Positions 1 through 64,000 of a DNA stretch of 64,000 nucleotides are shown here, one piece after another. Made by a program: the position numbers and the translations under genes. Positions within the stretch are counted from its first letter, which is position 1. The number at the start of each line of letters is the position of its first letter. The notes under the pieces were generated by a model, which was not told where the DNA came from, searched no databases, and worked only from the letters and a program-made list of their open reading frames with translations. Location of the stretch: NCBI RefSeq assembly GCF_040126305.1, contig NZ_CP149511.1, forward strand, positions 1,426,001 to 1,490,000, in the 5' to 3' direction. The DNA comes from Pararhizobium sp. A13 (lineage in GTDB: Bacteria; Pseudomonadota; Alphaproteobacteria; Rhizobiales; Rhizobiaceae).

Positions 1-251
1 TTGTCGGCGAGCGATGGCATCAGGCCATTGCACGCAAGAACTCGCTCTTCCCGGAAGCGACGCGGAGGTGCCAGAACCGGGGCGACCATCGCTACACGCC
101 GCAGGCCGCGAAATGAACAAAGTCGCTCCGCCCACCTGCCTCACTCATACGCTTCAACGCATCGCAGATGACTCGTCAAGTATCGAAATTGAGGTGCTCA
201 CGCCTTGGACTATTCCGCCTCGATGGCTTATCGCTATTTTGGGGCGCACCG
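1..251. other. Left edge: no supported gene
   Basis: One frame is open on the plus strand from the window edge to a TGA near position 114 (ending in Gln-Ala-Ala-Lys) and could be the 3' end of a gene that starts outside the window. The fragment is too short to place in a family. The rest up to the regulator gene holds nothing I can support. Confidence 0.3.
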
Positions 252-728
252 TCAAAACGGCAAGCGCGCATTGTCCTTGACTTCTTTCATGACGAAGAAG
301 GTGCGGGTCTGCCGGACGCCCGGCAGGGCAATCAACTTTTCTCCATGCAGCTTGTTGAAATCCGCCATGTCGCGGACGCGTATTTTGAGCAGGTAGTCGA
401 AATCACCTGCCACCAGATTGCAATCCAGCACATCCTTTATCGCCATCACCGCCCCTTCGAAGGCGGCGAAGCTCTCTGGCGTCGACCGGTCGAGGACCAC
501 GCCGACCATGACGAGAGCACCCAGACCGACCGCGGCCGGCGCAATTTCGGCCCGGACGCCGGTGATGTAGCCCTCGTCAAAGAGCCGCTGAGTGCGCCTG
601 TGGCAGGTGGCCGGGCTGACATTCACGAATTCCGCAAGCTCGGCGTTGGTCAGCCGTCCCTTTGATTGCAGGGCGCGCAGGATTTTAAGATCGATCTTGT
701 CGATGGACTCCATGGAAGAATCTTTCAT
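252..728 (-). CDS. acdR: Lrp/AsnC-family transcriptional regulator (AcdR-like)
   Basis: 158-residue protein of Lrp/AsnC size. An N-terminal winged HTH (about residues 8-60, including 'LTNAELAEFVNVSPATCHRRTQ') is followed by an RAM/effector domain (about 75-155). It is transcribed divergently from the ACC deaminase gene, with about 143 bp between start codons. In rhizobia and Pseudomonas an Lrp-type protein in this position (AcdR/AcdB context) activates acdS. The AcdR name therefore rests on family plus neighbourhood, not on specific residues. A second Met six codons in (start at 713) is equally possible, and neither start has a strong ribosome-binding site. Confidence 0.88.
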   Translation of the reverse strand: MKDSSMESIDKIDLKILRALQSKGRLTNAELAEFVNVSPATCHRRTQRLFDEGYITGVRAEIAPAAVGLGALVMVGVVLDRSTPESFAAFEGAVMAIKDVLDCNLVAGDFDYLLKIRVRDMADFNKLHGEKLIALPGVRQTRTFFVMKEVKDNARLPF

Positions 729-871
729 TAATTGCCAACAGAATAGATATATTGATAGATGCGGCAGCCATTATTAGATATATGTAACAAACTTTTCAAC
801 AATATTAGAGAGCACCTTTCACGGCATTTCTCCTACACTCTCCGTACAAAATCGATATGGAGGCCTGCTAG
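729..871. promoter_or_regulatory. acdR-acdS divergent promoter region
   Basis: AT-rich 143-bp intergenic region, in contrast to the GC-rich coding flanks. It has several near-palindromic A/T stretches (around 743-760 and 772-785) of the kind Lrp proteins bind. A TGGAGG ribosome-binding site sits about 8 nt before the acdS ATG. The exact Lrp boxes cannot be fixed by eye. Confidence 0.5.
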
Positions 872-1891
872 ATGTCGCTGCTCAATAAGTTCGAACGTTA
901 TCCGCTTACATTCGGCCCGACGCCGATCGAGCACCTTCCGAGGCTCACTGCAGCACTCGGGGGAAAGGTGGAGATTTACGCCAAGCGAGAGGACTGCAAC
1001 TCCGGCCTCGCGATGGGCGGCAACAAGCTCAGGAAGCTGGAATACATCGTACCGGATGCAATCGCATCGGGCGCGGATACGCTGGTCTCGATCGGCGGCG
1101 TTCAGTCGAACCACACACGGATGGTCGCCGCGACGGCTGCAAAGATCGGCATGAAATGCGTCGTGATCCAGGAGAAATGGGTTCCGCACTATGATGCCAT
1201 CTACGATCGTGTCGGCAACATCCTGATGACCCGCCTCATGGGCGCTGACAGCCGGCTCGTGGACGATGGCTTTGACATCGGCATCCGCAAGAGCTGGGAG
1301 GATGCCATCCAGTCGGTCAAGGACGGGGGCGGCAAACCCTACCCGATCCCTGCCGGAGCCTCGGTGCACAAATATGGCGCCCTCGGCTATATCGGCTTCG
1401 CCGAGGAGGTCGCGGCGCAGGAGAAAAAACTCGGTTTCAAGTTCGATTACATCGTCGTCTGCGTCGTCACCGGCTCCACGCAGGCGGGCATGATCGTGGG
1501 CTTTGCCGCGCAGGACCGGGCGGACCGGGTGATCGGCATCGACGCCTCCGGAACGCTCGAGCAGACCCGTGCGCAGGTTCGCCAGATCGTCGATGATACC
1601 GCCAGGCTTGTCGAGCTGGGCCGCGACGTCCGCGAAGATGAGATCATCATCAATCCCGACTACGCCTATCCCGCCTATGGCGTGCCCTCGGACGAAACCA
1701 ACGAGGCGATCCGGCTTGCCGCGCGCACGGAGGCGATGATCACCGACCCCGTCTACGAGGGCAAGTCGATGCAGGGCATGATCGACCTGACACGCAAAGG
1801 CTTTTTCCCCGAAGGTTCCAGGGTGCTTTACGCCCATCTCGGCGGCGCGCCCGCAATCAACGGCTACAGCTACTACTACAAGGACGGCTGA
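872..1891 (+). CDS. acdS: 1-aminocyclopropane-1-carboxylate (ACC) deaminase
   Basis: 339-residue PLP enzyme of tryptophan-synthase-beta fold that converts ACC, the plant ethylene precursor, to 2-oxobutyrate and ammonia in the cytoplasm. The PLP lysine is Lys52 in '[10 protein letters not shown]'. Residues that separate true ACC deaminase from the related D-cysteine desulfhydrase are present: Tyr295-Glu296 in '[11 protein letters not shown]' and Leu323 in 'YAHLGG'. Each is one residue later than in the Pseudomonas enzyme. The length is full and the start is supported by TGGAGG. Its divergent Lrp-type neighbour is the usual regulator. The enzyme lowers ethylene in the host plant and so favours root growth and nodulation. 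Confidence 0.97.
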
Positions 1892-2788
1892 GGCAGCGCT
1901 CTAACGCACCCAGACCTGGCATTCCCACGCAGCGCAACTGCCAAGGACGTATCATGACCCATTCTGTTCGAAGACACGGCCGAAGCTCTTTCGAAGTGAC
2001 TGCTTACTGCCCTCGATACCTACGGGCAATGCGACCGGCATGCTAAATATGAACCCGGCCGCACGCCGGGTTCATTTGCCGAAGATCATTCTCCAAAAGG
2101 CGGTTGGGAGAGCACGACACCGCCCAACTGCCTGAGCTCAGCTTGAAAGCGAGCCGCAGTTCGGTGGTTCGGTGGCCAAACCATGTCATCTTCCCAGTCC
2201 CTAAGAGTAAGGACCAAATGTGATGAAACAGGATTCTGAAGATTAAACCGCGCCAGTGCGTAGCAGATGGGTTGTGATTCCATTGTTTGCGGCACGCCTT
2301 GCCGAACGGCACGATGCCCAGGTATTGCTGCTTAAAGCGGGTGGCTCCCACGATCATGGAGCCCAGCCTTGGACTCGGAAGCTGGGATCGGAGCGTGACT
2401 GGGCCTTCGAGGGGCAGCTCAGCGCGATATGGTATGAAGCTCACCACGCAACCGGAACCTGCCGGTAGCGCGCAGCATCTGGGAGAGAAAATTCACTAAG
2501 GCCGCCGAGCGCAATCTTTTACTGATCGCCCGAAATGAAGGAGCGGGTTCATCCTTCACCGTGTCGAGAACATGCCGTTTGCGTCGCCAATTTCACTACA
2601 CGCCCTGGCGCGATTGGTCCCTACCCTGGCGGCATAACACCTTCGGGTTATATGCGGTCGCCATCCGCTCAGTCATGTTCTCGTCATAACAAAAAAACGA
2701 CGGGTGGAGACCTGCGCGGACCTAGCTGAATCGTCTGCACTGCGCGGTTTCCAAGAAGATCAACAAGAACTCTTCGCGGAGGCGGAAC
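1892..2788. other. Long intergenic stretch without a supported gene
   Basis: About 900 bp between acdS and the APC permease. It holds the terminator-like hairpin at 2049-2075. Open frames exist on both strands around 2043-2500 (the longest is 134 codons, minus strand), but they show no domain, no good ribosome-binding site and no codon bias, so I do not call them. Around 2630-2653 an imperfect hairpin with a TTCG loop lies upstream of the permease. The stretch could be a decayed mobile-element or gene remnant. Confidence 0.5.
2049..2075. terminator. Hairpin, probable acdS terminator
   Basis: Perfect 11-bp inverted repeat (arms ATGAACCCGGC and GCCGGGTTCAT) around a CGCAC loop, followed by TTTGCC. 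It lies about 158 nt after the acdS stop codon. There is no long T-run, which is common for rhizobial terminators. Confidence 0.6.
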
Positions 2789-4120
2789 ATGAACAACACT
2801 GTGAAACTTGATCGTACGCTCGGGCTCTGGTCCGTCGTGCTCTTCGGCCTGGCCTACATGACGCCGATGATCGTCTTCGGCACCTTCGGCGCGCTGGCAA
2901 CAGCAAGCCAAGGGACGACGGCGATGGCCTATCTCGTAGCCGCCGGAGCAATCCTCCTAACAGCCATCAGCTACGGCGTCATGGCGCGCGTTTATCCGGT
3001 TGCCGGATCGGCCTATACCTACGCCCGCAGATCGATCAACCCGAGCGTCGGCTTCCTCGTCGGCTGGGCGGTTCTGCTCGACTATTTCTTCCTGCCAATG
3101 GTGATCTGGCTGATCGGCGCTGCCTATCTGACATCCGCTTTCCCCGCCATACCAGCCTGGGCCTGGATCATCGGTTTCATCTCGGTGACCACGGTCGTCA
3201 ACGTCGTCGGCATCGCTTTTGCCAACCGCATCAATTTCATCCTCATGCTGGTGCAGCTCGCGGTTCTGGCAGCGTTCGTTTTCCTGGCTGCGTGGTATGT
3301 CGTTACGCTGAACGGGCCCGGCGGCCTTGCCTCCGTCACGCCCTTCTTCAAGGCGGACGTGCCGTTCTCCGCTTCCGTCGCCGGCGCTGCCATCGCCGCT
3401 TACTCGTTCCTCGGTTTTGACGCGGTATCCACTCTGACGGAAGAAACCAAGGACGCAAAGCGCACAATGCCGAGGGCGATCCTGATCACGGCCCTCGCCG
3501 GCGGCCTGATCTTCATAGCCTCTTCCTATGTCACGCAGCTTGCCCATCCGGGTTTCGAATTTATTGCCGTCGATGCCGCAGCCTCCGAAATTGCCAAATC
3601 GATCGGCGGCGATCTGTTCGTCACGATCTTCCTGGCCACCCTTGTCATTGCGCAGTTTACGTCGGGGCTTGCCGCCCAGGCGAGCGTCGGTCGCCTGCTC
3701 TACGCCATGGGCCGCGACAAGGTGCTGCCATCATCCTTCTTCGGCAGCCTCCATCCGAAGTGGCATACGCCTGTGCTTAACCTCATCGTCGTCGGCATTG
3801 TCGGCCTGCTGGCGTTGACCATGGACGTCACGACATCCACCTCCTTCATCAACTTCGGCGCATTCCTAGCCTTCACGGCCGTCAATATCTCAGTGATCGC
3901 GCTATATCTCAAGGACAACGCAGAGGTTAAGCCGCTGGGCGCCCTCATTGGCCTCGTCATCCCGTCGGCCGCGGCCGTCTGCGATCTCTTCCTGCTCTGG
4001 AATCTCGACAGCAATGCCAAGATTCTCGGTCTCGTCTGGCTGTTGATCGGCGTTGTCTATCTTGCCTATCTAACGCGCGTCTTCCAGACGGCTCCTCCGG
4101 AAATGGACTTTGCGGAATAG
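2789..4120 (+). CDS. APC-superfamily amino acid/amine permease
   Basis: 443-residue integral membrane protein with about 12 hydrophobic segments. The N-terminus 'LGLWSVVLFGLAYMTPMIVFG' has the first-helix pattern of APC transporters (amino acid-polyamine-organocation; YeeF/PuuP/EutP-like subgroups). A conserved 'YSFLGFDAVSTLTEETKDAKRTMPRAI' region, as in APC members, lies around residues 204-230. It converges on a LuxR-type regulator that is itself divergent from an amidase, so the three may form an amide or amine uptake-and-hydrolysis module (inference). The substrate is not predictable. The ATG is preceded by GGAGG about 10 nt upstream. Confidence 0.9.
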   Translation: MNNTVKLDRTLGLWSVVLFGLAYMTPMIVFGTFGALATASQGTTAMAYLVAAGAILLTAISYGVMARVYPVAGSAYTYARRSINPSVGFLVGWAVLLDYFFLPMVIWLIGAAYLTSAFPAIPAWAWIIGFISVTTVVNVVGIAFANRINFILMLVQLAVLAAFVFLAAWYVVTLNGPGGLASVTPFFKADVPFSASVAGAAIAAYSFLGFDAVSTLTEETKDAKRTMPRAILITALAGGLIFIASSYVTQLAHPGFEFIAVDAAASEIAKSIGGDLFVTIFLATLVIAQFTSGLAAQASVGRLLYAMGRDKVLPSSFFGSLHPKWHTPVLNLIVVGIVGLLALTMDVTTSTSFINFGAFLAFTAVNISVIALYLKDNAEVKPLGALIGLVIPSAAAVCDLFLLWNLDSNAKILGLVWLLIGVVYLAYLTRVFQTAPPEMDFAE

Positions 4121-4134
4121 TCCAGCAGATCAGA

Positions 4135-4163
4135 ATGAGGCTCAGCCTGCGGCGGGGCCTCAT
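4135..4163. terminator. Possible bidirectional terminator between convergent genes
   Basis: Inverted repeat ATGAGGC / GCCTCAT with a GC-rich 15-nt loop, between the end of the permease and the end of the convergent LuxR-type gene (it overlaps that stop codon). Position is the main support. Confidence 0.3.
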
Positions 4164-4942
4164 GCCAGGAACAGGCGGAACAACTCCGCCTGGCTCGATA
4201 TGTTCAGCTTTGAGTAAACCTGCCGACGATGCACCTTGACCGTATTCGGAGACAGGGAGAGGACCGCAGCAAGCGAGAGATTGGAATGTCCCTTTAGGAT
4301 CAGCGTGACGATCTCAAGCTCGCGTTTGGTGAGCAAGGGATGCTCGATCTTCGAGGCTGGCGGCGCAGTCTTGATAGCGAGAGAGATGTTCGGGATGTGG
4401 AACCAGTGCCGTTCACCCAACGCACAAACGACCGGAGCGGCGGATCGCAGACGTTTCAGATCTTCGCTGGAAAACAGGGGTGCTATACCCGTCCTCGATA
4501 GAGAGAGAACGCCGACAAAGTTGCTTTCAAGTTTCATTACGAAGCCGATCTCGTCGACGATCTCGGTTGTCGCGTAGTGCAGCCGGAAATATTCGGTCTG
4601 TGCGAAATCATCGGGCGCGAGATCGCGCATCACGATCATGCGTTTGCTGTCGTTGGCGCGGACGGCATCGTAGAACGGGTCGAGCACGAAAGCCCCCGCC
4701 AAATAGCGATCGACGATAATCGACCGCTTGGCGACGATACTTTCGTTGTAGAGATCGAAAGCGTTGCCATCTGGAGAATAGACGAAGCCGTTCATCATCT
4801 GGAACGGAGACAGAAGGCGCAGCGCAGCTGCCAAGGCATCGGGAAATTCGTGCGAGCCGATCGCGCTTGCTGCAGCACCGAGACTGGCATTCCAGACATC
4901 AAAAGACGGCGTCCCTGTGTGCGATACGGCAGTAAAACTCAT
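4160..4942 (-). CDS. LuxR-family (HTH) transcriptional regulator
   Basis: 260-residue regulator. The C-terminal 65 residues are a LuxR/GerE HTH ('LTKRELEIVTLILKGHSNLSLAAVLSLSPNTVKVHRRQVYSKL...'). The N-terminal about 190 residues are a sensor region without the AHL-binding signature or a receiver Asp pattern, so the ligand is unknown. The start at 4942 is chosen because GGAAAGG lies about 8 nt upstream; a longer frame to 5032 has a Cys-rich unlikely N-terminus. It is divergent from the amidase with about 104 bp between starts, so it probably regulates the amidase and perhaps the permease. Confidence 0.85.
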   Translation of the reverse strand: MSFTAVSHTGTPSFDVWNASLGAAASAIGSHEFPDALAAALRLLSPFQMMNGFVYSPDGNAFDLYNESIVAKRSIIVDRYLAGAFVLDPFYDAVRANDSKRMIVMRDLAPDDFAQTEYFRLHYATTEIVDEIGFVMKLESNFVGVLSLSRTGIAPLFSSEDLKRLRSAAPVVCALGERHWFHIPNISLAIKTAPPASKIEHPLLTKRELEIVTLILKGHSNLSLAAVLSLSPNTVKVHRRQVYSKLNISSQAELFRLFLA

Positions 4943-5046
4943 CGAAAATACGGACCTTTCCCAAAACCAGAAATGGCATCGCTCCCCGCAGCAAGCACGC
5001 TTTGCCAGCGAAATGCAATAAGCTCGAAACAACGGAAAAAGACCTC

Positions 5047-6471
5047 ATGAACAAGCTTCAGAACGTCCTTTCAGCGCGCCATCCGCTGGACCTGCCGGCC
5101 ACCGAAATCGCAAACGGCATTTGTTCGCGACAGTTCACCGCCGAGGCCGTTGTAACGGAATCCATCCGCCGGGCAAAAACTGTCAATGCGACGCTCAATG
5201 CGTTCACGGTGATCCGCGATGAGGAGGCGCTCGCTTCGGCGCGTAGCGCGGACCAGGCAATCGCGAACGGCAAGACTGGCGGCCCGCTGCATGGCGTGCC
5301 CTTCGCGGCCAAGGATCTGACCCCGACGAAGGGAGACCTGACCACGCTCGGATCCTGGACTTCTGGCGATTGGGTGCCGGAAGAAACCACGCTCTGCATA
5401 CGCAGGCTTGAAGAGGCCGGCGCCATTCTGATCGGCAAGACCACCACGCCGGAATTCGCGTATGCAAGCTTCACGAAAAGCCCGCGATGGGGCGCCACCC
5501 GCAATCCGTGGGATCCTGAACGAACTCCCGGCGGCTCCTCCGGCGGCTCGGCTGTGGCGGTCGCGACGGGCGTCGTACCGTTTGCGGAAGGCACCGACAT
5601 GGGAGGCTCCGTGCGCATTCCTGCAGCCTTCTGCGGCGTGGTCGGGCTGAAGCCAAGCCTTGGACGCATCCCCATGACGATCCTGCCAAGCGTCTTTGAC
5701 AACATCTCGCATTTCGGACCGCTGGCTCGGACCATCGGTGATGCCATCGCCTTCATGGACACAGCCAGCGGCCCCAGCGATGACGACATCATGTCGCTCC
5801 CACTGAGTTTTTCTGCGGACACCGCGCGAGCGGGAAGCTTAGAAGGCAAGCGTTTCGCATTCTCAATGGATCTCGGATATTATCAGGTCCAGTCCGAAGT
5901 CGAAGTTGTCATGCGCAAGGCGATCGAGAAAATTCGCGGCCTGGGTGCTGTCGTCGACGAGGTGCCGATGCAGTGGACCCGGGCCGTCAACGACCGATGG
6001 TTCGACGTCTGGTGCGTGTTCATGTCGTCCTTTTTTGGTGACAGGCTGACACAACATGAACATCATATGGACCCGGCCGTCGTCTCGATGATCGAGCGCG
6101 GGCTGGTCGCTAACGCGACGGACTACAAACGAGTGGAATTGCTCCGAACCTCGATGTGGCGGGACATGGCAAAACTTTTTGAAACCTACGATGCGCTGCT
6201 GTGCCCGACCTGCGCGACCACCGCCCCATCGTTGAACGAGTCAGACGACGACTACGTCGCGACATTGCCGGACGGCAACTTTGCGGGCCTGGACATTACC
6301 TGTCCTTTCAACCTGCTGCCCCAGCTTCCCGCTCTATCGCTGCCTGCCGGACTTGCGTCCAACGGTTTGCCGGTCGGGCTTCAGGTCGTCGGCCGGCGCT
6401 TTGCCGACGAACAGGTCTTGTCTCTTGGGGCTGGTATTGAGGTAGCTTTGTCATCGAATGGGAAGCAGTGA
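5047..6471 (+). CDS. Amidase (amidase-signature family)
   Basis: 474-residue serine hydrolase of the amidase-signature family, which hydrolyses carboxamides to acid and ammonia. The Ser-cisSer-Lys triad is visible: Lys89 in 'PFAAKDLTP', cis-Ser164 in 'PGGSSGGSAVAVATG' and nucleophile Ser188 in 'DMGGSVRIPA'. The C-terminal 'LPAGLASNGLPVGLQVVGRRFADE' is the normal end of the family. The ATG at 5047 follows GGAAAAAG; an upstream in-frame ATG at 5002 adds 15 unconserved residues. Not part of a gatCAB operon, so a catabolic amidase rather than the tRNA amidotransferase subunit. Substrate unknown. Confidence 0.93.
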   Translation: MNKLQNVLSARHPLDLPATEIANGICSRQFTAEAVVTESIRRAKTVNATLNAFTVIRDEEALASARSADQAIANGKTGGPLHGVPFAAKDLTPTKGDLTTLGSWTSGDWVPEETTLCIRRLEEAGAILIGKTTTPEFAYASFTKSPRWGATRNPWDPERTPGGSSGGSAVAVATGVVPFAEGTDMGGSVRIPAAFCGVVGLKPSLGRIPMTILPSVFDNISHFGPLARTIGDAIAFMDTASGPSDDDIMSLPLSFSADTARAGSLEGKRFAFSMDLGYYQVQSEVEVVMRKAIEKIRGLGAVVDEVPMQWTRAVNDRWFDVWCVFMSSFFGDRLTQHEHHMDPAVVSMIERGLVANATDYKRVELLRTSMWRDMAKLFETYDALLCPTCATTAPSLNESDDDYVATLPDGNFAGLDITCPFNLLPQLPALSLPAGLASNGLPVGLQVVGRRFADEQVLSLGAGIEVALSSNGKQ

Positions 6472-6478
6472 GCCGCGC

Positions 6479-6805
6479 CTATGCTGCCGGTGGACGATAG
6501 CGTATAGACTTAGCCTTTCCCAGGGCTTCCATCGTATCCTCGACGGTGAGGAGGACAGTGGTCTCAAAAGAACTGAGCGCGCCTCCCGCGCCTATAGCAA
6601 GCGCGACAGCCGCCATCGATACGTTGTCGGGCGCCTCCCACAGATTCCAACCATCATGCTCGCCAAAGGCGTACCAGAACCCATGGAGCTTTCCGCCCAC
6701 AGATTCAATGTAAGTACGTGCCGCGTCTCGGCGATCCTCCGGGTTTTCGATCATCCGCGCCCAAGTCTCGGGCGTGTAGCTGAATCGCGTAAGATACATG
6801 GCCAT
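6479..6805 (-). CDS. GYD-domain protein
   Basis: 108-residue small protein of the GYD family: 'MYLTRFSYTPETWARMIENPEDRRDAARTYIESVGGKL' followed by 'FGEHDGWNLWEAPDN' and 'TVEDTMEALGKAK'. These are ferredoxin-like, probably dimeric cytoplasmic proteins of unknown function, common in rhizobia. GGAGGAGG lies 6 nt before the ATG. It converges on the amidase with a 7-bp gap, and no partner gene is apparent. Confidence 0.85.
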   Translation of the reverse strand: MAMYLTRFSYTPETWARMIENPEDRRDAARTYIESVGGKLHGFWYAFGEHDGWNLWEAPDNVSMAAVALAIGAGGALSSFETTVLLTVEDTMEALGKAKSIRYRPPAA

Positions 6806-7002
6806 GGTTTGCCTCCTCCGTCAGGATGACGCAGTTAACGCTCAAGCCGGGGAGAACGCGAGTCATTTCCAATGTGCCGGTTTGTCGTGCCGGATGGTTT
6901 CAACCTTGCTGCTTTTTGGGCCGGAGCGTTGGTAGCGACTTTGTGGTAATGCTCATCGTGCGGATTTTCTCTAAACCGACCGTGTCGGGGGAGTGATCCT
7001 CG
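6806..7002. other. Intergenic, upstream of the GYD gene
   Basis: About 200 bp that includes the ribosome-binding site and presumably the promoter of the GYD gene, and the 3' flank of the binding-protein gene at 7003. No repeat or strong hairpin was recognised. Confidence 0.4.
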
Positions 7003-8298
7003 TCAGCCGGCCTTGATCGTGTTCCTCCCCTCGCTCACCAACCGTGCGGCAGCATCCGCGACGGAGATCGTGTCGAAGGCAAGCTCGTCGGTGATGGGGC
7101 GCAGGATGCTGATGTCGAACTCCGTCGATCCGATCGGCGCCGGCGGCGGATAGCTACCCACTTGGTCCTTCAGTCCGTTGATGTAGTCGATTGTCGCCCG
7201 CTCGGTCGGATTGAGCGTCGGCAGGATGGCTTCGCGCACCGCCGGCGACATCGGGACACCACGTTCAACCCCGAGCAACTTGCCAGCCTCCACGTCATTG
7301 ACGAAGAAATTGATGAATTTGACGGCTTCCTCGGCGCGCTCGGTCGTGGCGCCGATGCTCCAGATGAGAGCCGGGCGATAGTAGTGGCCGGACGGTCCGC
7401 CTTTCGTCTCGCGCGGCAGCATGCTGATGCCCAACTTGCCTTTCATCAGCAGTTGGTAGCCGACCATCTGGTTCGAATAGGCCATGCCCATGGCGGAGTT
7501 GCCAAGTGCCAGGCAGTTCGTGTCGATCGTGTTCTGGTCGATTGTCTGGATATCGGCGCCGACGGTGCCGCCACGCTTGCGCAGGTCTTCCCAGTAGGCG
7601 AACCATTCCTTGGCGTCCTCGACGCCGAAGCCGAGACCGTTTTCGTTGTAGAGGCTGCTACCGCGCTGTCTCAGCCAGGCATCGAACACATAGCTGTAGC
7701 GTGCGCCGTAAGGGCCGCCCCAAAAGGTCTTCTTGCCGGCCGCCTTGGTCATCTCGACGGCGATGTCGGCATATTCCTTCCAGGTCGTATCCTGTCCGGG
7801 CGGCGTGATGCCGGCCTTGGCAAATACGTCGGCGTCGTAGAACAGCGAGAACGAATTGAGGCCGAGACCGACACCCCAAAGCTTGCCGTCCACTGTCGTC
7901 AAATTCAGCATGTCCTTGCCGAAGGTGTCGACTTGCAGAGACGATGGAATGAAGGGATCGAGCGCGAGGCACGCGCCACGCTTCGAATAGTCGGAAATCG
8001 TCCGTGGTTCGAGCTGGAAGATGTCGGCGATCGAGCGCCCGGCCATCTGGGTGGAGACCTTGGTCCAGTAGGCGTCGCCATTCAGGGACTCGCCGACGAT
8101 CGCTGTTCCCGGGTTCTTCTCCTGATAGAGCTTGGCGACCGCAATCGTGCGCTTGGCGCGATCGTTCGAGCCCCACCACATGGCACGCAGCTTCGCGTCG
8201 CCTGCCGCAAAGGCCAGCCGCCCGCCGCCCGCGCCGAACGCGAGACCAGTGGCTGCGCCCGCCGAGCCGAGTATGAATGAACGTCGGTTGATGAGCAT
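7003..8298 (-). CDS. ABC sugar-transporter extracellular binding protein (orphan)
   Basis: 431-residue family-1 solute-binding protein. The N-terminus is a twin-arginine signal (Asn-Arg-Arg-Ser-Phe-Ile-Leu, then a small hydrophobic stretch ending AFAAG), so it is exported folded to the periplasm. It is clearly paralogous to the binding protein at 20199-21488: shared 'WWGS', 'WLRQRG', 'LGVERG', and a late Pro-rich 'PPPAP' segment. No permease or ATPase gene adjoins it, so it may deliver substrate to the permeases at 21494-23333 (inference). Start 8298 has GGGAGGA at good spacing; an ATG two codons upstream sits too close. Divergent from a LacI regulator. Confidence 0.9.
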   Translation of the reverse strand: MLINRRSFILGSAGAATGLAFGAGGGRLAFAAGDAKLRAMWWGSNDRAKRTIAVAKLYQEKNPGTAIVGESLNGDAYWTKVSTQMAGRSIADIFQLEPRTISDYSKRGACLALDPFIPSSLQVDTFGKDMLNLTTVDGKLWGVGLGLNSFSLFYDADVFAKAGITPPGQDTTWKEYADIAVEMTKAAGKKTFWGGPYGARYSYVFDAWLRQRGSSLYNENGLGFGVEDAKEWFAYWEDLRKRGGTVGADIQTIDQNTIDTNCLALGNSAMGMAYSNQMVGYQLLMKGKLGISMLPRETKGGPSGHYYRPALIWSIGATTERAEEAVKFINFFVNDVEAGKLLGVERGVPMSPAVREAILPTLNPTERATIDYINGLKDQVGSYPPPAPIGSTEFDISILRPITDELAFDTISVADAAARLVSEGRNTIKAG

Positions 8299-8373
8299 AG
8301 ACATTCCTCCCTGTTGTTACAGCCCCGCTCACGCTCCTCCTGCGCAAGTCGAGGCGGACCATGAAGCGAAGAA

Positions 8374-8440
8374 TTATGCAAAATAAACAAAAATGCAAGA
8401 ATTTATCTTTTTTATTGCAAATTTGCATAATTTGCATAAT
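8374..8440. promoter_or_regulatory. Putative LacI operator cluster (TTATGCAAA sites)
   Basis: Three copies of a 9-mer between the divergent binding-protein and LacI genes: TTATGCAAA at 8374-8382, and TTTGCATAA at 8422-8430 and 8431-8439. The middle area also holds the palindrome TGCAAATTTGCA (8416-8427). The region is very AT-rich. The arrangement suggests that the LacI protein represses both divergent transcription units. Binding is inferred. Confidence 0.6.
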
Positions 8441-8449
8441 GTTTGCGGC

Positions 8450-9487
8450 ATGATCGAAGAACCCTCCAGAAAATTTCGCCAAGCAGACATCGCCACGCGC
8501 GCAGGCGTTTCGGTTTCGACAGTCTCACGTGTGCTGGCCAACGAGCCTGGCATCAGCGACGACGTTCGGCGCCAGATTCTCAAGGTGGCATCGGAACTCG
8601 GCTATCCGCTCAAGACCGGAAACCAAGCGGGGCCGGGCGTACTGGCGTTGATTGCCAGTGACGGCGTCACAGGAGGCCTCAGTGTCTTCTACGAAGGCAT
8701 CGTCGAAGGGCTGCGCTCGAACGCCGCGGAATGCGGCATCCCGTTCGACATCAGGCTGGTGCGCGAGGACCGGGCAACGACCGAGGCAGTTCGGGACCTG
8801 ATGGCGGCGGCCGGAGCAAAAGGACTGTTCCTGGTCGGTATCGATCCCGCAGACACGCTGTGCGCCTGGCTGGAGGAAAGCCGCACGCCCGTCGTTCTCG
8901 TCAATGGCACCGATCCCTTCATGCGCTTTGACGGCGTCTCGCCTGCGAATTTCTTTGGTGCCTATGCGGCAACAAACCGTCTTCTGGCGTCCGGACATCG
9001 CTGCATCCTGCATCTGACCGGCTCCCATCGGCACACGCTGCGCGAACGAGCCCGCGGTTTCGAGGCGGCGATCGGCGCAACCAACGGCGCAACCGGCCGC
9101 GTCATCCGGCTCTCCTTCCATACGAGCGCGATTGCCGAAGCCCGGGCCGCGACAATCGCCGCACTCGCGGAAGACCCGGATGTCAGCGCCGCCTTCTGCA
9201 TGAACGATTTCATCGCGGTCGGGGTGCTCGAAGCCGTGACTGAGAGCGGCCGCCGCGTGCCGGAGGATTTCGCAATCGTCGGATTCGACGATCTTCCGTG
9301 CGCCAGGATGACCGATCCGCCGCTTGCAACCATGCGTGTCGACCGCGTGGCCATCGGCCGCGAAGCCGTCGGACTAATGCTGGCGCGCTTTCGCGAACGG
9401 GACGCTCCCGCCCGCCATGTCTGCCACGCCGTCGTTCCGGTGCGGGGCGGATCACTTCCAGATGAACCTGAGACCATAGTGCCATGA
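8450..9487 (+). CDS. LacI-family transcriptional regulator
   Basis: 345 residues. N-terminal LacI HTH ('FRQADIATRAGVSVSTVSRVLANEPGISDDVRRQIL', residues about 9-45) followed by a periplasmic-binding-like effector domain, with the typical late 'AFCMNDFIAVGVLEAVTESGRRVPEDFAIVGFDDLP'. The start at 8450 removes 19 improbable residues encoded by the AT-rich operator region. It overlaps the next gene by 4 bp (ATGA) and so probably heads the operon running to 13120. Likely a sugar-responsive local repressor of that operon and of the divergent binding protein. Confidence 0.92.
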   Translation: MIEEPSRKFRQADIATRAGVSVSTVSRVLANEPGISDDVRRQILKVASELGYPLKTGNQAGPGVLALIASDGVTGGLSVFYEGIVEGLRSNAAECGIPFDIRLVREDRATTEAVRDLMAAAGAKGLFLVGIDPADTLCAWLEESRTPVVLVNGTDPFMRFDGVSPANFFGAYAATNRLLASGHRCILHLTGSHRHTLRERARGFEAAIGATNGATGRVIRLSFHTSAIAEARAATIAALAEDPDVSAAFCMNDFIAVGVLEAVTESGRRVPEDFAIVGFDDLPCARMTDPPLATMRVDRVAIGREAVGLMLARFRERDAPARHVCHAVVPVRGGSLPDEPETIVP

Positions 9488-11337
9488 TCTTTGATCCCGC
9501 CAGTAGAAACCCGCTCGCCGGTAACCCTCTCGCAAGCCGCAGCGACATGCAGCGCGCCCTCACTGATCTGTTCGATCCGCTCCTGCCGTACTTTTCCACC
9601 GGTAACGCCCGCGTCCGCCTCGACGCATCTGCCGGACATTTCGACCGGGCGGCAGCCGATCTGGAGGGGTTTGCACGGCCTCTCTGGGGGCTCGCCCCCT
9701 TCGCGGCGGGCGGCGGCGACTTCCCATTCTGGCACCGTTATACTGAAGGCATCTCCAACGGCACCGATCCGAAACATCCGGAATACTGGGGCACAGTCAA
9801 TGGCCGCGACCAGCGTATGGTCGAGCTCGCAGCCCTGGGTTTCGCGCTTGCTCTCGTCCCGGAGAAGCTCTGGGATCCGCTCTCCCCCAGCGCGAAGGAC
9901 AATCTCGTCGCCTATCTGAAGCACGCACGCCGCTTCGATTATGCTGACAACAACTGGAAGTTCTTCCGTGTTCTCGTTGACATCGCCCTCGACCGACTCG
10001 GCATCGATTATGATCGCAGCCTGACGGAAACCTATCTTGACGAACTCGACGGGTTCTACATCGCCGATGGCTGGTACAGGGATGGCAACGTCCGGCGCAT
10101 CGACCACTACGTGCCCTTCGCCATTCACTTCTACGGGCTGATCTATTCGCGGCTGGTCGATGACGATCGCGCGAAGAGCTATCGCGAGCGGGCGGCGCTC
10201 TTCGCCGGCGATTTCCGTCATTGGTTCGCCGAGGACGGGGCGACCATCGCGTTTGGCCGCAGCCTCACCTATCGCTTCGCCTGCGCCGGCTTCTGGTCGG
10301 CCCTCGCTTTTGCCGACGTCGAAGCCCTGCCCTGGGGGGAAATCAAGGGTCTCTGCCTCAGGCACCTGCGCTGGTGGGCCGACAAACCGATGGCCCACAG
10401 CGACGGGGTGCTGTCGATCGGCTACGGCTATCCCAACCTCCTGATGTCGGAAAGCTACAACTCCGCCGGCTCTCCCTATTGGGCCTTCAAGGCTTTCCTG
10501 GCGCTCGCTGTCGGCGAGACACACCTGTTCTGGACGAGTGAAGAGAAGCCGTTTTCGCCCGCCCGACAGCCAGTCTCCCTCCGTCACCCCGGCATGGTCG
10601 TCATCCACGGCAAAGGCGATGTCGTGGCGCTTTCCTCAGGCCAGGAAAACCTCCAGCAACGCTTCGGCACGGAGAAATACGCCAAGTTCGCCTATTCCGC
10701 ACGCTATGGCTTCAGCGTCGAATGCGACGAGCGCGGTTTCCGGAGCGGCGCCTTCGATTCCACCCTCGCCTTCAGCGATGACGGCCTGCACTATCGGGTC
10801 CGCGAGACGAACGAGGAAGTAAAGCTGGCGGGTAACATGCTGTTCTCGCGATGGTCTCCCTCGCCGGACGTCACGGTCGAGACCTGGCTGATGCCGGCGG
10901 GTCCCTGGCACATCCGCGTTCATCGCATCGTAACCCCCCGGCCGCTCGAAACAGTCGAAGGCGGCTTTGCCATCGCCAGGCGTGACTTCGAGGTGGATAC
11001 GCTGTCGTCTGCAGCGGGCGCCGCCCATGCGATCGGCGAGGAGGACTTCACCGGCATTCTCGACCTCGGTTCGACCATTGCCCGCGACGGCATCGCCTAC
11101 AAGGCACCGCCGAACACCAATCTGATCGTCGCAAAGACCCTCGTGCCGCAATTGCGCGGTACTATCCCCGCAGGAGAGACCATACTTCGTACCGCCGTGC
11201 TGGCAGCCCGCGACACGACCACCATAACCGGTGACTGGCTGAAGCCGCCGTCCGCGCCTTTCCTCGACGAGCTTGTCGCGCTGACCGCAAACGCCGTTGT
11301 CGTCAGTGCCATGGATGCGCCGGGGCAGATCCCATGA
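9484..11337 (+). CDS. DUF2264-domain protein, putative glycoside hydrolase
   Basis: 617-residue cytoplasmic protein (no signal peptide). The N-terminal about 380 residues match the DUF2264 pattern, with an (alpha/alpha)6-like run of Trp/Tyr/Asp-rich helices: 'FPFWHRYTEGISNGTDPKHPEYWG', 'DNNWKFFRVL', 'DGWYRDGNVRRIDHYVPFAIHFYG', 'SYNSAGSPYWAFKAFLAL'. A beta-rich C-terminal part follows. Members of this family have been linked to glycoside hydrolase family GH154 (glucuronidase-type); that link is recalled and not checked. Translationally coupled to LacI and to the next dehydrogenase by ATGA overlaps, so it probably acts on a glycoside or sugar acid imported by the neighbouring ABC system. Confidence 0.82.
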   Translation: MIFDPASRNPLAGNPLASRSDMQRALTDLFDPLLPYFSTGNARVRLDASAGHFDRAAADLEGFARPLWGLAPFAAGGGDFPFWHRYTEGISNGTDPKHPEYWGTVNGRDQRMVELAALGFALALVPEKLWDPLSPSAKDNLVAYLKHARRFDYADNNWKFFRVLVDIALDRLGIDYDRSLTETYLDELDGFYIADGWYRDGNVRRIDHYVPFAIHFYGLIYSRLVDDDRAKSYRERAALFAGDFRHWFAEDGATIAFGRSLTYRFACAGFWSALAFADVEALPWGEIKGLCLRHLRWWADKPMAHSDGVLSIGYGYPNLLMSESYNSAGSPYWAFKAFLALAVGETHLFWTSEEKPFSPARQPVSLRHPGMVVIHGKGDVVALSSGQENLQQRFGTEKYAKFAYSARYGFSVECDERGFRSGAFDSTLAFSDDGLHYRVRETNEEVKLAGNMLFSRWSPSPDVTVETWLMPAGPWHIRVHRIVTPRPLETVEGGFAIARRDFEVDTLSSAAGAAHAIGEEDFTGILDLGSTIARDGIAYKAPPNTNLIVAKTLVPQLRGTIPAGETILRTAVLAARDTTTITGDWLKPPSAPFLDELVALTANAVVVSAMDAPGQIP

Positions 11338-12344
11338 AGCGCCCTGCAATCGCCCTTGCCATGTTGCCGGAGCGCACGCAGCACGTTCTTCCGCCGGAGC
11401 TATTAGCCCGGCTTGATCAACTCGGCGTTCTGCTTGATCCCACGCCTATGACAACATTCACGGGCGACAGGGCAAGGCGCCTGCTCGCCGAAACGGAAAT
11501 TCTCGTCACCGGCTGGGGTGCTCCGCTTTTCGATGCCAACGCCCTTGCCTCCACCCCCAATCTGCGCCTCGTCGCCCATGCCGCAGGCACGGTCAAGGGC
11601 ATTGTCGGTCCATGGGTCTTCGATGGCGGCGTGCGGGTCACGCACGCGGCGCAGGCGAATGCGCTCCCGGTTGCCGAATTCACCCTCGCTGCCATCATCT
11701 TCGCCGGCAAGAGTGTCTTTCGGTTCCGCGATCTCTATGTCGCCCACCGCGACCGAACGCTCACCCATCCGTTACAGGCCGAGCCGATCGGCAACTATCG
11801 CCGCGTCGTCGGCATTGTCGGTGCCTCTCGCATCGGTCGCCGCGTCATCGAGCTGTTGCGACCCTTCGACTACGAGATCCTCCTCTACGACCCGATGGTC
11901 ACCGAAGGCGAGGCAGGCGATCTCCGGGTCGAGAAGGTCGATCTCGATACCCTCTTCAGACGAGCGGACATCGTTTCGCTGCACGCGCCCTCACTCCCGC
12001 AGACCCGCCACATGGTTGATGCGCGACGCCTCTCGCTGATGAAGGACGGCGGGACGCTGATCAATACGGCGCGCGGTGCGCTGATCGATGAAGATGCATT
12101 GCTCGCCGCGCTGAAGACAGGCGTGATCGACGCTGTCATTGACGTGACGGATCCTGAAATTCCCGGACGCTCCTCGCCTTTCTATGACCTGCCGAACGTC
12201 TTCCTGACGCCGCATATCGCCGGCGCTATCGGAATGGAGCGCGCCCGGCTCGGAGAGACGGTGATTGACGAGATCGCTCGCTTCATCGACGGCAGGCCGC
12301 TGCGCTACGAGGTACGCGCGCAGGATCTGGAGCGCATGGCATGA
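11334..12344 (+). CDS. D-2-hydroxyacid dehydrogenase family protein
   Basis: 336-residue NAD(P)-dependent dehydrogenase of the phosphoglycerate/glycerate dehydrogenase type. The nucleotide-binding segment is 'VVGIVGASRIGRRVIELLRPFDYEILLYDP' (Gly-x-Ser/Gly variant of GxGxxG). Catalytic elements are Arg in 'INTARGALIDEDAL' and the late His in 'FLTPHIAGAIG'. It overlaps the DUF2264 gene and the following TIM-barrel gene by 4 bp each, so a tightly coupled operon. It may reduce or oxidise a 2-oxo/2-hydroxy acid derived from the imported sugar. The specific substrate is unknown. Confidence 0.88.
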   Translation: MKRPAIALAMLPERTQHVLPPELLARLDQLGVLLDPTPMTTFTGDRARRLLAETEILVTGWGAPLFDANALASTPNLRLVAHAAGTVKGIVGPWVFDGGVRVTHAAQANALPVAEFTLAAIIFAGKSVFRFRDLYVAHRDRTLTHPLQAEPIGNYRRVVGIVGASRIGRRVIELLRPFDYEILLYDPMVTEGEAGDLRVEKVDLDTLFRRADIVSLHAPSLPQTRHMVDARRLSLMKDGGTLINTARGALIDEDALLAALKTGVIDAVIDVTDPEIPGRSSPFYDLPNVFLTPHIAGAIGMERARLGETVIDEIARFIDGRPLRYEVRAQDLERMA

Positions 12345-13120
12345 GCGGATTCGAGCCGGCACTCTGTACCGTTACCTTCCGCTCCCTTGCCCCGGTGCAG
12401 ATCATCCGGCTGGCAGCCGAGGCAAATCTTGCCGCCATCGAATGGGCCGGCGACGTGCATGTCATGCCCGGAGACGATAAAACGGCACGAACCGTCGGCG
12501 GATTGAGCAGCGCGGCGGGCCTTGCCACCTCCTTCGGCTCCTATGTGTCGCCGCCATTGGACGACATTATTGCGTTCGCAAAGGCGCTCGAAACGACGGT
12601 CGCGCTGGGTGCCTCGAACATTCGAATCTGGCCCGGCACCCGCCAGCGCGATTCCGCGGACTATAGCCAAGCCGAGCGACGGGCAGCCGCAGAATCGATC
12701 CGTGAAATGGCTTCGGAAGCCGCACGCGCGGGCGTTGCGGTCTCGCTCGAATATCATCCTCAGTCGCTCACCGACACCACCGATTCCGCCGAGCGCCTGA
12801 TCGATTCGATCGGCCATGACAACGTCTATCTCTATTGGCAGCCCCGCCCCGGCCTCCCGATCGAGGAAGCGTTGGCCGAGATCGCGCGGATTGGCCGGCA
12901 TGTCTCTCACGTCCACGTTTTTGCCTGGGACCGCGAGCGCAACCGCTTGCCCCTGGAGACCGCCAGCGACTACTGGCGCTCGGTGATCGCTGCGCTGCCC
13001 GCATCACGGTGGAAGGGACGACGCTTCGCCATGCTGGAATTCGTCCCGGGGGACGAGCAGACCGCCTTTTTTAAGGACGCCACGACGCTGCATCGAATTC
13101 TCAGTGCGCGAGAAGACTAA
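12341..13120 (+). CDS. Sugar phosphate isomerase/epimerase-like TIM barrel
   Basis: 259 residues of the xylose-isomerase-like TIM-barrel (AP endonuclease 2) superfamily. Metal-ligand style motifs are seen: 'AAIEWAGDVHV' early, 'VSLEYHPQSLTDT' centrally, 'VSHVHVFAWDRE' and 'FAMLEFVPGDE' late, matching the Glu/His/Asp positions that bind a divalent cation in this family. Last gene of the LacI operon (ATGA overlap with the dehydrogenase). It probably epimerises, isomerises or dehydrates a keto-sugar intermediate. Converges with the dehydrogenase gene at 13157. Confidence 0.85.
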   Translation: MSGFEPALCTVTFRSLAPVQIIRLAAEANLAAIEWAGDVHVMPGDDKTARTVGGLSSAAGLATSFGSYVSPPLDDIIAFAKALETTVALGASNIRIWPGTRQRDSADYSQAERRAAAESIREMASEAARAGVAVSLEYHPQSLTDTTDSAERLIDSIGHDNVYLYWQPRPGLPIEEALAEIARIGRHVSHVHVFAWDRERNRLPLETASDYWRSVIAALPASRWKGRRFAMLEFVPGDEQTAFFKDATTLHRILSARED

Positions 13121-13156
13121 ATGCCGTAAGGCACCGCACCCTCACGCAACAAACGA

Positions 13157-14434
13157 TCACACCGCCTTCAGCACGCGCCCGCTCTGCTCGCTGAAAAGTT
13201 CCGGCATCAGGTCGGCAAGCCGGACGCCCGAGCCGCTGCTTGCACTGGAGAGCGCGGCTATTCCGCAGAGTACCGACATGGCGCCGGCGCGCGATCCGGC
13301 CCGCTGGCCGAGCGGATCGGCGGCGCCGGGCTTGAAGATCATGTTACGCATCCGGTCGTCGCCGCCGTAATGGCCTCCGGAGGAATGCGGAACGGTGATC
13401 CGCTCGACCGCGCGGTTGCCCTCTTCAAAGCTGCGGACCAGCAAGATCTCGTCTGCTGCCGGCGTTTCCCAGGGCTGCGCCTCGAACTGGCGTAGCTCTA
13501 TGCGTCCCCTCGTACCGTTGAAGGCGATGTGGTGACCTTCGATCGGCTGGAACGTATTCAGCGAATAGGAGACGTGGACGCCGCTGCGGTAGCGGATCGT
13601 CGCAACCATCGTGTCCGGAATGTCGATGTCTTCCCGGAAGACGCAACCATCACGAAAATAGCCGTCGATTGCCGATGGCTCCTCGTAGAGCGCGTCGAGG
13701 AAGGGATTGGCACCGAGGTCGAGATAGAAATCGCACTCGGCCTTGTGCGGACAGAGCTTGCAGCGCGGGCCGCGGAACGGCCCCTTGCGGCCATACATCT
13801 GCAGGTCGCCGAAGGCGCTGATCGCCTCGGGATCGCTGCCGAGATACCAATTGAGCAAATCGAAATGATGCGTTGCCTTGTGCACGAACAGGCTGCCGGA
13901 ATGTTTCGTATAGGCATGCCAGCGGCGGAAATAGTCGGCACCGTGCGCGGTGTCGAGATACCAGTGAAAGTCGACCGATGTCACCCGTCCGATTTCACCG
14001 GCATCGAGCAGCGACTTGATCCGCGCAGCCGTCGGCGCGAAGCGATAATTGAAGGAAACATCGACCCGCCGGCCGGTCCGCTTTTCCGCCTCGGTGATGC
14101 GGCGGATCTTGTCTACGGTCGTTGTCATCGGTTTCTCGGTGATAACGTCGGCGCCGGACTCAAGCGCACGGACCACGATGTCGTCATGGGTATCGTCCGG
14201 CGTGCACACGATCACGAGGTCGGGCATTGTATCCCGTAACATGGCCTCGAGGTCGGTGTAGATCGGCGCGGCACTTCCGATGATTGCACGCGCCCGCTCG
14301 GCGCGAAGCGGATTGCGGTCGACGACCGCCACCAGTTCGACGTGATCCGACCAGCCGGCAAGGAGGTCCCGCCCCCACATCGTGGTACCGCGATTGCCCG
14401 TTCCGACCAATGCAAAGCGACGTCTCTGTTCCAT
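13157..14434 (-). CDS. Gfo/Idh/MocA-family oxidoreductase
   Basis: 425-residue NAD(P)-dependent dehydrogenase. N-terminal Rossmann fold ('RFALVGTGNRGTTMWG', 'LVAVVDRNPLRAE'), catalytic-region motif 'ITEKPMTTT' (Glu-Lys-Pro, about residue 100), and a C-terminal beta-sheet domain. Unusual: a Cys cluster 'CKLCPHKAEC' near residue 235 that could bind a metal, a feature of a sub-group of this family. The start at 14434 is supported by GAGG at 9 nt and removes 25 unlikely residues. Monocistronic, with its own palindrome-bearing upstream region; probably oxidises a sugar, sugar acid or inositol-like polyol. Confidence 0.9.
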   Translation of the reverse strand: MEQRRRFALVGTGNRGTTMWGRDLLAGWSDHVELVAVVDRNPLRAERARAIIGSAAPIYTDLEAMLRDTMPDLVIVCTPDDTHDDIVVRALESGADVITEKPMTTTVDKIRRITEAEKRTGRRVDVSFNYRFAPTAARIKSLLDAGEIGRVTSVDFHWYLDTAHGADYFRRWHAYTKHSGSLFVHKATHHFDLLNWYLGSDPEAISAFGDLQMYGRKGPFRGPRCKLCPHKAECDFYLDLGANPFLDALYEEPSAIDGYFRDGCVFREDIDIPDTMVATIRYRSGVHVSYSLNTFQPIEGHHIAFNGTRGRIELRQFEAQPWETPAADEILLVRSFEEGNRAVERITVPHSSGGHYGGDDRMRNMIFKPGAADPLGQRAGSRAGAMSVLCGIAALSSASSGSGVRLADLMPELFSEQSGRVLKAV

Positions 14435-14491
14435 GATAGCCTCGTGTTGACATGCTTTAGGAGATTGGTTGCCGCTCAGCGTCAAACGCCC

Positions 14492-14516
14492 AACATGTAA
14501 AGGTAACATACATGTT
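14492..14516. promoter_or_regulatory. 25-bp perfect palindrome, putative operator
   Basis: Arms AACATGTA and TACATGTT (8 bp, perfect) separated by 9 nt, in the AT-rich gap upstream of the Gfo/Idh/MocA gene at 14434. The arm spacing fits a dimeric repressor. No other copy was found in the window, so the cognate regulator is not identified. Confidence 0.5.
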
Positions 14517-14599
14517 AGTGGTCAGAATCGAGGAATGTCAAGAACAGAACCGGATTTTACGAAAGCATCTTGTCATTTTTGTATCCGAGTTTCGGCTCA

Positions 14600-15424
14600 T
14601 CAGCAGCGCAACCGGAACCGCTCGACGCAAGTCGCGACCACCTCGTCCGCGGGACACTTCCACCAGTTTCCGGCGGAAAATATCTCGACCTCCTGACGGC
14701 CGCTGAAACCCGCCTTCTCGATCAGGCGTCGGATGGCCGGTAGGTCAATGACCCCGTCACCCATCATGCCGCGATCGGTCAGCATGTCGGCGGTCGGCAC
14801 CAGCCAATCGCAGATATGGTGTGCGAGGATCGCCTTCATCCGCCCCGCGCGGGCAATTTGGTTGGCGAGATCCGGATCCCACCAGACGTGATAGACGTCG
14901 ATCGCGACGCCGACGCCATCGCCGAGCCTCTCGCAGATGTCGAGCGCGTGGCCAAGCGTGTTCACGCAGGCGCGGTCAGCCGCATACATCGGATGCAGTG
15001 GTTCGATGGCGAGCGGCATGTTCGCCTGGCGCGCATGCGGCAACACCGCCGCGATACCGTCCGCCACCATTCTGTGCGCCTCGCCGAGATCGCGCGATCC
15101 CTTCGGCAAACCGCCGACGACCAGCACCAGGCAATCAGCGCCGAGCGCGGCGGCCTCGTCGATGGCCCGGCGATTGTCGTCGAGCGCCTTGTCCTGCTCC
15201 GCCCCGGTCGCCGCCGGAAAGAAGCCGCCGCGGCAGAGGCCGGTCAGGTGGAGGCCGTTGGACTTGACGATCGAGACCGCCTCCTTCAGCCCCACCGTGG
15301 CCACCTGATCGCGCCATGGCGCAATCGACGTGACACCGTGCTTCAGGCAGACGTCCACGGCCTCAGCGAAGCCGCACTGCTCGCGAATGGTTGCAAGATT
15401 GATGGATAAACCCTCGACCGGCAT
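14600..15424 (-). CDS. Sugar phosphate isomerase/epimerase-like TIM barrel
   Basis: 274-residue xylose-isomerase-like TIM-barrel protein. Motifs: 'SINLATIREQCGFAEAVDVCLKHGVTSIAPWRD' at the N-terminus, 'MPLAIEPLHPMYAADRACV' (metal Glu), 'VGVAIDVYHVWWDPDL' (Asp, His) and 'QEVEIFSAGNWW' (late Glu). This pattern is that of 2-keto-myo-inositol dehydratase/hydroxypyruvate isomerase-like enzymes. Preceded by GGGAGG. It lies 25 bp after the enolase-superfamily gene in the same direction, so it is the probable last gene of the 19192-14600 operon. Confidence 0.87.
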   Translation of the reverse strand: MPVEGLSINLATIREQCGFAEAVDVCLKHGVTSIAPWRDQVATVGLKEAVSIVKSNGLHLTGLCRGGFFPAATGAEQDKALDDNRRAIDEAAALGADCLVLVVGGLPKGSRDLGEAHRMVADGIAAVLPHARQANMPLAIEPLHPMYAADRACVNTLGHALDICERLGDGVGVAIDVYHVWWDPDLANQIARAGRMKAILAHHICDWLVPTADMLTDRGMMGDGVIDLPAIRRLIEKAGFSGRQEVEIFSAGNWWKCPADEVVATCVERFRLRC

Positions 15425-15449
15425 GCTCGTTTTCCTCCCGAGATTTCCG

Positions 15450-16859
15450 TTATGATCGTGTCATCGCCGACCAGTCCGGTTCGACTGACGAACCGAGGCC
15501 CCTTGCGGCCAGCGCCGACGCGAACGCGACGCGCCCACCCCGGATGGCGAGCCGAGCGCGGCCGTTCGACATGTGATAGAGGTCGCCGTGATCGTTCAGA
15601 TACGCTGCCTGCTCCTCCTGAGGCGCGCCCACCATCCCGTCGACATAATGATAGCCGTTGCGCTCGACATGCGTCGCGCCGATGAGTGCCGCAAGCACGA
15701 GATCCTGCTGCAGCGCCAGCCCTGCCTGGGTCGTCAGGTCCTCCGCCGACATGAAGTAGCGATCGGTTCTTTCCTCGCTGTTCCACCTGGCAATGCGGGC
15801 ACTGTTGAGGAGCGAGCGATAGAAGCCCTTGCAGGACTTGGTCGAAATGCCCGCGTAGCCGAGCGCCTTCGCCTCGACGAAGGAACCGATATCGGCATCC
15901 GACTCGTCGATCTCCAGCGGGATGCGGCAGGAAATGTCCGCAACCGATCGCGACAGCGCCTCGGCGCGGGCGATCGGCTGCTCAAAGAACAGGATCGAGC
16001 TGCGTAGCCGGGCGAGGCGCGGTTCGGCCGCAATCCGGTCCAGCAGGTCCGCGACGGCCTCGCTGCCCTCGAATTGTTCGTTGCCATCGAGCGTCGCCAC
16101 GCAGCTCTCGGTCGCCGCATCGAGCACTTCGGCAATCCGGATCAACCGTCCAGTATCCTCTGCCGGGCGGCCGGAGACCTTGATCTTGAAATGGCGATGG
16201 CCATAGACGGCGATGACGTCCTGAAGCGTCTGCGGCAGGCCGTCGCCGATACGCGCGCCCTCGGCGATATCGGCCGCGGTCAGCGCATCGGCGAGACCGA
16301 TCGTGTGACGCACGGCCATCGTCGCGGCAGGGGCGAGACTTGCGAAGTAGCCGTTCAGATCGAAGCCTCGCAGGTCGGGTGCTGTCGCCGCGTCGATGCC
16401 CAGACGGTTGAACCGGACTGCCTCGGCGACACTCAGCCCATCGAGGCGGCAGACCGCATCGATGAGGGCACGATCGATGAGCGCCAGCCCGTAGGATGCA
16501 ACGAGCCCCGGCAGCCCCTGCTCCGCCGCACGGCGGTGATGCTCCCCTTCGATTGCCGCATGCAGCGCGAAAGGCGTGCCACTTCCGGCGTCGCGATAGG
16601 CGCCAATAGCAAGTCGAAGGCTCGTGCGCAGTTGTTCGACATTGTCGTCCGGCGAAAGCACGGGGCTCTTGTCGAACCATTTCGGCATCATCATTTCCGC
16701 CGCCCTGCCGATGGCGCTGCGCCCCGACCTATCGCTGATACGCACGCGGACAAAGGCCTGCGGCGCCGCCTCGACGCGCGCAGCGCCGAAGCGGAAAGGG
16801 AAGCGGAAGCGGACCGAGCGTTCGAAGACCGCCGCTTCTTCGAGCCTGATCTCCATCAT
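15450..16859 (-). CDS. Enolase-superfamily (mandelate racemase/muconate lactonizing) enzyme
   Basis: 469 residues. The C-terminal barrel has the superfamily hallmarks: the base motif Lys-x-Lys in 'HRHFKIKVSGRP', metal ligands Asp in 'VATLDGNEQF', Glu in 'ILFFEQPIA' and Glu/Asp in 'PLEIDESDAD', and a second-strand Lys in 'GISTKSCKGFYRS'. These enzymes abstract a proton alpha to a carboxylate, usually to dehydrate or racemise a sugar acid. At about 470 residues it is longer than the usual 350-420. The start at 16859 is chosen for GAAGGGGAC upstream; a TTG start at 16880 overlapping the previous stop is possible. Confidence 0.85.
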   Translation of the reverse strand: MMEIRLEEAAVFERSVRFRFPFRFGAARVEAAPQAFVRVRISDRSGRSAIGRAAEMMMPKWFDKSPVLSPDDNVEQLRTSLRLAIGAYRDAGSGTPFALHAAIEGEHHRRAAEQGLPGLVASYGLALIDRALIDAVCRLDGLSVAEAVRFNRLGIDAATAPDLRGFDLNGYFASLAPAATMAVRHTIGLADALTAADIAEGARIGDGLPQTLQDVIAVYGHRHFKIKVSGRPAEDTGRLIRIAEVLDAATESCVATLDGNEQFEGSEAVADLLDRIAAEPRLARLRSSILFFEQPIARAEALSRSVADISCRIPLEIDESDADIGSFVEAKALGYAGISTKSCKGFYRSLLNSARIARWNSEERTDRYFMSAEDLTTQAGLALQQDLVLAALIGATHVERNGYHYVDGMVGAPQEEQAAYLNDHGDLYHMSNGRARLAIRGGRVAFASALAARGLGSSVEPDWSAMTRS

Positions 16860-16876
16860 ACCGGTCCCCTTCGCCT

Positions 16877-18040
16877 TCAAACGACGCCATGCACGGCGAG
16901 AACGTGGCGCATGCGCTCTGCCGCCTGCTCCGGATCGGCAAGGACGCGAGCCCGGTCGGCGAGACGGAACAATTCGGCGAGATGCACGAGCGACCGGGCA
17001 CTCTCCTGGCCGCCGATCATGGTGAAATGGTGCTGAAGGCCGTTGAGATAGGCTAGGAAGACGACGCCCGTCTTGTAGAAGCGCGTTGGCGCCTTGAATA
17101 TGTGCCGGGAGAGCGGAACGGTCGGCTCGAGCAGATCGAAGAACGAGCGCTGACGGTCCGCGCCAAGCGCCGCCATGGCCGCGGAAGCGGCGGGCGCGAT
17201 GGCGTCGAAGATCCCGAGCAGCGCATCGGAATGCCCCTGCTCGTCGCCGGCGATCAATTCGGCATAGTTGAAGTCGTCGCCGGTATACATGCGCACGCCC
17301 TTCGGCAGGCGTCGGCGCATCGCGATTTCCTTTTCCTTCGACAGCAGCGAGACCTTTATACCGTCAACCTTGGCCGCATGCGCCACGATCACGTCGAGGC
17401 AGGTTTCCATCGCCGTCAGATGATCGCGATTGCCCCAGTAGCCTTCGAGCGCCGGATCGAACATCTCGCCAAGCCAATGGATGATCACCGGTTCGCGCAC
17501 CTGCGACAGGATGCGGGCATAGACCTTGATGTAGTCGTCAGGGCCGCGCGCGGCAGCAGCAAGGGCCCGGCTCGCCATCAGGATGATCCGGCCCCCGGCA
17601 GCCTCCACTGTCTCGATCTGCGCCTCATAGGCCCTGATGATCGTATCGAGCGTCACGTCCGGTCCCGGTGCAAGATGGTCGGTCCCGGCACCGCAGGCAA
17701 TCAGGGCGCCGCTGCGACCGCGCGCTTCGGCAAGCGCGCGCCGGATCAGCTCCTGCGCCTCCGCCCAGCCAAGCCCCATGCCGCGCTGGGCGGTATCCAT
17801 CGCCTCGGCGACACCCAGCCCGAGGTCCCAGAGCCGATGACGAAAGGCAAGCGTGCGCTCCCAGTCGATCGCCGGTGTCAGCCAGGGGTCATTGTCGGCC
17901 AGCGGATCGGCGACCACATGGGCTGCGGCAAAGACGACACGCGGGAACGATTTCGCCTCCCGCCGCGCAAGCGGGATCGGCGTTCCGGTAAGCGTGTAGG
18001 GTGTAATGCGGCCGCCGAGCGGCAGGTTGATCGTCACCAT
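16877..18040 (-). CDS. DUF993 protein (DHDPS/aldolase-like TIM barrel)
   Basis: 387 residues matching the DUF993 family, uncharacterised relatives of dihydrodipicolinate synthase/N-acetylneuraminate lyase. Recognisable segments: 'RVVFAAAHVVADPLADNDPW' early, 'IDWERTLAFRHRLWDLGLGVAEAMDTAQRGMGL', and the central 'VDGIKVSLLSKEKEIAMRRRLP', whose Lys is a candidate Schiff-base residue. Starts 3 bp after the dehydrogenase gene at 18044 and almost touches the enolase-superfamily gene, so co-transcribed. The reaction is not established; a retro-aldol or dehydration step on a keto-sugar acid fits the neighbours. Confidence 0.85.
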   Translation of the reverse strand: MVTINLPLGGRITPYTLTGTPIPLARREAKSFPRVVFAAAHVVADPLADNDPWLTPAIDWERTLAFRHRLWDLGLGVAEAMDTAQRGMGLGWAEAQELIRRALAEARGRSGALIACGAGTDHLAPGPDVTLDTIIRAYEAQIETVEAAGGRIILMASRALAAAARGPDDYIKVYARILSQVREPVIIHWLGEMFDPALEGYWGNRDHLTAMETCLDVIVAHAAKVDGIKVSLLSKEKEIAMRRRLPKGVRMYTGDDFNYAELIAGDEQGHSDALLGIFDAIAPAASAAMAALGADRQRSFFDLLEPTVPLSRHIFKAPTRFYKTGVVFLAYLNGLQHHFTMIGGQESARSLVHLAELFRLADRARVLADPEQAAERMRHVLAVHGVV

Positions 18041-18043
18041 CGC

Positions 18044-19192
18044 CTAGAACTCCAATGCCGGCACGTCGAGCCAGCGGCGCTCGGCCCAGGATTTCAGTCC
18101 CAGTTCGGCAAGCTGCACGCCCCTGGCGCCCGCTTCGAGCCCATAAGGCCATGGCGCATCTTCCGCGACATGGCGCAGGAACATTTCCCACTGCACCTTG
18201 AAGCCGTTGTCGAAGACTTGCGTGTCTGGAACCTCGTCCCAGGTCTTGTAGAAGTCGATCGTCTGCGGCTGGTCCGGGTTCCACACCGGCTTCGGTGTAT
18301 TCACCCGGTGCTGCGTCCAGCATTTTGTCAGTCCTGCGACCGCCGAGCCATGGGTGCCGTCGACCTGGAACGTCACCAGATCGTCGCGCCGGACCCGCAC
18401 CGCCCAGGAGGAGTTGATCTGCGCGATCACGCCACCGTCGAGCTCGAACGTCGCATAGGCAGCATCATCGGTGTCGCAATTGTACGGCTGCCCACCCTCG
18501 TCGACGCGTGCCGGAATGTGGGTGGCACCAAGGCAGGACACCGCCCGGACCTCGCCGAACAGGTTGTCGAGCACGTAGCGCCAGTGGCAGAGCATGTCGA
18601 GTATGATACCGCCGCCGTCACCCTTGCGGTAGTTCCAGGACGGCCGCTGCGCCGGCACGCCCCAATCACCCTCGAACACCCAGTAGCCGAATTCGCCGCG
18701 CACCGAGAGAATCTTGCCGAAAAAGCCCGAGTCACGCAGAAGTGCCAGCTTGCGCAGGCCGGGCAGAAACAATTTGTCCTGAACGACACCGTGTTTCAGG
18801 CCGGAGGCGCGCGCTTTGCGGGCGAGCTTGATCGCGACTGCAAGATCGTCCGAGATCGGCTTTTCGCAATAGACGTGCTTGCCGGCATCGATCGCCCGGC
18901 TCAAAAGCTGCGCCCGCATCAGCGTCGTGCCGGCGTCGAAGAAGATCGTATCGTTCGGATTGGCAAGTGCTGAAGCGATATCGCTCGACCAGCGGGCGAT
19001 GCCGTGCTTGCGGGCAAGCTCCTCCATCTTGGCGGCGTTGCGACCGACGATGATCGGATCGATCTCAAGGCGCTCGCCCGACTTCAGTATCAGGCCGCCC
19101 TGATCCCTGATGGCGAGAATGGAGCGTACAAGGTGTTGATTGTATCCCATGCGTCCGGTGACGCCGTGAAGAATGATCCCGAGACGTGCCAT
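18044..19192 (-). CDS. Gfo/Idh/MocA-family oxidoreductase
   Basis: 382 residues. Unusual N-terminus 'LGIILHGVTGRMGYNQHL' (Gly-x-x-Gly-x-x-Gly, reminiscent of dihydrodipicolinate reductase), then 'HVYCEKPISDDLAVA' with the catalytic-region Glu-Lys-Pro. Later 'GGGIILDMLCHWRYVLDNLFGEV' provides the substrate-site Asp/His positions. The start at 19192 has GGGGAGG at 6-8 nt. First gene of a leftward operon (18044-14600), divergent from TetR/ABC genes and preceded by the GTAACT-N4-AGTTAC palindrome. It probably carries out the first oxidation of the imported sugar. Confidence 0.9.
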   Translation of the reverse strand: MARLGIILHGVTGRMGYNQHLVRSILAIRDQGGLILKSGERLEIDPIIVGRNAAKMEELARKHGIARWSSDIASALANPNDTIFFDAGTTLMRAQLLSRAIDAGKHVYCEKPISDDLAVAIKLARKARASGLKHGVVQDKLFLPGLRKLALLRDSGFFGKILSVRGEFGYWVFEGDWGVPAQRPSWNYRKGDGGGIILDMLCHWRYVLDNLFGEVRAVSCLGATHIPARVDEGGQPYNCDTDDAAYATFELDGGVIAQINSSWAVRVRRDDLVTFQVDGTHGSAVAGLTKCWTQHRVNTPKPVWNPDQPQTIDFYKTWDEVPDTQVFDNGFKVQWEMFLRHVAEDAPWPYGLEAGARGVQLAELGLKSWAERRWLDVPALEF

Positions 19193-19250
19193 TGATTCCT
19201 CCCCTGCCATCGTCGAGCTGAAGGGGCGACTATGGCCTTTGCTTCAGCCG

Positions 19251-19266
19251 GTAACTAAACAGTTAC
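19251..19266. promoter_or_regulatory. Putative TetR operator 1 (GTAACTAAACAGTTAC)
   Basis: Perfect 6-bp inverted repeat with a 4-nt spacer, about 59 bp upstream of the 19192 start. A near copy, GTAACCAATTAGTTAT, lies at 20124-20139 upstream of the ABC operon. Confidence 0.55.
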
Positions 19267-19319
19267 TTGATGACAGAGAGACCACGCACTTGTCAACAAA
19301 AAAAATAACATGTTTGGAA

Positions 19320-19997
19320 TTATCGGCGGATTGAGGCGAGCGTCACATGCACGATATGATGTTCCCACCGGCCGACATTCGCAGGCTCGATTAGGTCGCG
19401 CCCGAAGATCGTCGACAGCGTGTACTGATTGGAAAGATAGAAATATCCGAGCGAGGCGATCGTCAGGTAGACGTGAAGAGGATCGGCATCCTCGATGAAG
19501 GTGCCCTCGGCTTTTCCACGCTGAAGCAGGTCGGCGAGTTCGCCGATCAGATGCGAATGCAGCTCGCGCAGGCGCTTCGACTGGCGAAGCCAACGCGCCC
19601 TGTGCAGGTTCTCCGTCCCCAGCAGGCTGAGGAACTCGGGATTGTCGAGAAAATAACGCCAGGTGAATAGGGAAAGCTCGCGAATCCCGTCTTCCGGGCT
19701 CCGATTTGCAAGATCCAGCGCCCGCTCCGCCGAGCGGATATTGATGTAGGCTTGCTCGAGCACGGCGAGATAAAGCTGCTCCTTGTCCCCGAAATAATGG
19801 TAGAGCATGCGCTTGTTGGTGCCTGCTCGTTCGGCGATCGCATCAACACGGGCGCCACCCATGCCGTTGCCCGCAAATTCCACCGTTGCAGCATCCAGAA
19901 TTGCCGCTCGCGTGCGCTCGGGATCGCGCTGGTTCGCGCGCTCCGACACGCCACGGCGACCACGCCCAGTTCGACCAGCCTCGCCGCTTCCATCCAT
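19320..19997 (-). CDS. TetR-family transcriptional regulator
   Basis: 225 residues. N-terminal TetR HTH: 'RTRAAILDAATVEFAGNGMGGARVDAIAERAGTNKRMLYHYFGDKEQLYLAVLEQAY' (about residues 28-84), followed by a helical ligand/dimerisation domain of the usual size. The start at 19997 is supported by GAGAGGG; the frame extends upstream to 20147 through AT-rich non-coding-like DNA. It lies between the leftward catabolic operon and the rightward ABC operon, both of which carry GTAA-N8-TTA palindromes, and is the best candidate to bind them. Confidence 0.92.
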   Translation of the reverse strand: MDGSGEAGRTGRGRRGVSERANQRDPERTRAAILDAATVEFAGNGMGGARVDAIAERAGTNKRMLYHYFGDKEQLYLAVLEQAYINIRSAERALDLANRSPEDGIRELSLFTWRYFLDNPEFLSLLGTENLHRARWLRQSKRLRELHSHLIGELADLLQRGKAEGTFIEDADPLHVYLTIASLGYFYLSNQYTLSTIFGRDLIEPANVGRWEHHIVHVTLASIRR

Positions 19998-20045
19998 CCG
20001 AGCACCCTCTCCATCGACACATTTGCAATAGCCGCACCGATCATA

Positions 20046-20064
20046 TTGTAAAATAAATTTACAA
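20046..20064. promoter_or_regulatory. Putative operator TTGTAAAATAAATTTACAA
   Basis: Perfect 7-bp arms TTGTAAA/TTTACAA with a 5-nt spacer, upstream of the TetR gene. The same 7-5-7 layout with one mismatch recurs at 27718-27736 before the DHDPS-family gene. Confidence 0.55.
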
Positions 20065-20123
20065 GATAATGATAGATCGCTAAACAGGTGCTTGACACCT
20101 TCCATACTTTCCAACATAACTTG

Positions 20124-20139
20124 TAACCAATTAGTTATT
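20124..20139. promoter_or_regulatory. Putative TetR operator 2 (GTAACCAATTAGTTAT)
   Basis: Same 6-4-6 layout as the site at 19251-19266, with one changed base in each arm. It lies about 60 bp upstream of the binding-protein start codon. Confidence 0.5.
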
Positions 20140-20198
20140 TGTTGCAAGGGAAATCAAGGGGACTGCTGGGAGGCGGCCCCAATGAGGAGGAGGAGCAG

Positions 20199-21488
20199 AT
20201 GACGCCACGCGTAAGCAGACGGAATTTCGTTGCGGGGGGAGCAGCGCTTCTATCGCTCGGAGCACTTGGCGCGGGCAACGCCCTCGCCCAAGACTCTCGC
20301 CTTCGGGTTCTTTGGTGGGGCTCGCAGGCCCGTGCCGACCGCACCAACAAGGTCTCGCAACTCTATCAGACCAAGAATGCCGGCACGTCGATCAACGGCG
20401 AGTTCCTCGGATGGGGCGACTACTGGCCGCGTCTTGCCACCCAGGTCGCCGGGCGCAATGCGCCGGATGTCATCCAGATGGACTATCGCTACATCGTCGA
20501 ATATGCCCGCCGCGGCGCTCTGGCTCCACTGGAGGCCTATGTCCCGGCGAAACTCAAGGTCGACGACTTCGACAAGTCGCAGATCGAAGGCGGCAGCGTC
20601 GACGGACATCTCTATGGCATCAGCCTCGGCGCGAACGCTGCCGCGACCGTACTCAATGCGTCGGCCTTCGAGGAATGCGGCGTCGATTTGCCGACGCAGG
20701 CAACGACCTGGGAAGAATTCGCCCGCATGGGCGCAGAAATCACCAAGGCGGGCAAGCGCAAGGGCATGTACGGCCTGGCCGACGGCAGCGTCAACGAGCC
20801 GCTGTTTGAAAACTGGCTGCGCCAGCGCGGCAAGGCGCTCTACACCGTCGAAGGCAAGATCGCCTTCGATCTTGACGACGCCACCGCATGGTTCGACATG
20901 TGGGCGAAGTTCCGCCAGGCCGGTGTCTGCGTTCCGCCGGATGTCCAGGCGCTCGACAAGAACGATATCGAGACGAACACGGTATCGATCGGTCGCTCCG
21001 CCGCATCCTTCGCCCATTCCAACCAGTTCGTTGGCTATCAGGCGATCAACAAGGACAAGCTCAGTCTCACCAACCACATGCGCATCGAAGCGGCCTCGAA
21101 GGGCGGTCACTACCGCAAGCCGTCAATGTTCTTCTCCATCTCGGCCCAGTCGAAGGCCGTCGATCAGGCCGTCGCCTACATCGACTTTTTCGTGAAGAAC
21201 CCGCAAGCCATAGAAATCCTCGGCGTCGAACGGGGCATCCCGGAATCGGCTGCCATGCGCGAGGTTGTCGCGGCGAAGCTCGATCCGCAGGGCAAGATAG
21301 CGCTCGACTATGTCGCCGGTCTCGGCGATCTCGTCGGCAAGCTGCCGCCGCCACCGCCGGCAGGTGCCGGCGAGGCAGAACTCGCCCTGCGAAGCATCGG
21401 CGAGCAGGTCGGCTTCGAGCAACTTTCGCCCGCCGACGGCGGCAAGGCGCTCGTTGACGAAATCGCGCGCATCGTCGGACGAGGCTGA
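20199..21488 (+). CDS. ABC sugar-transporter extracellular binding protein
   Basis: 429-residue family-1 solute-binding protein with a twin-arginine signal ('SRRNFVAGGAALLSLGALGAGNALAQD'), acting in the periplasm. Early 'LRVLWWGSQARADRTNKVSQLYQTKN' and 'DVIQMDYRYIVEYARRGALAPL' are typical of CUT1-type binding proteins. The start at 20199 lies just after a GAGGAGGAGGAG ribosome-binding run. First gene of the operon with two permeases, two dehydrogenases and an ATPase. Paralogue of the orphan binding protein at 7003-8298, so two related ligands are likely. Confidence 0.93.
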   Translation: MTPRVSRRNFVAGGAALLSLGALGAGNALAQDSRLRVLWWGSQARADRTNKVSQLYQTKNAGTSINGEFLGWGDYWPRLATQVAGRNAPDVIQMDYRYIVEYARRGALAPLEAYVPAKLKVDDFDKSQIEGGSVDGHLYGISLGANAAATVLNASAFEECGVDLPTQATTWEEFARMGAEITKAGKRKGMYGLADGSVNEPLFENWLRQRGKALYTVEGKIAFDLDDATAWFDMWAKFRQAGVCVPPDVQALDKNDIETNTVSIGRSAASFAHSNQFVGYQAINKDKLSLTNHMRIEAASKGGHYRKPSMFFSISAQSKAVDQAVAYIDFFVKNPQAIEILGVERGIPESAAMREVVAAKLDPQGKIALDYVAGLGDLVGKLPPPPPAGAGEAELALRSIGEQVGFEQLSPADGGKALVDEIARIVGRG

Positions 21489-21493
21489 TCGGC

Positions 21494-22456
21494 ATGCACA
21501 GCGTGACGCGCACCGCCACGACGGCCATTGCCGTGCACGGGCCGCGGCCAGTGGTGAAGGCTAAGGGGCGCCTTGCGCGCCTCTGGGCCGCCAACGGTCC
21601 GGGCTACATGTTCCTCCTGCCGTGGCTAATCGGCTTCTTCGGCCTGACGCTGGGGCCAGCCCTTGTCTCGCTGTACCTTTCCTTCACGAACTTCGACCTC
21701 ATTCAGTCTCCGGAATGGACAGGAATGGCGAACTATGTCCGGATCGCCACCGCCGATCCGAAATTTGCCGCAGCCATGAGCGTCACACTCACGTATGTGG
21801 TGCTTTCCGTTCCCTTCAAGCTGGCTTTTGCGCTGCTGGTCGCAATCGCGCTCAATCGCGGCATCAACGGACTGACCCTCTACCGGGCGATCTTCTACCT
21901 GCCGTCACTGCTCGGCGGCAGCGTTGCCATCGCGGTTCTCTGGCGGCAGCTCTTTGCCGGCGACGGGCTGGTCAATGCAGCACTCAGCCAGTTCGGCATC
22001 GAAGGGCCAAGCTGGATCTCGCATCCGAACTATTCGATCTACACGCTGGTTGCGCTGTCGGTCTGGCAGTTCGGCTCGCCGATGATCATCTTCCTCGCCG
22101 GTCTCCGGCAAATCCCGACCGACATGTATGAAGCCGCAAGCCTCGACGGGGCCTCGAAATTCCGCCAATTCTACAAGATCACCCTGCCCCTGTTGACGCC
22201 GGTCATCTTCTTCAACGCCGTGGTACAGACGATCGACGCGTTCAAGGCTTTCACCCCGGCCTTCATCATCTCGGGCGGCACCGGCGGACCGATCAATTCG
22301 ACGCTGTTCTACACGCTCTACCTCTATCAGGAGGCGTTCGGAAACTTCCGGATGGGCTACGCCTCGGCGCTTGCCTGGATCCTCGTCGTGATCATCGCGA
22401 TCTTCACCGCCTTTTCTTTCCTGACATCGCGCTATTGGGTGCACTACGATGACTGA
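21494..22456 (+). CDS. Sugar ABC transporter permease (MalF/UgpA type)
   Basis: 320-residue inner-membrane permease with six predicted membrane segments starting around residue 35. The EAA motif that docks the ATPase is 'YEAASLDGASKFRQFYKITLPLLTP' (about residues 212-236). Starts 5 bp after the binding-protein gene and overlaps the next permease by 8 bp. Forms the channel with the second permease. Confidence 0.95.
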   Translation: MHSVTRTATTAIAVHGPRPVVKAKGRLARLWAANGPGYMFLLPWLIGFFGLTLGPALVSLYLSFTNFDLIQSPEWTGMANYVRIATADPKFAAAMSVTLTYVVLSVPFKLAFALLVAIALNRGINGLTLYRAIFYLPSLLGGSVAIAVLWRQLFAGDGLVNAALSQFGIEGPSWISHPNYSIYTLVALSVWQFGSPMIIFLAGLRQIPTDMYEAASLDGASKFRQFYKITLPLLTPVIFFNAVVQTIDAFKAFTPAFIISGGTGGPINSTLFYTLYLYQEAFGNFRMGYASALAWILVVIIAIFTAFSFLTSRYWVHYDD

Positions 22457-23333
22457 CATTCCGATGACTGCCGTCACTGCTCCGCCCCCGCCGTCAACCG
22501 GACGCAGCCCCGTCGCCAGCGCGCTGATCCACGCAGCCCTGATCGCCGCATCGATCGCCATGATCTACCCGCTCCTGTGGATGGTCTCGGCGTCCGTCCG
22601 GCCGGAGGACGAGATTTTCTCCTCGACCTCACTCCTGCCGTCGTCGATCGATCTCGGCTCCTATGTCCGCGGCTGGTTCGGCCTCGACATTTCCTTCGGG
22701 CGCTTCTTCTGGAACTCGCTCGTCGTCTCGGTGCTGACCGTGATCGGCAACGTCGTCGCCTGTTCGCTCGCGGCCTACGCCTTCGCGCGGCTTCGGTTCA
22801 AGGGCCGGAACTTCTGGTTCGCGATCATGCTCGGAACGCTAATGATCCCCTATCACGTGACGCTGATCCCGCAATATGTGCTGTTCCTCAACCTCGGCTG
22901 GGTCGATACCTACCTGCCTCTGATCGTCCCGAAATTCCTGGCCTCGGACGCCTTCTTCATCTTCCTCATGGTCCAGTTCTTCCGGGGCATCCCGCGTGAG
23001 CTTGACGAGGCGGCGATGATGGACGGCTGCAGCCCCTGGCGCATCTACTGGAAGATCATGGTGCCCTTGTCGCTTCCGGTTCTGGCAACGGCCGCGATCT
23101 TCTCCTTCATCTGGACCTGGGACGATTTCTTCGGTCCGCTGATCTACCTCAACGACATGAACAACTACACGATCCAGCTTGGGCTCAGGACTTTCGTCGA
23201 CTCGAGCAGCACGTCCGACTGGGGCGGCCTGTTCGCCATGTCGACGCTGTCGCTGGTGCCGGTGTTCTTCTTCTTCCTGTTCTTCCAGCGGCTGCTCATC
23301 GAGGGCATCGCGACGACGGGCATGAAGCGGTGA
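22449..23333 (+). CDS. Sugar ABC transporter permease (MalG/UgpE type)
   Basis: 294-residue inner-membrane permease with six hydrophobic segments. EAA motif 'DEAAMMDGCSPWRIYWKIMVPLSLP' around residues 185-209, and the conserved end 'QRLLIEGIATTGMKR' (the 'GLTAGAVKG' equivalent of CUT1 permeases). Overlaps the preceding permease gene, so translationally coupled. Partner of the product of 21494-22456. Confidence 0.95.
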   Translation: MTDIPMTAVTAPPPPSTGRSPVASALIHAALIAASIAMIYPLLWMVSASVRPEDEIFSSTSLLPSSIDLGSYVRGWFGLDISFGRFFWNSLVVSVLTVIGNVVACSLAAYAFARLRFKGRNFWFAIMLGTLMIPYHVTLIPQYVLFLNLGWVDTYLPLIVPKFLASDAFFIFLMVQFFRGIPRELDEAAMMDGCSPWRIYWKIMVPLSLPVLATAAIFSFIWTWDDFFGPLIYLNDMNNYTIQLGLRTFVDSSSTSDWGGLFAMSTLSLVPVFFFFLFFQRLLIEGIATTGMKR

Positions 23334-23406
23334 CACGATCAATCTGAACGCAATCAATGATCCCCCGGGGATTGACCGAAGCCATGCATGTAAGGTGTCT
23401 GTATCG

Positions 23407-24420
23407 ATGGGTGACTTGCGTTTTGCAGCCGTTGGATTGAACCACAGCCACATCTATGGCCAGGTCAACTGCCTGCTGCGTGCCGGAGCAAAACTTGTCG
23501 GCTTCCACGACGAGGACGATCAGCTTGCTGCCGAGTTCTCCGGTGTGTACCAGGACGTACCGCGCAAGACGCTCGAAGCGATCCTCGAGGACAGGACGAT
23601 CGGCCTCGTCACATCGGCGGCGATCTCCGCGCGCCGCGCCGAACTTGCGATCTCGGTCATGCGCCACGGCAAGGACGTGCTGGTTGACAAGCCCGGCATG
23701 ACCTCGCTGGAGCAGCTTGCCGCAGTAAAACGCGTCCAGGCCGAAACGGGGCGGATCTTCTCGATCCTCTATTCCGAGCATTTCGAAAACAGTGCTACCG
23801 TCAAGGCTGGCGAACTCGTCGCTAAGGGCGCGATCGGCGAAGTAGTCCATACCGTCGGTCTCGGTCCGCACCGGCTGCGGCGCGATACACGGCCGGACTG
23901 GTTCTTCCGCCGCGCCGACTATGGCGGCATCCTGACAGACATCGCTTCGCACCAGTGCGAGCAGTTCCTGTTCTTCACCAATGCGAAGGACGCCCGGGTG
24001 CTGTCGGCCAGCGTTTCCAACCACGCCAACGTCGACCGGCCGGAGCTGCAGGATAGCGGCGACATCCACCTCTTGGCGGGCAAGACCACCGGCACGATCC
24101 ATGTCGACTGGTTCACACCGGACGGCATGCCGAGCTGGGGCGACGGCCGTCTCTTCATCATCGGCACCGCCGGCACCATCGAGATCCGCAAGACCGTGGA
24201 CCTCGCAGGCCGCGAAGGTGGCAACCACCTGTTCCTGACGGACAGGACCGGTGTGCGGCACTTCGATTGCTCGGCGCTGGAACTGCCCTTCGGCCGGCAA
24301 CTCGTCGCCGATATCCGAGACCGGACGGAAACCGCAATGCCGCAGGCCCGCTGCTTCAAAGCCATGGAACTGGCGTTGACGGCGCAGGAGATGGCCGAGA
24401 CCAATCAGGAAAGACAGTGA
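23407..24420 (+). CDS. Gfo/Idh/MocA-family oxidoreductase
   Basis: 337 residues. N-terminal Rossmann segment 'RFAAVGLNHSHIYGQVNCLLRAGAKLVGFHDED' lacks the classic GxGxxG third glycine but is typical of a sub-group of this family. 'KDVLVDKPGMTSLEQL' has Asp-Lys-Pro in place of Glu-Lys-Pro, and 'GGILTDIASHQCEQFLFF' supplies the substrate-site Asp/His. The ATG at 23407 is preferred over the GTG at 23395 because AAGG sits at proper spacing. Sits inside the ABC operon and one base from a second dehydrogenase gene, so both probably oxidise or epimerise the imported sugar. Confidence 0.88.
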   Translation: MGDLRFAAVGLNHSHIYGQVNCLLRAGAKLVGFHDEDDQLAAEFSGVYQDVPRKTLEAILEDRTIGLVTSAAISARRAELAISVMRHGKDVLVDKPGMTSLEQLAAVKRVQAETGRIFSILYSEHFENSATVKAGELVAKGAIGEVVHTVGLGPHRLRRDTRPDWFFRRADYGGILTDIASHQCEQFLFFTNAKDARVLSASVSNHANVDRPELQDSGDIHLLAGKTTGTIHVDWFTPDGMPSWGDGRLFIIGTAGTIEIRKTVDLAGREGGNHLFLTDRTGVRHFDCSALELPFGRQLVADIRDRTETAMPQARCFKAMELALTAQEMAETNQERQ

Positions 24421-24421
24421 A

Positions 24422-25495
24422 ATGAGCATCAGGACAGTCGCTGTCGTCGGTTGTGGCATTGGCAGATCGCACATCGTCGAAGGCTATCTTCCACACCCCG
24501 ACAAGTTCCGCGTGGTCGCGATCTGCGACCTCGACGAAACGCGGCTGAAGCAGGTCGGCGACGAGTTCTCTATTGCCCGCCGCACGACCGCGTTCGACGA
24601 GCTGCTTGCCGACGTCACGATCGACATCATCGACATCTGCACGCCGCCGAGCATCCATCTCGGCCAGGTGGTCGCGGCCCTTCGCGCCGGAAAACATGTG
24701 ATCTGCGAAAAGCCGCTCACCGGCTCGATCGCCGGCGTCGACGAGATCATCGAGGCGGAAAAGAACGCCAAGGGCGTGCTGATGCCGATCTTCCAGTATC
24801 GCTACGGAGACGGCATCGAGCAGGCAAGGCGCATCATCGACGCCGGCATCGCCGGCAAGCCCTATCTCGGCTCGGTCGAGACCTTCTGGCTGCGCATCCC
24901 GAAATACTACACCGTTCCCTGGCGCGGCAAATGGGCGACCGAGCTTGGCGGCGTCCTCGTCACCCACGCGCTGCACCAGCACGACATGCTGACCCATCTG
25001 ATGGGGCCGGTCGCCAAGGTCTTCGGCCGCGTCGCAACCCGCGTTAACGACATCGAGGTCGAGGATTGCGCAACGGCGAGCCTGCTGATGCAAAGCGGCG
25101 CCCTTGTCTCGCTTTCCTGCACGCTTGGTTCGCAGGAGCAGATCAGTAGGCTGCGCCTGCATTTTGAAAACGTGACATTCGAAAGCAGCCATGATCCCTA
25201 TGCGCCGGGCAAGAATCCGTGGAAGATTGTCGCAGCGAACGACACCGTGCAGGCAAGCATCGACGCGCTGCTTATCGACTGGAAGCCCGTCGCGCCGCGC
25301 TTCACAACGCAAATGAAACATTTCCACCGGTACCTCAGCGGCGAAGGTCCGCTGCCGGTGACTAGCCGTGACGCCCGGAAGGCGCTGGAGCTGGTGACGG
25401 CGATTTACCAGTCGTCCGACAGCGGTTCGGAAGTCACGTTGCCAATCACATCGGACAGTCCGAAATATGCCGACTGGCGCGCTAGAACACGCTAG
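24422..25495 (+). CDS. Gfo/Idh/MocA-family oxidoreductase
   Basis: 357 residues. Classic Rossmann 'TVAVVGCGIGRSHIVEGYLPHPDKFRVVAICD' (GCGIGRSH), 'DIIDICTPPSIHLGQVVAALRAGKHVICEKPLTGSIAGV' with Glu-Lys-Pro, and 'GGVLVTHALHQHDMLTHLMGPV' with the catalytic His pair. Starts one base after the preceding dehydrogenase stop, so coupled. Two consecutive dehydrogenases may act in series (oxidation and reduction at different carbons), as in other rhizobial polyol/amino-sugar operons. Confidence 0.9.
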   Translation: MSIRTVAVVGCGIGRSHIVEGYLPHPDKFRVVAICDLDETRLKQVGDEFSIARRTTAFDELLADVTIDIIDICTPPSIHLGQVVAALRAGKHVICEKPLTGSIAGVDEIIEAEKNAKGVLMPIFQYRYGDGIEQARRIIDAGIAGKPYLGSVETFWLRIPKYYTVPWRGKWATELGGVLVTHALHQHDMLTHLMGPVAKVFGRVATRVNDIEVEDCATASLLMQSGALVSLSCTLGSQEQISRLRLHFENVTFESSHDPYAPGKNPWKIVAANDTVQASIDALLIDWKPVAPRFTTQMKHFHRYLSGEGPLPVTSRDARKALELVTAIYQSSDSGSEVTLPITSDSPKYADWRARTR

Positions 25496-25582
25496 CGACG
25501 CCCAGGCGATTGAACCAACTCCGCCCGAGCAATTCGGTGCGGCGTCAAAACACCGGGAACGGTCCAAGGGAGGATGTGGACG

Positions 25583-26665
25583 ATGTCGACGAGTGTAGTC
25601 CTGGAGAAGGTTGAAAAGCGTTACGGAACGTTCGGCGTCATCCATGGCATCGACCTCAATATCGAGCCCGGAGAGTTCGTCGTTTTCGTCGGGCCATCCG
25701 GATGCGGAAAGTCGACGCTGCTGCGCATGATCGCCGGTCTCGAGGAGATCAGCGGCGGCGCCCTGCTGCTCGACCGCGAGCGCATGAACGAGGTGGCGCC
25801 AGCCAAGCGAGGGATTGCCATGGTGTTCCAGTCCTACGCGCTCTATCCGCATATGTCGGTCTACAAGAACCTGGCCTTCGGCCTTGAGACGGCGGGCTAC
25901 AAGAGAGCCGAGATCGAGCCCCGCGTGCGTCGTGCCGCCGGAATTCTGCAGATCGAGAAGCTGCTTGAGCGCAAGCCGAAGCAGCTTTCGGGCGGCCAGC
26001 GTCAGCGCGTCGCCATCGGCCGGGCCATCGTGCGCGAACCGCGCATCTTTCTTTTCGACGAGCCGCTGTCCAACCTCGACGCGGAGTTGCGCGTGCAGAT
26101 GCGTGTGGAAATCTCCCGCCTTCACCGCAGCCTCGGCAACACGATGATCTACGTGACCCATGACCAGGTCGAAGCCATGACCATGGCCGACAAGATCGTC
26201 GTGCTCAACGCCGGTCGCATAGAGCAGGTCGGCCCGCCTCTGGAGCTCTATAACCGCCCGGTCAACCGCTTCGTCGCCGGCTTTATCGGCAGCCCCAAGA
26301 TGAATTTTCTCGATGCCCGGCTCGAGGCTTCCGATGGCGAAGGCACGATGATGAGCGTTGGCGGCAACGCCGTCCGCTTGCCGCGCCGCCTGAACGCCGG
26401 CGCCCCCGGCGACACGGTCACCTTCGGCATCCGGCCCGAGCACCTGGTGGCCGAACGCGAGGCAGGGATCGCGCTCGGCACCGTCAATGTTGATCTCGTC
26501 GAAAACCTCGGCGGTGCGACGATGCTCTATACGACGACGCCCGACGGACAGGCGCTGACGGTGGCTCTCGACGGCCAACAGGACGTGCAGCGCGGCGCCA
26601 ATCTCAAGGTCTATTTCGATCCGGCCCGCTGTCACGTTTTCGCCGCCGACGGCACCGCGATCTAG
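25583..26665 (+). CDS. Sugar ABC transporter ATP-binding protein (UgpC/MsmK type)
   Basis: 360-residue ATPase. Walker A 'GPSGCGKST' (about residue 38), signature '[14 protein letters not shown]', Walker B '[15 protein letters not shown]', switch His in '[14 protein letters not shown]', and a C-terminal TOBE/OB regulatory domain from about residue 235. The start at 25583 is chosen because GGGAGG ends 9 nt upstream; the ATG at 25574 abuts the ribosome-binding site. Last gene of the ABC operon, it energises the two permeases. Confidence 0.96.
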
Positions 26666-26703
26666 TTCCAGGACTGTCGGGTGGTTGTCCGTCGGGCAGC
26701 CCC

Positions 26704-27591
26704 TCAGACAAGTGCACTGTCGTCGAAGCGATGAACGGCGGCGCCTGCGACAGGGCTTTGGGCAACGAAAATTCCGCTGGCGAGACTGCCGGCTGGCGCA
26801 CCGGCAGGCCGCAGCGAGGTCACGATCATTGTCCTCAGCCCCGGACCTGCGAAACACGGCATCGTCGGCGCGCCAACCGGAAATGGATGGCGCTCGACGA
26901 TCTCGCCGTCCGGTGAGAACCGGTTGAGTACTCCGGCCGAGACACCGGCGCTCCAGTAGAAGCCCTCGCTGTCGATGGCGGCACCATCCGGCCGGCCGGT
27001 GGCCTCGTCAGGGGTGGCAATGCGGCGGCGATCGAAGAGGAGGCCTGTCGCCGCGTCGAAACGCCACCGGTCGATCCATTGCGCGCGGGAGTCCGAATGG
27101 AAGAGAAGGCTACCCTCGGCAGTCCAGGCAAGCCCGTTGGAACATATGATACCGTCGACCTTGCGCTCCACGGCGCCCGTCGGTGTCACGCGATAGAGGG
27201 AGGCAACCGGCCGCCGGTCCGCGACCTCATGCATGGTTCCGACCCAGAAGGCGCCATCGGGACCGACCTTGCCGTCGTTGAGCCGCGTATCGATCCGTTC
27301 CGCCTCGATGCTGGCAACGATCCTGCAGGCTTTTCCGGCGTCCGGATCGAACAGGATCACAGTGTCGCGAAGTGCTGCTATCAGCAGGCCGGAGCGGGTA
27401 AGGCCGATGCTGCATACCTCGCTGTCGAAGGTCCACAAGATAGGACCGGACCCGTCGAGTCCCACCCGATAGAGAGCCTTTCCTGGAATGTCGACGAAGA
27501 AGAGGCAGTTGCGCCGATCGTCGTAGACCGGACTCTCCGCAACGCCGAACTCGTCGTCGAGAAGGCAGGTGAATGTCAATTTATCATACAT
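26704..27591 (-). CDS. SMP-30/gluconolactonase-family lactonase
   Basis: 295-residue six-bladed beta-propeller of the SMP-30/LRE family. Metal-binding motifs are visible: Glu in 'FGVAESPVYDD', Asn/Asp in 'RLNDGKVGPDGAFWVGTMHE', Asn in 'ICSNGLAWTAEGSLLFHSDS' and Asp in 'GRPDGAAIDSEGFYWSAG'. These enzymes hydrolyse sugar lactones made by dehydrogenases of the Gfo/Idh/MocA or SDR type. It converges on the ABC operon and is divergent from the DHDPS-family gene, so it fits the second step of the local sugar pathway. Confidence 0.92.
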   Translation of the reverse strand: MYDKLTFTCLLDDEFGVAESPVYDDRRNCLFFVDIPGKALYRVGLDGSGPILWTFDSEVCSIGLTRSGLLIAALRDTVILFDPDAGKACRIVASIEAERIDTRLNDGKVGPDGAFWVGTMHEVADRRPVASLYRVTPTGAVERKVDGIICSNGLAWTAEGSLLFHSDSRAQWIDRWRFDAATGLLFDRRRIATPDEATGRPDGAAIDSEGFYWSAGVSAGVLNRFSPDGEIVERHPFPVGAPTMPCFAGPGLRTMIVTSLRPAGAPAGSLASGIFVAQSPVAGAAVHRFDDSALV

Positions 27592-27717
27592 GATTGATCA
27601 AAATCGCCCCAGATATCGTTTGCTCCACTCGATACGGATCACCTGCATCCAGCATATGAAAATAAAAGATATTTGTCTCCACGAAAAACGAAGGTCGGCT
27701 ACTTGCAACAGATAATC

Positions 27718-27736
27718 TTGTAAACTAAAATTACAA
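27718..27736. promoter_or_regulatory. Putative operator TTGTAAACTAAAATTACAA
   Basis: 7-5-7 palindrome with one mismatch, in the AT-rich gap between the divergent lactonase and DHDPS-family genes. Matches the layout of the site at 20046-20064. Confidence 0.5.
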
Positions 27737-27758
27737 ATAGCTTGCAAGGGAGATTTCC

Positions 27759-28715
27759 ATGAAAACCACGCCCGTCACCCCGGAAGACCTCGCCGCCTCG
27801 GTTCTTTCCGTGCCGCCTTTGTCGCGCGATCCGGCTGGGCTGCCGCTCGAAGGCGAAAACCGCAAGCTAGTCGACTGGCTTCATTCTGGCGGCGTCACGA
27901 CCTACCTTTATGGCGGCAACGCCAATCTCTACAATTTCGGTGTCGCCGGCTTTGACGGCCTGCTCGACATGCTGGAGGCGATTGCGCCCGACGAGAGCTG
28001 GATGATCCCGTCGATCGGCGCCGATTTCGGCAAGGCGGCCGACCAGGCGGCCGTGCTTCGCGGGCGCGACTTCCCCACTGCCATGGTCCTGCCGCTCTCA
28101 TTCCCGGCAACGCCGCAGGGCCTGGCCGCCGGCATCGGCAAGCTCGCCGACATCGCAGGACGGTCGCTGATCCTCTACATCAAGAACGAGGGCTACGTGT
28201 CCCCGGCCGACGTCGCCCGCCTGTTCAACGATGGCGCCATTTGCACCTTGAAATATGCGGTGGTTCGTCCAAACCCGACAGATGACTCCTATCTGCAATC
28301 GCTCCTCGATACCGTCGGGTCCGGCGCGCGCATCATCAGCGGCATCGGCGAACGTCCGGCAATCGACCATCTCGAGATGGGCCTCGGCGGCTTCACGTCA
28401 GGCTCGGTCTGCATCGCGCCGCACCTTTCGATGGCGATTCTGCGCGCCTGCAAGGCTGGCCAGACCGCCGAAGCGCGGCGCATCCGCGAAGCGTTCCTGC
28501 CGCTCGAAGATCTGCGCGACGCTCATTCGCCGATCCGCGTACTTCACGAAGCGGTTCGCCTCGCGGGCATCAGCGAAACCGGACCTATCGGCGATTTCCT
28601 GTCGAATCTCGACGGAGACGAGCGTCTTGCCGCGATATCGGCCGCGGCTTGCTTCTTGAAGACGGCCAGCGAGGCTTTCGCCGTGCCGGCATCGAAGGCC
28701 GCGGCGCGAGGTTAA
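27759..28715 (+). CDS. Dihydrodipicolinate synthase-family protein
   Basis: 318-residue class I aldolase/dehydratase TIM barrel (DapA/NanA family). The Schiff-base lysine is Lys165 in 'ICTLKYAVVRPN' and the catalytic Tyr is Tyr140 in 'LILYIKNEGY'. Given the lactonase and dehydratase next door it is more likely a 2-keto-3-deoxy-sugar-acid dehydratase or aldolase than a lysine-pathway enzyme. Ribosome-binding site AAGGGAG before the ATG. Preceded by a TTGTAA-N7-TTACAA palindrome shared with the TetR region. Confidence 0.9.
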   Translation: MKTTPVTPEDLAASVLSVPPLSRDPAGLPLEGENRKLVDWLHSGGVTTYLYGGNANLYNFGVAGFDGLLDMLEAIAPDESWMIPSIGADFGKAADQAAVLRGRDFPTAMVLPLSFPATPQGLAAGIGKLADIAGRSLILYIKNEGYVSPADVARLFNDGAICTLKYAVVRPNPTDDSYLQSLLDTVGSGARIISGIGERPAIDHLEMGLGGFTSGSVCIAPHLSMAILRACKAGQTAEARRIREAFLPLEDLRDAHSPIRVLHEAVRLAGISETGPIGDFLSNLDGDERLAAISAAACFLKTASEAFAVPASKAAARG

Positions 28716-28725
28716 GATGATCCGG

Positions 28726-29448
28726 TCAGAAGTCCCGGTGAGACCCAACGATACGGGCGCGCGATTCCGTGAGGTGGTAGCGCATGTAGAGGCGCGCGAG
28801 ATCGCTATTCTGGCTGGAGATCGCCTGGAGGATCTTGCGGTGCTCCTCGATCACCCGCCGCCGCCGCTCGTCGGAACCTTGCCGCGTCAGGCTGAGCGCC
28901 ATGCGCATCGAGCCGCTGAGAATGTCACGCAATTCCCGCAGCAGGCGGGGAAAAAGTTCGTTGCCGGCCGCGTCAGCGACAGCGAGGTGGAAGGCGAAGT
29001 CCTCCTCCCAGCCGGTATCGCCCTTGCTGAAGGCCGCCTCGAGCGCGCCAAGCGCATCGGCGATCTGGCCGAGCTGCCGCTTGTTGCGGCGCGCAGCGGC
29101 AAGCGCGGCGCATTCGGTCTCGAGCGCCAACCGCGGCTCGAAGGCCCTGAGATAGGATGCGATCTCGGCCGAGGCGGCGAAGTCCGTCAAATTCTCGGAT
29201 GGCCGCGACTTGACGAAGGTGCCGATGCCCTGGCGCGAAACGACGAGGCCATCGGCCTGCAGCCGCATCAGCGCTTCGCGCACGACCGGTCGCGACACCT
29301 CGAAGTCGTGGCAGATATGAGCTTCCGACGGGAGCTTGTCACCCTCGCCCAGTCGGCCGCTGGTGATCTGCTCGAGGATCTGTCCGTAGAGCACATCGGC
29401 AAGGCGTTCGCGCCGCGCCGGCTTCAGCTTCAAAATCGCTTCGTTCAA
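28726..29448 (-). CDS. GntR-family (FadR subfamily) transcriptional regulator
   Basis: 240 residues. N-terminal GntR winged HTH 'RLADVLYGQILEQITSGRLGEGDKLPSEAHICHDFEVSRPVVREALMRLQADGLVVSRQGIGTFV' (about residues 14-78), followed by the all-helical FCD domain with metal-ligand His residues ('DFAFHLAVADAAGN', 'IEEHRKIL', 'YMRYHL'). It appears to start with TTG. Divergent from the dehydratase gene with a palindrome in the 71-bp gap, so it likely controls that gene, sensing a sugar acid. It converges on the DHDPS-family gene. Confidence 0.92.
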   Translation of the reverse strand: MNEAILKLKPARRERLADVLYGQILEQITSGRLGEGDKLPSEAHICHDFEVSRPVVREALMRLQADGLVVSRQGIGTFVKSRPSENLTDFAASAEIASYLRAFEPRLALETECAALAAARRNKRQLGQIADALGALEAAFSKGDTGWEEDFAFHLAVADAAGNELFPRLLRELRDILSGSMRMALSLTRQGSDERRRRVIEEHRKILQAISSQNSDLARLYMRYHLTESRARIVGSHRDF

Positions 29449-29457
29449 TCTGCACCC

Positions 29458-29480
29458 GCCTGTCTATTTTGTGGACAGGC
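29458..29480. promoter_or_regulatory. Putative GntR operator (GCCTGTC-N9-GACAGGC)
   Basis: Perfect 7-bp inverted repeat with a 9-nt spacer in the short gap between the divergent GntR and dehydratase genes. Confidence 0.5.
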
Positions 29481-29519
29481 AATTTAGACGAACCATTCGC
29501 GCATGCAAAGGAGGCATCC

Positions 29520-31244
29520 ATGGCCGAACGCAAAAAGCCGGAAGATTTACGCAGCTTTCGCTGGTTCGGCGCCCATGATCTGCGCTCTTTCGGCCATCGT
29601 TCACGCGCCTATCAGATGGGTTACGAGCAGGCGGAATTCGCCGGAAAACCTGTCATCGCGATTATCAACACCTGGAGCGACATCAACCCCTGCCACACGC
29701 ATCTGCGCACCCGGGCGGACGAGGTCAAGCGTGGCGTATGGCAGGCCGGCGGCTTCCCGATCGAGCTGCCCGCCATGTCGCTTGCGGAAACCTACGTCAA
29801 GCCGACGACCATGCTCTACCGCAATTTTCTGGCCATGGAAGTCGAGGAACTGATCCGGTCGCATCCGGTTGACGGCGTCGTGCTGCTTGCCGGTTGCGAC
29901 AAGACCACGCCCGCGACGATTATGGGCGCGATCCAGGTCGACTTGCCGACAATCCTCGTTCCGGCTGGGCCAATGCTTCGCGGCAACTACCGCGGCCAGA
30001 CGCTCGGTTCCGGATCCGACGTGTGGAAATACTGGGCGGAAAAAGAGGCGGGCCGCGTCAGCGAAGTGCAATGGGCAGAGATGGAACGCGGCATCGCCCG
30101 CTCCTTCGGCACCTGCATGACCATGGGTACGGCCTCGACCATGACGGCGCTCGCCGACACACTCGGCCTATGCCTGCCGGGCGCCTCCTCGATCCCGGCG
30201 CCTGACGCCGGTCATTCGCGCATGGCGGCGCTCTCGGGCCTCAGAATCGTCGATATGGTCTGGGAAGACCTGAAGCCATCCGATCTGCTCACCGAAAATG
30301 CCTTCGAAAATGCCCTCGTCGTCCACATGGCCATGGCCGGGTCGACCAATGCCATGATCCATCTGATCGCGATGGCGCGCCGGCGCGGCATCAATCTGAC
30401 ACTCGATGATTTCGACCGCGTGTCGGAACGGGTGCCGGTCCTCTGCAACATTCGTCCGACCGGCACCTTCCTGATGGAGGATTTCTACTATGCCGGTGGT
30501 CTGCCGGCCCTGTGGAAGCAGCTCGGGACACTGCTCAACACCGACGAGCGCACAGTATCGGGCACGCTCGGCGAGACGATCGCTCGCGCTGAGGTCCATC
30601 TCGCCGACGTCATCCGGCCACTCGATAAACCGGTCGCGGCACGCGGCGGAACGGCGATCCTCAAGGGTAACCTGTCGCCGTCAGGCTGCGTCATGAAACC
30701 CGCGGCCGCCGATCCCTCACTCCTGAAGCACCGAGGCCCTGCGCTTGTCTTCGACGACTATGATTCGATGACGAAGGCGGTCAACGACGAGGACCTCGAT
30801 GTCACCCGCGACACGGTGCTGGTCCTGCGCAATGCCGGACCGGCAGGCGGCCCCGGCATGCCGGAATGGGGCATGCTGCCGATTCCGCGCAAGCTGCTGA
30901 AGCAGGGTGTGCGCGATATGGTACGCATCTCCGATGCCCGCATGAGCGGCACCAGCTACGGCGCGTGCATCCTGCACATCGCACCTGAAGCCTATGTCGG
31001 CGGGCCCTTGGCCGCCGTCCGGAATGGCGACATCATCGCGGTTGACGTCGCATCCCGGAGCCTGACGCTGGAGGTGCCCGACGAGGAGATCGCCCGCCGC
31101 CTTGCCGCCTGGACGCCGCCTGTGCGGGACTACAGCCGCGGCTACCTTAAAATGCACGCTGAAAACATCCAGCAGGCGCCCGACGGCTGCGACTTCACCT
31201 TTCTCCAGTCCGCATACAAACTGCCGGAACCGGAGATCCACTGA
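29520..31244 (+). CDS. IlvD/Edd-family sugar-acid dehydratase (L-arabinonate dehydratase-like)
   Basis: 574-residue Fe-S dehydratase. Cluster cysteines Cys58 ('DINPCHTH'), Cys126 ('LAGCDKTTPA') and Cys199 ('SFGTCMTMGTASTM') are one residue offset from those I recall for the Rhizobium leguminosarum L-arabinonate dehydratase, together with the active-site Ser of 'DARMSGTSYGA'. It converts an aldonate to a 2-keto-3-deoxy acid. Ribosome-binding site AAAGGAGG is 5-6 nt before the ATG. Divergent from its probable GntR regulator. With the lactonase and DHDPS-family enzyme it gives a complete non-phosphorylating aldose pathway. Pentonate or hexonate specificity is not resolvable. Confidence 0.92.
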   Translation: MAERKKPEDLRSFRWFGAHDLRSFGHRSRAYQMGYEQAEFAGKPVIAIINTWSDINPCHTHLRTRADEVKRGVWQAGGFPIELPAMSLAETYVKPTTMLYRNFLAMEVEELIRSHPVDGVVLLAGCDKTTPATIMGAIQVDLPTILVPAGPMLRGNYRGQTLGSGSDVWKYWAEKEAGRVSEVQWAEMERGIARSFGTCMTMGTASTMTALADTLGLCLPGASSIPAPDAGHSRMAALSGLRIVDMVWEDLKPSDLLTENAFENALVVHMAMAGSTNAMIHLIAMARRRGINLTLDDFDRVSERVPVLCNIRPTGTFLMEDFYYAGGLPALWKQLGTLLNTDERTVSGTLGETIARAEVHLADVIRPLDKPVAARGGTAILKGNLSPSGCVMKPAAADPSLLKHRGPALVFDDYDSMTKAVNDEDLDVTRDTVLVLRNAGPAGGPGMPEWGMLPIPRKLLKQGVRDMVRISDARMSGTSYGACILHIAPEAYVGGPLAAVRNGDIIAVDVASRSLTLEVPDEEIARRLAAWTPPVRDYSRGYLKMHAENIQQAPDGCDFTFLQSAYKLPEPEIH

Positions 31245-31289
31245 AGATGGCCGCATGAATTCTACGCGAGCCCGCTTCTCTGCCGCGCG

Positions 31290-31527
31290 GCGGTGGTCGT
31301 GCAATGGGATGGCGCTACCCAGTGCATCGCAGCGCCATCGTGATCAAGGAAATCGTGCTGCGGGCACGTTCCGCTTCGATGCCGAGTTCGAATGGGCTGC
31401 CAAGCTGATCGCCGAACGCCGCATCAACGTTCGCCCGATCCTGACCGCCCAGATACCGATGGAGCGGCCGTCGAGGCCTTCAACCTCGCAAGTGACCGCA
31501 CGAAATCGATGAAGGTCCACGTGGTTT
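31290..31527 (+). pseudogene. Remnant of a zinc-type alcohol dehydrogenase (L-idonate 5-dehydrogenase-like)
   Basis: Three frames in series encode the C-terminal end of a medium-chain dehydrogenase: 'RSAIVIKEIVLR', then 'GTFRFDAEFEWAAKLIAERRINVRPILTAQ', then 'AVEAFNLASDRTKSMKVHV'. At least two frameshifts separate them and the N-terminal two-thirds is absent. It follows the dehydratase gene directly, so an idonate/aldonate dehydrogenase may once have belonged to this operon. No functional product is expected. Confidence 0.65.
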
Positions 31528-31833
31528 TCTGTCCCCCGACCCACAGCCGGCCCCCTACCCGGGGTGAATTAGCGGTGTCTTGCTCGCGTTGAAAGGAATC
31601 GAACTGCAGACCATGTCATTTGCCGTCAGTTGGTTCACCAAGAAGTTACTCCACGTCCGCGGCGGCATTCTGTCAATATACCGGAGACACCCTGCGCGTT
31701 CCGATAGCACCGGCCTCATTAATTCAGCCATCAAGCAGAGGTGCATCGCAGTTCATAGCACAAATCGGTCCTTCCCGGGGCAAGCCATCCACCCAACGCA
31801 GCGGACAGCTTGTTCCGAAGAAGTCCGTGCAAC
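31528..31833. other. Intergenic, no gene supported
   Basis: About 300 bp between the dehydrogenase remnant and the end of the peptide-binding-protein gene. Only short overlapping frames without family resemblance. No clear hairpin was recognised. Confidence 0.4.
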
Positions 31834-33357
31834 TCAGTTCTTGACGGTGTCTTCGAGGAAGAACCTGCCGAGCGGGTTCTGGTCGAAGTTCTCGATGTTC
31901 TTGCGCGAAACGTTGATGTAGGGGCTGTAGTAGAGATCGATCCAGTGGACGTCGTCCTTGGCCATCTTCTGGATATCGACATACATCGCCTCACGCTTGA
32001 CCGGATCGAGTTCGAGGCGGGCGGCGGCCACCAGATCCTTGACCTTGTCGTTCTTGTAGCGCGTCATGTAGTTCAGGTTGGTGTCGTGACCGAGAACGAA
32101 GGTGGTCTTCTGGTCCGCGTCGAGAATGTCGTTGGTCCAGTACATAACCGAGATATCGTAATCGCCGGCCACCAGCATGTCCCAGCTCTGGCTCGGATCG
32201 ACCTTCTGCAGGTTGACGGTGACACCAGCCTTCTGAAGCTGCTGCTGCAGGAGAACGGCGATCTGCTCGTCGACCTCGTTGCCGGCATTGACGATGTAGT
32301 TCAGCGACAAATCCGACGCTCCGGCCTCCGCCAGCATCGCCTTGGCCTTTTCCGGGTCATACGGGTACTGATGGTTGGCATCGTAGTGATAGAGCGAGCC
32401 CTTCGGGATATAGGAATTGGCGACTTCGCCAAGCCCGAAGGTCACGGTATCGACGATCGCCTTCTTGTCGATCGCCATGTCGAGCGCCTGGCGGACTTCC
32501 TTTTTTGCCAGCGCGCCATGCTCATGGTTGATCAGCAGATGATCTTCGCGGGTCGAGGTATCGATGTGGACCTCAAGGTTCGGATCCTTCTTCAGCTCCT
32601 CCACGCGCGAAAATGGTACAAAAATCGCTGTATCGAGCTCGCCAGCCTGAACGTTCAGCATGCGGGTGTTGTCGTCCGGCACAGAGATCCACTCGACACC
32701 GTCGAGCTTCACCCGATCGGCCTGCCAGAAATTCGGGTTCCTTTCGAGGATGACGCGGTCACCGCGACGCCATTCCTTGACGGTGAAGGCGCCGGACGAT
32801 GCGGTCGGCTTTTCGGCGAAAGCTTCCTCGCCTTCGGCTTCCAGTGCCTTCTTCGACAGCACCGAAACGTTCGGCAGCGCCAATGTCGACAGGAACGGGG
32901 CGGATGGCGTCCTCAGCTTGACGACCAGCGTGCGGTCGTCGGCGGCTTCCGCCGTTTCGACGATCTTGTAGCTGTCGCTCCACAGCGAGCCTTCATTGTC
33001 GCGAATGCGCAGCAGGCTGAAGGCGGCGTCTCCGGCGGTGATCGGCGAACCGTCGGAGAATTTCGCGTCGCGGATCTTGAACGTATAGGTCAGGCCGTCA
33101 TCGGACACCGTCCAGCTTTCGGCCAAGCCGGGCTCCAGCTTGGTACCGGTCTTGTCGACGCGGATCAGCACGTCGAAGACGTTGGAGAAAACCCAGTTAT
33201 CGACGTTCTGCGCCGACTTGATCGGGTCGAACGTGGTCGAGTCCTCGCGGCGTCCGATGGTGAGTACCCCCGCGGCTTCGGCGATGCTTGCTCCGAATGT
33301 GACCACGGCAAGCACCGTGGCTATGCTTAAAGTCTTCCATTTGCTTTTCATGGTCAC
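31834..33357 (-). CDS. ABC transporter substrate-binding protein, peptide/nickel family
   Basis: 507 residues with a Sec signal peptide ('KSKWKTLSIATVLAVVTFGASIAEAAG', cleavage after Ala-Glu-Ala). The body is SBP_bac_5: 'DSTTFDPIKSAQNVDNWVFSNVFDVLIRVD', 'KLEPGLAESWTVSDDGLTYTFKIRDAKFSDGSPITAGDAAFSL', and the late 'QKMAKDDVHWIDLYYSPYINVSRKNI'. It binds peptides or small amides in the periplasm. Last gene of a leftward operon pip-permease-permease-ATPase-binding protein. In the described PipR systems a transporter of this class imports the plant-derived signal; that role here is inference. Confidence 0.95.
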   Translation of the reverse strand: MTMKSKWKTLSIATVLAVVTFGASIAEAAGVLTIGRREDSTTFDPIKSAQNVDNWVFSNVFDVLIRVDKTGTKLEPGLAESWTVSDDGLTYTFKIRDAKFSDGSPITAGDAAFSLLRIRDNEGSLWSDSYKIVETAEAADDRTLVVKLRTPSAPFLSTLALPNVSVLSKKALEAEGEEAFAEKPTASSGAFTVKEWRRGDRVILERNPNFWQADRVKLDGVEWISVPDDNTRMLNVQAGELDTAIFVPFSRVEELKKDPNLEVHIDTSTREDHLLINHEHGALAKKEVRQALDMAIDKKAIVDTVTFGLGEVANSYIPKGSLYHYDANHQYPYDPEKAKAMLAEAGASDLSLNYIVNAGNEVDEQIAVLLQQQLQKAGVTVNLQKVDPSQSWDMLVAGDYDISVMYWTNDILDADQKTTFVLGHDTNLNYMTRYKNDKVKDLVAAARLELDPVKREAMYVDIQKMAKDDVHWIDLYYSPYINVSRKNIENFDQNPLGRFFLEDTVKN

Positions 33358-33371
33358 TGTTCCCTTTGTTG

Positions 33372-35096
33372 TTATTGCATGCTGATGAGTGATCGGCGTC
33401 GAAGGACCGGCGGCGCCTTCGGCTCGCTCCGCGGCGGCAAATCTCCTTGCGGCAATGGTTTGTCCGGGTCGATGTCGGGAATGGCGCTGATCAGCGCCGC
33501 CGTATAGGCGTGGCGCGGGCTGGCAAACACAGCGTCGCAGCGGCCTTCCTCGACGATTTCGCCGCGATACATAACGACGACCCGGTCGCAGAGATTGCGG
33601 ACGATGGCGAGATCATGGGCGATGAAGAGCAGCGCCAGGTTCATCCGCGCCTTGAGATCGCGAAACAGCTCGATGATCTGCGCCTGGATGGTGACATCGA
33701 GGGCAGCCACGCATTCGTCGGCGATGATCAGCTTCGGATCAACGGCGAGCGCCCGCGCAATGCCGGCACGCTGGCACTGCCCGCCGCTCATGCTGCGTGG
33801 ACGGCGGGTCGCGAATGCGCGGTCCAGTTCAACGAGATCGAGCAATTCGCCGATCCTATCCGGAATGCCCAGCGGCGGCGTGTTGCCCTGCACCGTCAGA
33901 ACTTCGGCGAGCATGTCGCCGATGGTCAGGCGCGGGTTGAGGGCGTTGTAGGGATCCTGGAACACCATGGCCGCCTCGGTCCGCAGCTTTGCCAGTGTCT
34001 GACGTCTCTGTTGGGCAAGATCGGATCCCTCAAAGCTAATGTGGCCAGACGTTAGCGGCGTGAGCCCGAGAATGGCGCGGGCCAACGTACTCTTGCCGGA
34101 ACCACTTTCGCCAACGATGCCGACAGTCTCGCCCGGCATGATCCGCAAGCTGACACCATTGACGGCGGCGATGTGTATTTTGCCTTTCTTGAAAAGACCC
34201 AGACCGGGCGTCGGAAAACGCACCACCAGATCGTCGATTTCCAGTAGGGGTCGTGCGGACATTTGCGGTGCGGCCTGCGTGACCGCCATCAAGCCGCCCT
34301 CCTCCGGCATCGACGGATGGCTTTTCAACAGGCTGACCGTATAGGCATGCTGCGGCTCGGCAAGAACGCGGCGTTTGGGACCGTGTTCCAGAAGCTTGCC
34401 GTTGCGCAGCACGGCGATGCTGTCGCAGGTCTGGGCGACGATGCCGAGGTCATGGGTGATCAGGATGATCGACAGACCGCGTTTGTCGCGCAAGTCCATC
34501 AGCAGACGCAGGATCTGCGCCTGGATGGTGACGTCGAGCGCCGTGGTCGGCTCGTCGGCTATCAGGATTTTCGGATTGCAGGACAGAGCCACCGCGATCA
34601 TGGCACGCTGGCGCATGCCGCCGGAGAACTCGTGCGGATAACTGTCATATTGGCTCTCGGGATGAGGAAATCCGACCTGGCCGAGGATATCGACCGCAAC
34701 AAGCCGTGCCTGATCGCGGCCAAAGCCCTGATGATAGCGGATACCTTCGGCGATCTGGTCGCCAATACGCATGACAGGATCGAGATGGCTGGTCGGGTTC
34801 TGGAAGATCATGCCGATCTCCACCCCGCGCACTGTACGCATCACATCTTCATCGAGCGCCGTCAGTTCCCTGCCCCCGAGCAGAATGGAGCCGCCGGTGA
34901 TTGCGATCGCGGGGGACGGCAGAAGCTTGACGAGCGCGCGGCAGATCATGCTCTTGCCGGAGCCGCTTTCGCCGACCAATCCGAGGATTTCGCCCCTGGC
35001 GAGGTCGAACGAGACTGCATCGATGAGCGTGCGGGTTTCGCCGTCGATCGAAACTGTTATCGTCAGATCGCCGATGGAAAGAACCGGGCCGGTCAT
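33372..35096 (-). CDS. Dual-ATPase ABC transporter protein (DppD-DppF fusion)
   Basis: 574 residues with two complete nucleotide-binding domains. Domain 1: Walker A 'GESGSGKSM', signature '[16 protein letters not shown]', Walker B '[12 protein letters not shown]'. Domain 2 (from about residue 290): Walker A 'GESGSGKST', signature '[15 protein letters not shown]' (Cys where Gln-Arg is usual), Walker B '[12 protein letters not shown]', where the catalytic Glu is followed by Cys-Val rather than Pro-Val. The start at 35096 overlaps the permease stop (ATGA). It energises the adjacent permease pair. Confidence 0.95.
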
Positions 35097-35947
35097 TCGT
35101 TCACTCCTAGCCATTCGCCGAGACCATCGCCCAGCAGGCTAAAGCCGAAGGCCAGTACGACGATGGACAGGCCGGGAAACAGCGTGATCCACCAGGCCGT
35201 GGTGATGAAGCTCTGGCCCTCGGCAACCATGACACCCCATTCGGCGACCGGCGGCTGAACGCCGAGGCCGAGATAGCTGATCGCCGCGCCATTGAGCAGC
35301 ACCAGCACTGCATCAGACATGGAAAAGACAATGGAGCCGGCAACCGCATTCGGCAGGAGGTGGCGGAACATGATGCGAGCGCGGCTGAAACCAAGGCTGA
35401 CGGCGGCCACCGCATAATCGCTGCTTTTCAACACCAGCATCTGCGCTCGGATCAACCGCGCATAGGAGACCCAGCCGACCAGGGCCATGGCGATATAGAA
35501 ACTCGACAGTCCCGGGCCGAGGATGGCGATGATCGACAGCATCAGCACGAGAAAGGGAAAGGCGAGGACTATGTCGACCAGCCGCATGAAGACCGTATCG
35601 ACGATGCCGCCGAAGAAGCCCGCGACCGTGCCGATGAAGGTACCGATGAGAAACGGAAAGATGACGCCGATGACGGCGATCTGCAGGTCGATGCGGGTGC
35701 CCCAGATGACGCGCGAGAGAATATCCCGGCCAAAATTGTCAGTGCCAAAGGGATGGGCAAGCGAGGGCATGGCGAGACGGACGGCAGCATCCTGATAGAT
35801 CGGGTCATAGGGTGCGACCAACGGCGCGGCGAGAGCGACAGCCAGGAATAGTCCGAGGATTCCAGCGCCGATCGTCCATGTCATATGCCGGCCGAGAAAA
35901 CGGCTCCAGGGCACGTTCATGCGGGTGGCCGTAGCAGCTGAGGTCAT
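35093..35947 (-). CDS. Peptide ABC transporter permease (DppC type)
   Basis: 284-residue inner-membrane permease. N-terminal 'APLVAPYDPIYQDAAVRLAMPSLAHPFGTDNFGRDILSRVIWGTR' is diagnostic of DppC/OppC proteins. The EAA-like loop is 'AVAAVSLGFSRARIMFRHLLPNAVAGSIV', and the end '[14 protein letters not shown]' is the usual DppC terminus. The start at 35947 is set by the ATGA overlap with the upstream permease gene. Pairs with the product of 35944-36882. Confidence 0.95.
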   Translation of the reverse strand: MTSAATATRMNVPWSRFLGRHMTWTIGAGILGLFLAVALAAPLVAPYDPIYQDAAVRLAMPSLAHPFGTDNFGRDILSRVIWGTRIDLQIAVIGVIFPFLIGTFIGTVAGFFGGIVDTVFMRLVDIVLAFPFLVLMLSIIAILGPGLSSFYIAMALVGWVSYARLIRAQMLVLKSSDYAVAAVSLGFSRARIMFRHLLPNAVAGSIVFSMSDAVLVLLNGAAISYLGLGVQPPVAEWGVMVAEGQSFITTAWWITLFPGLSIVVLAFGFSLLGDGLGEWLGVNE

Positions 35948-36882
35948 AGCCGGACCCTCGGATCGAGACTGACCGTGACGATGTCGGCGAGGAAATTGAC
36001 CAGCACCGTGGCGCAGGCAAAGACCATGGCGACACCCTGCACCACCATGTAGTCGCGCGAGAAAATGGCCCGCACCAGCAGCTGCCCCATGCCCGGAATG
36101 GCAAAGACCGTTTCGACGACGACGGTGCCGCCGATCAGCCAGCCGATATTGACGGCGAGCAGATTGACTGTCGGCACCAGCGAATTTGGCAGGACATGCC
36201 GCCGGAAGACGATGTTTTCCGGCATGCCACGCGCTCTTGCCGCTGTCGCAAGATCGGATTTCAACGCGACGATCATCGCCGCCCTCAGGCTTCGCGTCAG
36301 CACCGCCGAGAGCGACAGCGCGATGGTCAGGCTTGGCAGGACGAGATGCGCCAGCTTGTCGCCGATCGTTTCGCCATAGCCGGACACCGGAAAGATGCCG
36401 AGCCGGACCGAAAACAGGATGATTAGCATCAGCGCCAGCCAGAAGGGCGGAAAACCGATGCCAAGTGTCGAGACGATCCGCACCGCATGGTCCGCAAGAT
36501 GGCCGCTGTTGCGCGCGGCGATCGCCGACATCGGCACCGCGATCAAGATAGACAGGAGAACGCTCGTGAGGACCAGGGTCAGTGTCGGCTCGATGCGGGT
36601 GGCGATCAGCTTCAACACGTCGATCTTGTACAGGATCGACTTGCCCATCTCGCCCTTGCCGAGATTTTCGAGAAAATAGAAATATTGCAGCCACAGCGGC
36701 TCGTCGAGGCCGTATTGCGCCCGGATGCGGGCAATTGCCGTCGGTGTAGAGCGGGCGCCCAGCAGTACGCGGGCCGGATCGCCGGGAATGAGCCGTACCA
36801 GAATGAAGGTGATGATGCTGATCCCGAAAAGCACCGGCAGGAACTGCAGTGGCCGGAACAGAACGAACCTATAGCGGTGCAT
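35944..36882 (-). CDS. Peptide ABC transporter permease (DppB type)
   Basis: 312-residue inner-membrane permease with the DppB/OppB N-terminus 'RPLQFLPVLFGISIITFILVRLIPGDPARVLLG', about six membrane segments, and the EAA-like 'ATAARARGMPENIVFRRHVLPNSLVPTVNLLAVNIGWLIGGTVVVETVFAIPGMG' loop. Fifty-seven bp after the proline iminopeptidase gene and ATGA-overlapped with the next permease, so one operon. Confidence 0.95.
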   Translation of the reverse strand: MHRYRFVLFRPLQFLPVLFGISIITFILVRLIPGDPARVLLGARSTPTAIARIRAQYGLDEPLWLQYFYFLENLGKGEMGKSILYKIDVLKLIATRIEPTLTLVLTSVLLSILIAVPMSAIAARNSGHLADHAVRIVSTLGIGFPPFWLALMLIILFSVRLGIFPVSGYGETIGDKLAHLVLPSLTIALSLSAVLTRSLRAAMIVALKSDLATAARARGMPENIVFRRHVLPNSLVPTVNLLAVNIGWLIGGTVVVETVFAIPGMGQLLVRAIFSRDYMVVQGVAMVFACATVLVNFLADIVTVSLDPRVRL

Positions 36883-36939
36883 GCGCGTGCACCCCTTTCT
36901 GCCACCGGATCTCAGCCGCCATCGACTTTTGTGTCGTCA

Positions 36940-37830
36940 TCACGCCGTCCCGCGTCGTGACAGGAAATCAAGCACGGCCGGATAATACGACTGCGGATTC
37001 TCGTAGAACGGCATGTGGCTCGCGTTGGCAAACACCTTTAACTCCGCATCCGGTAGACCGAGCTTCATGCGAAGCGCGCAGGCCGGCGTCAGTTCGTCGT
37101 GTTCGCCGCAGGTGATCAGAACCGGGACCGTAATTTTCGGCAGGTCCGCGACGCGATTCCAGTCCTTCAGGTTGCCGGTGTAGAGAAACTCGTTCGGACC
37201 CTGCATGGTACCGTAAGGACCCATGTTCCAGTCGTCCAGCGACCGCTTGACCGGGGCCGGCCAGACAGAGAGGCGGCAGACGTGCCGGTAGTTGAGGATG
37301 GTGATCGCCGCCAGATATTCCGGATGATCGATCGTCCCCTGCGCCTCGTGCTTCTGCATCATGGCAACCGTTTCGGAACCCAGGGCCGCGCGCAGGCGTT
37401 CAAGTTCCTGAACCAGATGCGGCATGTCGGCGACCGTATCTTCGAGGATCAGCGTTTTCAGGTTTTCCGGATAGGTCAGCGCATAGTCGATGGCAAGCCA
37501 GCCACCCCAGGAATGGCCGAGCATATGCACCTTGCCGAGGTTCAGTGCCTTGCGCACCGTCTCGGTCTCCTCGACATAACGGCCGATCGTCCAGAGGCCG
37601 GCATCCGCCGGACGGTCCGACGCGCCGGTGCCGAGTTGATCGAAGGCGACGATGCGGTACCCCTCGTCGATGAGGCAGGAATGCGCCTCGCGCAGGTAGT
37701 CGCATGGCAGCCCCGGTCCGCCGTTCAGGCAGTACACCACCTCGTCGCCGGTTCCGAAGGAATATGCGACGACCTTGAAGCCATCAACCTCGACCTCATA
37801 GCGCTCGTTAGGCTCGATCTCCCGCCACAT
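36940..37830 (-). CDS. Proline iminopeptidase-family alpha/beta hydrolase (PipA-like)
   Basis: 296-residue cytoplasmic hydrolase of the prolyl aminopeptidase/tripeptidyl aminopeptidase family (S33). Triad Ser107 in 'LGHSWGG', Asp245 in 'CGEHDELTPA' and His272 in 'NASHMPFYE'; oxyanion segment 'LNGGPGLPCDYL'. First gene of the leftward ABC operon and divergent from the LuxR solo. In pathogens and rhizosphere bacteria a pip gene next to this LuxR class is induced by the regulator in response to plant material. Substrates of such Pip proteins may be small peptides or amides. Confidence 0.93.
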   Translation of the reverse strand: MWREIEPNERYEVEVDGFKVVAYSFGTGDEVVYCLNGGPGLPCDYLREAHSCLIDEGYRIVAFDQLGTGASDRPADAGLWTIGRYVEETETVRKALNLGKVHMLGHSWGGWLAIDYALTYPENLKTLILEDTVADMPHLVQELERLRAALGSETVAMMQKHEAQGTIDHPEYLAAITILNYRHVCRLSVWPAPVKRSLDDWNMGPYGTMQGPNEFLYTGNLKDWNRVADLPKITVPVLITCGEHDELTPACALRMKLGLPDAELKVFANASHMPFYENPQSYYPAVLDFLSRRGTA

Positions 37831-37968
37831 CCCAGTCTCCGAAAAAATCGCTTGCCCATCTTTTGAGCATGGCTAATTTTTAGCGGAATATCGGTTCTGC
37901 GCCAGCTATAAGAAGTGATAGGATCGCTCCCGACAGGTTCAATCGCATATATGACTTGGAGTTCAGCT
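37831..37968. promoter_or_regulatory. pip / LuxR-solo divergent promoter region
   Basis: 138 bp between divergent starts. A short palindrome GCTAATTTTTAGC (37872-37884) lies near the middle. The LuxR ribosome-binding site TTGGAG is at 37956-37961. A lux-box-type element is expected here for PipR-like control, but I cannot assign one with certainty. Confidence 0.45.
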
Positions 37969-38748
37969 ATGCTTGACGACATCGGTGAGATCAGACAGCG
38001 TTTCTCGGCGGAGGCGACGCTTGAAGGCCGCATCGATCAGGTGTTTGAAGCGATGAAACGGCTGGGTTTCGACGCACTGATCTACGACTATACGCCGGTG
38101 CCTTATGATCTTGCCGGTGACCTGATGATCCCGTCGCTGTTGAAGCTTCGCAACATTTCCAACGACATGCACGAATACTGGTGCGAACGCGGCTATTTCC
38201 GCATCGACCCCGTCCAGCAACTTGCGTTGCGCACGACGACACCCTTCTTCTGGAACTACGACAGGAATGCCGGCACGCTGATCAATCGTTTCATGAACGA
38301 GGAGACGGCGCCGGTGGCGCATTATCTGCGCGAACGCGACATGTCCTGCGGCGTGACGGTACCAGTGCACATGCCGCGCGGCGACTATGCCACCGTGACG
38401 GGCCTACGTATCGGCGACAAGCGCGATTTCGAACGGGATGCCGGCCATGCGCTTGCCGATTTTGGCCTGCTCGCCCATGTTTTCCATGAAACCGCCTATC
38501 CGGTTTTTGACCGGGACGCGCGCGCATCGACGACGATGCGGCTGACCGAACGCGAGCGGGAATGCCTGCGCTACTCCGCCGAAGGCCTCTCCGCCAAAGA
38601 GATTTCGCGGATCATCGATCGTTCGGTACCAACCGTCGTCATGCACCTCAATGCGGCGGCGAAGAAACTCGGCGCCAAGAACCGGACCCAGGCCGTGGTG
38701 CGCGCCACCCACTATCGCCTGCTCGACGACACACCCTATTACTTATGA
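37969..38748 (+). CDS. LuxR solo, plant-signal-responsive type (PipR/OryR/NesR-like)
   Basis: 259 residues: N-terminal autoinducer-binding domain (about 15-170) and C-terminal LuxR HTH (about 193-250, 'LTERERECLRYSAEGLSAKEISRIIDRSVPTVVMHLNAAAKKL'). In canonical LuxR proteins a Trp and a Tyr four residues apart contact the AHL; here the equivalent positions are Met67 and Trp71 ('SNDMHEYWCERGYFRIDPV'), the substitution that defines plant-associated LuxR solos. The invariant Asp80 of 'RIDPV' is kept. No luxI gene is in the window. Flanked by two iminopeptidase genes and a peptide ABC transporter. The ligand is predicted to be a plant-derived amide rather than an AHL. Confidence 0.93.
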   Translation: MLDDIGEIRQRFSAEATLEGRIDQVFEAMKRLGFDALIYDYTPVPYDLAGDLMIPSLLKLRNISNDMHEYWCERGYFRIDPVQQLALRTTTPFFWNYDRNAGTLINRFMNEETAPVAHYLRERDMSCGVTVPVHMPRGDYATVTGLRIGDKRDFERDAGHALADFGLLAHVFHETAYPVFDRDARASTTMRLTERERECLRYSAEGLSAKEISRIIDRSVPTVVMHLNAAAKKLGAKNRTQAVVRATHYRLLDDTPYYL

Positions 38749-38802
38749 TAGCTGCCGATCCTGACGCACCCGCATTATGGTTTCCCCATCTTGAGCGAAC
38801 GG

Positions 38803-39723
38803 ATGGAGAAGAACGTGGCGACGGTGGTTGTTGAGGAAGATTTCATGCCATTTCGCGAATTCCGGACATGGTATCGCGTCAGCGGATCGCTCGATTCTCC
38901 CCTGCTGCCGCTGGTGGTCGCCCATGGTGGCCCCGGCTGCACACACGACTATGTCGATTCCTTCAAGGATATCGCAGCCCTCGATGGCCGCGCCGTCATC
39001 CATTACGACCAACTCGGCAATGGCAACTCCACGCGGCTTCCGGAGAAAGGCCCGGACTTCTGGACGGTGTCGCTGTTTCTGGAGGAACTCGACGCGCTTT
39101 TGAGCCACCTCGGCATTGCCAGCCGCTATGCCTTCCTCGGCCAGTCCTGGGGCGGCATGCTCGGCGCTGAACACGCCGTGCGCCAGCCGGAAGGGCTGAA
39201 GGCACTGGTGATCGCCAATTCGCCGGCCAATATGCACACCTGGGTGGCCGAGGCCAACCGCCTGCGCCGCGACCTGCCGCAGGCCGCGCAGGATACGCTG
39301 CTGAAGCACGAGGAAGCCGGTACCCTGACCGACCCGGACTATATCGCCGCCTCGCGGGTGTTCTACGACCGCCATGTCTGCCGTGTCGTGCCCTGGCCGC
39401 CCGAAGTGGCCCGCACCTTTGCGATTATGGATGTGGACAACACCGTCTACCGCAACATGAACGGCCCGACCGAATTCCATGTCATCGGCACGATGAAGGA
39501 CTGGACCATCGAGGATCGCCTGTCACAGATCTCCGCTCCGACCCTGTTGATCTCCGGGCGTCATGACGAGGCAACCCCGGAGGTCGTTCGCCCATACGTG
39601 GAAAATGTTCCCGATTGCCGCTGGGTGGTGTTCGAAGACTCCAGCCATATGCCGCATGTCGAGGAGAAAGCCCTTTGCCTTGCGACTGTCTCGGACTTCC
39701 TCAAGCTGCATGACGAAAGTTGA
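38803..39723 (+). CDS. Second proline iminopeptidase-family alpha/beta hydrolase
   Basis: 306 residues; Ser115 in '[10 protein letters not shown]', '[20 protein letters not shown]' oxyanion segment, '[14 protein letters not shown]' (Asp) and '[11 protein letters not shown]' (His). Same S33 family as the hydrolase at 36940-37830 and alike through the cap region ('WPPEVART', 'NGPTEFHV'). Lies 54 bp downstream of the LuxR solo in the same direction, so it is probably co-transcribed. Alternative starts are TTG at 38791 and an ATG at 38845 that has GAGGAAG; 38803 is a compromise. Confidence 0.9.
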
Positions 39724-39854
39724 ATAAGTTGATAATTTCGTTTCCGGCGTACGTACAACTATCAATCAGCTCCGCGCGCGGCGACCCACGCATTGCGTCC
39801 GAACCAGATCTGCATTGGCGCGTTAATTAGGGCACCGATTTGCGGAGAACTAAA

Positions 39855-40211
39855 GTGAATCGCTTTCTTTTTCGAATGGCTGATTTTCTTTCTCGCCCTC
39901 CCGGCTTTTATTTCGTTATCGTGGCGATGGTTGGCAGCACCGCCCTGGTGCCTTTTGGCTTCACAAACGTCATCACCTATGCTCTGTCGGTCGCGGCAAT
40001 CGTGATCACCAGCGCCGTTTTGGTCCAAGGCTATCGCGACACCGCGGCAATCCACGCCAAGCTCGACGAAATCATCGTGCCAAATGCGTGAGACCCGGAA
40101 TGAAGTGGTCGGCCTCGAGCACGAACAGCCCGAGCATATCGCGGCGGCAGTCGAGCGGCTCGCACAGGAAGCTGACAAGCAAGACCCAGCCAATCGGGAG
40201 ACCCCTTTATA
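39855..40211 (+). pseudogene. Low-affinity iron permease-family membrane protein, frameshifted
   Basis: From a GTG with GGAGAA upstream, the first frame encodes two membrane segments and 'YRDTAAIHAKLDEIIVPNA', the hallmark of the low-affinity Fe/Cu permease family, then stops near 40091. The continuation 'RNEVVGLEHEQPEHIAAAVERLAQEAD' is in another frame (ATG at 40085, stop at 40209-40211). One frameshift therefore splits a gene of about 118 codons. Either a recent mutation or a sequencing error; the two parts are otherwise intact. Confidence 0.65.
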
Positions 40212-40533
40212 GTGGAATTGCATATACTCGACGGCAGTATCTCTTCGGTGCGCCAGCCTATCCGCGCGGGTACCGACGTGAAGGTGCTCGGCTTCCACAA
40301 GGCGAGCGCCGATACCGCAGACAAGTTCGCGCTCCACGACAAGGACGCGCGGTAGGCAGCCAGCCCCTCGTTGGGTTGACCAACCTTCTATTGTCCGGTG
40401 ACCCGGCAACAGCGCATGGTCCTCGTGGATCAAGCGAGCGTTCCGTTAATAGTGTCAGGTTTTTCAAGAACTGTGACCGCAGTTCTCATGATCGGGAAGG
40501 TCCGCCGGCCACGACCCGAACCCATCGGAAGCC
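40212..40533. other. Intergenic with one short uncalled frame
   Basis: A 47-codon frame (40212-40355, GTG start abutting the previous stop, containing 'TDVKVLGFHKASADTADKFALHDKDAR') is open and compositionally coding-like but unrecognised. The remainder shows nothing. Confidence 0.3.
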
Positions 40534-40719
40534 TTAGGCCGCAACGGCGACGCGTTGTGTCACATGGGCTCTAACGGCTTCGCGCGCTTCGGAAGCCGAC
40601 GAAAAGCTCCTGCCATCAAGCTCCATGACATCGTATTTCACTGCCATGAAGGCAAGGCATCCGTCACGCGGTATAAGAACACCAACCGGGACACCCTGGT
40701 ATTCGACAACCTGCTTCAT
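40534..40719 (-). CDS. Small hypothetical protein
   Basis: 61 residues ('MKQVVEYQGVPVGVLIPRDGCLAFMAVKYDVMELDGRSFSS...'), soluble, no recognised domain. The fold pattern (short beta strands, then a helix 'ASEAREAVRAHV') and the GGAGAA ribosome-binding site make it a credible gene. Proteins of this type are common as small conserved hypotheticals in rhizobia (recalled, not verified). Confidence 0.6.
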   Translation of the reverse strand: MKQVVEYQGVPVGVLIPRDGCLAFMAVKYDVMELDGRSFSSASEAREAVRAHVTQRVAVAA

Positions 40720-40739
40720 CACTGAATTCTCCGTTCAGG

Positions 40740-41556
40740 GCGCAATACTGATTGGCACGGATACGAGCGGACGCGGTTTGCGTCACATTCGATCTCGACA
40801 ACCATGCACCTTCTGGATGGAAATGAGAGACAAGGTTCTTGTGAAAATATTCAAGATACTCTCCTCCTCATCCCGGGTCTGACCTATCGGCTAACAGGGT
40901 TTGAAAGTACATTACATGTCGGGTTTGTCAATTCGATATCAGAAGATAGTAGAATGAAATTTCAATAGTATGACATTTGGTGAGTTTTCTAGGAACTGCG
41001 TTCCTTAATGCCCTTTTGCAACGCAACATAATTCCGTGCGGCGCAATAGACCCTGCAGATGGATCAGTCTGCTGTCTGCAGTCAACGAAGCCGCAATTGG
41101 CGATCATGTGCGCCGCTTCAGGATGAGCAACGTCCTATAAGCGGAGTGGCTAATCTCGTTGCATTCGCGCTGCCGATGGTCACACATCAGGGGCCCGATG
41201 AAAGAGCGGTTGCACCCGCACGGGCGACCCGCAGCGGAGCGCCGAGACCGGGACAATTTTGTTGCGCGAGAAGATCCCAAAGGGACCGGGGAAAACCGTT
41301 CCGGACAAAGGTTGCGGCCGATCCGGACGGCCCTAATGAATCCTACGCCGGGTGCTGCAGAGAGATGGTCGCGTGAAATCAGCCACTTTAATGCGGACTG
41401 GGAATGAATTTGTTCCCAAAGGTAACGTCGGGGACATTTCTGCCGCCGAACTGTGATTCCAAAGGTCCTGTCGCAAACCGATTAAGCATCTCCGGGCCGA
41501 ACGAGCCCGATTTCGTACGGCCAGGAGAGTTCTTGAAGATGGCGAGGCTTTAAGAT
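40740..41556. other. Gene-free stretch
   Basis: About 800 bp with no convincing frame on either strand. The palindromic GGGAATGAATTTGTTCCC lies at 41400-41417. The part around 40900-41000 is notably AT-rich. Probably decayed DNA. Confidence 0.5.
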
Positions 41557-41988
41557 TCAGGCGAATATTCCGCGCAAGCGGCCCCAAATGCCTTGCCCCC
41601 GGTCAATATGCTTCGCCCGGATATAGCGCCCGACCTTTGCAGCGCTTACTATCGCACCAAAATGACAGGAGCAGACAATTCTGTGCAACTGCCTGTCGGA
41701 CAGCTCGAAAAACCGCTTCGCCTCCCCGTAAGTGTCGTTCTCCAGCCCAGCTGCCCGAAGGAGCGGGTCACTTAAGGCAACGGAGATCGCCGAATTGTTG
41801 CAACGGATAGCCGCTCGCACCGTCGCTGGCTGATATTCGGTCTCTTGCAATGTCGAAAGTACCCGGGAGGGATCCCCTTCGAGAAGCTCCACCCATCGTT
41901 GGAGACGTTTGTCCCGCGGCATGAGCTGAGGGTAATCCTGGCCGATCCTGGCGAGGGTCTGCAGTTGATCGAGTCCATGGTGCTTCAT
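41557..41988 (-). CDS. Hypothetical helical protein
   Basis: 143 residues, largely alpha-helical and soluble: 'HHGLDQLQTLARIGQDYPQLMPRDKRLQRWVELLEGDPSRVLSTL' and 'AKRFFELSDRQLHRIVCSCHFGAIVSAAKVGRYIRA'. The ATG at 41988 has GGGAGGA at 5 nt. I do not recognise a family. Codon use looks like a real gene in contrast to the flanks. Confidence 0.6.
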   Translation of the reverse strand: MKHHGLDQLQTLARIGQDYPQLMPRDKRLQRWVELLEGDPSRVLSTLQETEYQPATVRAAIRCNNSAISVALSDPLLRAAGLENDTYGEAKRFFELSDRQLHRIVCSCHFGAIVSAAKVGRYIRAKHIDRGQGIWGRLRGIFA

Positions 41989-42141
41989 ATCGTCCTCCCG
42001 ACGAGTGATGCTGACCTCCATGCCGATCAAAGGCAGGTTGTATTCTGATCGGCGGTTATAATTTTAGAGCTATGGCAAATACCTGCAATATCAAGAGCTA
42101 TCGTCATGCTGGCTGAGGACAATTTGTGCTAAACTCGCCGG

Positions 42142-42432
42142 ATGAGCGCCTACTACATCTTTCAAGAGAATTTGCACGACCCGGCAAAATTCGAAGCCTA
42201 TCGAAAGGTGGTCATGTCGACGCTGGCGCCGTTCGAGGGAAGGATCATCGCCCGAGGCGGCGAACTCACCGTGGTCGAAGGCGAGTGGCCATTCGATCGG
42301 ACAGTGATCCTGGAATTCCCCTCCCGGACTGCCGCTGAGGCCTGGTACAACTCTCCCGCATATCAGGTGATCCTACCACTCCGTCTGCAAAGTATGATGT
42401 GTAATGCGATCTTGATTGACGGAGTGGGATAA
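42142..42432 (+). CDS. DUF1330-domain protein
   Basis: 96 residues of the DUF1330 ferredoxin-like (dimeric alpha/beta barrel) family: 'YYIFQENLHDPAKFEAYRKVVMSTLAPFEGRIIARGGELTVVEGEWPFDRTVILEFPSRTAAEAWYNSPAYQVILPLR'. Function unknown. Isolated gene with an AT-rich upstream region and a weak ribosome-binding site. Confidence 0.85.
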   Translation: MSAYYIFQENLHDPAKFEAYRKVVMSTLAPFEGRIIARGGELTVVEGEWPFDRTVILEFPSRTAAEAWYNSPAYQVILPLRLQSMMCNAILIDGVG

Positions 42433-42600
42433 AGCCCTGAAATGGATAAAAATGCCGCCGATGCCGGACCAGCGCATCCGCTACGTCGATGCGCTAGCCA
42501 TCGAGGCTACATAATCCACCAGCGGTCACCGTGCGCGGTGCAGTGCTGATTGACAGGCTCGCACACGCGTCAAGCCACCCCAATGTGAATGATGTTGCCC

Positions 42601-42699
42601 ATGACTCGTGTCGGCTATGCCCGCGTCAGCACGACTGATCAGGATCTCGATATCCAGATCGCCCGGCTCAATGCTGCCGGTTGCGACATCGTCCGATAG
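42601..42699 (+). pseudogene. Truncated serine recombinase (resolvase/invertase) N-terminus
   Basis: A 32-codon frame reads 'MTRVGYARVSTTDQDLDIQ...' up to a TAG at 42697-42699. This is the start of the resolvase catalytic domain, with the nucleophile Ser10 in 'YARVSTTDQ'. The rest of the protein is absent, so this is a remnant and marks former mobile DNA. Confidence 0.75.
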
Positions 42700-43397
42700 G
42701 TGACTGGATCAGGCGGCGCTGAAGTTTCGTTAATCTTGATGCGATTGAAGCCAGGACAAAAGCCATTAAGGAAGGCCTGAAATCTAAGGCCACGCAACTC
42801 AAGGAAGCTGTCGACGAGAAGGTGGAGAAGCTTGGCGACAAGTCTCCGACCAAACGCCGCAACTTTCTGGAGATCTTCGACACGACGGTGCCTGACCCAG
42901 TGGAAGTTGGCATGACAGCCGAATGACTATGAGGCGAGCGAGGCATTTAAATGGATCGCCTTGGTTAGGCCGAACGCTCGTTAACGTGCCCAAAGCAGCT
43001 CGCGGATCGTCCTGAAATATTCACCTCTGCGGTTCATTTCAGCCTGCAACGCTGCTATAGGTTGAAGGGAGTGGCGACCCGAAGCGGCCGTTTGATATGG
43101 TCTTCGTGTGGCTCAGCACCAAAGGTTGATCCCGATGAGATCCGGGACAACGATCTGGAGTTACTGCAGAAACAGAAAAAACAGCGGGGTTACGATCAGT
43201 GCCGGTCGCGGGTTCTTCTCCGCGTCGAACTTCGTTTGAGAATCAGCAGGTTGCGCTTCGCCAGCGAGGGGCCAACCTTCGGTGCTGATTCACACCACAT
43301 CTGCCTTGGTGCACTTTTTTACATGCTGGTTCGAAAACGCACGGCTCAATACGTCACAGCTTCCCCATAGCGGTCGCCGCCCAGCGGCGACCGGATT
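42700..43397. other. Remnant DNA, no intact gene
   Basis: Between about 42720 and 42924 one plus-strand frame lacking a start reads 'EARTKAIKEGLKSKATQLKEAVDEKVEKLGDKSPTKRRNFLEIFDTTVPDPVEVGMTAE' in part and ends at TGA; it looks like the C-terminal end of a helical protein of unknown family. From there to 43397 nothing is supported. Confidence 0.4.
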
Positions 43398-43631
43398 TTA
43401 AAGCCGGATATCCCAAAGGGAAAGTCTGGCTTCCAGGAGCACGTCCTCAATCTCCGGAAGGCCAATATCGCGACGCATGCGATTTGACAGGTGCGAGACC
43501 TGGTTCGTTTGACGACGCCTCAGGGCGGCCCGAAGCAACGCAACCACGGTCTTCCAGACGCCGAATTTCAGGTACAGCTCATCCACAGCTGCCGTCAGGG
43601 TATCAACAACTAAAAATTGGGTTTCGCTCAT
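43398..43631 (-). CDS. DUF1127-domain small protein
   Basis: 77 residues ending with the DUF1127 pattern: basic helix 'ALLRAALRRRQTNQVSHLSNRMRRDIGLPEIEDV'. DUF1127 proteins are short, often basic RNA-binding or stress-linked proteins abundant in rhizobia. No strong ribosome-binding site, and the gene stands alone. Confidence 0.75.
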   Translation of the reverse strand: MSETQFLVVDTLTAAVDELYLKFGVWKTVVALLRAALRRRQTNQVSHLSNRMRRDIGLPEIEDVLLEARLSLWDIRL

Positions 43632-44543
43632 GATTTTCTATCCCGGCGCTATCACGCAACCAGGTCCTCTCGAAGGTCAAAAAAGACGTGCGAATGCAGA
43701 TGCTGAAACGAGAACAGTCGTTTCGTCAGCCGGTCACGTCAGGTCAGTTGGGGAAATGCCAAGTGGCAAACGGGCTTAAAAGCCTCGGGAGCAAGATCGG
43801 CTTGGGGTAGATGCGCGACGCATCGAAACCATGAGAGCCGGTCCGTCAGAGAGGCGCACAAACACTCGAATAGATATCATCTCATGCCCTCCTCTGCTTT
43901 AAATTGCGAGCAAGACCAAGATACATGAGGTTGCTTGATCGGCAAGTACAGAATTTCTGCTTGTAGAAACCTCACAGGATCCGTTGCAGCAATGCAACAC
44001 TAACCCCGATGATGCTCGCTCCCCCTTAAGCCGCCACTCTGTTTCAGCGCGCTGCGCCGTAGCTCGGCTTGTTGCCGTCGGCTGTCGAACACTTGAGCTT
44101 GTTCGGCTCACTCCGTTGCTTGTTGCATAGCGCTCTGGCCAAATGTGGCGGACACATCGCTGACGCTCGGCGATGTCGGTGGCCGCGGTGATCCTTGTTG
44201 TCGAAACCATCGTGACCGGCGGGCATGTGATCCTTGCCGGCCGAGCCGCAAACTCTTGCGCACCCCTCCGCTGGCGTCATCCATGTCACAGCCGCCTCGA
44301 GGCTTCCGTGGTGCCCTGATCCTGGCTCTGCATCCCATGCGAAATTCGTGAACAGAAAACCAGCGTTCCCAGGGGGGAACGCTGGTTCTGATGCCGACGC
44401 ATTGAAGAACAAAGCGTCGATTGGTGAGGCTTTGTTGGGGGAAGAAAGGCCTCAACCTTCCTAAAAGACACCGAGACCAATTTGGTTCCACCATGTCCTA
44501 GCCGGCATCGTTGTACCGGGCATTGAAAATCCGGGAGGAAATC
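43632..44543. other. Gene-poor stretch with one strong hairpin
   Basis: Nothing convincing on either strand apart from the 13-bp hairpin at 44358-44387. Frames around 44044-44494 overlap each other on both strands without family resemblance. Confidence 0.45.
44358..44387 (-). terminator. Perfect 13-bp hairpin, minus-strand terminator candidate
   Basis: Arms AACCAGCGTTCCC and GGGAACGCTGGTT around a 4-nt loop. Read on the minus strand it is followed by TTTTCTGTTC, the usual layout of an intrinsic terminator. It lies about 500 nt beyond the stop of the giant repeat-protein gene. Confidence 0.55.
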
Positions 44544-44783
44544 ATGAAGAAACTGATCAGACCTCCCGTATCCCTGTTCTTGTCGCTCGGCGGGGTGGCG
44601 ACCACGCAGACAGCGACGGTCGTCGTTCCGGCGAGGTCAGGACCTATGCAGTTCAGGAGGACGGAAGATGACAGTGGCTCGGCATGCAAACTGCCGGGAG
44701 CTTTCGACATCGACTGGCGGCGCCATGCCGGAGCCGGTACGATCTTCCTCAATCTCATCCACGACGTCGACAACTGCGCGTGA
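44544..44783 (+). CDS. Small hypothetical, possibly secreted protein
   Basis: 79 residues beginning 'MKKLIRPPVSLFLSLGGVATTQTATVVVPA', which resembles a weak signal peptide. A GGGAGGAAATC ribosome-binding site precedes the ATG. The C-terminal half ('DWRRHAGAGTIFLNLIHDVDNCA') has no recognised domain. May be a remnant. Confidence 0.35.
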   Translation: MKKLIRPPVSLFLSLGGVATTQTATVVVPARSGPMQFRRTEDDSGSACKLPGAFDIDWRRHAGAGTIFLNLIHDVDNCA

Positions 44784-44888
44784 CCGATGGATATGCGCGG
44801 CGACACAATCGCCAAGGACGGCACGAGATGCTCCCGCTACCAAAGGGGCCTTTGCCGTTGCCGTGCACTTCGTGGCTGCGGAGAAGGG

Positions 44889-47800
44889 TTAGACTGCTAG
44901 ATAAGCCGAAATGACTGCCGCAATCTGATCCGAATTCAGAGCCGCCATCTGGGAGTCTATCAAAGCGTCCAGTTGTTTGCTGGACAGGCTCGCGATGTCT
45001 CCCGTTGACAGCCCCGCTACACCAGTTGAGCTAAGAGACGCAACATCGTCCGTTGAGAAGGTTGCCAGATCGTCCGTGGTCAGTGCCGCTATTTGCGCTG
45101 AAGTCAGGGCACTGACTTGGGCTGATGTCAGAGCCTCAGCCTGCTCCGTCGTCAAGGCGGCAACGACCCTGGTGCTCAATCCCGAGACCGCACTCGAGCT
45201 CAAGGCGACGATATGATCGGTGGAAAACTGGGCGATGTCGTCTGTGCCGAGCGCTGCCGCCTGCATTGCGTTCAGAGCGCTGACCTGCGACGTGGACAAC
45301 GCCGCAATTTGGCCAGTGCTCATCGCCGCCACCTGGTTGTATCCCAGCGAACCAATCTGACTTTTGCTCAAACCGGCAATCTCGTCAGGGGAAAGGGCCG
45401 CTATAACATCCGTGGATAGTCCCTTAATGGCATCCAAGCCGATCAACGCGAGTTCGTCGGTTGAGAACGTTTCCAGATCCCCCGTGGTCAGGCCCGCGAG
45501 CCCATCCGCACTCAAAGCGGCAATCTGGCCGGTGGAAAGCGCTTCGATCTGCTCGGTACTCAAGGCGCTAACCTGATCGCTGCTTAGGCCCGCAATGCCC
45601 TTCGTGCTCAAGGCGGCAATCTCGGCAGTGGAGAACGCAGCGACAAAGTCCGTGGACAATCCGGAAATGCCATCCGAGCTGATTGCCGCAAGTTCCTCGG
45701 TCGAGAATGTTTCCAGATCTTCCGTGGTTAGGCCAGCGAATGCATCCGCACTCAAAGCGGTAATCTGGCCGGTGGACAGCGCTTCGATCTGCTCGGGACT
45801 CAAGGCACTGACCTGATCGCTGCTCAGGCCCGCAATGCCGGCCGGGCTCACGGCGGCGATCTGGTCGATCGAGAGAGCCGCTACCTCGTCAGTACCCAGG
45901 GCTGTAACCTGTTTGGAGCTGAGAGCGCTGACCTGCTTGGTAGACAAGGCTTCAATCTGGTCGGTGCTCAACGCATGGATCTGGCCAGTGGAAAGGCCTG
46001 CAATGCCTGCCGTGCTCAAGGCGGCAATCTGGTCCGTCGAAAAGGCAGCTATCGTGTCTGTGGACAACCCCGAGACGGCACTCGAGCTGATCGCCGCGAT
46101 ATGGGCGGTCGAGAAGGCTTGCAGATCGTCGGTACCGAGCACAGCAATCTGCTTCCAACTCAGCGCAGCAACCTGCTCGGTCGACAAGGCCTCAATCTGG
46201 TCGGTGCTCAACGTATTGATCTGGCCGGTGGAAAGGCCCGCGATGCCAGCCGTGCTCAACGCGGCAATCTGGTCCGCCGAAAAGGCGGCTATCGTGTCCG
46301 TGGACAATCCCGAGACGGCACTGGAGCTGATCGCCGCGATATGGGCGGTCGAGAAGGTTTCCAGATCGTCCGTACTGAGCGCCGCAATCTGCGTCGAGCT
46401 CAGCGCAGCAACCTGATCGGTGGACAAGGCCTCAACCTGGTCGTTGCTCAACGCATTGATCTGGCCGGTGGAAAGGCCCGCGATGCCAGCCGTGCTCAAG
46501 GCGGCAATCTGGTCCATCGAGAGAGTCGGTATGTTGTCAGTGCCCAGGGTTGCAATCTGTTTGGAGCTGAGAGCACTGAACTGCCAGGTCGACAAGGCCT
46601 CAATCTGGTCGGTGCTCAACGTATTGATCTGGTCGGTGGAAAGGCCCGCGATGCCAGCCGTGCTCAAGGCGGCAATCTGATCCGCCGAAAACGCCGCTAT
46701 CGCGCCCGTGGACAATCCCGATACGGCACTCGAACCGATCGCAGCGATATCGGCGGTTGAGAAAGTCTCCAGATCGTCCGTGCCCAGGGCTGCAATCTGC
46801 GTCGAACTCAGCATTGCAATCTGGGCAGCGGTCAAGGCCTCAACCTGGTCAGTGCTCAAAGCAACGATATTTGTGGTGCTCAGGCCCTTGATGCCAGCCG
46901 TGCCCAAGGCAGCAATCTGGTCGGTCGAGAGGGCCGCCATGTCTTCGGTATCCAAGGCTGCAACTTGTTTGGAGCTGAGAGCGCTGACCTGGGCAGCGGT
47001 CAAGGCCTCAATCTGGTCAGTGCTCAACGTATCGATCTGGTCGCTGGAAAGGTCCGCAATGCCGGCTGTGCTCAACGCGGCAATCTGGTCAGCGGAAAGG
47101 GCGGCGATGAGGTCTGTCGACAATCCCGATATAGCGCTCGCGCTGATCGCCGCGATGTCGTTGGTAGAGAGGGCCTCGAAGTCGTCCGTTCCCAGGACCG
47201 CGACCTGTGTCGAGCTGAGAGCGCCGACCTGGGCAGTTGTCAAGGCCTCAAGCTGGTCGCTGTTCAAAGTAACGATCTGTGTAGTGCTCAGTCCCGCAAT
47301 GCCAACCGTGCTCAGGGCCGCGATCTGGTCGATCGAGAGAACCGCTATGCCGTCAGTACCCAGGGCTGCAATCTGTTTGGAGGTGAGAGCGCTGACCTGC
47401 CTGGTAGACAAGGCCTCAATCTGGTCGGTGCTCAACGCGTTGATCTGGCCAGTGGAAAGGCCTGCAATGCCTGCCGTGCTCAAGGCAGGGATCTGGTCCG
47501 TCGAAAAGGCGGCTAGGGTGTCTGTGGACAATCCCGAGACGGCACTCGAGCTGATCGCCGCGATATCGGCGGTTGAGAAAGTTGCTATGTCATCCGTGTT
47601 CAAGGCAGCGACTTGCTTTGAACTGAGGGCGCCGATCTGAGCAGTGGTCAAGGCCTCAACCTGCACAGAGCTCAACGTGACGATATCTGTGGTGCTCAGC
47701 CCCGCAATGCCAGCCGTGCTCAAGGCGGCAATCCGATCGGTCGAGAGTACCGCTACATCGTTCGTGCTCAAGGCAGCGACTTGTTTGGAGCTGAGAGCGC

Positions 47801-50800
47801 CGATCTGGTCAGCGGTCAAGGCCGCAACCTGGTCGGTGCTCAACGCATCGATCTGCTTGGTGCTTAGTCCCGCAATGCCAGCCGTGCTCAGGGCGGCAAT
47901 CTGGTCGGTCGAGAGAGCTGCTATTACATCTGTGGACAGTCCATATATGACATCCGCGCTGATCGCCGCAATGTCCTTGGTCGAAAAGGCCTCTATATCG
48001 TCTGTATCAAGCACTTTAATTTGTTGGGAGCTGAGAACGCTGATCTGCTTGGTTGATAGGGCCTCAATCTGCTCGGTGCTTAGGACGTCGATCTGCTTCG
48101 TGCTCAGTCCGGCAATGCCAGCCGCGCTCAAGGCGGCAAGCTGGTCGGTCGAGAGAGCTGCTACAACAGCTGTGGACAGGCCCGACATGGCGCTCGAGCT
48201 GATCGCCGCCATGTCCTTGGTCGAGAAGGTTGCTATGTCATCCACTTCCAGGGCAGCGATCTGTGTCGAGCCGAGAGCGCCGACCTGGACGGTTGTCAGG
48301 GCCTCAACCTGGTCGGTGCTTAGAGCAACGATCTGTTTGGTGTTCAGTCCCGCAATGCCAGCCGCGCCCAAGGCGGCAATCTGATTGGTCGAGAAGGCCG
48401 CTAAATCGCTCGTGCCCAAAGCTGCGACCTGCGCCGAACTCAACACTGCAACCTGCTTGGTGCTCAAAACGGCGATCTGGCTGGTGCTGAGGGCGTCGAT
48501 CTGGTCGGTGCTTAGTCCGGCAATGCCAGCCGTGCTCAGGGCGGCAATCTGGTCGGTCGAGAGGGCTGCTACAACAGCTGTGGACAGGCCCGACATGGCA
48601 CTCAAGCTGATCGCCGCGATGTCCTTGGTCGAGAAAATTGCTATGTCGTCCGCTCCCAGGGCAGCGACCTGTGTCGAGCCGAGAGCGCCGACCTGGGCAG
48701 TGGTCAAGGCCTCAATCTGGGCGGTGCTTAGAGCAACAATCTGTTTGGTGCTCAGTCCCGCAATGCCAGCCGCGCTCAGGGCGGCGATCTGCTCGGTCGA
48801 GAAGGCCCCTAAATCGTTTGTCTCCAAGGCTGCGACTTGCGCCGAACTTAGCACTGCAACCTGCTTGGTGCTCAAAACGGCGATCTGGCTAGTGCTCAGG
48901 GCGTCGATCTGGTCGGTGCTCAGTCCGGCAATGCCAGCCGTGCTCAAGACGGCGATCGTGTCGGAGGACAATGCAGCAACATTGTCTGTGCTCAAGGCAG
49001 CAACTTGCGTCGAACTCAGTACTGCAATCTGTTTGGTGCTCACAACGACGATCTGCTCAGTGCTCAGGGCGTCGATCTGGTCGGTGCTCAGACCCGCAAT
49101 GCCAGTCGTGCTCAGGGCGGCAATCTGATCCGTCGAAAGCGCGGCTATCGTGTCTATCGACAATCCCGATATGGCACGCAAGCTGATCGCCGCGATATCA
49201 TCGGTCGAGAAAGTTGCTATATCGTCCGCATCCAGGGCCGCAAGCTGTGTAGAGCTGAGAACACCAATCTGTGCAGAGGACAAGGTTTTAACCTGGTCGG
49301 TGGACAAGGCTTCAATCTGATCGGTGCTCAGGCTCTTAGCGGCCTTCGTGCTCAGGGCGGCAACCTGGTCGGTGGAAAGGGCCGCGATGACGTCTATCGA
49401 CAATCCCGATATGGCACTGGAGCTGATCGCCGCGATATCATCGGTCGAGAAAATTGCTATATCGTCCGCATCCAGGGCCGCAAGCTGTGTAGAACCGAGA
49501 ACAGCAACCTGTGCAGAGGACAAGGCTTCGACCTGGTCGGTGGATAACGATTCAATTTGATCGGTGCTCAGGCTCGTAACGGCCTTCGCGCTCAGGGCGG
49601 CAACCTGATCGGTGGACAAGACGGCGACATTGTCCGGGCTCAAGGCAGTGATTTGCGTCGAGCCCAACATCTTGATCTGTGCAACGGAAAATGCCGCAGT
49701 CTGGTCGGTGGACAAGGCGCTGATCTGCGTGGTCGTCAGGCTCGCGACCGCGCTGATGCTAAATGCAGCAATCTGGTCAGTGGAAAGGGACGTGATAACA
49801 TCCGTGGTCAAGCCTGCTATGGCTTTATTACTGATCGCTGCAATATCGGCGGTCGAAAATGTCGCTATGGCGTCCGCCCCCAGGGCCACAAGCTGCGTCG
49901 AGCTCAGCGACTTCACCTGTAAGGTGGATAGCGCCGCAGCCTGGCCGGTCGACAAGGCAGCGATCTGTGCGGTCGTCAAACTCACGACCGCACTCGTGCT
50001 CAAGGCAGTAATGTGATCGGAGGAAAGCGCGGCGATAACGCCCGTGGTCAAGCCCGCTATGGCTTTACTACTGATCGCTGAGATATCGGCGGTCGAAAAT
50101 GTCGCTATGTCGTCCGTCCCCAGGGCCGCAAGCTGTCGCGCGCTCAGCGATTTCACCTGTGAGACGGATAGTGCCTCGGCCTGGTCGGTCGACAAGGCAC
50201 CGATCTGACTAGAAGTCAGGCCTGCGACGCCATTCGTACTCAGGGCGGCAACCTGATCGGTGGACAAGGCCGCAATCTTGTCCGTGCTCAATGTAGCGAC
50301 TTGCGTCGAACTCAACGTCTTGACCTTTGCCACCGAAAATGCCGCGATGTGGTCGGTGGACAACGCGCCGATCTGTGCGGTCGTCAGGCTCGCGACCGCA
50401 CTCGTGCTCAAGGCAGTGATCTGTTCAGTCGAAAGCGCCGCCATAACGCCCGTGGTCAAGCCCGCTATGGCTTTATTACTGATCGCTGCGATATCGGCGG
50501 TCGAAAATGTCGCTATGGCGTCTGTCCCCAGGGCCGCAAGCTGTCGCGCGCTCAGCGACTTCACCTGTGAGACGGATAGTGCCTCGGCCTGGTCGGTCGA
50601 CAAGGCACCGATCTGACTAGAAGTCAGGCCTGCGACGCCCTTCGTGCTCAGGGCGGCAATCTGATCGGTGGACAATACCGCAATCTTGTCCGTGCTCAAG
50701 GCAGCGACTTGCGTCGAACCCAACATCCTGACCTGTGTAACGGAAAATGCCGCGATCTGGTCGGTGGACAAGGCGCCGATCTGTACGGTCGTCAGGCTCG

Positions 50801-51540
50801 CGACAGCACTTGTGCCAAAGGCGGTGATCTGTTCAGTGGAAAGCGCCGCCATAACGCCCGTGGTCAGGCCCGATACGGCTTTATTGCTGATCGCTGCAAT
50901 ATCGGCGGTCGAAAATGTCGCTATGTCGTCCGTCCCCAGGGCCGCAAGCTGTCGCGAGCCCAGCGACTTCACCTGTAAGATGGATAGTGCCTCAGCCTGG
51001 TCGGTGGACAAGGCGCCGATCTGTGCGGTCGTCAGGTTCGCGACCGCACTCGTGCTAAAGGCGGCAATCTGGTCAGTGGAAAGGGACGCGATAACATCGG
51101 TGGTCAGGCCCGATACGCCTCTCCCGCTGATAGCCGCGATATCAGCGGTTGAGAAGGTTGCCAGGTCATCCGTGCTTAGGGCCGCAAGTTGCGACGCGCT
51201 AAGGGCGCTTACTTGCGAGGAGATCAAGGCTTCCGCCTGATCTGTCGTCAAAGCTCCAATCTGCGTCGTGGTGAGTGCTGCAACCTGACTCGAGCCCAAA
51301 CTTTCGACGTCATATTTATCCAGAATAGCCAATTGATCCAGAGTCAAACCAACGATGGCGCTTTGCGAAATGGCGCTTAGCTGCCGGGTGCTGAGGGCTT
51401 CAACATCCTCCGTGTCCAAAGCGGCGACTTGAGCTGAAGAAAGCGCTTTGATCTGATTTGTAGAAAGGGACGCCACCTCGTCCGTAGTCCAGGTAGCGAC
51501 TGCCGCAGTTGAAAGAGACCTGATCTGATTGGCGCTTAGG
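44889..51540 (-). repeat. 24-bp coding tandem repeat with 240/408-bp higher-order periods
   Basis: The reading frame of the giant protein repeats every 24 bp (one octad). Blocks of 10 octads (240 bp) and 17 octads (408 bp) recur, for example in the 45.9-46.8 kb and 49.6-50.9 kb parts. Copies are diverged. Confidence 0.85.
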
Positions 51541-51560
51541 GAAGAGATGATCGAGGTCAT
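44889..51560 (-). CDS. Giant octapeptide-repeat protein (2223 residues)
   Basis: Apart from the first about 7 residues the whole protein is built from roughly 275 tandem octads of the form [STG]-[ST]-x-[QDAG]-[IV]-x-[AGS]-[LFI], such as 'STDQIAAL', 'STAGIAGL', 'SSTQVAAL', 'STADIAAI'. Blocks of 10 octads (from one 'GTDDLETF' to the next) and 17 octads form higher-order repeats. There is no signal peptide, membrane segment or RTX nonapeptide; I saw no cysteine and very few aromatic residues. The C-terminus 'NSDQIAAVISAYLAV' is hydrophobic and could be a type I secretion signal (speculative). A regular solenoid is the likely fold. Octads vary at the DNA level, so this is not a recent expansion artefact. 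The ribosome-binding site is weak. Function unknown; an adhesin, surface layer or structural filament is conceivable. Confidence 0.88.
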   Translation of the reverse strand: MTSIISSLSANQIRSLSTAAVATWTTDEVASLSTNQIKALSSAQVAALDTEDVEALSTRQLSAISQSAIVGLTLDQLAILDKYDVESLGSSQVAALTTTQIGALTTDQAEALISSQVSALSASQLAALSTDDLATFSTADIAAISGRGVSGLTTDVIASLSTDQIAAFSTSAVANLTTAQIGALSTDQAEALSILQVKSLGSRQLAALGTDDIATFSTADIAAISNKAVSGLTTGVMAALSTEQITAFGTSAVASLTTVQIGALSTDQIAAFSVTQVRMLGSTQVAALSTDKIAVLSTDQIAALSTKGVAGLTSSQIGALSTDQAEALSVSQVKSLSARQLAALGTDAIATFSTADIAAISNKAIAGLTTGVMAALSTEQITALSTSAVASLTTAQIGALSTDHIAAFSVAKVKTLSSTQVATLSTDKIAALSTDQVAALSTNGVAGLTSSQIGALSTDQAEALSVSQVKSLSARQLAALGTDDIATFSTADISAISSKAIAGLTTGVIAALSSDHITALSTSAVVSLTTAQIAALSTGQAAALSTLQVKSLSSTQLVALGADAIATFSTADIAAISNKAIAGLTTDVITSLSTDQIAAFSISAVASLTTTQISALSTDQTAAFSVAQIKMLGSTQITALSPDNVAVLSTDQVAALSAKAVTSLSTDQIESLSTDQVEALSSAQVAVLGSTQLAALDADDIAIFSTDDIAAISSSAISGLSIDVIAALSTDQVAALSTKAAKSLSTDQIEALSTDQVKTLSSAQIGVLSSTQLAALDADDIATFSTDDIAAISLRAISGLSIDTIAALSTDQIAALSTTGIAGLSTDQIDALSTEQIVVVSTKQIAVLSSTQVAALSTDNVAALSSDTIAVLSTAGIAGLSTDQIDALSTSQIAVLSTKQVAVLSSAQVAALETNDLGAFSTEQIAALSAAGIAGLSTKQIVALSTAQIEALTTAQVGALGSTQVAALGADDIAIFSTKDIAAISLSAMSGLSTAVVAALSTDQIAALSTAGIAGLSTDQIDALSTSQIAVLSTKQVAVLSSAQVAALGTSDLAAFSTNQIAALGAAGIAGLNTKQIVALSTDQVEALTTVQVGALGSTQIAALEVDDIATFSTKDMAAISSSAMSGLSTAVVAALSTDQLAALSAAGIAGLSTKQIDVLSTEQIEALSTKQISVLSSQQIKVLDTDDIEAFSTKDIAAISADVIYGLSTDVIAALSTDQIAALSTAGIAGLSTKQIDALSTDQVAALTADQIGALSSKQVAALSTNDVAVLSTDRIAALSTAGIAGLSTTDIVTLSSVQVEALTTAQIGALSSKQVAALNTDDIATFSTADIAAISSSAVSGLSTDTLAAFSTDQIPALSTAGIAGLSTGQINALSTDQIEALSTRQVSALTSKQIAALGTDGIAVLSIDQIAALSTVGIAGLSTTQIVTLNSDQLEALTTAQVGALSSTQVAVLGTDDFEALSTNDIAAISASAISGLSTDLIAALSADQIAALSTAGIADLSSDQIDTLSTDQIEALTAAQVSALSSKQVAALDTEDMAALSTDQIAALGTAGIKGLSTTNIVALSTDQVEALTAAQIAMLSSTQIAALGTDDLETFSTADIAAIGSSAVSGLSTGAIAAFSADQIAALSTAGIAGLSTDQINTLSTDQIEALSTWQFSALSSKQIATLGTDNIPTLSMDQIAALSTAGIAGLSTGQINALSNDQVEALSTDQVAALSSTQIAALSTDDLETFSTAHIAAISSSAVSGLSTDTIAAFSADQIAALSTAGIAGLSTGQINTLSTDQIEALSTEQVAALSWKQIAVLGTDDLQAFSTAHIAAISSSAVSGLSTDTIAAFSTDQIAALSTAGIAGLSTGQIHALSTDQIEALSTKQVSALSSKQVTALGTDEVAALSIDQIAAVSPAGIAGLSSDQVSALSPEQIEALSTGQITALSADAFAGLTTEDLETFSTEELAAISSDGISGLSTDFVAAFSTAEIAALSTKGIAGLSSDQVSALSTEQIEALSTGQIAALSADGLAGLTTGDLETFSTDELALIGLDAIKGLSTDVIAALSPDEIAGLSKSQIGSLGYNQVAAMSTGQIAALSTSQVSALNAMQAAALGTDDIAQFSTDHIVALSSSAVSGLSTRVVAALTTEQAEALTSAQVSALTSAQIAALTTDDLATFSTDDVASLSSTGVAGLSTGDIASLSSKQLDALIDSQMAALNSDQIAAVISAYLAV

Positions 51561-52190
51561 GAGTGAAAGCCCTTGATGTAAGCCGATTGTCTAATCAATT
51601 TAATTTACCGACAGTCGCCCTGTAGAAGATGGAACCTTCCATGCAAGAACCTGCAGCGCATCCACGGTCGGTGGCGGGCGTTGCCTGTCTGACCAGACGC
51701 TGACATTGCTACCGGTCATTCGAGCCCACCACCTCACTGGAAAGTGATTATAGGCGAATTGGCTTGCCTGAACCTGAAGTTGTGACGTGCTCACCCTCAT
51801 TTGGAACTGGAATTTTCCACTCATGATCTTGCGGGGGAACAAGGAGCTCGATCAGGCACTGGCGTTTTTCGAGGCGCAAATTGCCTTTGAAGTGGACGGA
51901 GGATGCCGCACCGATCGCGGAGGTCTGCCGCAAGGTGAGATGAATCAGAGCGGACGGTTGCCCCCTCAAGGTCCCTCAATTTCGACACGCACAGTGTAGG
52001 GTTTGCTTTCACCCAGATGGAAAAATCGCGGTTCACCAAAAGTCATTGTCCAAGCCCCGTATATCGCGGAAAGCCTGTGAGTACCGAGAGCGGTGCAATG
52101 CGCTGCCCCAGGGCGCCGGCAGCTTTGACAGCCACAGGCGTGATCAGGGACATCAGCCAACCGCGTGAACGCCTTTTCACGCGACAGGCC
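51561..52190. other. Intergenic with an IS3 remnant
   Basis: About 630 bp upstream of the giant gene. It holds its presumed promoter and the IS3-type fragment at 51869-51945. Other frames on both strands are short and unrecognised. Confidence 0.45.
51869..51945 (+). pseudogene. IS3-family transposase OrfA fragment
   Basis: Two frames in series give 'FFEAQIAFEV' and 'TEDAAPIAEVCRKV', which together match the 'SEAQIAFAL..AEDG..IAEVCRKMGIS' HTH segment of IS3/IS407-type OrfA proteins. There is a frameshift between them and a TGA directly after. No terminal repeats or OrfB are present. Confidence 0.5.
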
Positions 52191-52523
52191 TTAGATAGGC
52201 ATGGCGAGCAGGATCGTCGCCGGATCATTGGTGCAGTTCACCAGGGCCCGCGCCTCGCCGGGCGCAAGCCGACAGCTATCGAGGTAGCATAGCGTCGCCG
52301 TTTCCGTGGGCGTCTCCACGGTTACCTCCCCGGCGACAACGATGTAGATCTTTTCGACGGCAGCGTCCTTGAGCGAGGTTCGCCCGCCAGGCAGAAGATG
52401 CGACAGACCGATCCAGATCGTATCGGTTTCCGTCGCCTCCTTGCCCTGCAGGCGCAGGCAGCGCATGTCGTAATGCTCCGCCGCTTCGTAACGTTTTGCT
52501 TCTGCGTAGCGGGTTACCTGCAT
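52191..52523 (-). CDS. Cupin-domain protein
   Basis: 110-residue single-domain cupin-like beta barrel: 'GLSHLLPGGRTSLKDAAVEKIYIVVAGEVTVETPTETATLCYLDSCRLAPGEARALVNCTNDPATILLAMPI'. The usual metal His of cupin motif 1 (G-x5-H-x-H) is not present, so it may be a non-metal cupin. Ten bp after the quinone oxidoreductase gene; last gene of the long operon. It may be a lactonase, isomerase or binding accessory for the aromatic pathway. Confidence 0.82.
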   Translation of the reverse strand: MQVTRYAEAKRYEAAEHYDMRCLRLQGKEATETDTIWIGLSHLLPGGRTSLKDAAVEKIYIVVAGEVTVETPTETATLCYLDSCRLAPGEARALVNCTNDPATILLAMPI

Positions 52524-52533
52524 CGTCGGCGCC

Positions 52534-53538
52534 TCACGGCTTCAGCAGGACGCGATCCGGTGTGCTGCGTAGCACCGAGGCATAGGCCTTGGCCGCATCG
52601 GCAAGGCTGTAGCATGTCGCCGGATTGATCGGGAAAGGCTTCAGAAGACCTTCGTCGAATTTCGGCTTCAGCCGATCGAAGATGCGCGCGCCGTCGACGG
52701 AAGACAGCGCCAGCGTGTCGATGCCGATATATTTGTGGCGGCCGCGGAAAAAGTTGAAGATATCAAAAGGCACGGCCCGGTCGAAGGTCGAGATGAAGAT
52801 CTGCCGCGCCTGTTTCGCCATCGCCTTGTTGGCGATCTCGAAATAGGGACTGCCAACGGTGTTGAAGACGATGTCGGCGCCGTGGCCGCCGGTCTGGTCG
52901 CGAACGATCTGCGCCACGTCATCCGTGCTGCTGTTGAGCATCGTCACCGGCGCGTTGGTGTGCCCTTGCAGCGGCTGGTCGTTGTATTCGACGGCGAAGA
53001 CCTTGGCACCGGCCATGGTCGCGAGCTGGATCGCGGCCTGGCCGACTTTGCCATTACCGCCGCAGACGAGAACGACATCGGTCGGCTGGACGCCGCCTGC
53101 TTCCCGCAGACCTTCGTAAGCGGTGATGAAGGGCACGCCGATCGATCCCGCCTCCTCCATGGTGAAGTTGGCCGGCTTCTCACGCACCGCCTTCTGGTCG
53201 AGCACCATCCACTTGGCATGGCTGCCGTCCTGGCTGATGCCGAGCTCGCCGCCGCCGCCCCAGACTTCCATCCCGATCATCTGCTTCGGCCCTTCACGGA
53301 CGATCCCGCCGAAATCGCGACCGGGAGTGCGCGGCCAGACGGCATGCGGCATATGGCCGAGGGAGGCCTTGACGTCGCTGGGATTGACGCCCGCGGCGAC
53401 AATTTCGACCAGCACCTGCCCGGGGCCGGGACGCGGGACGCTGACATCGACGAGATCGATCAGCAGATTGTCGAGATCGGTGGACGCCTGCGAAACACGC
53501 AGTGCCTTGCCGGCCTTTGTCTCTGTCTGGATGTTCAT
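52534..53538 (-). CDS. Zinc-independent alcohol dehydrogenase / quinone oxidoreductase (MDR family)
   Basis: 334 residues of the medium-chain reductase superfamily. GroES-like N-terminus 'VSVPRPGPGQVLVEIVAAGVNPSDVKASLG', NADPH-binding 'VVLVCGGNGKVGQAAIQLATMAGAKVFAVEYND' (GGNGKVG), and no structural-zinc Cys cluster, so closer to quinone oxidoreductase/crotonyl-CoA reductase-type members. Follows the BKACE gene by 33 bp in the operon. It may reduce an enone or quinone intermediate of the aromatic pathway. Confidence 0.9.
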   Translation of the reverse strand: MNIQTETKAGKALRVSQASTDLDNLLIDLVDVSVPRPGPGQVLVEIVAAGVNPSDVKASLGHMPHAVWPRTPGRDFGGIVREGPKQMIGMEVWGGGGELGISQDGSHAKWMVLDQKAVREKPANFTMEEAGSIGVPFITAYEGLREAGGVQPTDVVLVCGGNGKVGQAAIQLATMAGAKVFAVEYNDQPLQGHTNAPVTMLNSSTDDVAQIVRDQTGGHGADIVFNTVGSPYFEIANKAMAKQARQIFISTFDRAVPFDIFNFFRGRHKYIGIDTLALSSVDGARIFDRLKPKFDEGLLKPFPINPATCYSLADAAKAYASVLRSTPDRVLLKP

Positions 53539-53571
53539 TGGCTTTGTCCTTTCATAGGTGCTTCGGGCCGC

Positions 53572-54450
53572 TCAGGCCTTCAATTGCAGGATGTCTCTGG
53601 CTTCCGACGGGCCCGCGATCTGCCCGCCCAGTTTTTCGACGATGTCGCGGGCGCGCTCGACGAGTTCGCCATTGCCTTTCGCAAGCACGCCCTTGGCGAT
53701 GTAGGAATTGTCCTCCAGCCCGACCCGCACATGACCGCCGAGCAGATAGGACTGCGCTGCCATCGGAAACGACATGCGGCCGACGCCGAAACCGGTCCAG
53801 ACCGCATCGCGCGGCAGCATCCGCGCGGCGAGCGCCATCGCGTCCGGTGTGGCCGGAAGGCCGTATTTGACGCCGGTGACGATGGTGAACATGGCGGGCG
53901 ACTTAAGCACCCCGGCCCTAAGCAGATCGTTGGCGAGCTGAATATCACCAGTGTCGAAGACCTCCAGTTCCGGCTTGACGCCGGCGCCGTTGATGAGTTC
54001 GGCCATGATCTTCACATTGCCGGGCGTGTTGATCACCACCTCGGCGCCGAACGTCATGGTGTTGAGGTCGAGCGTCGCGATATCAGGCTTCAGCGCGACG
54101 ATGTGCTCCACCCGCCGCTCCGGCCGCATCAATGTCGTGCGTGGCCCCGCGACAGCCGGGTTTTCGTCACTCGGATGATAACGCCCGCCCGGCCCCGTCG
54201 TGACGTTGAGGATCACCGCGCTGTCCTTCGCCCTGATGCGCTCGATGACCTCGCGGTAATATTTGAGTTCCATCGACGGCCTTGCCGTTTCGGGGTCGCG
54301 CACATGGATGTGCACGACCGCAGCGCCAGCGTCGGCCGCCTCGAGGCAGGAGTTGGCGATCTCCTCGGGCGTTACAGGTAGGCCGGGATGGTTTTCCCGA
54401 GTGGTGAGGTTGCCGGTGACGGCACAGGTGATGATGACTTTCGGTTGCAT
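53572..54450 (-). CDS. BKACE-family (DUF849) 3-keto acid cleavage enzyme
   Basis: 292-residue TIM barrel of the beta-keto acid cleavage family (3-keto-5-aminohexanoate cleavage enzyme homologues). Family motifs: 'KVIITCAVTGNLTTRENHPGLPVTPEEIANSCLEAADAGAAVVHIHVRDPETARP' with the zinc His-x-His ('HIHVRDP'), 'VILNVTTGPGG' and 'VRVGLEDNSYIAKG'. These enzymes condense a beta-keto acid with acetyl-CoA and split it to a CoA ester and acetoacetate. The ATG at 54450 overlaps the SDR stop (TGATG). Suggests that the aromatic product is processed to a beta-keto acid. Confidence 0.93.
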   Translation of the reverse strand: MQPKVIITCAVTGNLTTRENHPGLPVTPEEIANSCLEAADAGAAVVHIHVRDPETARPSMELKYYREVIERIRAKDSAVILNVTTGPGGRYHPSDENPAVAGPRTTLMRPERRVEHIVALKPDIATLDLNTMTFGAEVVINTPGNVKIMAELINGAGVKPELEVFDTGDIQLANDLLRAGVLKSPAMFTIVTGVKYGLPATPDAMALAARMLPRDAVWTGFGVGRMSFPMAAQSYLLGGHVRVGLEDNSYIAKGVLAKGNGELVERARDIVEKLGGQIAGPSEARDILQLKA

Positions 54451-55205
54451 CAGAGGTGCCTCCCCCCATCGACCACGATCCGCGTGCCGGTCGAGAATTT
54501 GAGATGCGTCGCGCAGGCGAGGATCGCTTCGGCGACATCGGTTGTTGTCGTCAGCCTCTTCAGTGGCGTCGCGGCGGCGGCCTTGTCCTTGAAATCCTGT
54601 CCCCGACCAGGGACGAAATCGGTATCCACCATGCCCGGCGAGATCGCCATGACACGGATTTGCGGCGCCAGAGCCCGGGCCAGCGAATTGCTCATGATGT
54701 CTAGCCCGGCCTTGGCGCCGCAATAGGCGATGTTGGAGCCGATGCCGGTGAAGGCTGCGATTGAGGAGACGTTGACGATCAGCCCGTCGCCGCTTGCTTT
54801 CAGCGCCGGCGCGAAGGCCCTGACCGTCGAAAACACGCCGCGCCAGTTGTTGACGAAGATCTGGTCGATCAGATCGTCGGTCAGCGCATCGAGATCGGCA
54901 TGCGGGACCGGCTGGGTGACGCCCGCCGTATTCACCAGAATATCCGCTTTGCCGAGTCTGGAAAGCACGGCATCGCGAAACGCCTCGATGCTTGGCGTGT
55001 CTTCGATCGACACCGGCAGGGCCGCGTGGCCGTTACCCGGCAGGGCCGCGACGAGCGCTTGGGCCTTCTCCTTGGCCGACCGATAGCCAACCGCGACACG
55101 GGCGCCAGCCTCCGCCAGCAGCCGGCAGGTTTCCTGGCCGATCCCCCCGGAGCCGCCGACCACCACTGCGACCTTGCCTGTCAAAGCATACGACATGTTC
55201 ATCAT
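54450..55205 (-). CDS. Short-chain dehydrogenase/reductase (SDR)
   Basis: 251 residues. Cofactor motif 'VAVVVGGSGGIGQETCRLL' (G-x3-GxG), 'VNTAGVTQP' (the NNAG variant), and the Ser148-Tyr161-Lys165 triad in 'NVSSIAAFTGIGSNIAYCGAKAGL'. The start lies among GTG 55217 (overlapping the dioxygenase stop) and several ATGs at 55205-55196; GGAG favours 55205/55202. In an operon with a LigF-like GST it could oxidise a side-chain alcohol, the job of LigD-type SDRs (inference). Confidence 0.92.
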   Translation of the reverse strand: MMNMSYALTGKVAVVVGGSGGIGQETCRLLAEAGARVAVGYRSAKEKAQALVAALPGNGHAALPVSIEDTPSIEAFRDAVLSRLGKADILVNTAGVTQPVPHADLDALTDDLIDQIFVNNWRGVFSTVRAFAPALKASGDGLIVNVSSIAAFTGIGSNIAYCGAKAGLDIMSNSLARALAPQIRVMAISPGMVDTDFVPGRGQDFKDKAAAATPLKRLTTTTDVAEAILACATHLKFSTGTRIVVDGGRHL

Positions 55206-55213
55206 CTGCTCCG

Positions 55214-56140
55214 TCACGACTTCTTGCCCGAGATCGGCGGCACCGGATAGCTCGGCTCGCCCTCGACCAGCTTGAACTGATATTCGCAGGTGTAGAAAGG
55301 CAGTGGCGCATCCGGATAGTCGCCATGCGGCTCGGTATGCTCGACGAAATCGCCGATGATCTGCGTCTTGGCGCCGAAGACGACGTCGGTCGCCAGCGCA
55401 TCATGCGTGTCCGAGAAGATCTGGGTGACCAGCGTCTTGTGACCGGGCGCCGAGACGATGAAATGGATGTGCGCCGGCCGCATCGGATGGCGTTGCTGGG
55501 CCTGTAGGAGATCGCCGACGGGTCCATCGACCGGCACGGGATAGCCGGCCGGCTTTACCGATGTGAAGTGGAAGCTGCCATTCGCATCGGTGCGGAAAAC
55601 ACCGCGCAGGTTGAAATCGTCCTGGCCCGTATCCTGGTTTTCATAGAGACCGACAGGGGACGCCTGCCAGACATCGAGCTTGGCGTCTTCGATAGGCTTG
55701 CCATCGACACCGGTCACCCTGCCCTTGAAATAGAGCGCCAGACCGGGCGTTTTCGATCGGGCGATGCAGTCGCCGCGGGCGCAGTCCGGGGCCTGTCCGC
55801 GATAGAACGGCCCGAGCAGTGCCGACATGGTTTCGCCCTGCATGCCGTCATTGTTGATGAGGTCGATCAGCGTCGAGGCGCCGACGACATCGGCGGCGAG
55901 CACCACCTCGTTGTTGCTCTCGTTGGTGTGATGGCCAAGGGCTGCGATCCAGCGCAGGCCCTGCTCGAATTCTTCCTCGGTCGGCTGCGTCTCAATGATG
56001 AACGCGTGCAGGTGCCGAACCATGGAATCCATGATCTGCTTCAGGCGCGGATCGGAGGTGCGCGACATCGCCGCCAGCACCGTCGGCGTCACGTCGGCAA
56101 CGGTGCTGATGAGCTTCGGTTCGATTGTTACGTGCTGCAT
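55214..56140 (-). CDS. Intradiol ring-cleavage dioxygenase (hydroxyquinol 1,2-dioxygenase-like)
   Basis: 308 residues with the N-terminal catechol-dioxygenase helical domain (about 10-110) and the Fe(III) beta-sandwich. Iron ligands are all present: Tyr166 ('PVGLYENQD'), Tyr200 ('KPAGYPVPVDG'), His224 and His226 ('RPAHIHFIVS'). It opens the ring of a catechol or hydroxyquinol to a muconate or maleylacetate. Sequence context ('LGPFYRGQAP', 'DLLQAQQRHPMRPAHIHF') resembles hydroxyquinol 1,2-dioxygenases. The ring-cleavage enzyme of the operon; no maleylacetate reductase is seen nearby. Confidence 0.92.
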   Translation of the reverse strand: MQHVTIEPKLISTVADVTPTVLAAMSRTSDPRLKQIMDSMVRHLHAFIIETQPTEEEFEQGLRWIAALGHHTNESNNEVVLAADVVGASTLIDLINNDGMQGETMSALLGPFYRGQAPDCARGDCIARSKTPGLALYFKGRVTGVDGKPIEDAKLDVWQASPVGLYENQDTGQDDFNLRGVFRTDANGSFHFTSVKPAGYPVPVDGPVGDLLQAQQRHPMRPAHIHFIVSAPGHKTLVTQIFSDTHDALATDVVFGAKTQIIGDFVEHTEPHGDYPDAPLPFYTCEYQFKLVEGEPSYPVPPISGKKS

Positions 56141-56167
56141 GATGCTTCTCCTGTCGTTGCCCGCGCT

Positions 56168-56941
56168 TCAGGCGGCTACGGTCTTCAAAGCCTGCAGATG
56201 CGGATATTTTTCCGTCAGCAGGGCACCGTGGTAATAGGTCTTGGCAAAAGCGTCGGTCGTGCGAATGCGGTCGAGCCACTCGCTGATTTCCGGCGCATCC
56301 GCCCAGAGGTGGCCGAGATTGATGTCGTCCATGCGCACGATGACGGGCATGATGGCGATGTCGGCGAGCGTCAGGTCCTTGCCCATCAGCCAGGGGCCGC
56401 CGCTCTCCCGGAGCCAGCTTGTCATGCGCTCTATCCCGCGCCGCAGGCGGCCGAGCGCTTCGTCCATTTCCGACTGCGGAAAGCCGGTGCGGCCCATCTT
56501 CAGCAGGAACTCGCGGCGAAGCGGCTTGCTCTCACAGACGGCAAGGAATTCCTCTTCCGTCATCGCCTGATAGTGCGGCAGGAAGGCCAGGTTATAGGAC
56601 GGCACGCGGACGGCGGGCGTCGGCACTTCATCGACATAGCGCATCATCGCCCGCATACGGGCAACCTTCAGCGGATCCTCCGGTCGCAGTGGCGAGATGG
56701 TGCCCAGGATATCTTCGAGATATTCCATGATAACGGCTGAATCGATGACGGCGTTGCCGTTGTGCACCAGCGCCGGCACCAGCCCGTTCGGATTGATCTT
56801 CAGATATTCCGGCTTCAGCTGGTCGCCCTTGAAGAGGTCGAGCTTGTGCTCCTTGAACTCGCGGCCCTTGGCATGCAGCACATAGCGCACGCGCTGGCTG
56901 CAGGTGGATTGCGGCGCATTGTAAACAACATATTCCGGCAT
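56168..56941 (-). CDS. Glutathione S-transferase, LigF/beta-etherase-like
   Basis: 257 residues, thioredoxin-fold N-terminus ('YVVYNAPQSTCSQRVRYVLHAKGREF', with Ser/Cys near the glutathione site) and helical C-terminus. Length and motifs 'KINPNGLVPALVHNGNAVIDSAVIMEYLED', 'LRPEDPLKVARMRAMMRYVDE', 'GFPQSEMDEALGRLRRGIERM' resemble beta-etherase (LigF-type) GSTs of lignin-degrading sphingomonads rather than standard detoxifying GSTs. Start 56941 has GAGGAGGAAAG. First catabolic gene after the ABC transporter genes, so it probably handles the imported aromatic. Confidence 0.88.
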   Translation of the reverse strand: MPEYVVYNAPQSTCSQRVRYVLHAKGREFKEHKLDLFKGDQLKPEYLKINPNGLVPALVHNGNAVIDSAVIMEYLEDILGTISPLRPEDPLKVARMRAMMRYVDEVPTPAVRVPSYNLAFLPHYQAMTEEEFLAVCESKPLRREFLLKMGRTGFPQSEMDEALGRLRRGIERMTSWLRESGGPWLMGKDLTLADIAIMPVIVRMDDINLGHLWADAPEISEWLDRIRTTDAFAKTYYHGALLTEKYPHLQALKTVAA

Positions 56942-57017
56942 GACTTTCCTCCTCCTGCCGTGCGGCAAGGTTCAAACCAAAGCATTGTGACAGTGCCCCG
57001 CGGGGCGGTCCGCGCGA

Positions 57018-58064
57018 TCAATCCCAGTTGAGAACGCGCGGCAGTTTGCCTTTCCTCGCCAGCGTTCCGACGAGGCCGAGCGGGAAGAACATCAGGCCCG
57101 CCGCCATCACCATGCCGGTGCCGAGGATGTTGATTTCCGAGGCGCCCATGGTGGCGACGAACAGTTCGTTGAGCGCCACGATCAGGATCGCGCCGATCAC
57201 CGGCCCGGCCACCGTTCCCTTACCGCCAAGGATCGACATCAGCACGAGGTTGGCCGACACCAGGATCACCAGGAAGATATTGGGCCGCAGATAGGTGAGG
57301 TATTCGCCCCAGACAGCACCCGCCATGCCGACGAAAAAGGCAGAAAGCGCAAAGGCCGTGACCTTATAGAAGCGCGTGTCAATGCCGGCACTTTCCGCCT
57401 TGATCTCATCCTTGGAGATTGCCCGGAGGCCAAGACCGAACTTCGAATGCTTGATCCTGTAGCTCGCCCAGACGGTGAAGGCGGCAATTGCCAGCATGGC
57501 GTAATAGTAGGGAACTTTGGCCCATTGTACGGGAAGGTCGTTGACAGGCAGCGTCACGCCGTTGGCACCGCCGATGAGTTCCCAATTATCAAACAGGATA
57601 CGGGCGATCATCAGGAGCGCGATCGACGAGATGATGAAGCTCGGGCCGCGGACCTTGAGTGTCACCATACCGACCAGGTAGCCGACCACCGCGGCGAGCA
57701 GGCCGGCGAGCGGCGCGGTGATGATTGTCGAGATGCCGTAGCGCGCCAGGATCATGCCGGAAAAATATCCGCCGATCGCGAAGAACACGCTGTGGCCGAG
57801 CGATATATAGCCGGCAAAGCCCCCGAGGATGTTCCAGCCCGATGCCATCGCCACATAGGACGCCGTGAACAGCACCATATGCAGCAGGTAGTTGTAGTTG
57901 CCCGTGAACTGCAGAAGCGGCAGGGCGGCAAGTGCAGCCAGGATGACCAGCGGAAACCACGTGGCCCTCATCTGGTCGGCCTTGCGGGCGAGCTTTTCGT
58001 TGTGGGCACGGCGCGCTTCGACAACGGCGCTGGCGCTGGATTGCTGAAGAGTAACGGCCATCAT
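57018..58064 (-). CDS. Branched-chain-type ABC transporter permease LivM
   Basis: 348 residues, about 10 membrane segments. LivM signatures: 'YNYLLHMVLFTASYVAMASGWNILGGFAGYISLGHSVFFAIGGYFSGM' and the late 'SNLVLMSILGGKGTVAGPVIGA' equivalent ('SANLVLMSILGGKGTVAGPVIGAILI'). The start at 58064 overlaps the LivH stop (ATGA). With LivH it forms the channel of a transporter whose genetic company suggests an aromatic acid rather than an amino acid. Confidence 0.95.
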   Translation of the reverse strand: MMAVTLQQSSASAVVEARRAHNEKLARKADQMRATWFPLVILAALAALPLLQFTGNYNYLLHMVLFTASYVAMASGWNILGGFAGYISLGHSVFFAIGGYFSGMILARYGISTIITAPLAGLLAAVVGYLVGMVTLKVRGPSFIISSIALLMIARILFDNWELIGGANGVTLPVNDLPVQWAKVPYYYAMLAIAAFTVWASYRIKHSKFGLGLRAISKDEIKAESAGIDTRFYKVTAFALSAFFVGMAGAVWGEYLTYLRPNIFLVILVSANLVLMSILGGKGTVAGPVIGAILIVALNELFVATMGASEINILGTGMVMAAGLMFFPLGLVGTLARKGKLPRVLNWD

Positions 58065-58942
58065 GCCATCTCCGGTTTTTCGCCGAACAGGCCCTGGGGC
58101 CGCACCAGCAGGATGAGGAAAAGAGCGAGGAAGAAGGTGAGCGTCGACCATGTCGCACCGACCCAGGTGCCGACAAAGGCGGCGATGACCGAGAGCATAA
58201 GCGCTGCGACCACCGTGCCGAGAATGCTGCCCATGCCGCCGAGCACGACGACCGACATCAGCATGGCAATCCATTCCCAGTGTTTTGCCGGGAAGAAGCT
58301 GAAGACGAAGCTGACGAGCGAACCGGCGGCACCCGCAAGACCGATGCCGATGGCAAAGGCGAGAATGCAGATGAAGTTGACGTTGACGCCCAGAAGTTCG
58401 GCCGCCTCGCGGTTCTGCGTCGTCGCCCGGATGGCATAGCCGAGACGGGAATATTTGAGAAACAGGGTGAGCGCGGTAATGATCGTCAGCGAGACGATGC
58501 CGGCATAGAGCTGCCCTTTCGGGATGAAAAGGTCACCGACGAAGAAGGCATCGGTCGCATAGTCCGGCGAGACGACGCGCTGCGTGTTGGTGAAGAGGCC
58601 GCCGAGCAGGCCTTCGACCATCATTGCTAAGGCAAAGGTCAGAAGCACCGTCATTTCGGAATATTTGGCGCTCTTGGTCTCCCTCTCGAACATCAGCCGG
58701 TAGAGCAACACGCCGACGGCAGCCATGATGACGGAGGCCACCGGCAGCATGACGATCGGATCGACACCTGTCACCTTGAAGGCCCAGTAGGTGACATAGG
58801 CGCCACCGATGATCAGCGAGGGGTGCGCGAGATTGACGATGCGCATCACGCCGAAGACCAGCGACAGGCCGGACCCCATCAGCGCGATGACGCCGCCGAG
58901 AGCGAGGCCGAGAATGAGAATTTGCAGGATATCTGCCATCAT
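58061..58942 (-). CDS. Branched-chain-type ABC transporter permease LivH
   Basis: 293 residues with about eight membrane segments. Contains 'LILGLALGGVIALMGSGLSLVFGVMRIVNLAHPSLIIGGAYV' (LivH N-terminal pattern) and 'RATTQNREAAELLGVNVNFICILAFAIGIGLAGAAG'. The ATG at 58942 or 58939 follows GGAGG. Eight bp after the LivF gene, overlapping LivM. Confidence 0.95.
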   Translation of the reverse strand: MMADILQILILGLALGGVIALMGSGLSLVFGVMRIVNLAHPSLIIGGAYVTYWAFKVTGVDPIVMLPVASVIMAAVGVLLYRLMFERETKSAKYSEMTVLLTFALAMMVEGLLGGLFTNTQRVVSPDYATDAFFVGDLFIPKGQLYAGIVSLTIITALTLFLKYSRLGYAIRATTQNREAAELLGVNVNFICILAFAIGIGLAGAAGSLVSFVFSFFPAKHWEWIAMLMSVVVLGGMGSILGTVVAALMLSVIAAFVGTWVGATWSTLTFFLALFLILLVRPQGLFGEKPEMA

Positions 58943-58950
58943 GTCCTCCG

Positions 58951-59679
58951 TCAGGCGGCCTTCTTGCCGCCGAGGTAGAGTTCCTGGATGCGGGGATCAC
59001 CAAGCACGTCGGCGGCAGGCCCCTCGAACAGCGTGCGCCCGAGATCGAGCACCACGCCCCAGTCGGAATTCCTCAGGCCCATCAGCGCGTTCTGCTCAAC
59101 AAGCAGAACGGTCACGCCTTCGGCCGACATCATCTTCATGATGTCGAACATCTCCTGGATGATCTTCGGCGCCAGCCCCAGCGAAGGTTCGTCGAGCATG
59201 ACGATCGCCGGCTTGATGATCAGCGTGCGCGCCATCGCTAGCGTCTGTTGCTGGCCGCCGGACATGGTGCCGGCATGCTGGTCGGCCCGCTCGCGCAGGA
59301 TCGGGAAGCGTTCGAGGATGCCTTCGATACGGCGTTCCAGTTCCTTCTTGTCGTCAAGAATGAAGCCACCCATGCGCAGGTTTTCGCGCACCGTCATCTT
59401 TGGAAACAGCGCCCGCTCCTGCGGCACGAAACAGATGCCTTCGCGCAGAATCTGGTCCGGGCGCATGCCGTTCAAGCGTTTTCCCTTGAAGACGACATCG
59501 CCTTTGCGGATCGTCAGCATGCCGCAGATGGCTTTCATCAGCGTCGATTTGCCGGCACCGTTCGGGCCGATGATGCAATGGACCTTGCCGGGCTCGACGG
59601 TCAGATGGGCGCCGTCGAGGATTGCCGGGCCATCGCCGTAACCGGCGGTGATATTGGTGACCTGAAGCAGCTCCGTCAT
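58951..59679 (-). CDS. Branched-chain-type ABC transporter ATP-binding protein LivF
   Basis: 242 residues. Walker A 'GPNGAGKSTLMK', signature 'MSGGQQQTLAMARTLI', Walker B 'IVMLDEPSLGLAPK', switch His-equivalent in 'VLLVEQNAL' (Gln-Asn, normal for LivF). The ATG overlaps the LivG stop (TGATG). Confidence 0.96.
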   Translation of the reverse strand: MTELLQVTNITAGYGDGPAILDGAHLTVEPGKVHCIIGPNGAGKSTLMKAICGMLTIRKGDVVFKGKRLNGMRPDQILREGICFVPQERALFPKMTVRENLRMGGFILDDKKELERRIEGILERFPILRERADQHAGTMSGGQQQTLAMARTLIIKPAIVMLDEPSLGLAPKIIQEMFDIMKMMSAEGVTVLLVEQNALMGLRNSDWGVVLDLGRTLFEGPAADVLGDPRIQELYLGGKKAA

Positions 59680-60425
59680 CACGCCGCCTCCTGATCGAGC
59701 ACGCCGCCGAGATAGGCATCGAGCACTTGGCGGTCCTTGCGCACCACGTCCGGCGTGCCGTCGCAGATCACCCGTCCCTGCGCCATTACGACGACGCGAT
59801 GCGAGAGCCGCATGATCAGGTCCATGTTATGCTCGACGATCAGCACCGTCAGCCCGCGCGCGTTCAAAGCCTGGATATGACCGATGATCTCTTCGAGCAG
59901 CGACGGGTTGACGCCACCGGCCGGCTCGTCGAGCAGGATGATTTTCGGGTCGGACATCAGCAGTGCCGCCAAATCCATCAGCTTCTTCTGCCCGTAGGAG
60001 AGGTTGTTGCCGTCCTCATAGGCGATGCGGGTGATGCCGAGGAAATCGAGGATGGACATCGCCTTGTCCTTTTCCTCCCGGCTCATCGCCGGCTTGAACA
60101 GGCCGGCGATGCCATCGACGCGCGACTGGACGATGACGTTCTCGATGACCGTCATGTCGGAGAGGTTACGGGAAATCTGGAAGGTGCGGCTCAGGCCCCT
60201 GGCGGTCACCTTGTGCGGCCGCAGATGGTCGATCCGCTGGCCGTCCAGCCAGACCTCGCCCGATGTCGGCGCAACGGTGCGGCTGATACAGTTGAAGGCG
60301 GTCGTCTTGCCGGCGCCGTTCGGGCCGATCAGGGCTGTGATCGAGCCCTCCTCGACGGTGAAGGTCGCGCCGTCGACGGCCCGGATGCCTCCATAATGCT
60401 TGCTGAGATTCTTCACTTCGAGCAT
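59679..60425 (-). CDS. Branched-chain-type ABC transporter ATP-binding protein LivG
   Basis: 248 residues. Walker A 'GPNGAGKTTAFNC', signature 'LSYGQKKLMDLAALL', Walker B 'IILLDEPAGGVNP', and 'VLIVEHNMDLIMRLSHRVVVMAQGRVI' with the switch His, typical of LivG. Seventy-five bp after the binding-protein gene with a hairpin between. Confidence 0.96.
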   Translation of the reverse strand: MLEVKNLSKHYGGIRAVDGATFTVEEGSITALIGPNGAGKTTAFNCISRTVAPTSGEVWLDGQRIDHLRPHKVTARGLSRTFQISRNLSDMTVIENVIVQSRVDGIAGLFKPAMSREEKDKAMSILDFLGITRIAYEDGNNLSYGQKKLMDLAALLMSDPKIILLDEPAGGVNPSLLEEIIGHIQALNARGLTVLIVEHNMDLIMRLSHRVVVMAQGRVICDGTPDVVRKDRQVLDAYLGGVLDQEAA

Positions 60426-60465
60426 GCGTCTTACCTTCCATCACGTCTGCATTCGGCAGCCAGGA

Positions 60466-60490
60466 TGTGAGGCCGCGATGCGGCCCCACA
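60466..60490. promoter_or_regulatory. Intercistronic hairpin between binding protein and LivG genes
   Basis: Stem of 11 bp with one mismatch around a GAT loop (core GGCCGC-GAT-GCGGCC at 60471-60485, TGTG/CACA flanks), located just after the binding-protein stop codon and without a T-run. Such hairpins often stabilise the abundant binding-protein mRNA relative to the distal genes. Confidence 0.5.
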
Positions 60491-60500
60491 ATAGAAAAGA

Positions 60501-61778
60501 TCAGAACCCGGCCTTCGGGTAACTGAACGGCACGACGCCTTCGAACTCGCCTTTCGGGTAGACGAACTTCAGCTGGCCGTCCTGCCACTGGGTCATGATG
60601 TGCTCCTTGTCCTTGGCAAGGCCGCGGTCGTCCCAGGTGAAGCGGCCAAGAACGGTGCGCACCGGATCGTCCTTGGTGCGCGCGTGCAGCCATTCGCCCA
60701 TCTTGGCATTGTCGGTCGAATTGGCTCCGGTGATCGCCTGCTCGATGCCCTGGCAGACGGCGAATGGAATAGCGCTGTCCTCATCCGGCTCGACGCCATA
60801 GGCCGTTTCGAAGGCCTTGACGAAATCCGCATTGTTGAACGGCTTGCCGGCCAGCGTTCCCTCAAATGGCACGTCCTTGTGCCAGGTCGTATGGATCAGC
60901 ACGCCATCGGCGGCTTCCTTGCCCACTCCTTCGATGAATTCGTTCTGGGCGCCCTGGCTGAGATAGACCAGCTTCGGCGCTGCACCGACGGTCTTCAGCG
61001 CACGGGTCAACTGAACGGCCTCTTCAGCAGATGCCGTCAGGCCGACGATCATCTCGGCACCGGAGCGTTTGATGGAATTGGCAAGGTTCAGCCAATCGTT
61101 GAAACCTTCTTCCGGCCACTTCTCCTGCATCACCACCTCGATGCCGGCGTCCGCCAGGTAGCCGGGCGCGAGATCGGCGATCTCCTTGTCGGTTGCCGGG
61201 TCTTTGACCTTTTGGCCCAGAAGACCGGCTGAAATGGCGTTGGCGAAGAAGTCGTCGGCGGAAACGACCGCAACCGTCTTCGGGGCCTGGCCGGAGGCGA
61301 CAATGTCCTTCATCACGGCGATCACGTCCTTGCCGGTATATTCGGCGGCGCTCACCTGGAAATAGAACAGGTTCTTGTAGCCCTGTTCATAGATGCGCAG
61401 CGCGCCGCCCGAGGGGACCGGATGCACCATGTTGTACTTGGAAAGGATGCTAGCGACGGGGAAGGTCAGCCGACTGGAGAAGGTGCCATAGACGGCATCG
61501 ACCTTGTCAACGTTGATGAAGCGTTCGTACTGGTTGATCGCGGTTGCCGGGTCGGAGCGATTGTCGCTGACGACCAGCTCCACCTGCCTTCCGAGAATCC
61601 CGCCGGACTCATTGATCAGCTTGGTACACAGCTCGTAGCCGCGCTTGTGTTTTTCACCGCTGACCGAAAGGCCGCCGGTGATCGGCAGCGATGCGCCGAT
61701 CTTGATGTTCGCCGCCTGCACAGCGCTTGCAAGCAAGGCCACTGCCGCTGTCGTCGCTAGAAATCTCGCCAGTTTCAT
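60501..61778 (-). CDS. Branched-chain-type ABC transporter substrate-binding protein
   Basis: 425 residues with a Sec signal ('KLARFLATTAAVALLASAVQAANIKIGASLPITGGLSVSGE', cleavage after Val-Gln-Ala). The body is the Peripla_BP_6 type: 'LINESGGILGRQVELVVSDNRSDPATAINQYERFIN', 'VDAVYGTFSSRLTFPVASILSKYNMVHPVPSGGALRIYEQGYKNLFYFQV'. The late 'GRFTWDDRGLAKDKEHIMTQWQDGQLKFVYP' is the usual C-terminus. The start at 61778 is supported by GGAGGAGGAACATCG and removes 11 residues that would be encoded by operator DNA. First gene of the leftward operon, directly behind three LacI operators. Confidence 0.95.
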   Translation of the reverse strand: MKLARFLATTAAVALLASAVQAANIKIGASLPITGGLSVSGEKHKRGYELCTKLINESGGILGRQVELVVSDNRSDPATAINQYERFINVDKVDAVYGTFSSRLTFPVASILSKYNMVHPVPSGGALRIYEQGYKNLFYFQVSAAEYTGKDVIAVMKDIVASGQAPKTVAVVSADDFFANAISAGLLGQKVKDPATDKEIADLAPGYLADAGIEVVMQEKWPEEGFNDWLNLANSIKRSGAEMIVGLTASAEEAVQLTRALKTVGAAPKLVYLSQGAQNEFIEGVGKEAADGVLIHTTWHKDVPFEGTLAGKPFNNADFVKAFETAYGVEPDEDSAIPFAVCQGIEQAITGANSTDNAKMGEWLHARTKDDPVRTVLGRFTWDDRGLAKDKEHIMTQWQDGQLKFVYPKGEFEGVVPFSYPKAGF

Positions 61779-61796
61779 CGATGTTCCTCCTCCGGG

Positions 61797-61810
61797 TGCA
61801 ATCGATTGCA
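61797..61810. promoter_or_regulatory. LacI operator 1 (TGCAATCGATTGCA)
   Basis: Perfect 14-bp palindrome, 19 bp upstream of the binding-protein start codon. The central CG is typical of LacI-family operators. Confidence 0.75.
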
Positions 61811-61830
61811 CGACTTGTCAAAAAAATCGA

Positions 61831-61849
61831 CGGACAATCGAATTGTCCG
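61831..61849. promoter_or_regulatory. Palindrome CGGACAATCGAATTGTCCG
   Basis: Eight-bp perfect arms with a 3-nt centre, between the promoters of the Liv operon and the LacI gene. It shares the AATCGA core with the LacI sites but is a different motif; it may be a second regulator's site or a hairpin in the leader. Confidence 0.4.
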
Positions 61850-61937
61850 CTCCGCGCACCTCATCCACCCTTAAGGCTCCTCCTCAGGCAATGATTGCGC
61901 GAATTATCGACAGACAGCGTCTCGCCGTGCAAGATCG

Positions 61938-61951
61938 TGCAATCGATTGCA
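61938..61951. promoter_or_regulatory. LacI operator 2 (TGCAATCGATTGCA)
   Basis: Perfect second copy of the 14-bp palindrome, midway in the divergent region; centre 141 bp from operator 1. Confidence 0.75.
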
Positions 61952-61993
61952 GAAATTACTACCACCTCATATTCGAATGGTCAAGGAACATTA

Positions 61994-62007
61994 TGCAATC
62001 GATTGCT
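61994..62007. promoter_or_regulatory. LacI operator 3 (TGCAATCGATTGCT)
   Basis: Third copy, one mismatch in the last base, about 48 bp upstream of the LacI start codon, so positioned for autorepression. Confidence 0.7.
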
Positions 62008-62054
62008 TAATTCGATGCACGCTGTAGAATGTGGCACGGCACGAGGCGATGGAC

Positions 62055-63083
62055 ATGCAGAAAAAACGAATTACCTTGAAGGACATAGCGCGAGAGACCG
62101 GCGTTCACGTGTCGACCGTGTCGCGGGCATTGGACCCTGTCGAACGCAAGACGATCACGGAAGAAGTCGCAAAAAGAATCCAGGCTGCGGCGGAAAACCT
62201 CGGCTACCGCCCGAACCGGATCGCGGCGGGGCTCAGGACCAACCGGACCATGACCGTTGGCGTGATGATCCCCGACATCACCAACCTCATCTTCCCGCCG
62301 ATCCTGCGCGGCATCGAAAGCGTACTCGAACCGCTCGGCTATGCCTCGATCATCGTCAACACCGACAGCGAGAGGGACCGCGAAATCCGTCTGCTCGATG
62401 TTCTGCGCGATCGCGGCGTCGACGGCATCATTCATGCCGCCGTGCTGCGCAATGACCCGTCGATAGCCAAAGCGGCGCACGACGGATTGCCGGTCGTGAC
62501 GCTCAACCGAAAGGTCGAGGCTTCCGACATCCCCTATGTCATCAACGACGAAGACGCCGGCATCTGCCTGATGCTGCGGCATCTTCGTGAGCTCGGTCAT
62601 ACCAGTATCGGGCATATCGCCGGTCCGCAGGATCTCTCCACCGGGCAGTTGCGGCTCGCCGCGTTTCGTCGGGCTGCACACGACCTTGATGCCGAGATCG
62701 ATGATGACCTTATCGTCGTAGCCACCCGTTTCGACGAGCAGGAGGGTGCCCGTTGCTTGGGCGAACTGCTCGCCTCCGGCAAGACCTTCACCGCCGTGCT
62801 GTGCGCCAACGACCGCCTGGCGCTGGGCGCCATTGAGGCCCTGCGCGAACGCGGCATCGACTGCCCGCGCCAGGTTTCCGTCACCGGCTTCAACGACATG
62901 CCCTTCCTCGACCTGATCCGGCCGAAGCTGACGACGGTCCGGATCCAACAGCATTGCGCCGGACGCGCCGCCGCCGAAATCCTGCTGCGGCTCCTGAACG
63001 GCGAGACGGCGGATGACATCGACATCGAGACGATCCTGCCGGTCGAGCTGGTGATCCGCGAAAGCACGGCGCCCTGCCCCTGA
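62055..63083 (+). CDS. LacI-family transcriptional regulator
   Basis: 342 residues. HTH 'ITLKDIARETGVHVSTVSRALDPVERKTITEEVAKRIQAAAENLGYRPNRIAAGLRTNRT' with the hinge helix, then a periplasmic-binding-like effector domain ('VGVMIPDITNLIFPPILRGIESVLEPLGYASIIVNTDS', 'AVLCANDRLALGAIEALRERG', 'VTGFNDMPFLDLIRPKLTTVRI'). ATG at 62055 preferred (GAGGCG at 7 nt). Divergent from the Liv/aromatic operon, it most likely binds the three TGCAATCGATTGCA sites and responds to the imported compound or a pathway intermediate. Confidence 0.93.
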   Translation: MQKKRITLKDIARETGVHVSTVSRALDPVERKTITEEVAKRIQAAAENLGYRPNRIAAGLRTNRTMTVGVMIPDITNLIFPPILRGIESVLEPLGYASIIVNTDSERDREIRLLDVLRDRGVDGIIHAAVLRNDPSIAKAAHDGLPVVTLNRKVEASDIPYVINDEDAGICLMLRHLRELGHTSIGHIAGPQDLSTGQLRLAAFRRAAHDLDAEIDDDLIVVATRFDEQEGARCLGELLASGKTFTAVLCANDRLALGAIEALRERGIDCPRQVSVTGFNDMPFLDLIRPKLTTVRIQQHCAGRAAAEILLRLLNGETADDIDIETILPVELVIRESTAPCP

Positions 63084-63202
63084 CACCCTGCCGCTAGCCT
63101 CGCCTTTCGCCGATGCGCGCCAAAAACGAATATCATGCTCGACCTCCCAGGGTGCCAACTGGATCGACAATGCCGCGAGCGTCGGCTTCCGGCCGGCAGA
63201 TG

Positions 63203-63634
63203 CTACCCGAAGCTGACGTCGAGCGTGATCGGAACAGCCGCCAGCGCCTTTGACACAGGGCAGCCGGCCTTGGCCTTGTTGGCGAGATCGGTAAATGTCG
63301 CCTTATCGGTTCCGGGGACTTTAGCTGCCAGCTTGAGATTTATCGCCGTAATCGCGAAGCCGCCTTCCACGCTTTCAAGTGTCACGGTCGCTGTCGTGTC
63401 CAGGCTTTCCGCCGTAAGACCCGCCTCGCCAAGAATAAGCGAAAGGGCCATGGTGAAGCATCCTGAATGTGCAGCGCCGATGAGTTCTTCAGGATTGGTT
63501 CCTGAGACACCCTCGAAGCGGCTCGCGAATCCATAGGGGTAGGAGGTGAGCGCGCCGCTCTTGGTTGAGATTGCGCCCTTTCCGTCCTTCAGGCCGCCGG
63601 TCCAATGTGCCGATGCTGTGCGTTCGATTTTCAT
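63203..63634 (-). CDS. OsmC-family peroxiredoxin-like protein
   Basis: 143 residues of the OsmC/Ohr family, which reduces organic hydroperoxides in the cytoplasm. The two redox cysteines are Cys59 in 'AAHSGCFTMALS' and Cys125 in 'KAKAGCPVSKAL'; the early 'GKGAISTKSGALTSYPYGFASRFEGVSGTNPEELIGAAHS' is the OsmC subgroup pattern. Its ATG overlaps the stop of the upstream DUF599 gene by 4 bp (ATGA), so they are co-transcribed. Confidence 0.93.
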   Translation of the reverse strand: MKIERTASAHWTGGLKDGKGAISTKSGALTSYPYGFASRFEGVSGTNPEELIGAAHSGCFTMALSLILGEAGLTAESLDTTATVTLESVEGGFAITAINLKLAAKVPGTDKATFTDLANKAKAGCPVSKALAAVPITLDVSFG

Positions 63635-64000
63635 GTCCGTTCTCCTGTTGCATTCGGTTGGGACTGCAGTTCGGCATGTGAAATCGGTGCGGCGTCAATA
63701 GCCGGAGCATTTTCGTCGAGCAGCTTGCGGATTGCCATCACGCCTTTCGCAGTGTCCGACCAACTCTGCCTCCAGACAAGGAGCCCGACACTGCAAAACG
63801 TGGCGACGATGAAGGCAACCGGCCCCAGGAACCAGAGCGCTGCCGCGATGGTAAAATAGTAGGATCGGACGCCGACGCTGAACGAGCGGAGTGCTGGATT
63901 GACAACCAGGGTCAGAGCATCCGTCCAGGCTTCGATGTCGCGTTGTTCCTCTCTGGATGGGCTTGCTCCGATGGAGGCGAGACAATAATTGATCTGCCTG
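63631..64000 (-). CDS. DUF599-family membrane protein (partial, 5' end outside window)
   Basis: About 122 C-terminal residues are visible, running off the right edge. They read 'INYCLASIGASPSREEQRDIEAWTDALTLVVNPALRSFSVGVRSYYFTIAAALWFLGPVAFIVATFCSVGLLVWRQSWSDTAKGVMAIRKLL', with two hydrophobic segments. This is the C-terminal pattern of DUF599 proteins, uncharacterised inner-membrane proteins of about 230-250 residues common in alphaproteobacteria. Overlaps osmC by 4 bp. Confidence 0.8.
   Translation of the reverse strand, partial: RQINYCLASIGASPSREEQRDIEAWTDALTLVVNPALRSFSVGVRSYYFTIAAALWFLGPVAFIVATFCSVGLLVWRQSWSDTAKGVMAIRKLLDENAPAIDAAPISHAELQSQPNATGERT

Follow-up and report, generated by a model that had tools for sequence, protein, structure and literature searches.

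Locus and coding potential

The window, a 64,000-nt stretch of the Pararhizobium sp. A13 genome (contig NZ_CP149511.1, positions 1,426,001 to 1,490,000), carries on its minus strand a giant octapeptide-repeat gene with the following features:

44889..51560, minus strand: octapeptide-repeat (ALTTAQ, PF20080) protein of 2223 aa; single open frame with an ATG start
51318..51560, minus strand: N-terminal 81 residues (MTSIIxSLSxxQIRSLSTAxVAAWTTEDVxSLST...), conserved above the following octads in the alignment
44982..51317, minus strand: repeat array in which longer periods of 10 and 17 octads recur; predicted helix N-cap at position 1, proposed O-glycosylation site at position 2
44892..44981, minus strand: C-terminal 30 residues with the conserved tail [AS][VI]IxxYxx; two longer predicted helices

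The original prediction had described the long frame without naming a strand; the 2223-aa frame is on the minus strand, and the first plus-strand frame over 44889..51560 contains many stops. Its picture of a gene standing alone in a decayed region holds for the left flank, which is poor in Pfam matches (a DUF1330 gene is the sole match among the ORFs tested within 38.7-44.9 kb), but not for the right flank, a recognisable run of catabolic genes.

Selection had been deduced from the openness of the frame, and orthologue comparisons agree: dN/dS is 0.08-0.12 in five close orthologue pairs, none of which includes the window copy, and 0.21 between the window copy and its relative L035. L033 aligns without gaps with both L043 and L039 (all 2303 aa), at dS of 0.44 and 1.07, respectively. 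The gene is thus under strong purifying selection between orthologues, and the equal synonymous and non-synonymous rates named beforehand as contrary evidence were not seen between them.

A regular octad repeat of family PF20080

Approximately 278 octads of the type S-T-x-Q-[IV]-A-A-L hold one register over all 2223 residues. In this fixed register, position 8 is L/F/I/V/W/M in 277/277 octads, position 5 is I/V/L/A/M/F in 277/278, position 1 is S/T/G in 261/278 and position 2 is T/S in 223/278. Self-identity at lag 8 reaches 0.40, compared with 0.035-0.096 at lags of 1-19 other than 8 and 16, which bears out the predicted register. Likewise, the predicted higher-order periods of 10 and 17 octads reappear as identity peaks of 0.56 at 80 residues and 0.61 at 136 residues (0.385-0.404 at the tested lags 88 to 128).

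Contrary to the original prediction, the repeat does belong to a named family: the HMM of PF20080 (ALTTAQ_rpt) matches 85 stretches of the protein with 1479.5 bits against a curated cut-off of 26.4. A literature search for 'ALTTAQ' returned no paper naming this repeat. Relatives were found in other rhizobia, as had been suggested for Rhizobiales. Neither the RTX nonapeptide repeat (PF00353) nor PF05860, which we take to be the TPS domain of two-partner secretion exoproteins, appears among the Pfam matches of the 2223-aa protein up to E 1, and assignments of the window protein to either class were rejected on these grounds. Database records of PF20080 proteins carry names such as 'heme utilization' or 'ICE nucleation'.

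AlphaFold2 models, which cover 328 residues at the N-terminus and 329 at the C-terminus, show one short helix per octad and no strand (pLDDT 95.4 and 93.7), in keeping with the very regular solenoid that had been foreseen. According to these models, the helix of each octad would be about five residues long and span positions 2-6; the Ser/Thr at position 1 would cap it, and the hydrophobic positions 5 and 8 presumably face the solenoid core. The N-terminal 81 residues are, judging from their conservation, probably an N-terminal cap or recognition segment; the N-termini of L058, L059 and L062 are similar. Leucine-rich repeats, which form strand-containing LxxLxL solenoids, gave weak PDB sequence matches (best E 2.9e-6, with profile), but were rejected because both models are strandless.

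A closer relative in sequence is the solved chain 9zem, 'HeliScrew4', which matches the window protein with E 8.3e-19 as a single sequence and 9.6e-27 with a profile; it is not among the best 50 matches listed by Foldseek or VIA, whose searched library may not contain it. HeliScrew4, probably a designed protein to judge by its name alone, shares an octad repeat of the LTPEQIAAL type, yet it is only 120 residues long and, unlike the window protein with its Ser/Thr, has Pro at position 2 in many aligned octads and therefore no acceptor there.

A TPR-GT41 glycosyltransferase gene often accompanies octad genes

A frequent neighbour of PF20080 genes encodes a TPR-GT41, an O-GlcNAc-transferase-like glycosyltransferase. 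The enzyme exceeds the cut-off of PF13844 (244.2 bits) and has TPR matches, and a His and a Lys aligning with the catalytic region of human OGT are present in 28/28 aligned proteins; we take these to be catalytic residues with roles as in OGT. Membership of the HMW1C/NGT subfamily was rejected (27.9 bits against an NGT equivalog cut-off of 1000).

Among 61 genomes of the family, GT41 was detected in seven at E 1e-100, all of which also have PF20080 (Fisher p 8e-8), with the two genes within 1.6 kb of each other. In the genome-contig set, 11 of 13 relatives have GT41 within 8 kb; in the other two genomes it adjoins a second ALTTAQ gene or lies 17 kb off on the same contig. A larger sample gave GT41 in 34/59 Rhizobiaceae genomes and none in the stretches examined of the other 25 ALTTAQ genomes, nine of which belong to GT41 genera and 16 to nine other genera; this class is to be read as 'none near', because genome-wide absence was checked for G031 only. 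The UDP-galactopyranose mutase gene (GLF) adjoins GT41 in 30 of these 34 genomes, and lay inside the fetched flank at only 4/11 GT41 loci of the genome-contig set. The pair also occurs on plasmids: 24 records carry octad and GT41 matches 0.3-11.8 kb apart; 32/56 records with an octad match lack one to GT41 at E 1e-60. In its own genome the window gene is one of three paralogues, and the GT41 gene is at C1:3903359, on another contig, so that this partner could not have been foreseen from the window. The partnership of PF20080 with GT41 and with type I secretion systems (T1SS) is what is new here.

Ser/Thr at position 2 covaries with GT41

Genus means of Ser/Thr content at position 2 are 0.62-0.83 in 13 genera with GT41 near and 0.23-0.57 in nine others (p 1.1e-4), whereas position 1 does not differ in the same comparison (p 0.39) and position 7 differs slightly (p 0.045). 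The effect at position 2 persists when the genus that suggested the idea is dropped (p 1e-5). Counted per genome, the 34 with GT41 near average 0.72, and the 25 without range from 0.21 to 0.79 (p 5.5e-7; position 1, p 0.9); the upper value is that of G355, with no GT41 near. Single genes overlap (0.52-0.95 beside GT41 versus 0.21-0.67 in other genera). Within genomes, the GT41-adjacent paralogue is richer in Ser/Thr at position 2 in 8/8 cases and at position 1 in 4/8, although four of the eight come from one genus and related genomes are not independent.

Candidate routes of export

T1SS genes adjoin octad genes in Cereibacter, Pseudomonas, Pseudoroseomonas and Niveispirillum. In the laboratory strain Cereibacter sphaeroides 2.4.1, plasmid pA has an octad gene next to GT41, ABC and HlyD genes. 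A search for such neighbours, proposed at the outset, thus succeeded in four other genera and rarely in the window's own family, where a T1SS-like match was seen in 2/59 genomes within the stretches examined. None was found near the window gene, and three PrtD-type exporters exceed the cut-off elsewhere in this genome. Searching with the N-terminal 160 residues returned 84 proteins, of which 14 list RTX (PF00353) and 23 list PF05860.

At the other end, the tail [AS][VI]IxxYxx is present in 17/17 Rhizobiaceae proteins, and in five a non-octad linker precedes it; in further Rhizobiaceae ends it is looser (strict fit in 4/10). These C-terminal 30 residues are a candidate export signal. They differ from the genome's own closed RTX ends, which are mostly [DG]-[FY]-x-x, unlike the end AYLAV. 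The C-terminal 499 residues of the Pseudomonas protein match no T1SS model.

A putative glycosylation and secretion pathway

Since relatives of the gene often sit beside a sugar-transferring enzyme and some beside an export pump, its product is probably a secreted, sugar-bearing rod. We favour, as somewhat more probable than its negation, an alpha-solenoid that is O-glycosylated in the cytoplasm at position 2 of many octads and thereafter leaves the cell, type I secretion being the probable route. Linkage and position-specific covariation suggest that the cytoplasmic TPR-GT41 would modify the position-2 Ser/Thr of the octads, so that the window protein would carry up to 223 sugars; the UDP-galactopyranose mutase gene often adjoining GT41 in Rhizobiaceae points to galactofuranose in the glycan. 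Export would proceed C-terminus first through a type I system. The four genera with adjoining T1SS genes apparently have a dedicated one; Rhizobiaceae would probably rely on a general exporter of the PrtD/PrsD type whose genes lie elsewhere. Outside the cell, we would guess, at a little below even confidence, that the protein works at the surface or in the matrix as a stiff, hydrophilic glycoprotein of great length.

The pattern at position 2 might instead stem from base composition or shared ancestry. In that case GC-rich genomes would have shed Ser/Thr where nothing constrains the residue, and GT41 would adjoin for another reason, e.g. surface polysaccharide synthesis. Genera without GT41 near do have higher locus GC (p 3e-4), Ser/Thr at position 6 declines with GC (t -4.8) and close genomes are not independent. 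Yet the GT41 term remains at t 5.9 with GC as a covariate, the genus means do not overlap when only genes of GC 0.65-0.70 are compared (0.56-0.87 with GT41 versus 0.22-0.53, p 7e-4), Cereibacter retains 0.96 Ser/Thr at position 2 at a GC of 0.75, and the eight within-genome cases all agree while position 1 stays flat, which makes this account unlikely.

We regard it as still less likely that the protein never leaves the cytoplasm and serves there for scaffolding or storage: no Sec-type signal is visible by eye and the window gene lacks a nearby T1SS match, but T1SS genes are adjacent in four genera, some PF20080 proteins also carry RTX or PF05860 domains, and cysteine is absent from 11/13 proteins counted. 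An ice-nucleation-like function, suggested by the octapeptide period and by several Cereibacter records named 'ICE nucleation protein', is hardly credible; ice nucleators are beta-solenoids, whereas the models are helical and strandless, and Pfam returned no ice-nucleation family up to E 1, so this identity was rejected. A flagellar link, for its part, would have GT41 glycosylate flagellin in the manner of FlmG; the octad protein would belong to flagella or chemotaxis and might leave through the flagellar apparatus by means of its conserved N-terminus. Clusters do lie beside CheR/CheB/FliF in five genomes of one genus, near MCP genes (L044, L108, L110), FlhB and FliF (L036) or FlhB/FlgB (L061), and beside FliI to FlhB genes in Rhodovastum, and Caulobacter FlmG is itself a TPR plus GT-B flagellin O-glycosyltransferase (PMC7591256). 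However, GT41 of this subfamily goes with the octad gene in 7/7 cases, flagellar or chemotaxis queries match in only 6/34 GT41 genomes within the stretch examined, T1SS genes adjoin in the four genera, and the covariation at position 2 points to the octads as substrate; we consider the flagellar account improbable, marginally more so than the cytoplasmic one. The secreted-glycoprotein reading leaves unexplained why some octad clusters have flagellar or chemotaxis genes around them.

Relation to known systems

More broadly, the secreted-glycoprotein reading may, as a tentative suggestion that we hold with less than even confidence, describe a new class of glycosylation and secretion system: a TPR-GT41 would attach an O-linked sugar (Galf-containing in many rhizobia) to Thr-2 in most octads of the giant alpha-solenoid, and T1SS export would then display, outside the cell, a helical array of evenly spaced glycans. 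The system would be encoded both chromosomally and on plasmids in Alphaproteobacteria and Pseudomonas, with enzyme and acceptor being lost together. A literature search found no such system. If true, PF20080, for which we found no function described in the literature, would become one of three partners in a defined system whose substrate site can be put to the test. With an acceptor every eight residues, its array would serve as a natural ruler for bacterial GT41 specificity, useful also for rhizobial surface glycan display and engineered glycan scaffolds. Enzyme-acceptor covariation across genera is, in addition, a cheap in silico route to glycosylation sites.

The PrsDE system of Rhizobium has many and diverse substrates (PMC2275737). 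Like RTX proteins, these resemble the window protein as large repeat proteins exported by a T1SS, the route proposed for it; the window protein differs in its C-terminal end and in having no RTX match. In Haemophilus, the dedicated cytoplasmic GT41 HMW1C glycosylates the large exported HMW1 adhesin (PMC3983070), an arrangement like the one proposed here. HMW1 is N-glycosylated and uses two-partner secretion, and HMW1C has an AAD domain and no TPRs, whereas the octad system would use Ser/Thr in octad register, a T1SS and a TPR-GT41. FlmG of Caulobacter crescentus is comparable as a cytoplasmic TPR plus GT-B O-glycosyltransferase with an exported substrate (PMC7591256); that substrate is flagellin and the sugar pseudaminic acid, whereas here the enzyme is partnered by an octad solenoid and, in many Rhizobiaceae, by a UDP-Galp mutase.

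The octad array and its predicted fold

The octapeptide repeats (octads) of the window protein keep one register without a slip, position 8 being hydrophobic in 277/277 octads and position 2, in the same register, Thr or Ser in 223/278. The original prediction of an octad frame with higher-order periods of 10 and 17 octads is sound: the register holds throughout and both periods are real. The repeat itself is already known and in Pfam as PF20080. The genome (6.36 Mb, three contigs) holds three octad loci, the window copy on contig C2 and two on C1:

44889-51560, minus strand: octad-repeat protein gene, 2223 aa, open frame
C1: two octad paralogues, frames of 1279 aa and 304 aa

AlphaFold2 models built with 13 aligned sequences cover residues 1-328 (pLDDT 95.4) and the last 329 (pLDDT 93.7). 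In these two end segments, nearly every octad is predicted to form a helix, four to six residues long and spanning roughly positions 2-6, in agreement with the regular solenoid proposed earlier. The helix would thus start at position 2 and be N-capped by position 1; two longer helices are predicted in the last 30 residues. The one solved chain clearly related by sequence is 9zem ‘HeliScrew4’, and neither Foldseek nor VIA-align gave a convincing neighbour of the model among its listed matches.

That the frame is under selection, as claimed from its openness, is borne out by dN/dS values of 0.33-0.37 among copies within the window protein (lags of 80, 136 and 216 residues), 0.21 between the window copy and its relative L035 (alignment of 2223 and 2435 residues) and 0.08-0.12 in five pairs of close orthologues. 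The pairs L033-L043 and L033-L039 (2303 aa each) align without gaps at dS 0.44 and 1.07; in their lineage the array is not freely growing or shrinking. Elsewhere, the repeat gene is broken into several frames (L110 11685-18976, L113 9082-14169 and L041; Pseudomonas asturiensis, Pseudoroseomonas and Rhizobium alarense), with unknown bases also present in L041. The labels ‘ICE nucleation protein’ and ‘heme utilization protein’ given to homologues on Cereibacter plasmids (e.g. NZ_CP030273 45749-50434) are probably wrong.

A proposed glycosyltransferase partner

The 1279-aa paralogue is adjoined by a gene for a TPR-GT41 (O-GlcNAc-transferase-like) glycosyltransferase, beyond which lie genes for a Methyltransf_FA-domain protein and for UDP-galactopyranose mutase (GLF). 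GT41 was found in 7/61 family genomes (E 1e-100), all seven with a PF20080 gene at most 1.6 kb away, in varied orientations, and with GLF adjoining. PF20080 was called in 9/61 (E 1e-8), and the co-occurrence has a Fisher p of 8e-8 (counting in genome G035, whose call on inspection contained no octad protein); a genome-wide check of the octad genome G031 found no GT41. In a set of 13 relatives drawn from genome_contigs, GT41 lies within 8 kb in 11, four of which also have GLF in the flank; as for the remaining two, the L038 genome carries GT41 beside another octad (ALTTAQ) gene and L032 has it 17 kb off on the same contig.

Among plasmid records, the first 328 residues of the octad protein have matches on 56, and GT41 on 53 (E 1e-60). 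Both genes occur on 24 records, nine of them from Cereibacter sphaeroides, with matches 260-11,809 bases apart, and 32 of the 56 octad records have no GT41 match at this threshold. All ten records with GT41 identity of at least 60% also match the octads, whereas the 29 GT41 records without an octad match reach at most 41%.

The enzyme is probably active, since a His and a Lys that align with the catalytic region of human OGT are kept in 28/28 GT41 proteins aligned (a subset of those found). GLF beside GT41 suggests galactofuranose as a candidate sugar. In L058 and L113, GT41 genes of two subtypes, marked by the motifs GAHTT and NAGT, stand in tandem; the sugars that they transfer, or the acceptors, may differ.

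The proposed acceptor position covaries with GT41

Were the octads a substrate of GT41, their acceptor residue would be expected to persist mainly where the enzyme is present. The N-terminal 100 residues match in 59/394 Rhizobiaceae genomes (E 1e-18), and the sequence surrounding these matches, taken for all 59 in pieces no longer than 20 kb (23 kb for the window), revealed GT41 in 34/59 genomes and 13/22 genera, accompanied by GLF in 30 of the 34. Across 83 genes of at least 700 aa, genus means of Ser/Thr at position 2 were 0.62-0.83 in GT41 genera, whereas the nine remaining genera gave 0.23-0.57 (p 1.1e-4, Mann-Whitney test)—genera not being fully independent, and absence meaning none in the stretches, with a whole-genome check for G031 only. 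Position 1, by contrast, was flat (0.77 versus 0.75, p 0.39), and differences at positions 6 (p 0.053) and 7 (p 0.045) were small.

When GC enters as a covariate, the GT41 term keeps a t of 5.9 for position 2, against -0.4 for position 1. If only genes with a GC of 0.65-0.70 are compared, the two groups of genus means still do not overlap (0.56-0.87 versus 0.22-0.53, p 7e-4), and in Cereibacter, at a gene GC of 0.75, position-2 Ser/Thr stays at 0.96. Dropping the genus that prompted the idea gave p 1e-5 for position 2.

Position-2 Ser/Thr per genome

GT41 near: n=34, mean 0.72 (0.60-0.89)
None near, GT41 genus: n=9, 0.61 (0.37-0.79)
Other genera: n=16, 0.39 (0.21-0.57)

Genomes with GT41 near differ from all those with none near at position 2 (p 5.5e-7) but not at position 1 (p 0.9); gene by gene, the position-2 classes overlap. 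Where a genome has both kinds of paralogue, the one adjoining GT41 is richer in Ser/Thr at position 2 in 8/8 cases, four of them from one genus, and at position 1 in 4/8. In the window's own genus, genomes with no GT41 near in the stretches gave 0.42 and 0.31 (G360) and 0.79 (G355). In L058, L059 and L062, position 3 is also 80-91% Ser/Thr; GT41-bearing Rhizobiaceae genera average 13-36% there.

Protein ends and export

The first ~80 residues are better conserved than the octads that follow, and a related N-terminus is seen in other families (L058, L059, L062). A C-terminal tail, [AS][VI]IxxYxx, ends 17/17 Rhizobiaceae proteins of the first set, in five of which a Ser/Thr/Asp-rich linker replaces the last octads; in L034, L037, L038, L040 and L042 the octads end some 40-70 residues early and such a linker bears the same tail. 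Ten further ends (L044, L046, L048, L049, L050, L052, L053, L054, L055 and L108) fit strictly in 4/10, with Tyr or Phe kept there in the other six. An export signal could show such a pattern, but the tail is unlike the endings seen in the RTX proteins of the window's genome.

The suggested type I secretion (T1SS) neighbours were found in part: T1SS genes adjoin octad and GT41 genes in Niveispirillum, Cereibacter, Pseudomonas and Pseudoroseomonas, but a T1SS-like match is rare in the Rhizobiaceae stretches (2/59 genomes). In Niveispirillum (L058; L059 is of the same genus), the ABC protein scores 605.8 bits against the HlyB model, under the cut-off of 725.55, and HlyD lies above its cut-off; two Pseudomonas plasmids carry a PrtD-type ABC protein, HlyD and TolC. 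The Rhodovastum stretch, with octad, GT41 and nearby flagellar genes, showed no T1SS gene. The window's genome encodes three PrtD-type exporters over cut-off, and rhizobial PrsDE is reported to export substrates of widely differing kinds (PMC2275737).

As far as the literature searched shows, both the association of octads with GT41 and T1SS and the covariation of the proposed acceptor position seem to be new.

Genomic surroundings

Several cassettes lie within or next to flagellar/chemotaxis clusters (6/34 GT41 genomes, five of one genus), which may point to a connection with motility or to a preferred site of insertion. ALTTAQ/GT41 genes adjoin CheR/CheB/FliF, FlhB/FliF, FlgB or MCP genes in L049, L036, L044, L061, L108, L110 and L111—the L061 stretch having an octad gene and no GT41—and FliI to FlhB in Rhodovastum. 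The window copy itself is flanked by:

42142-42432, plus strand: complete DUF1330 gene, the rest of the stretch left of the repeat gene being gene-poor
52534-58274, minus strand: catabolic gene run (zinc alcohol dehydrogenase, BKACE, SDR, intradiol dioxygenase, GST-like protein, branched-chain amino acid type permease)
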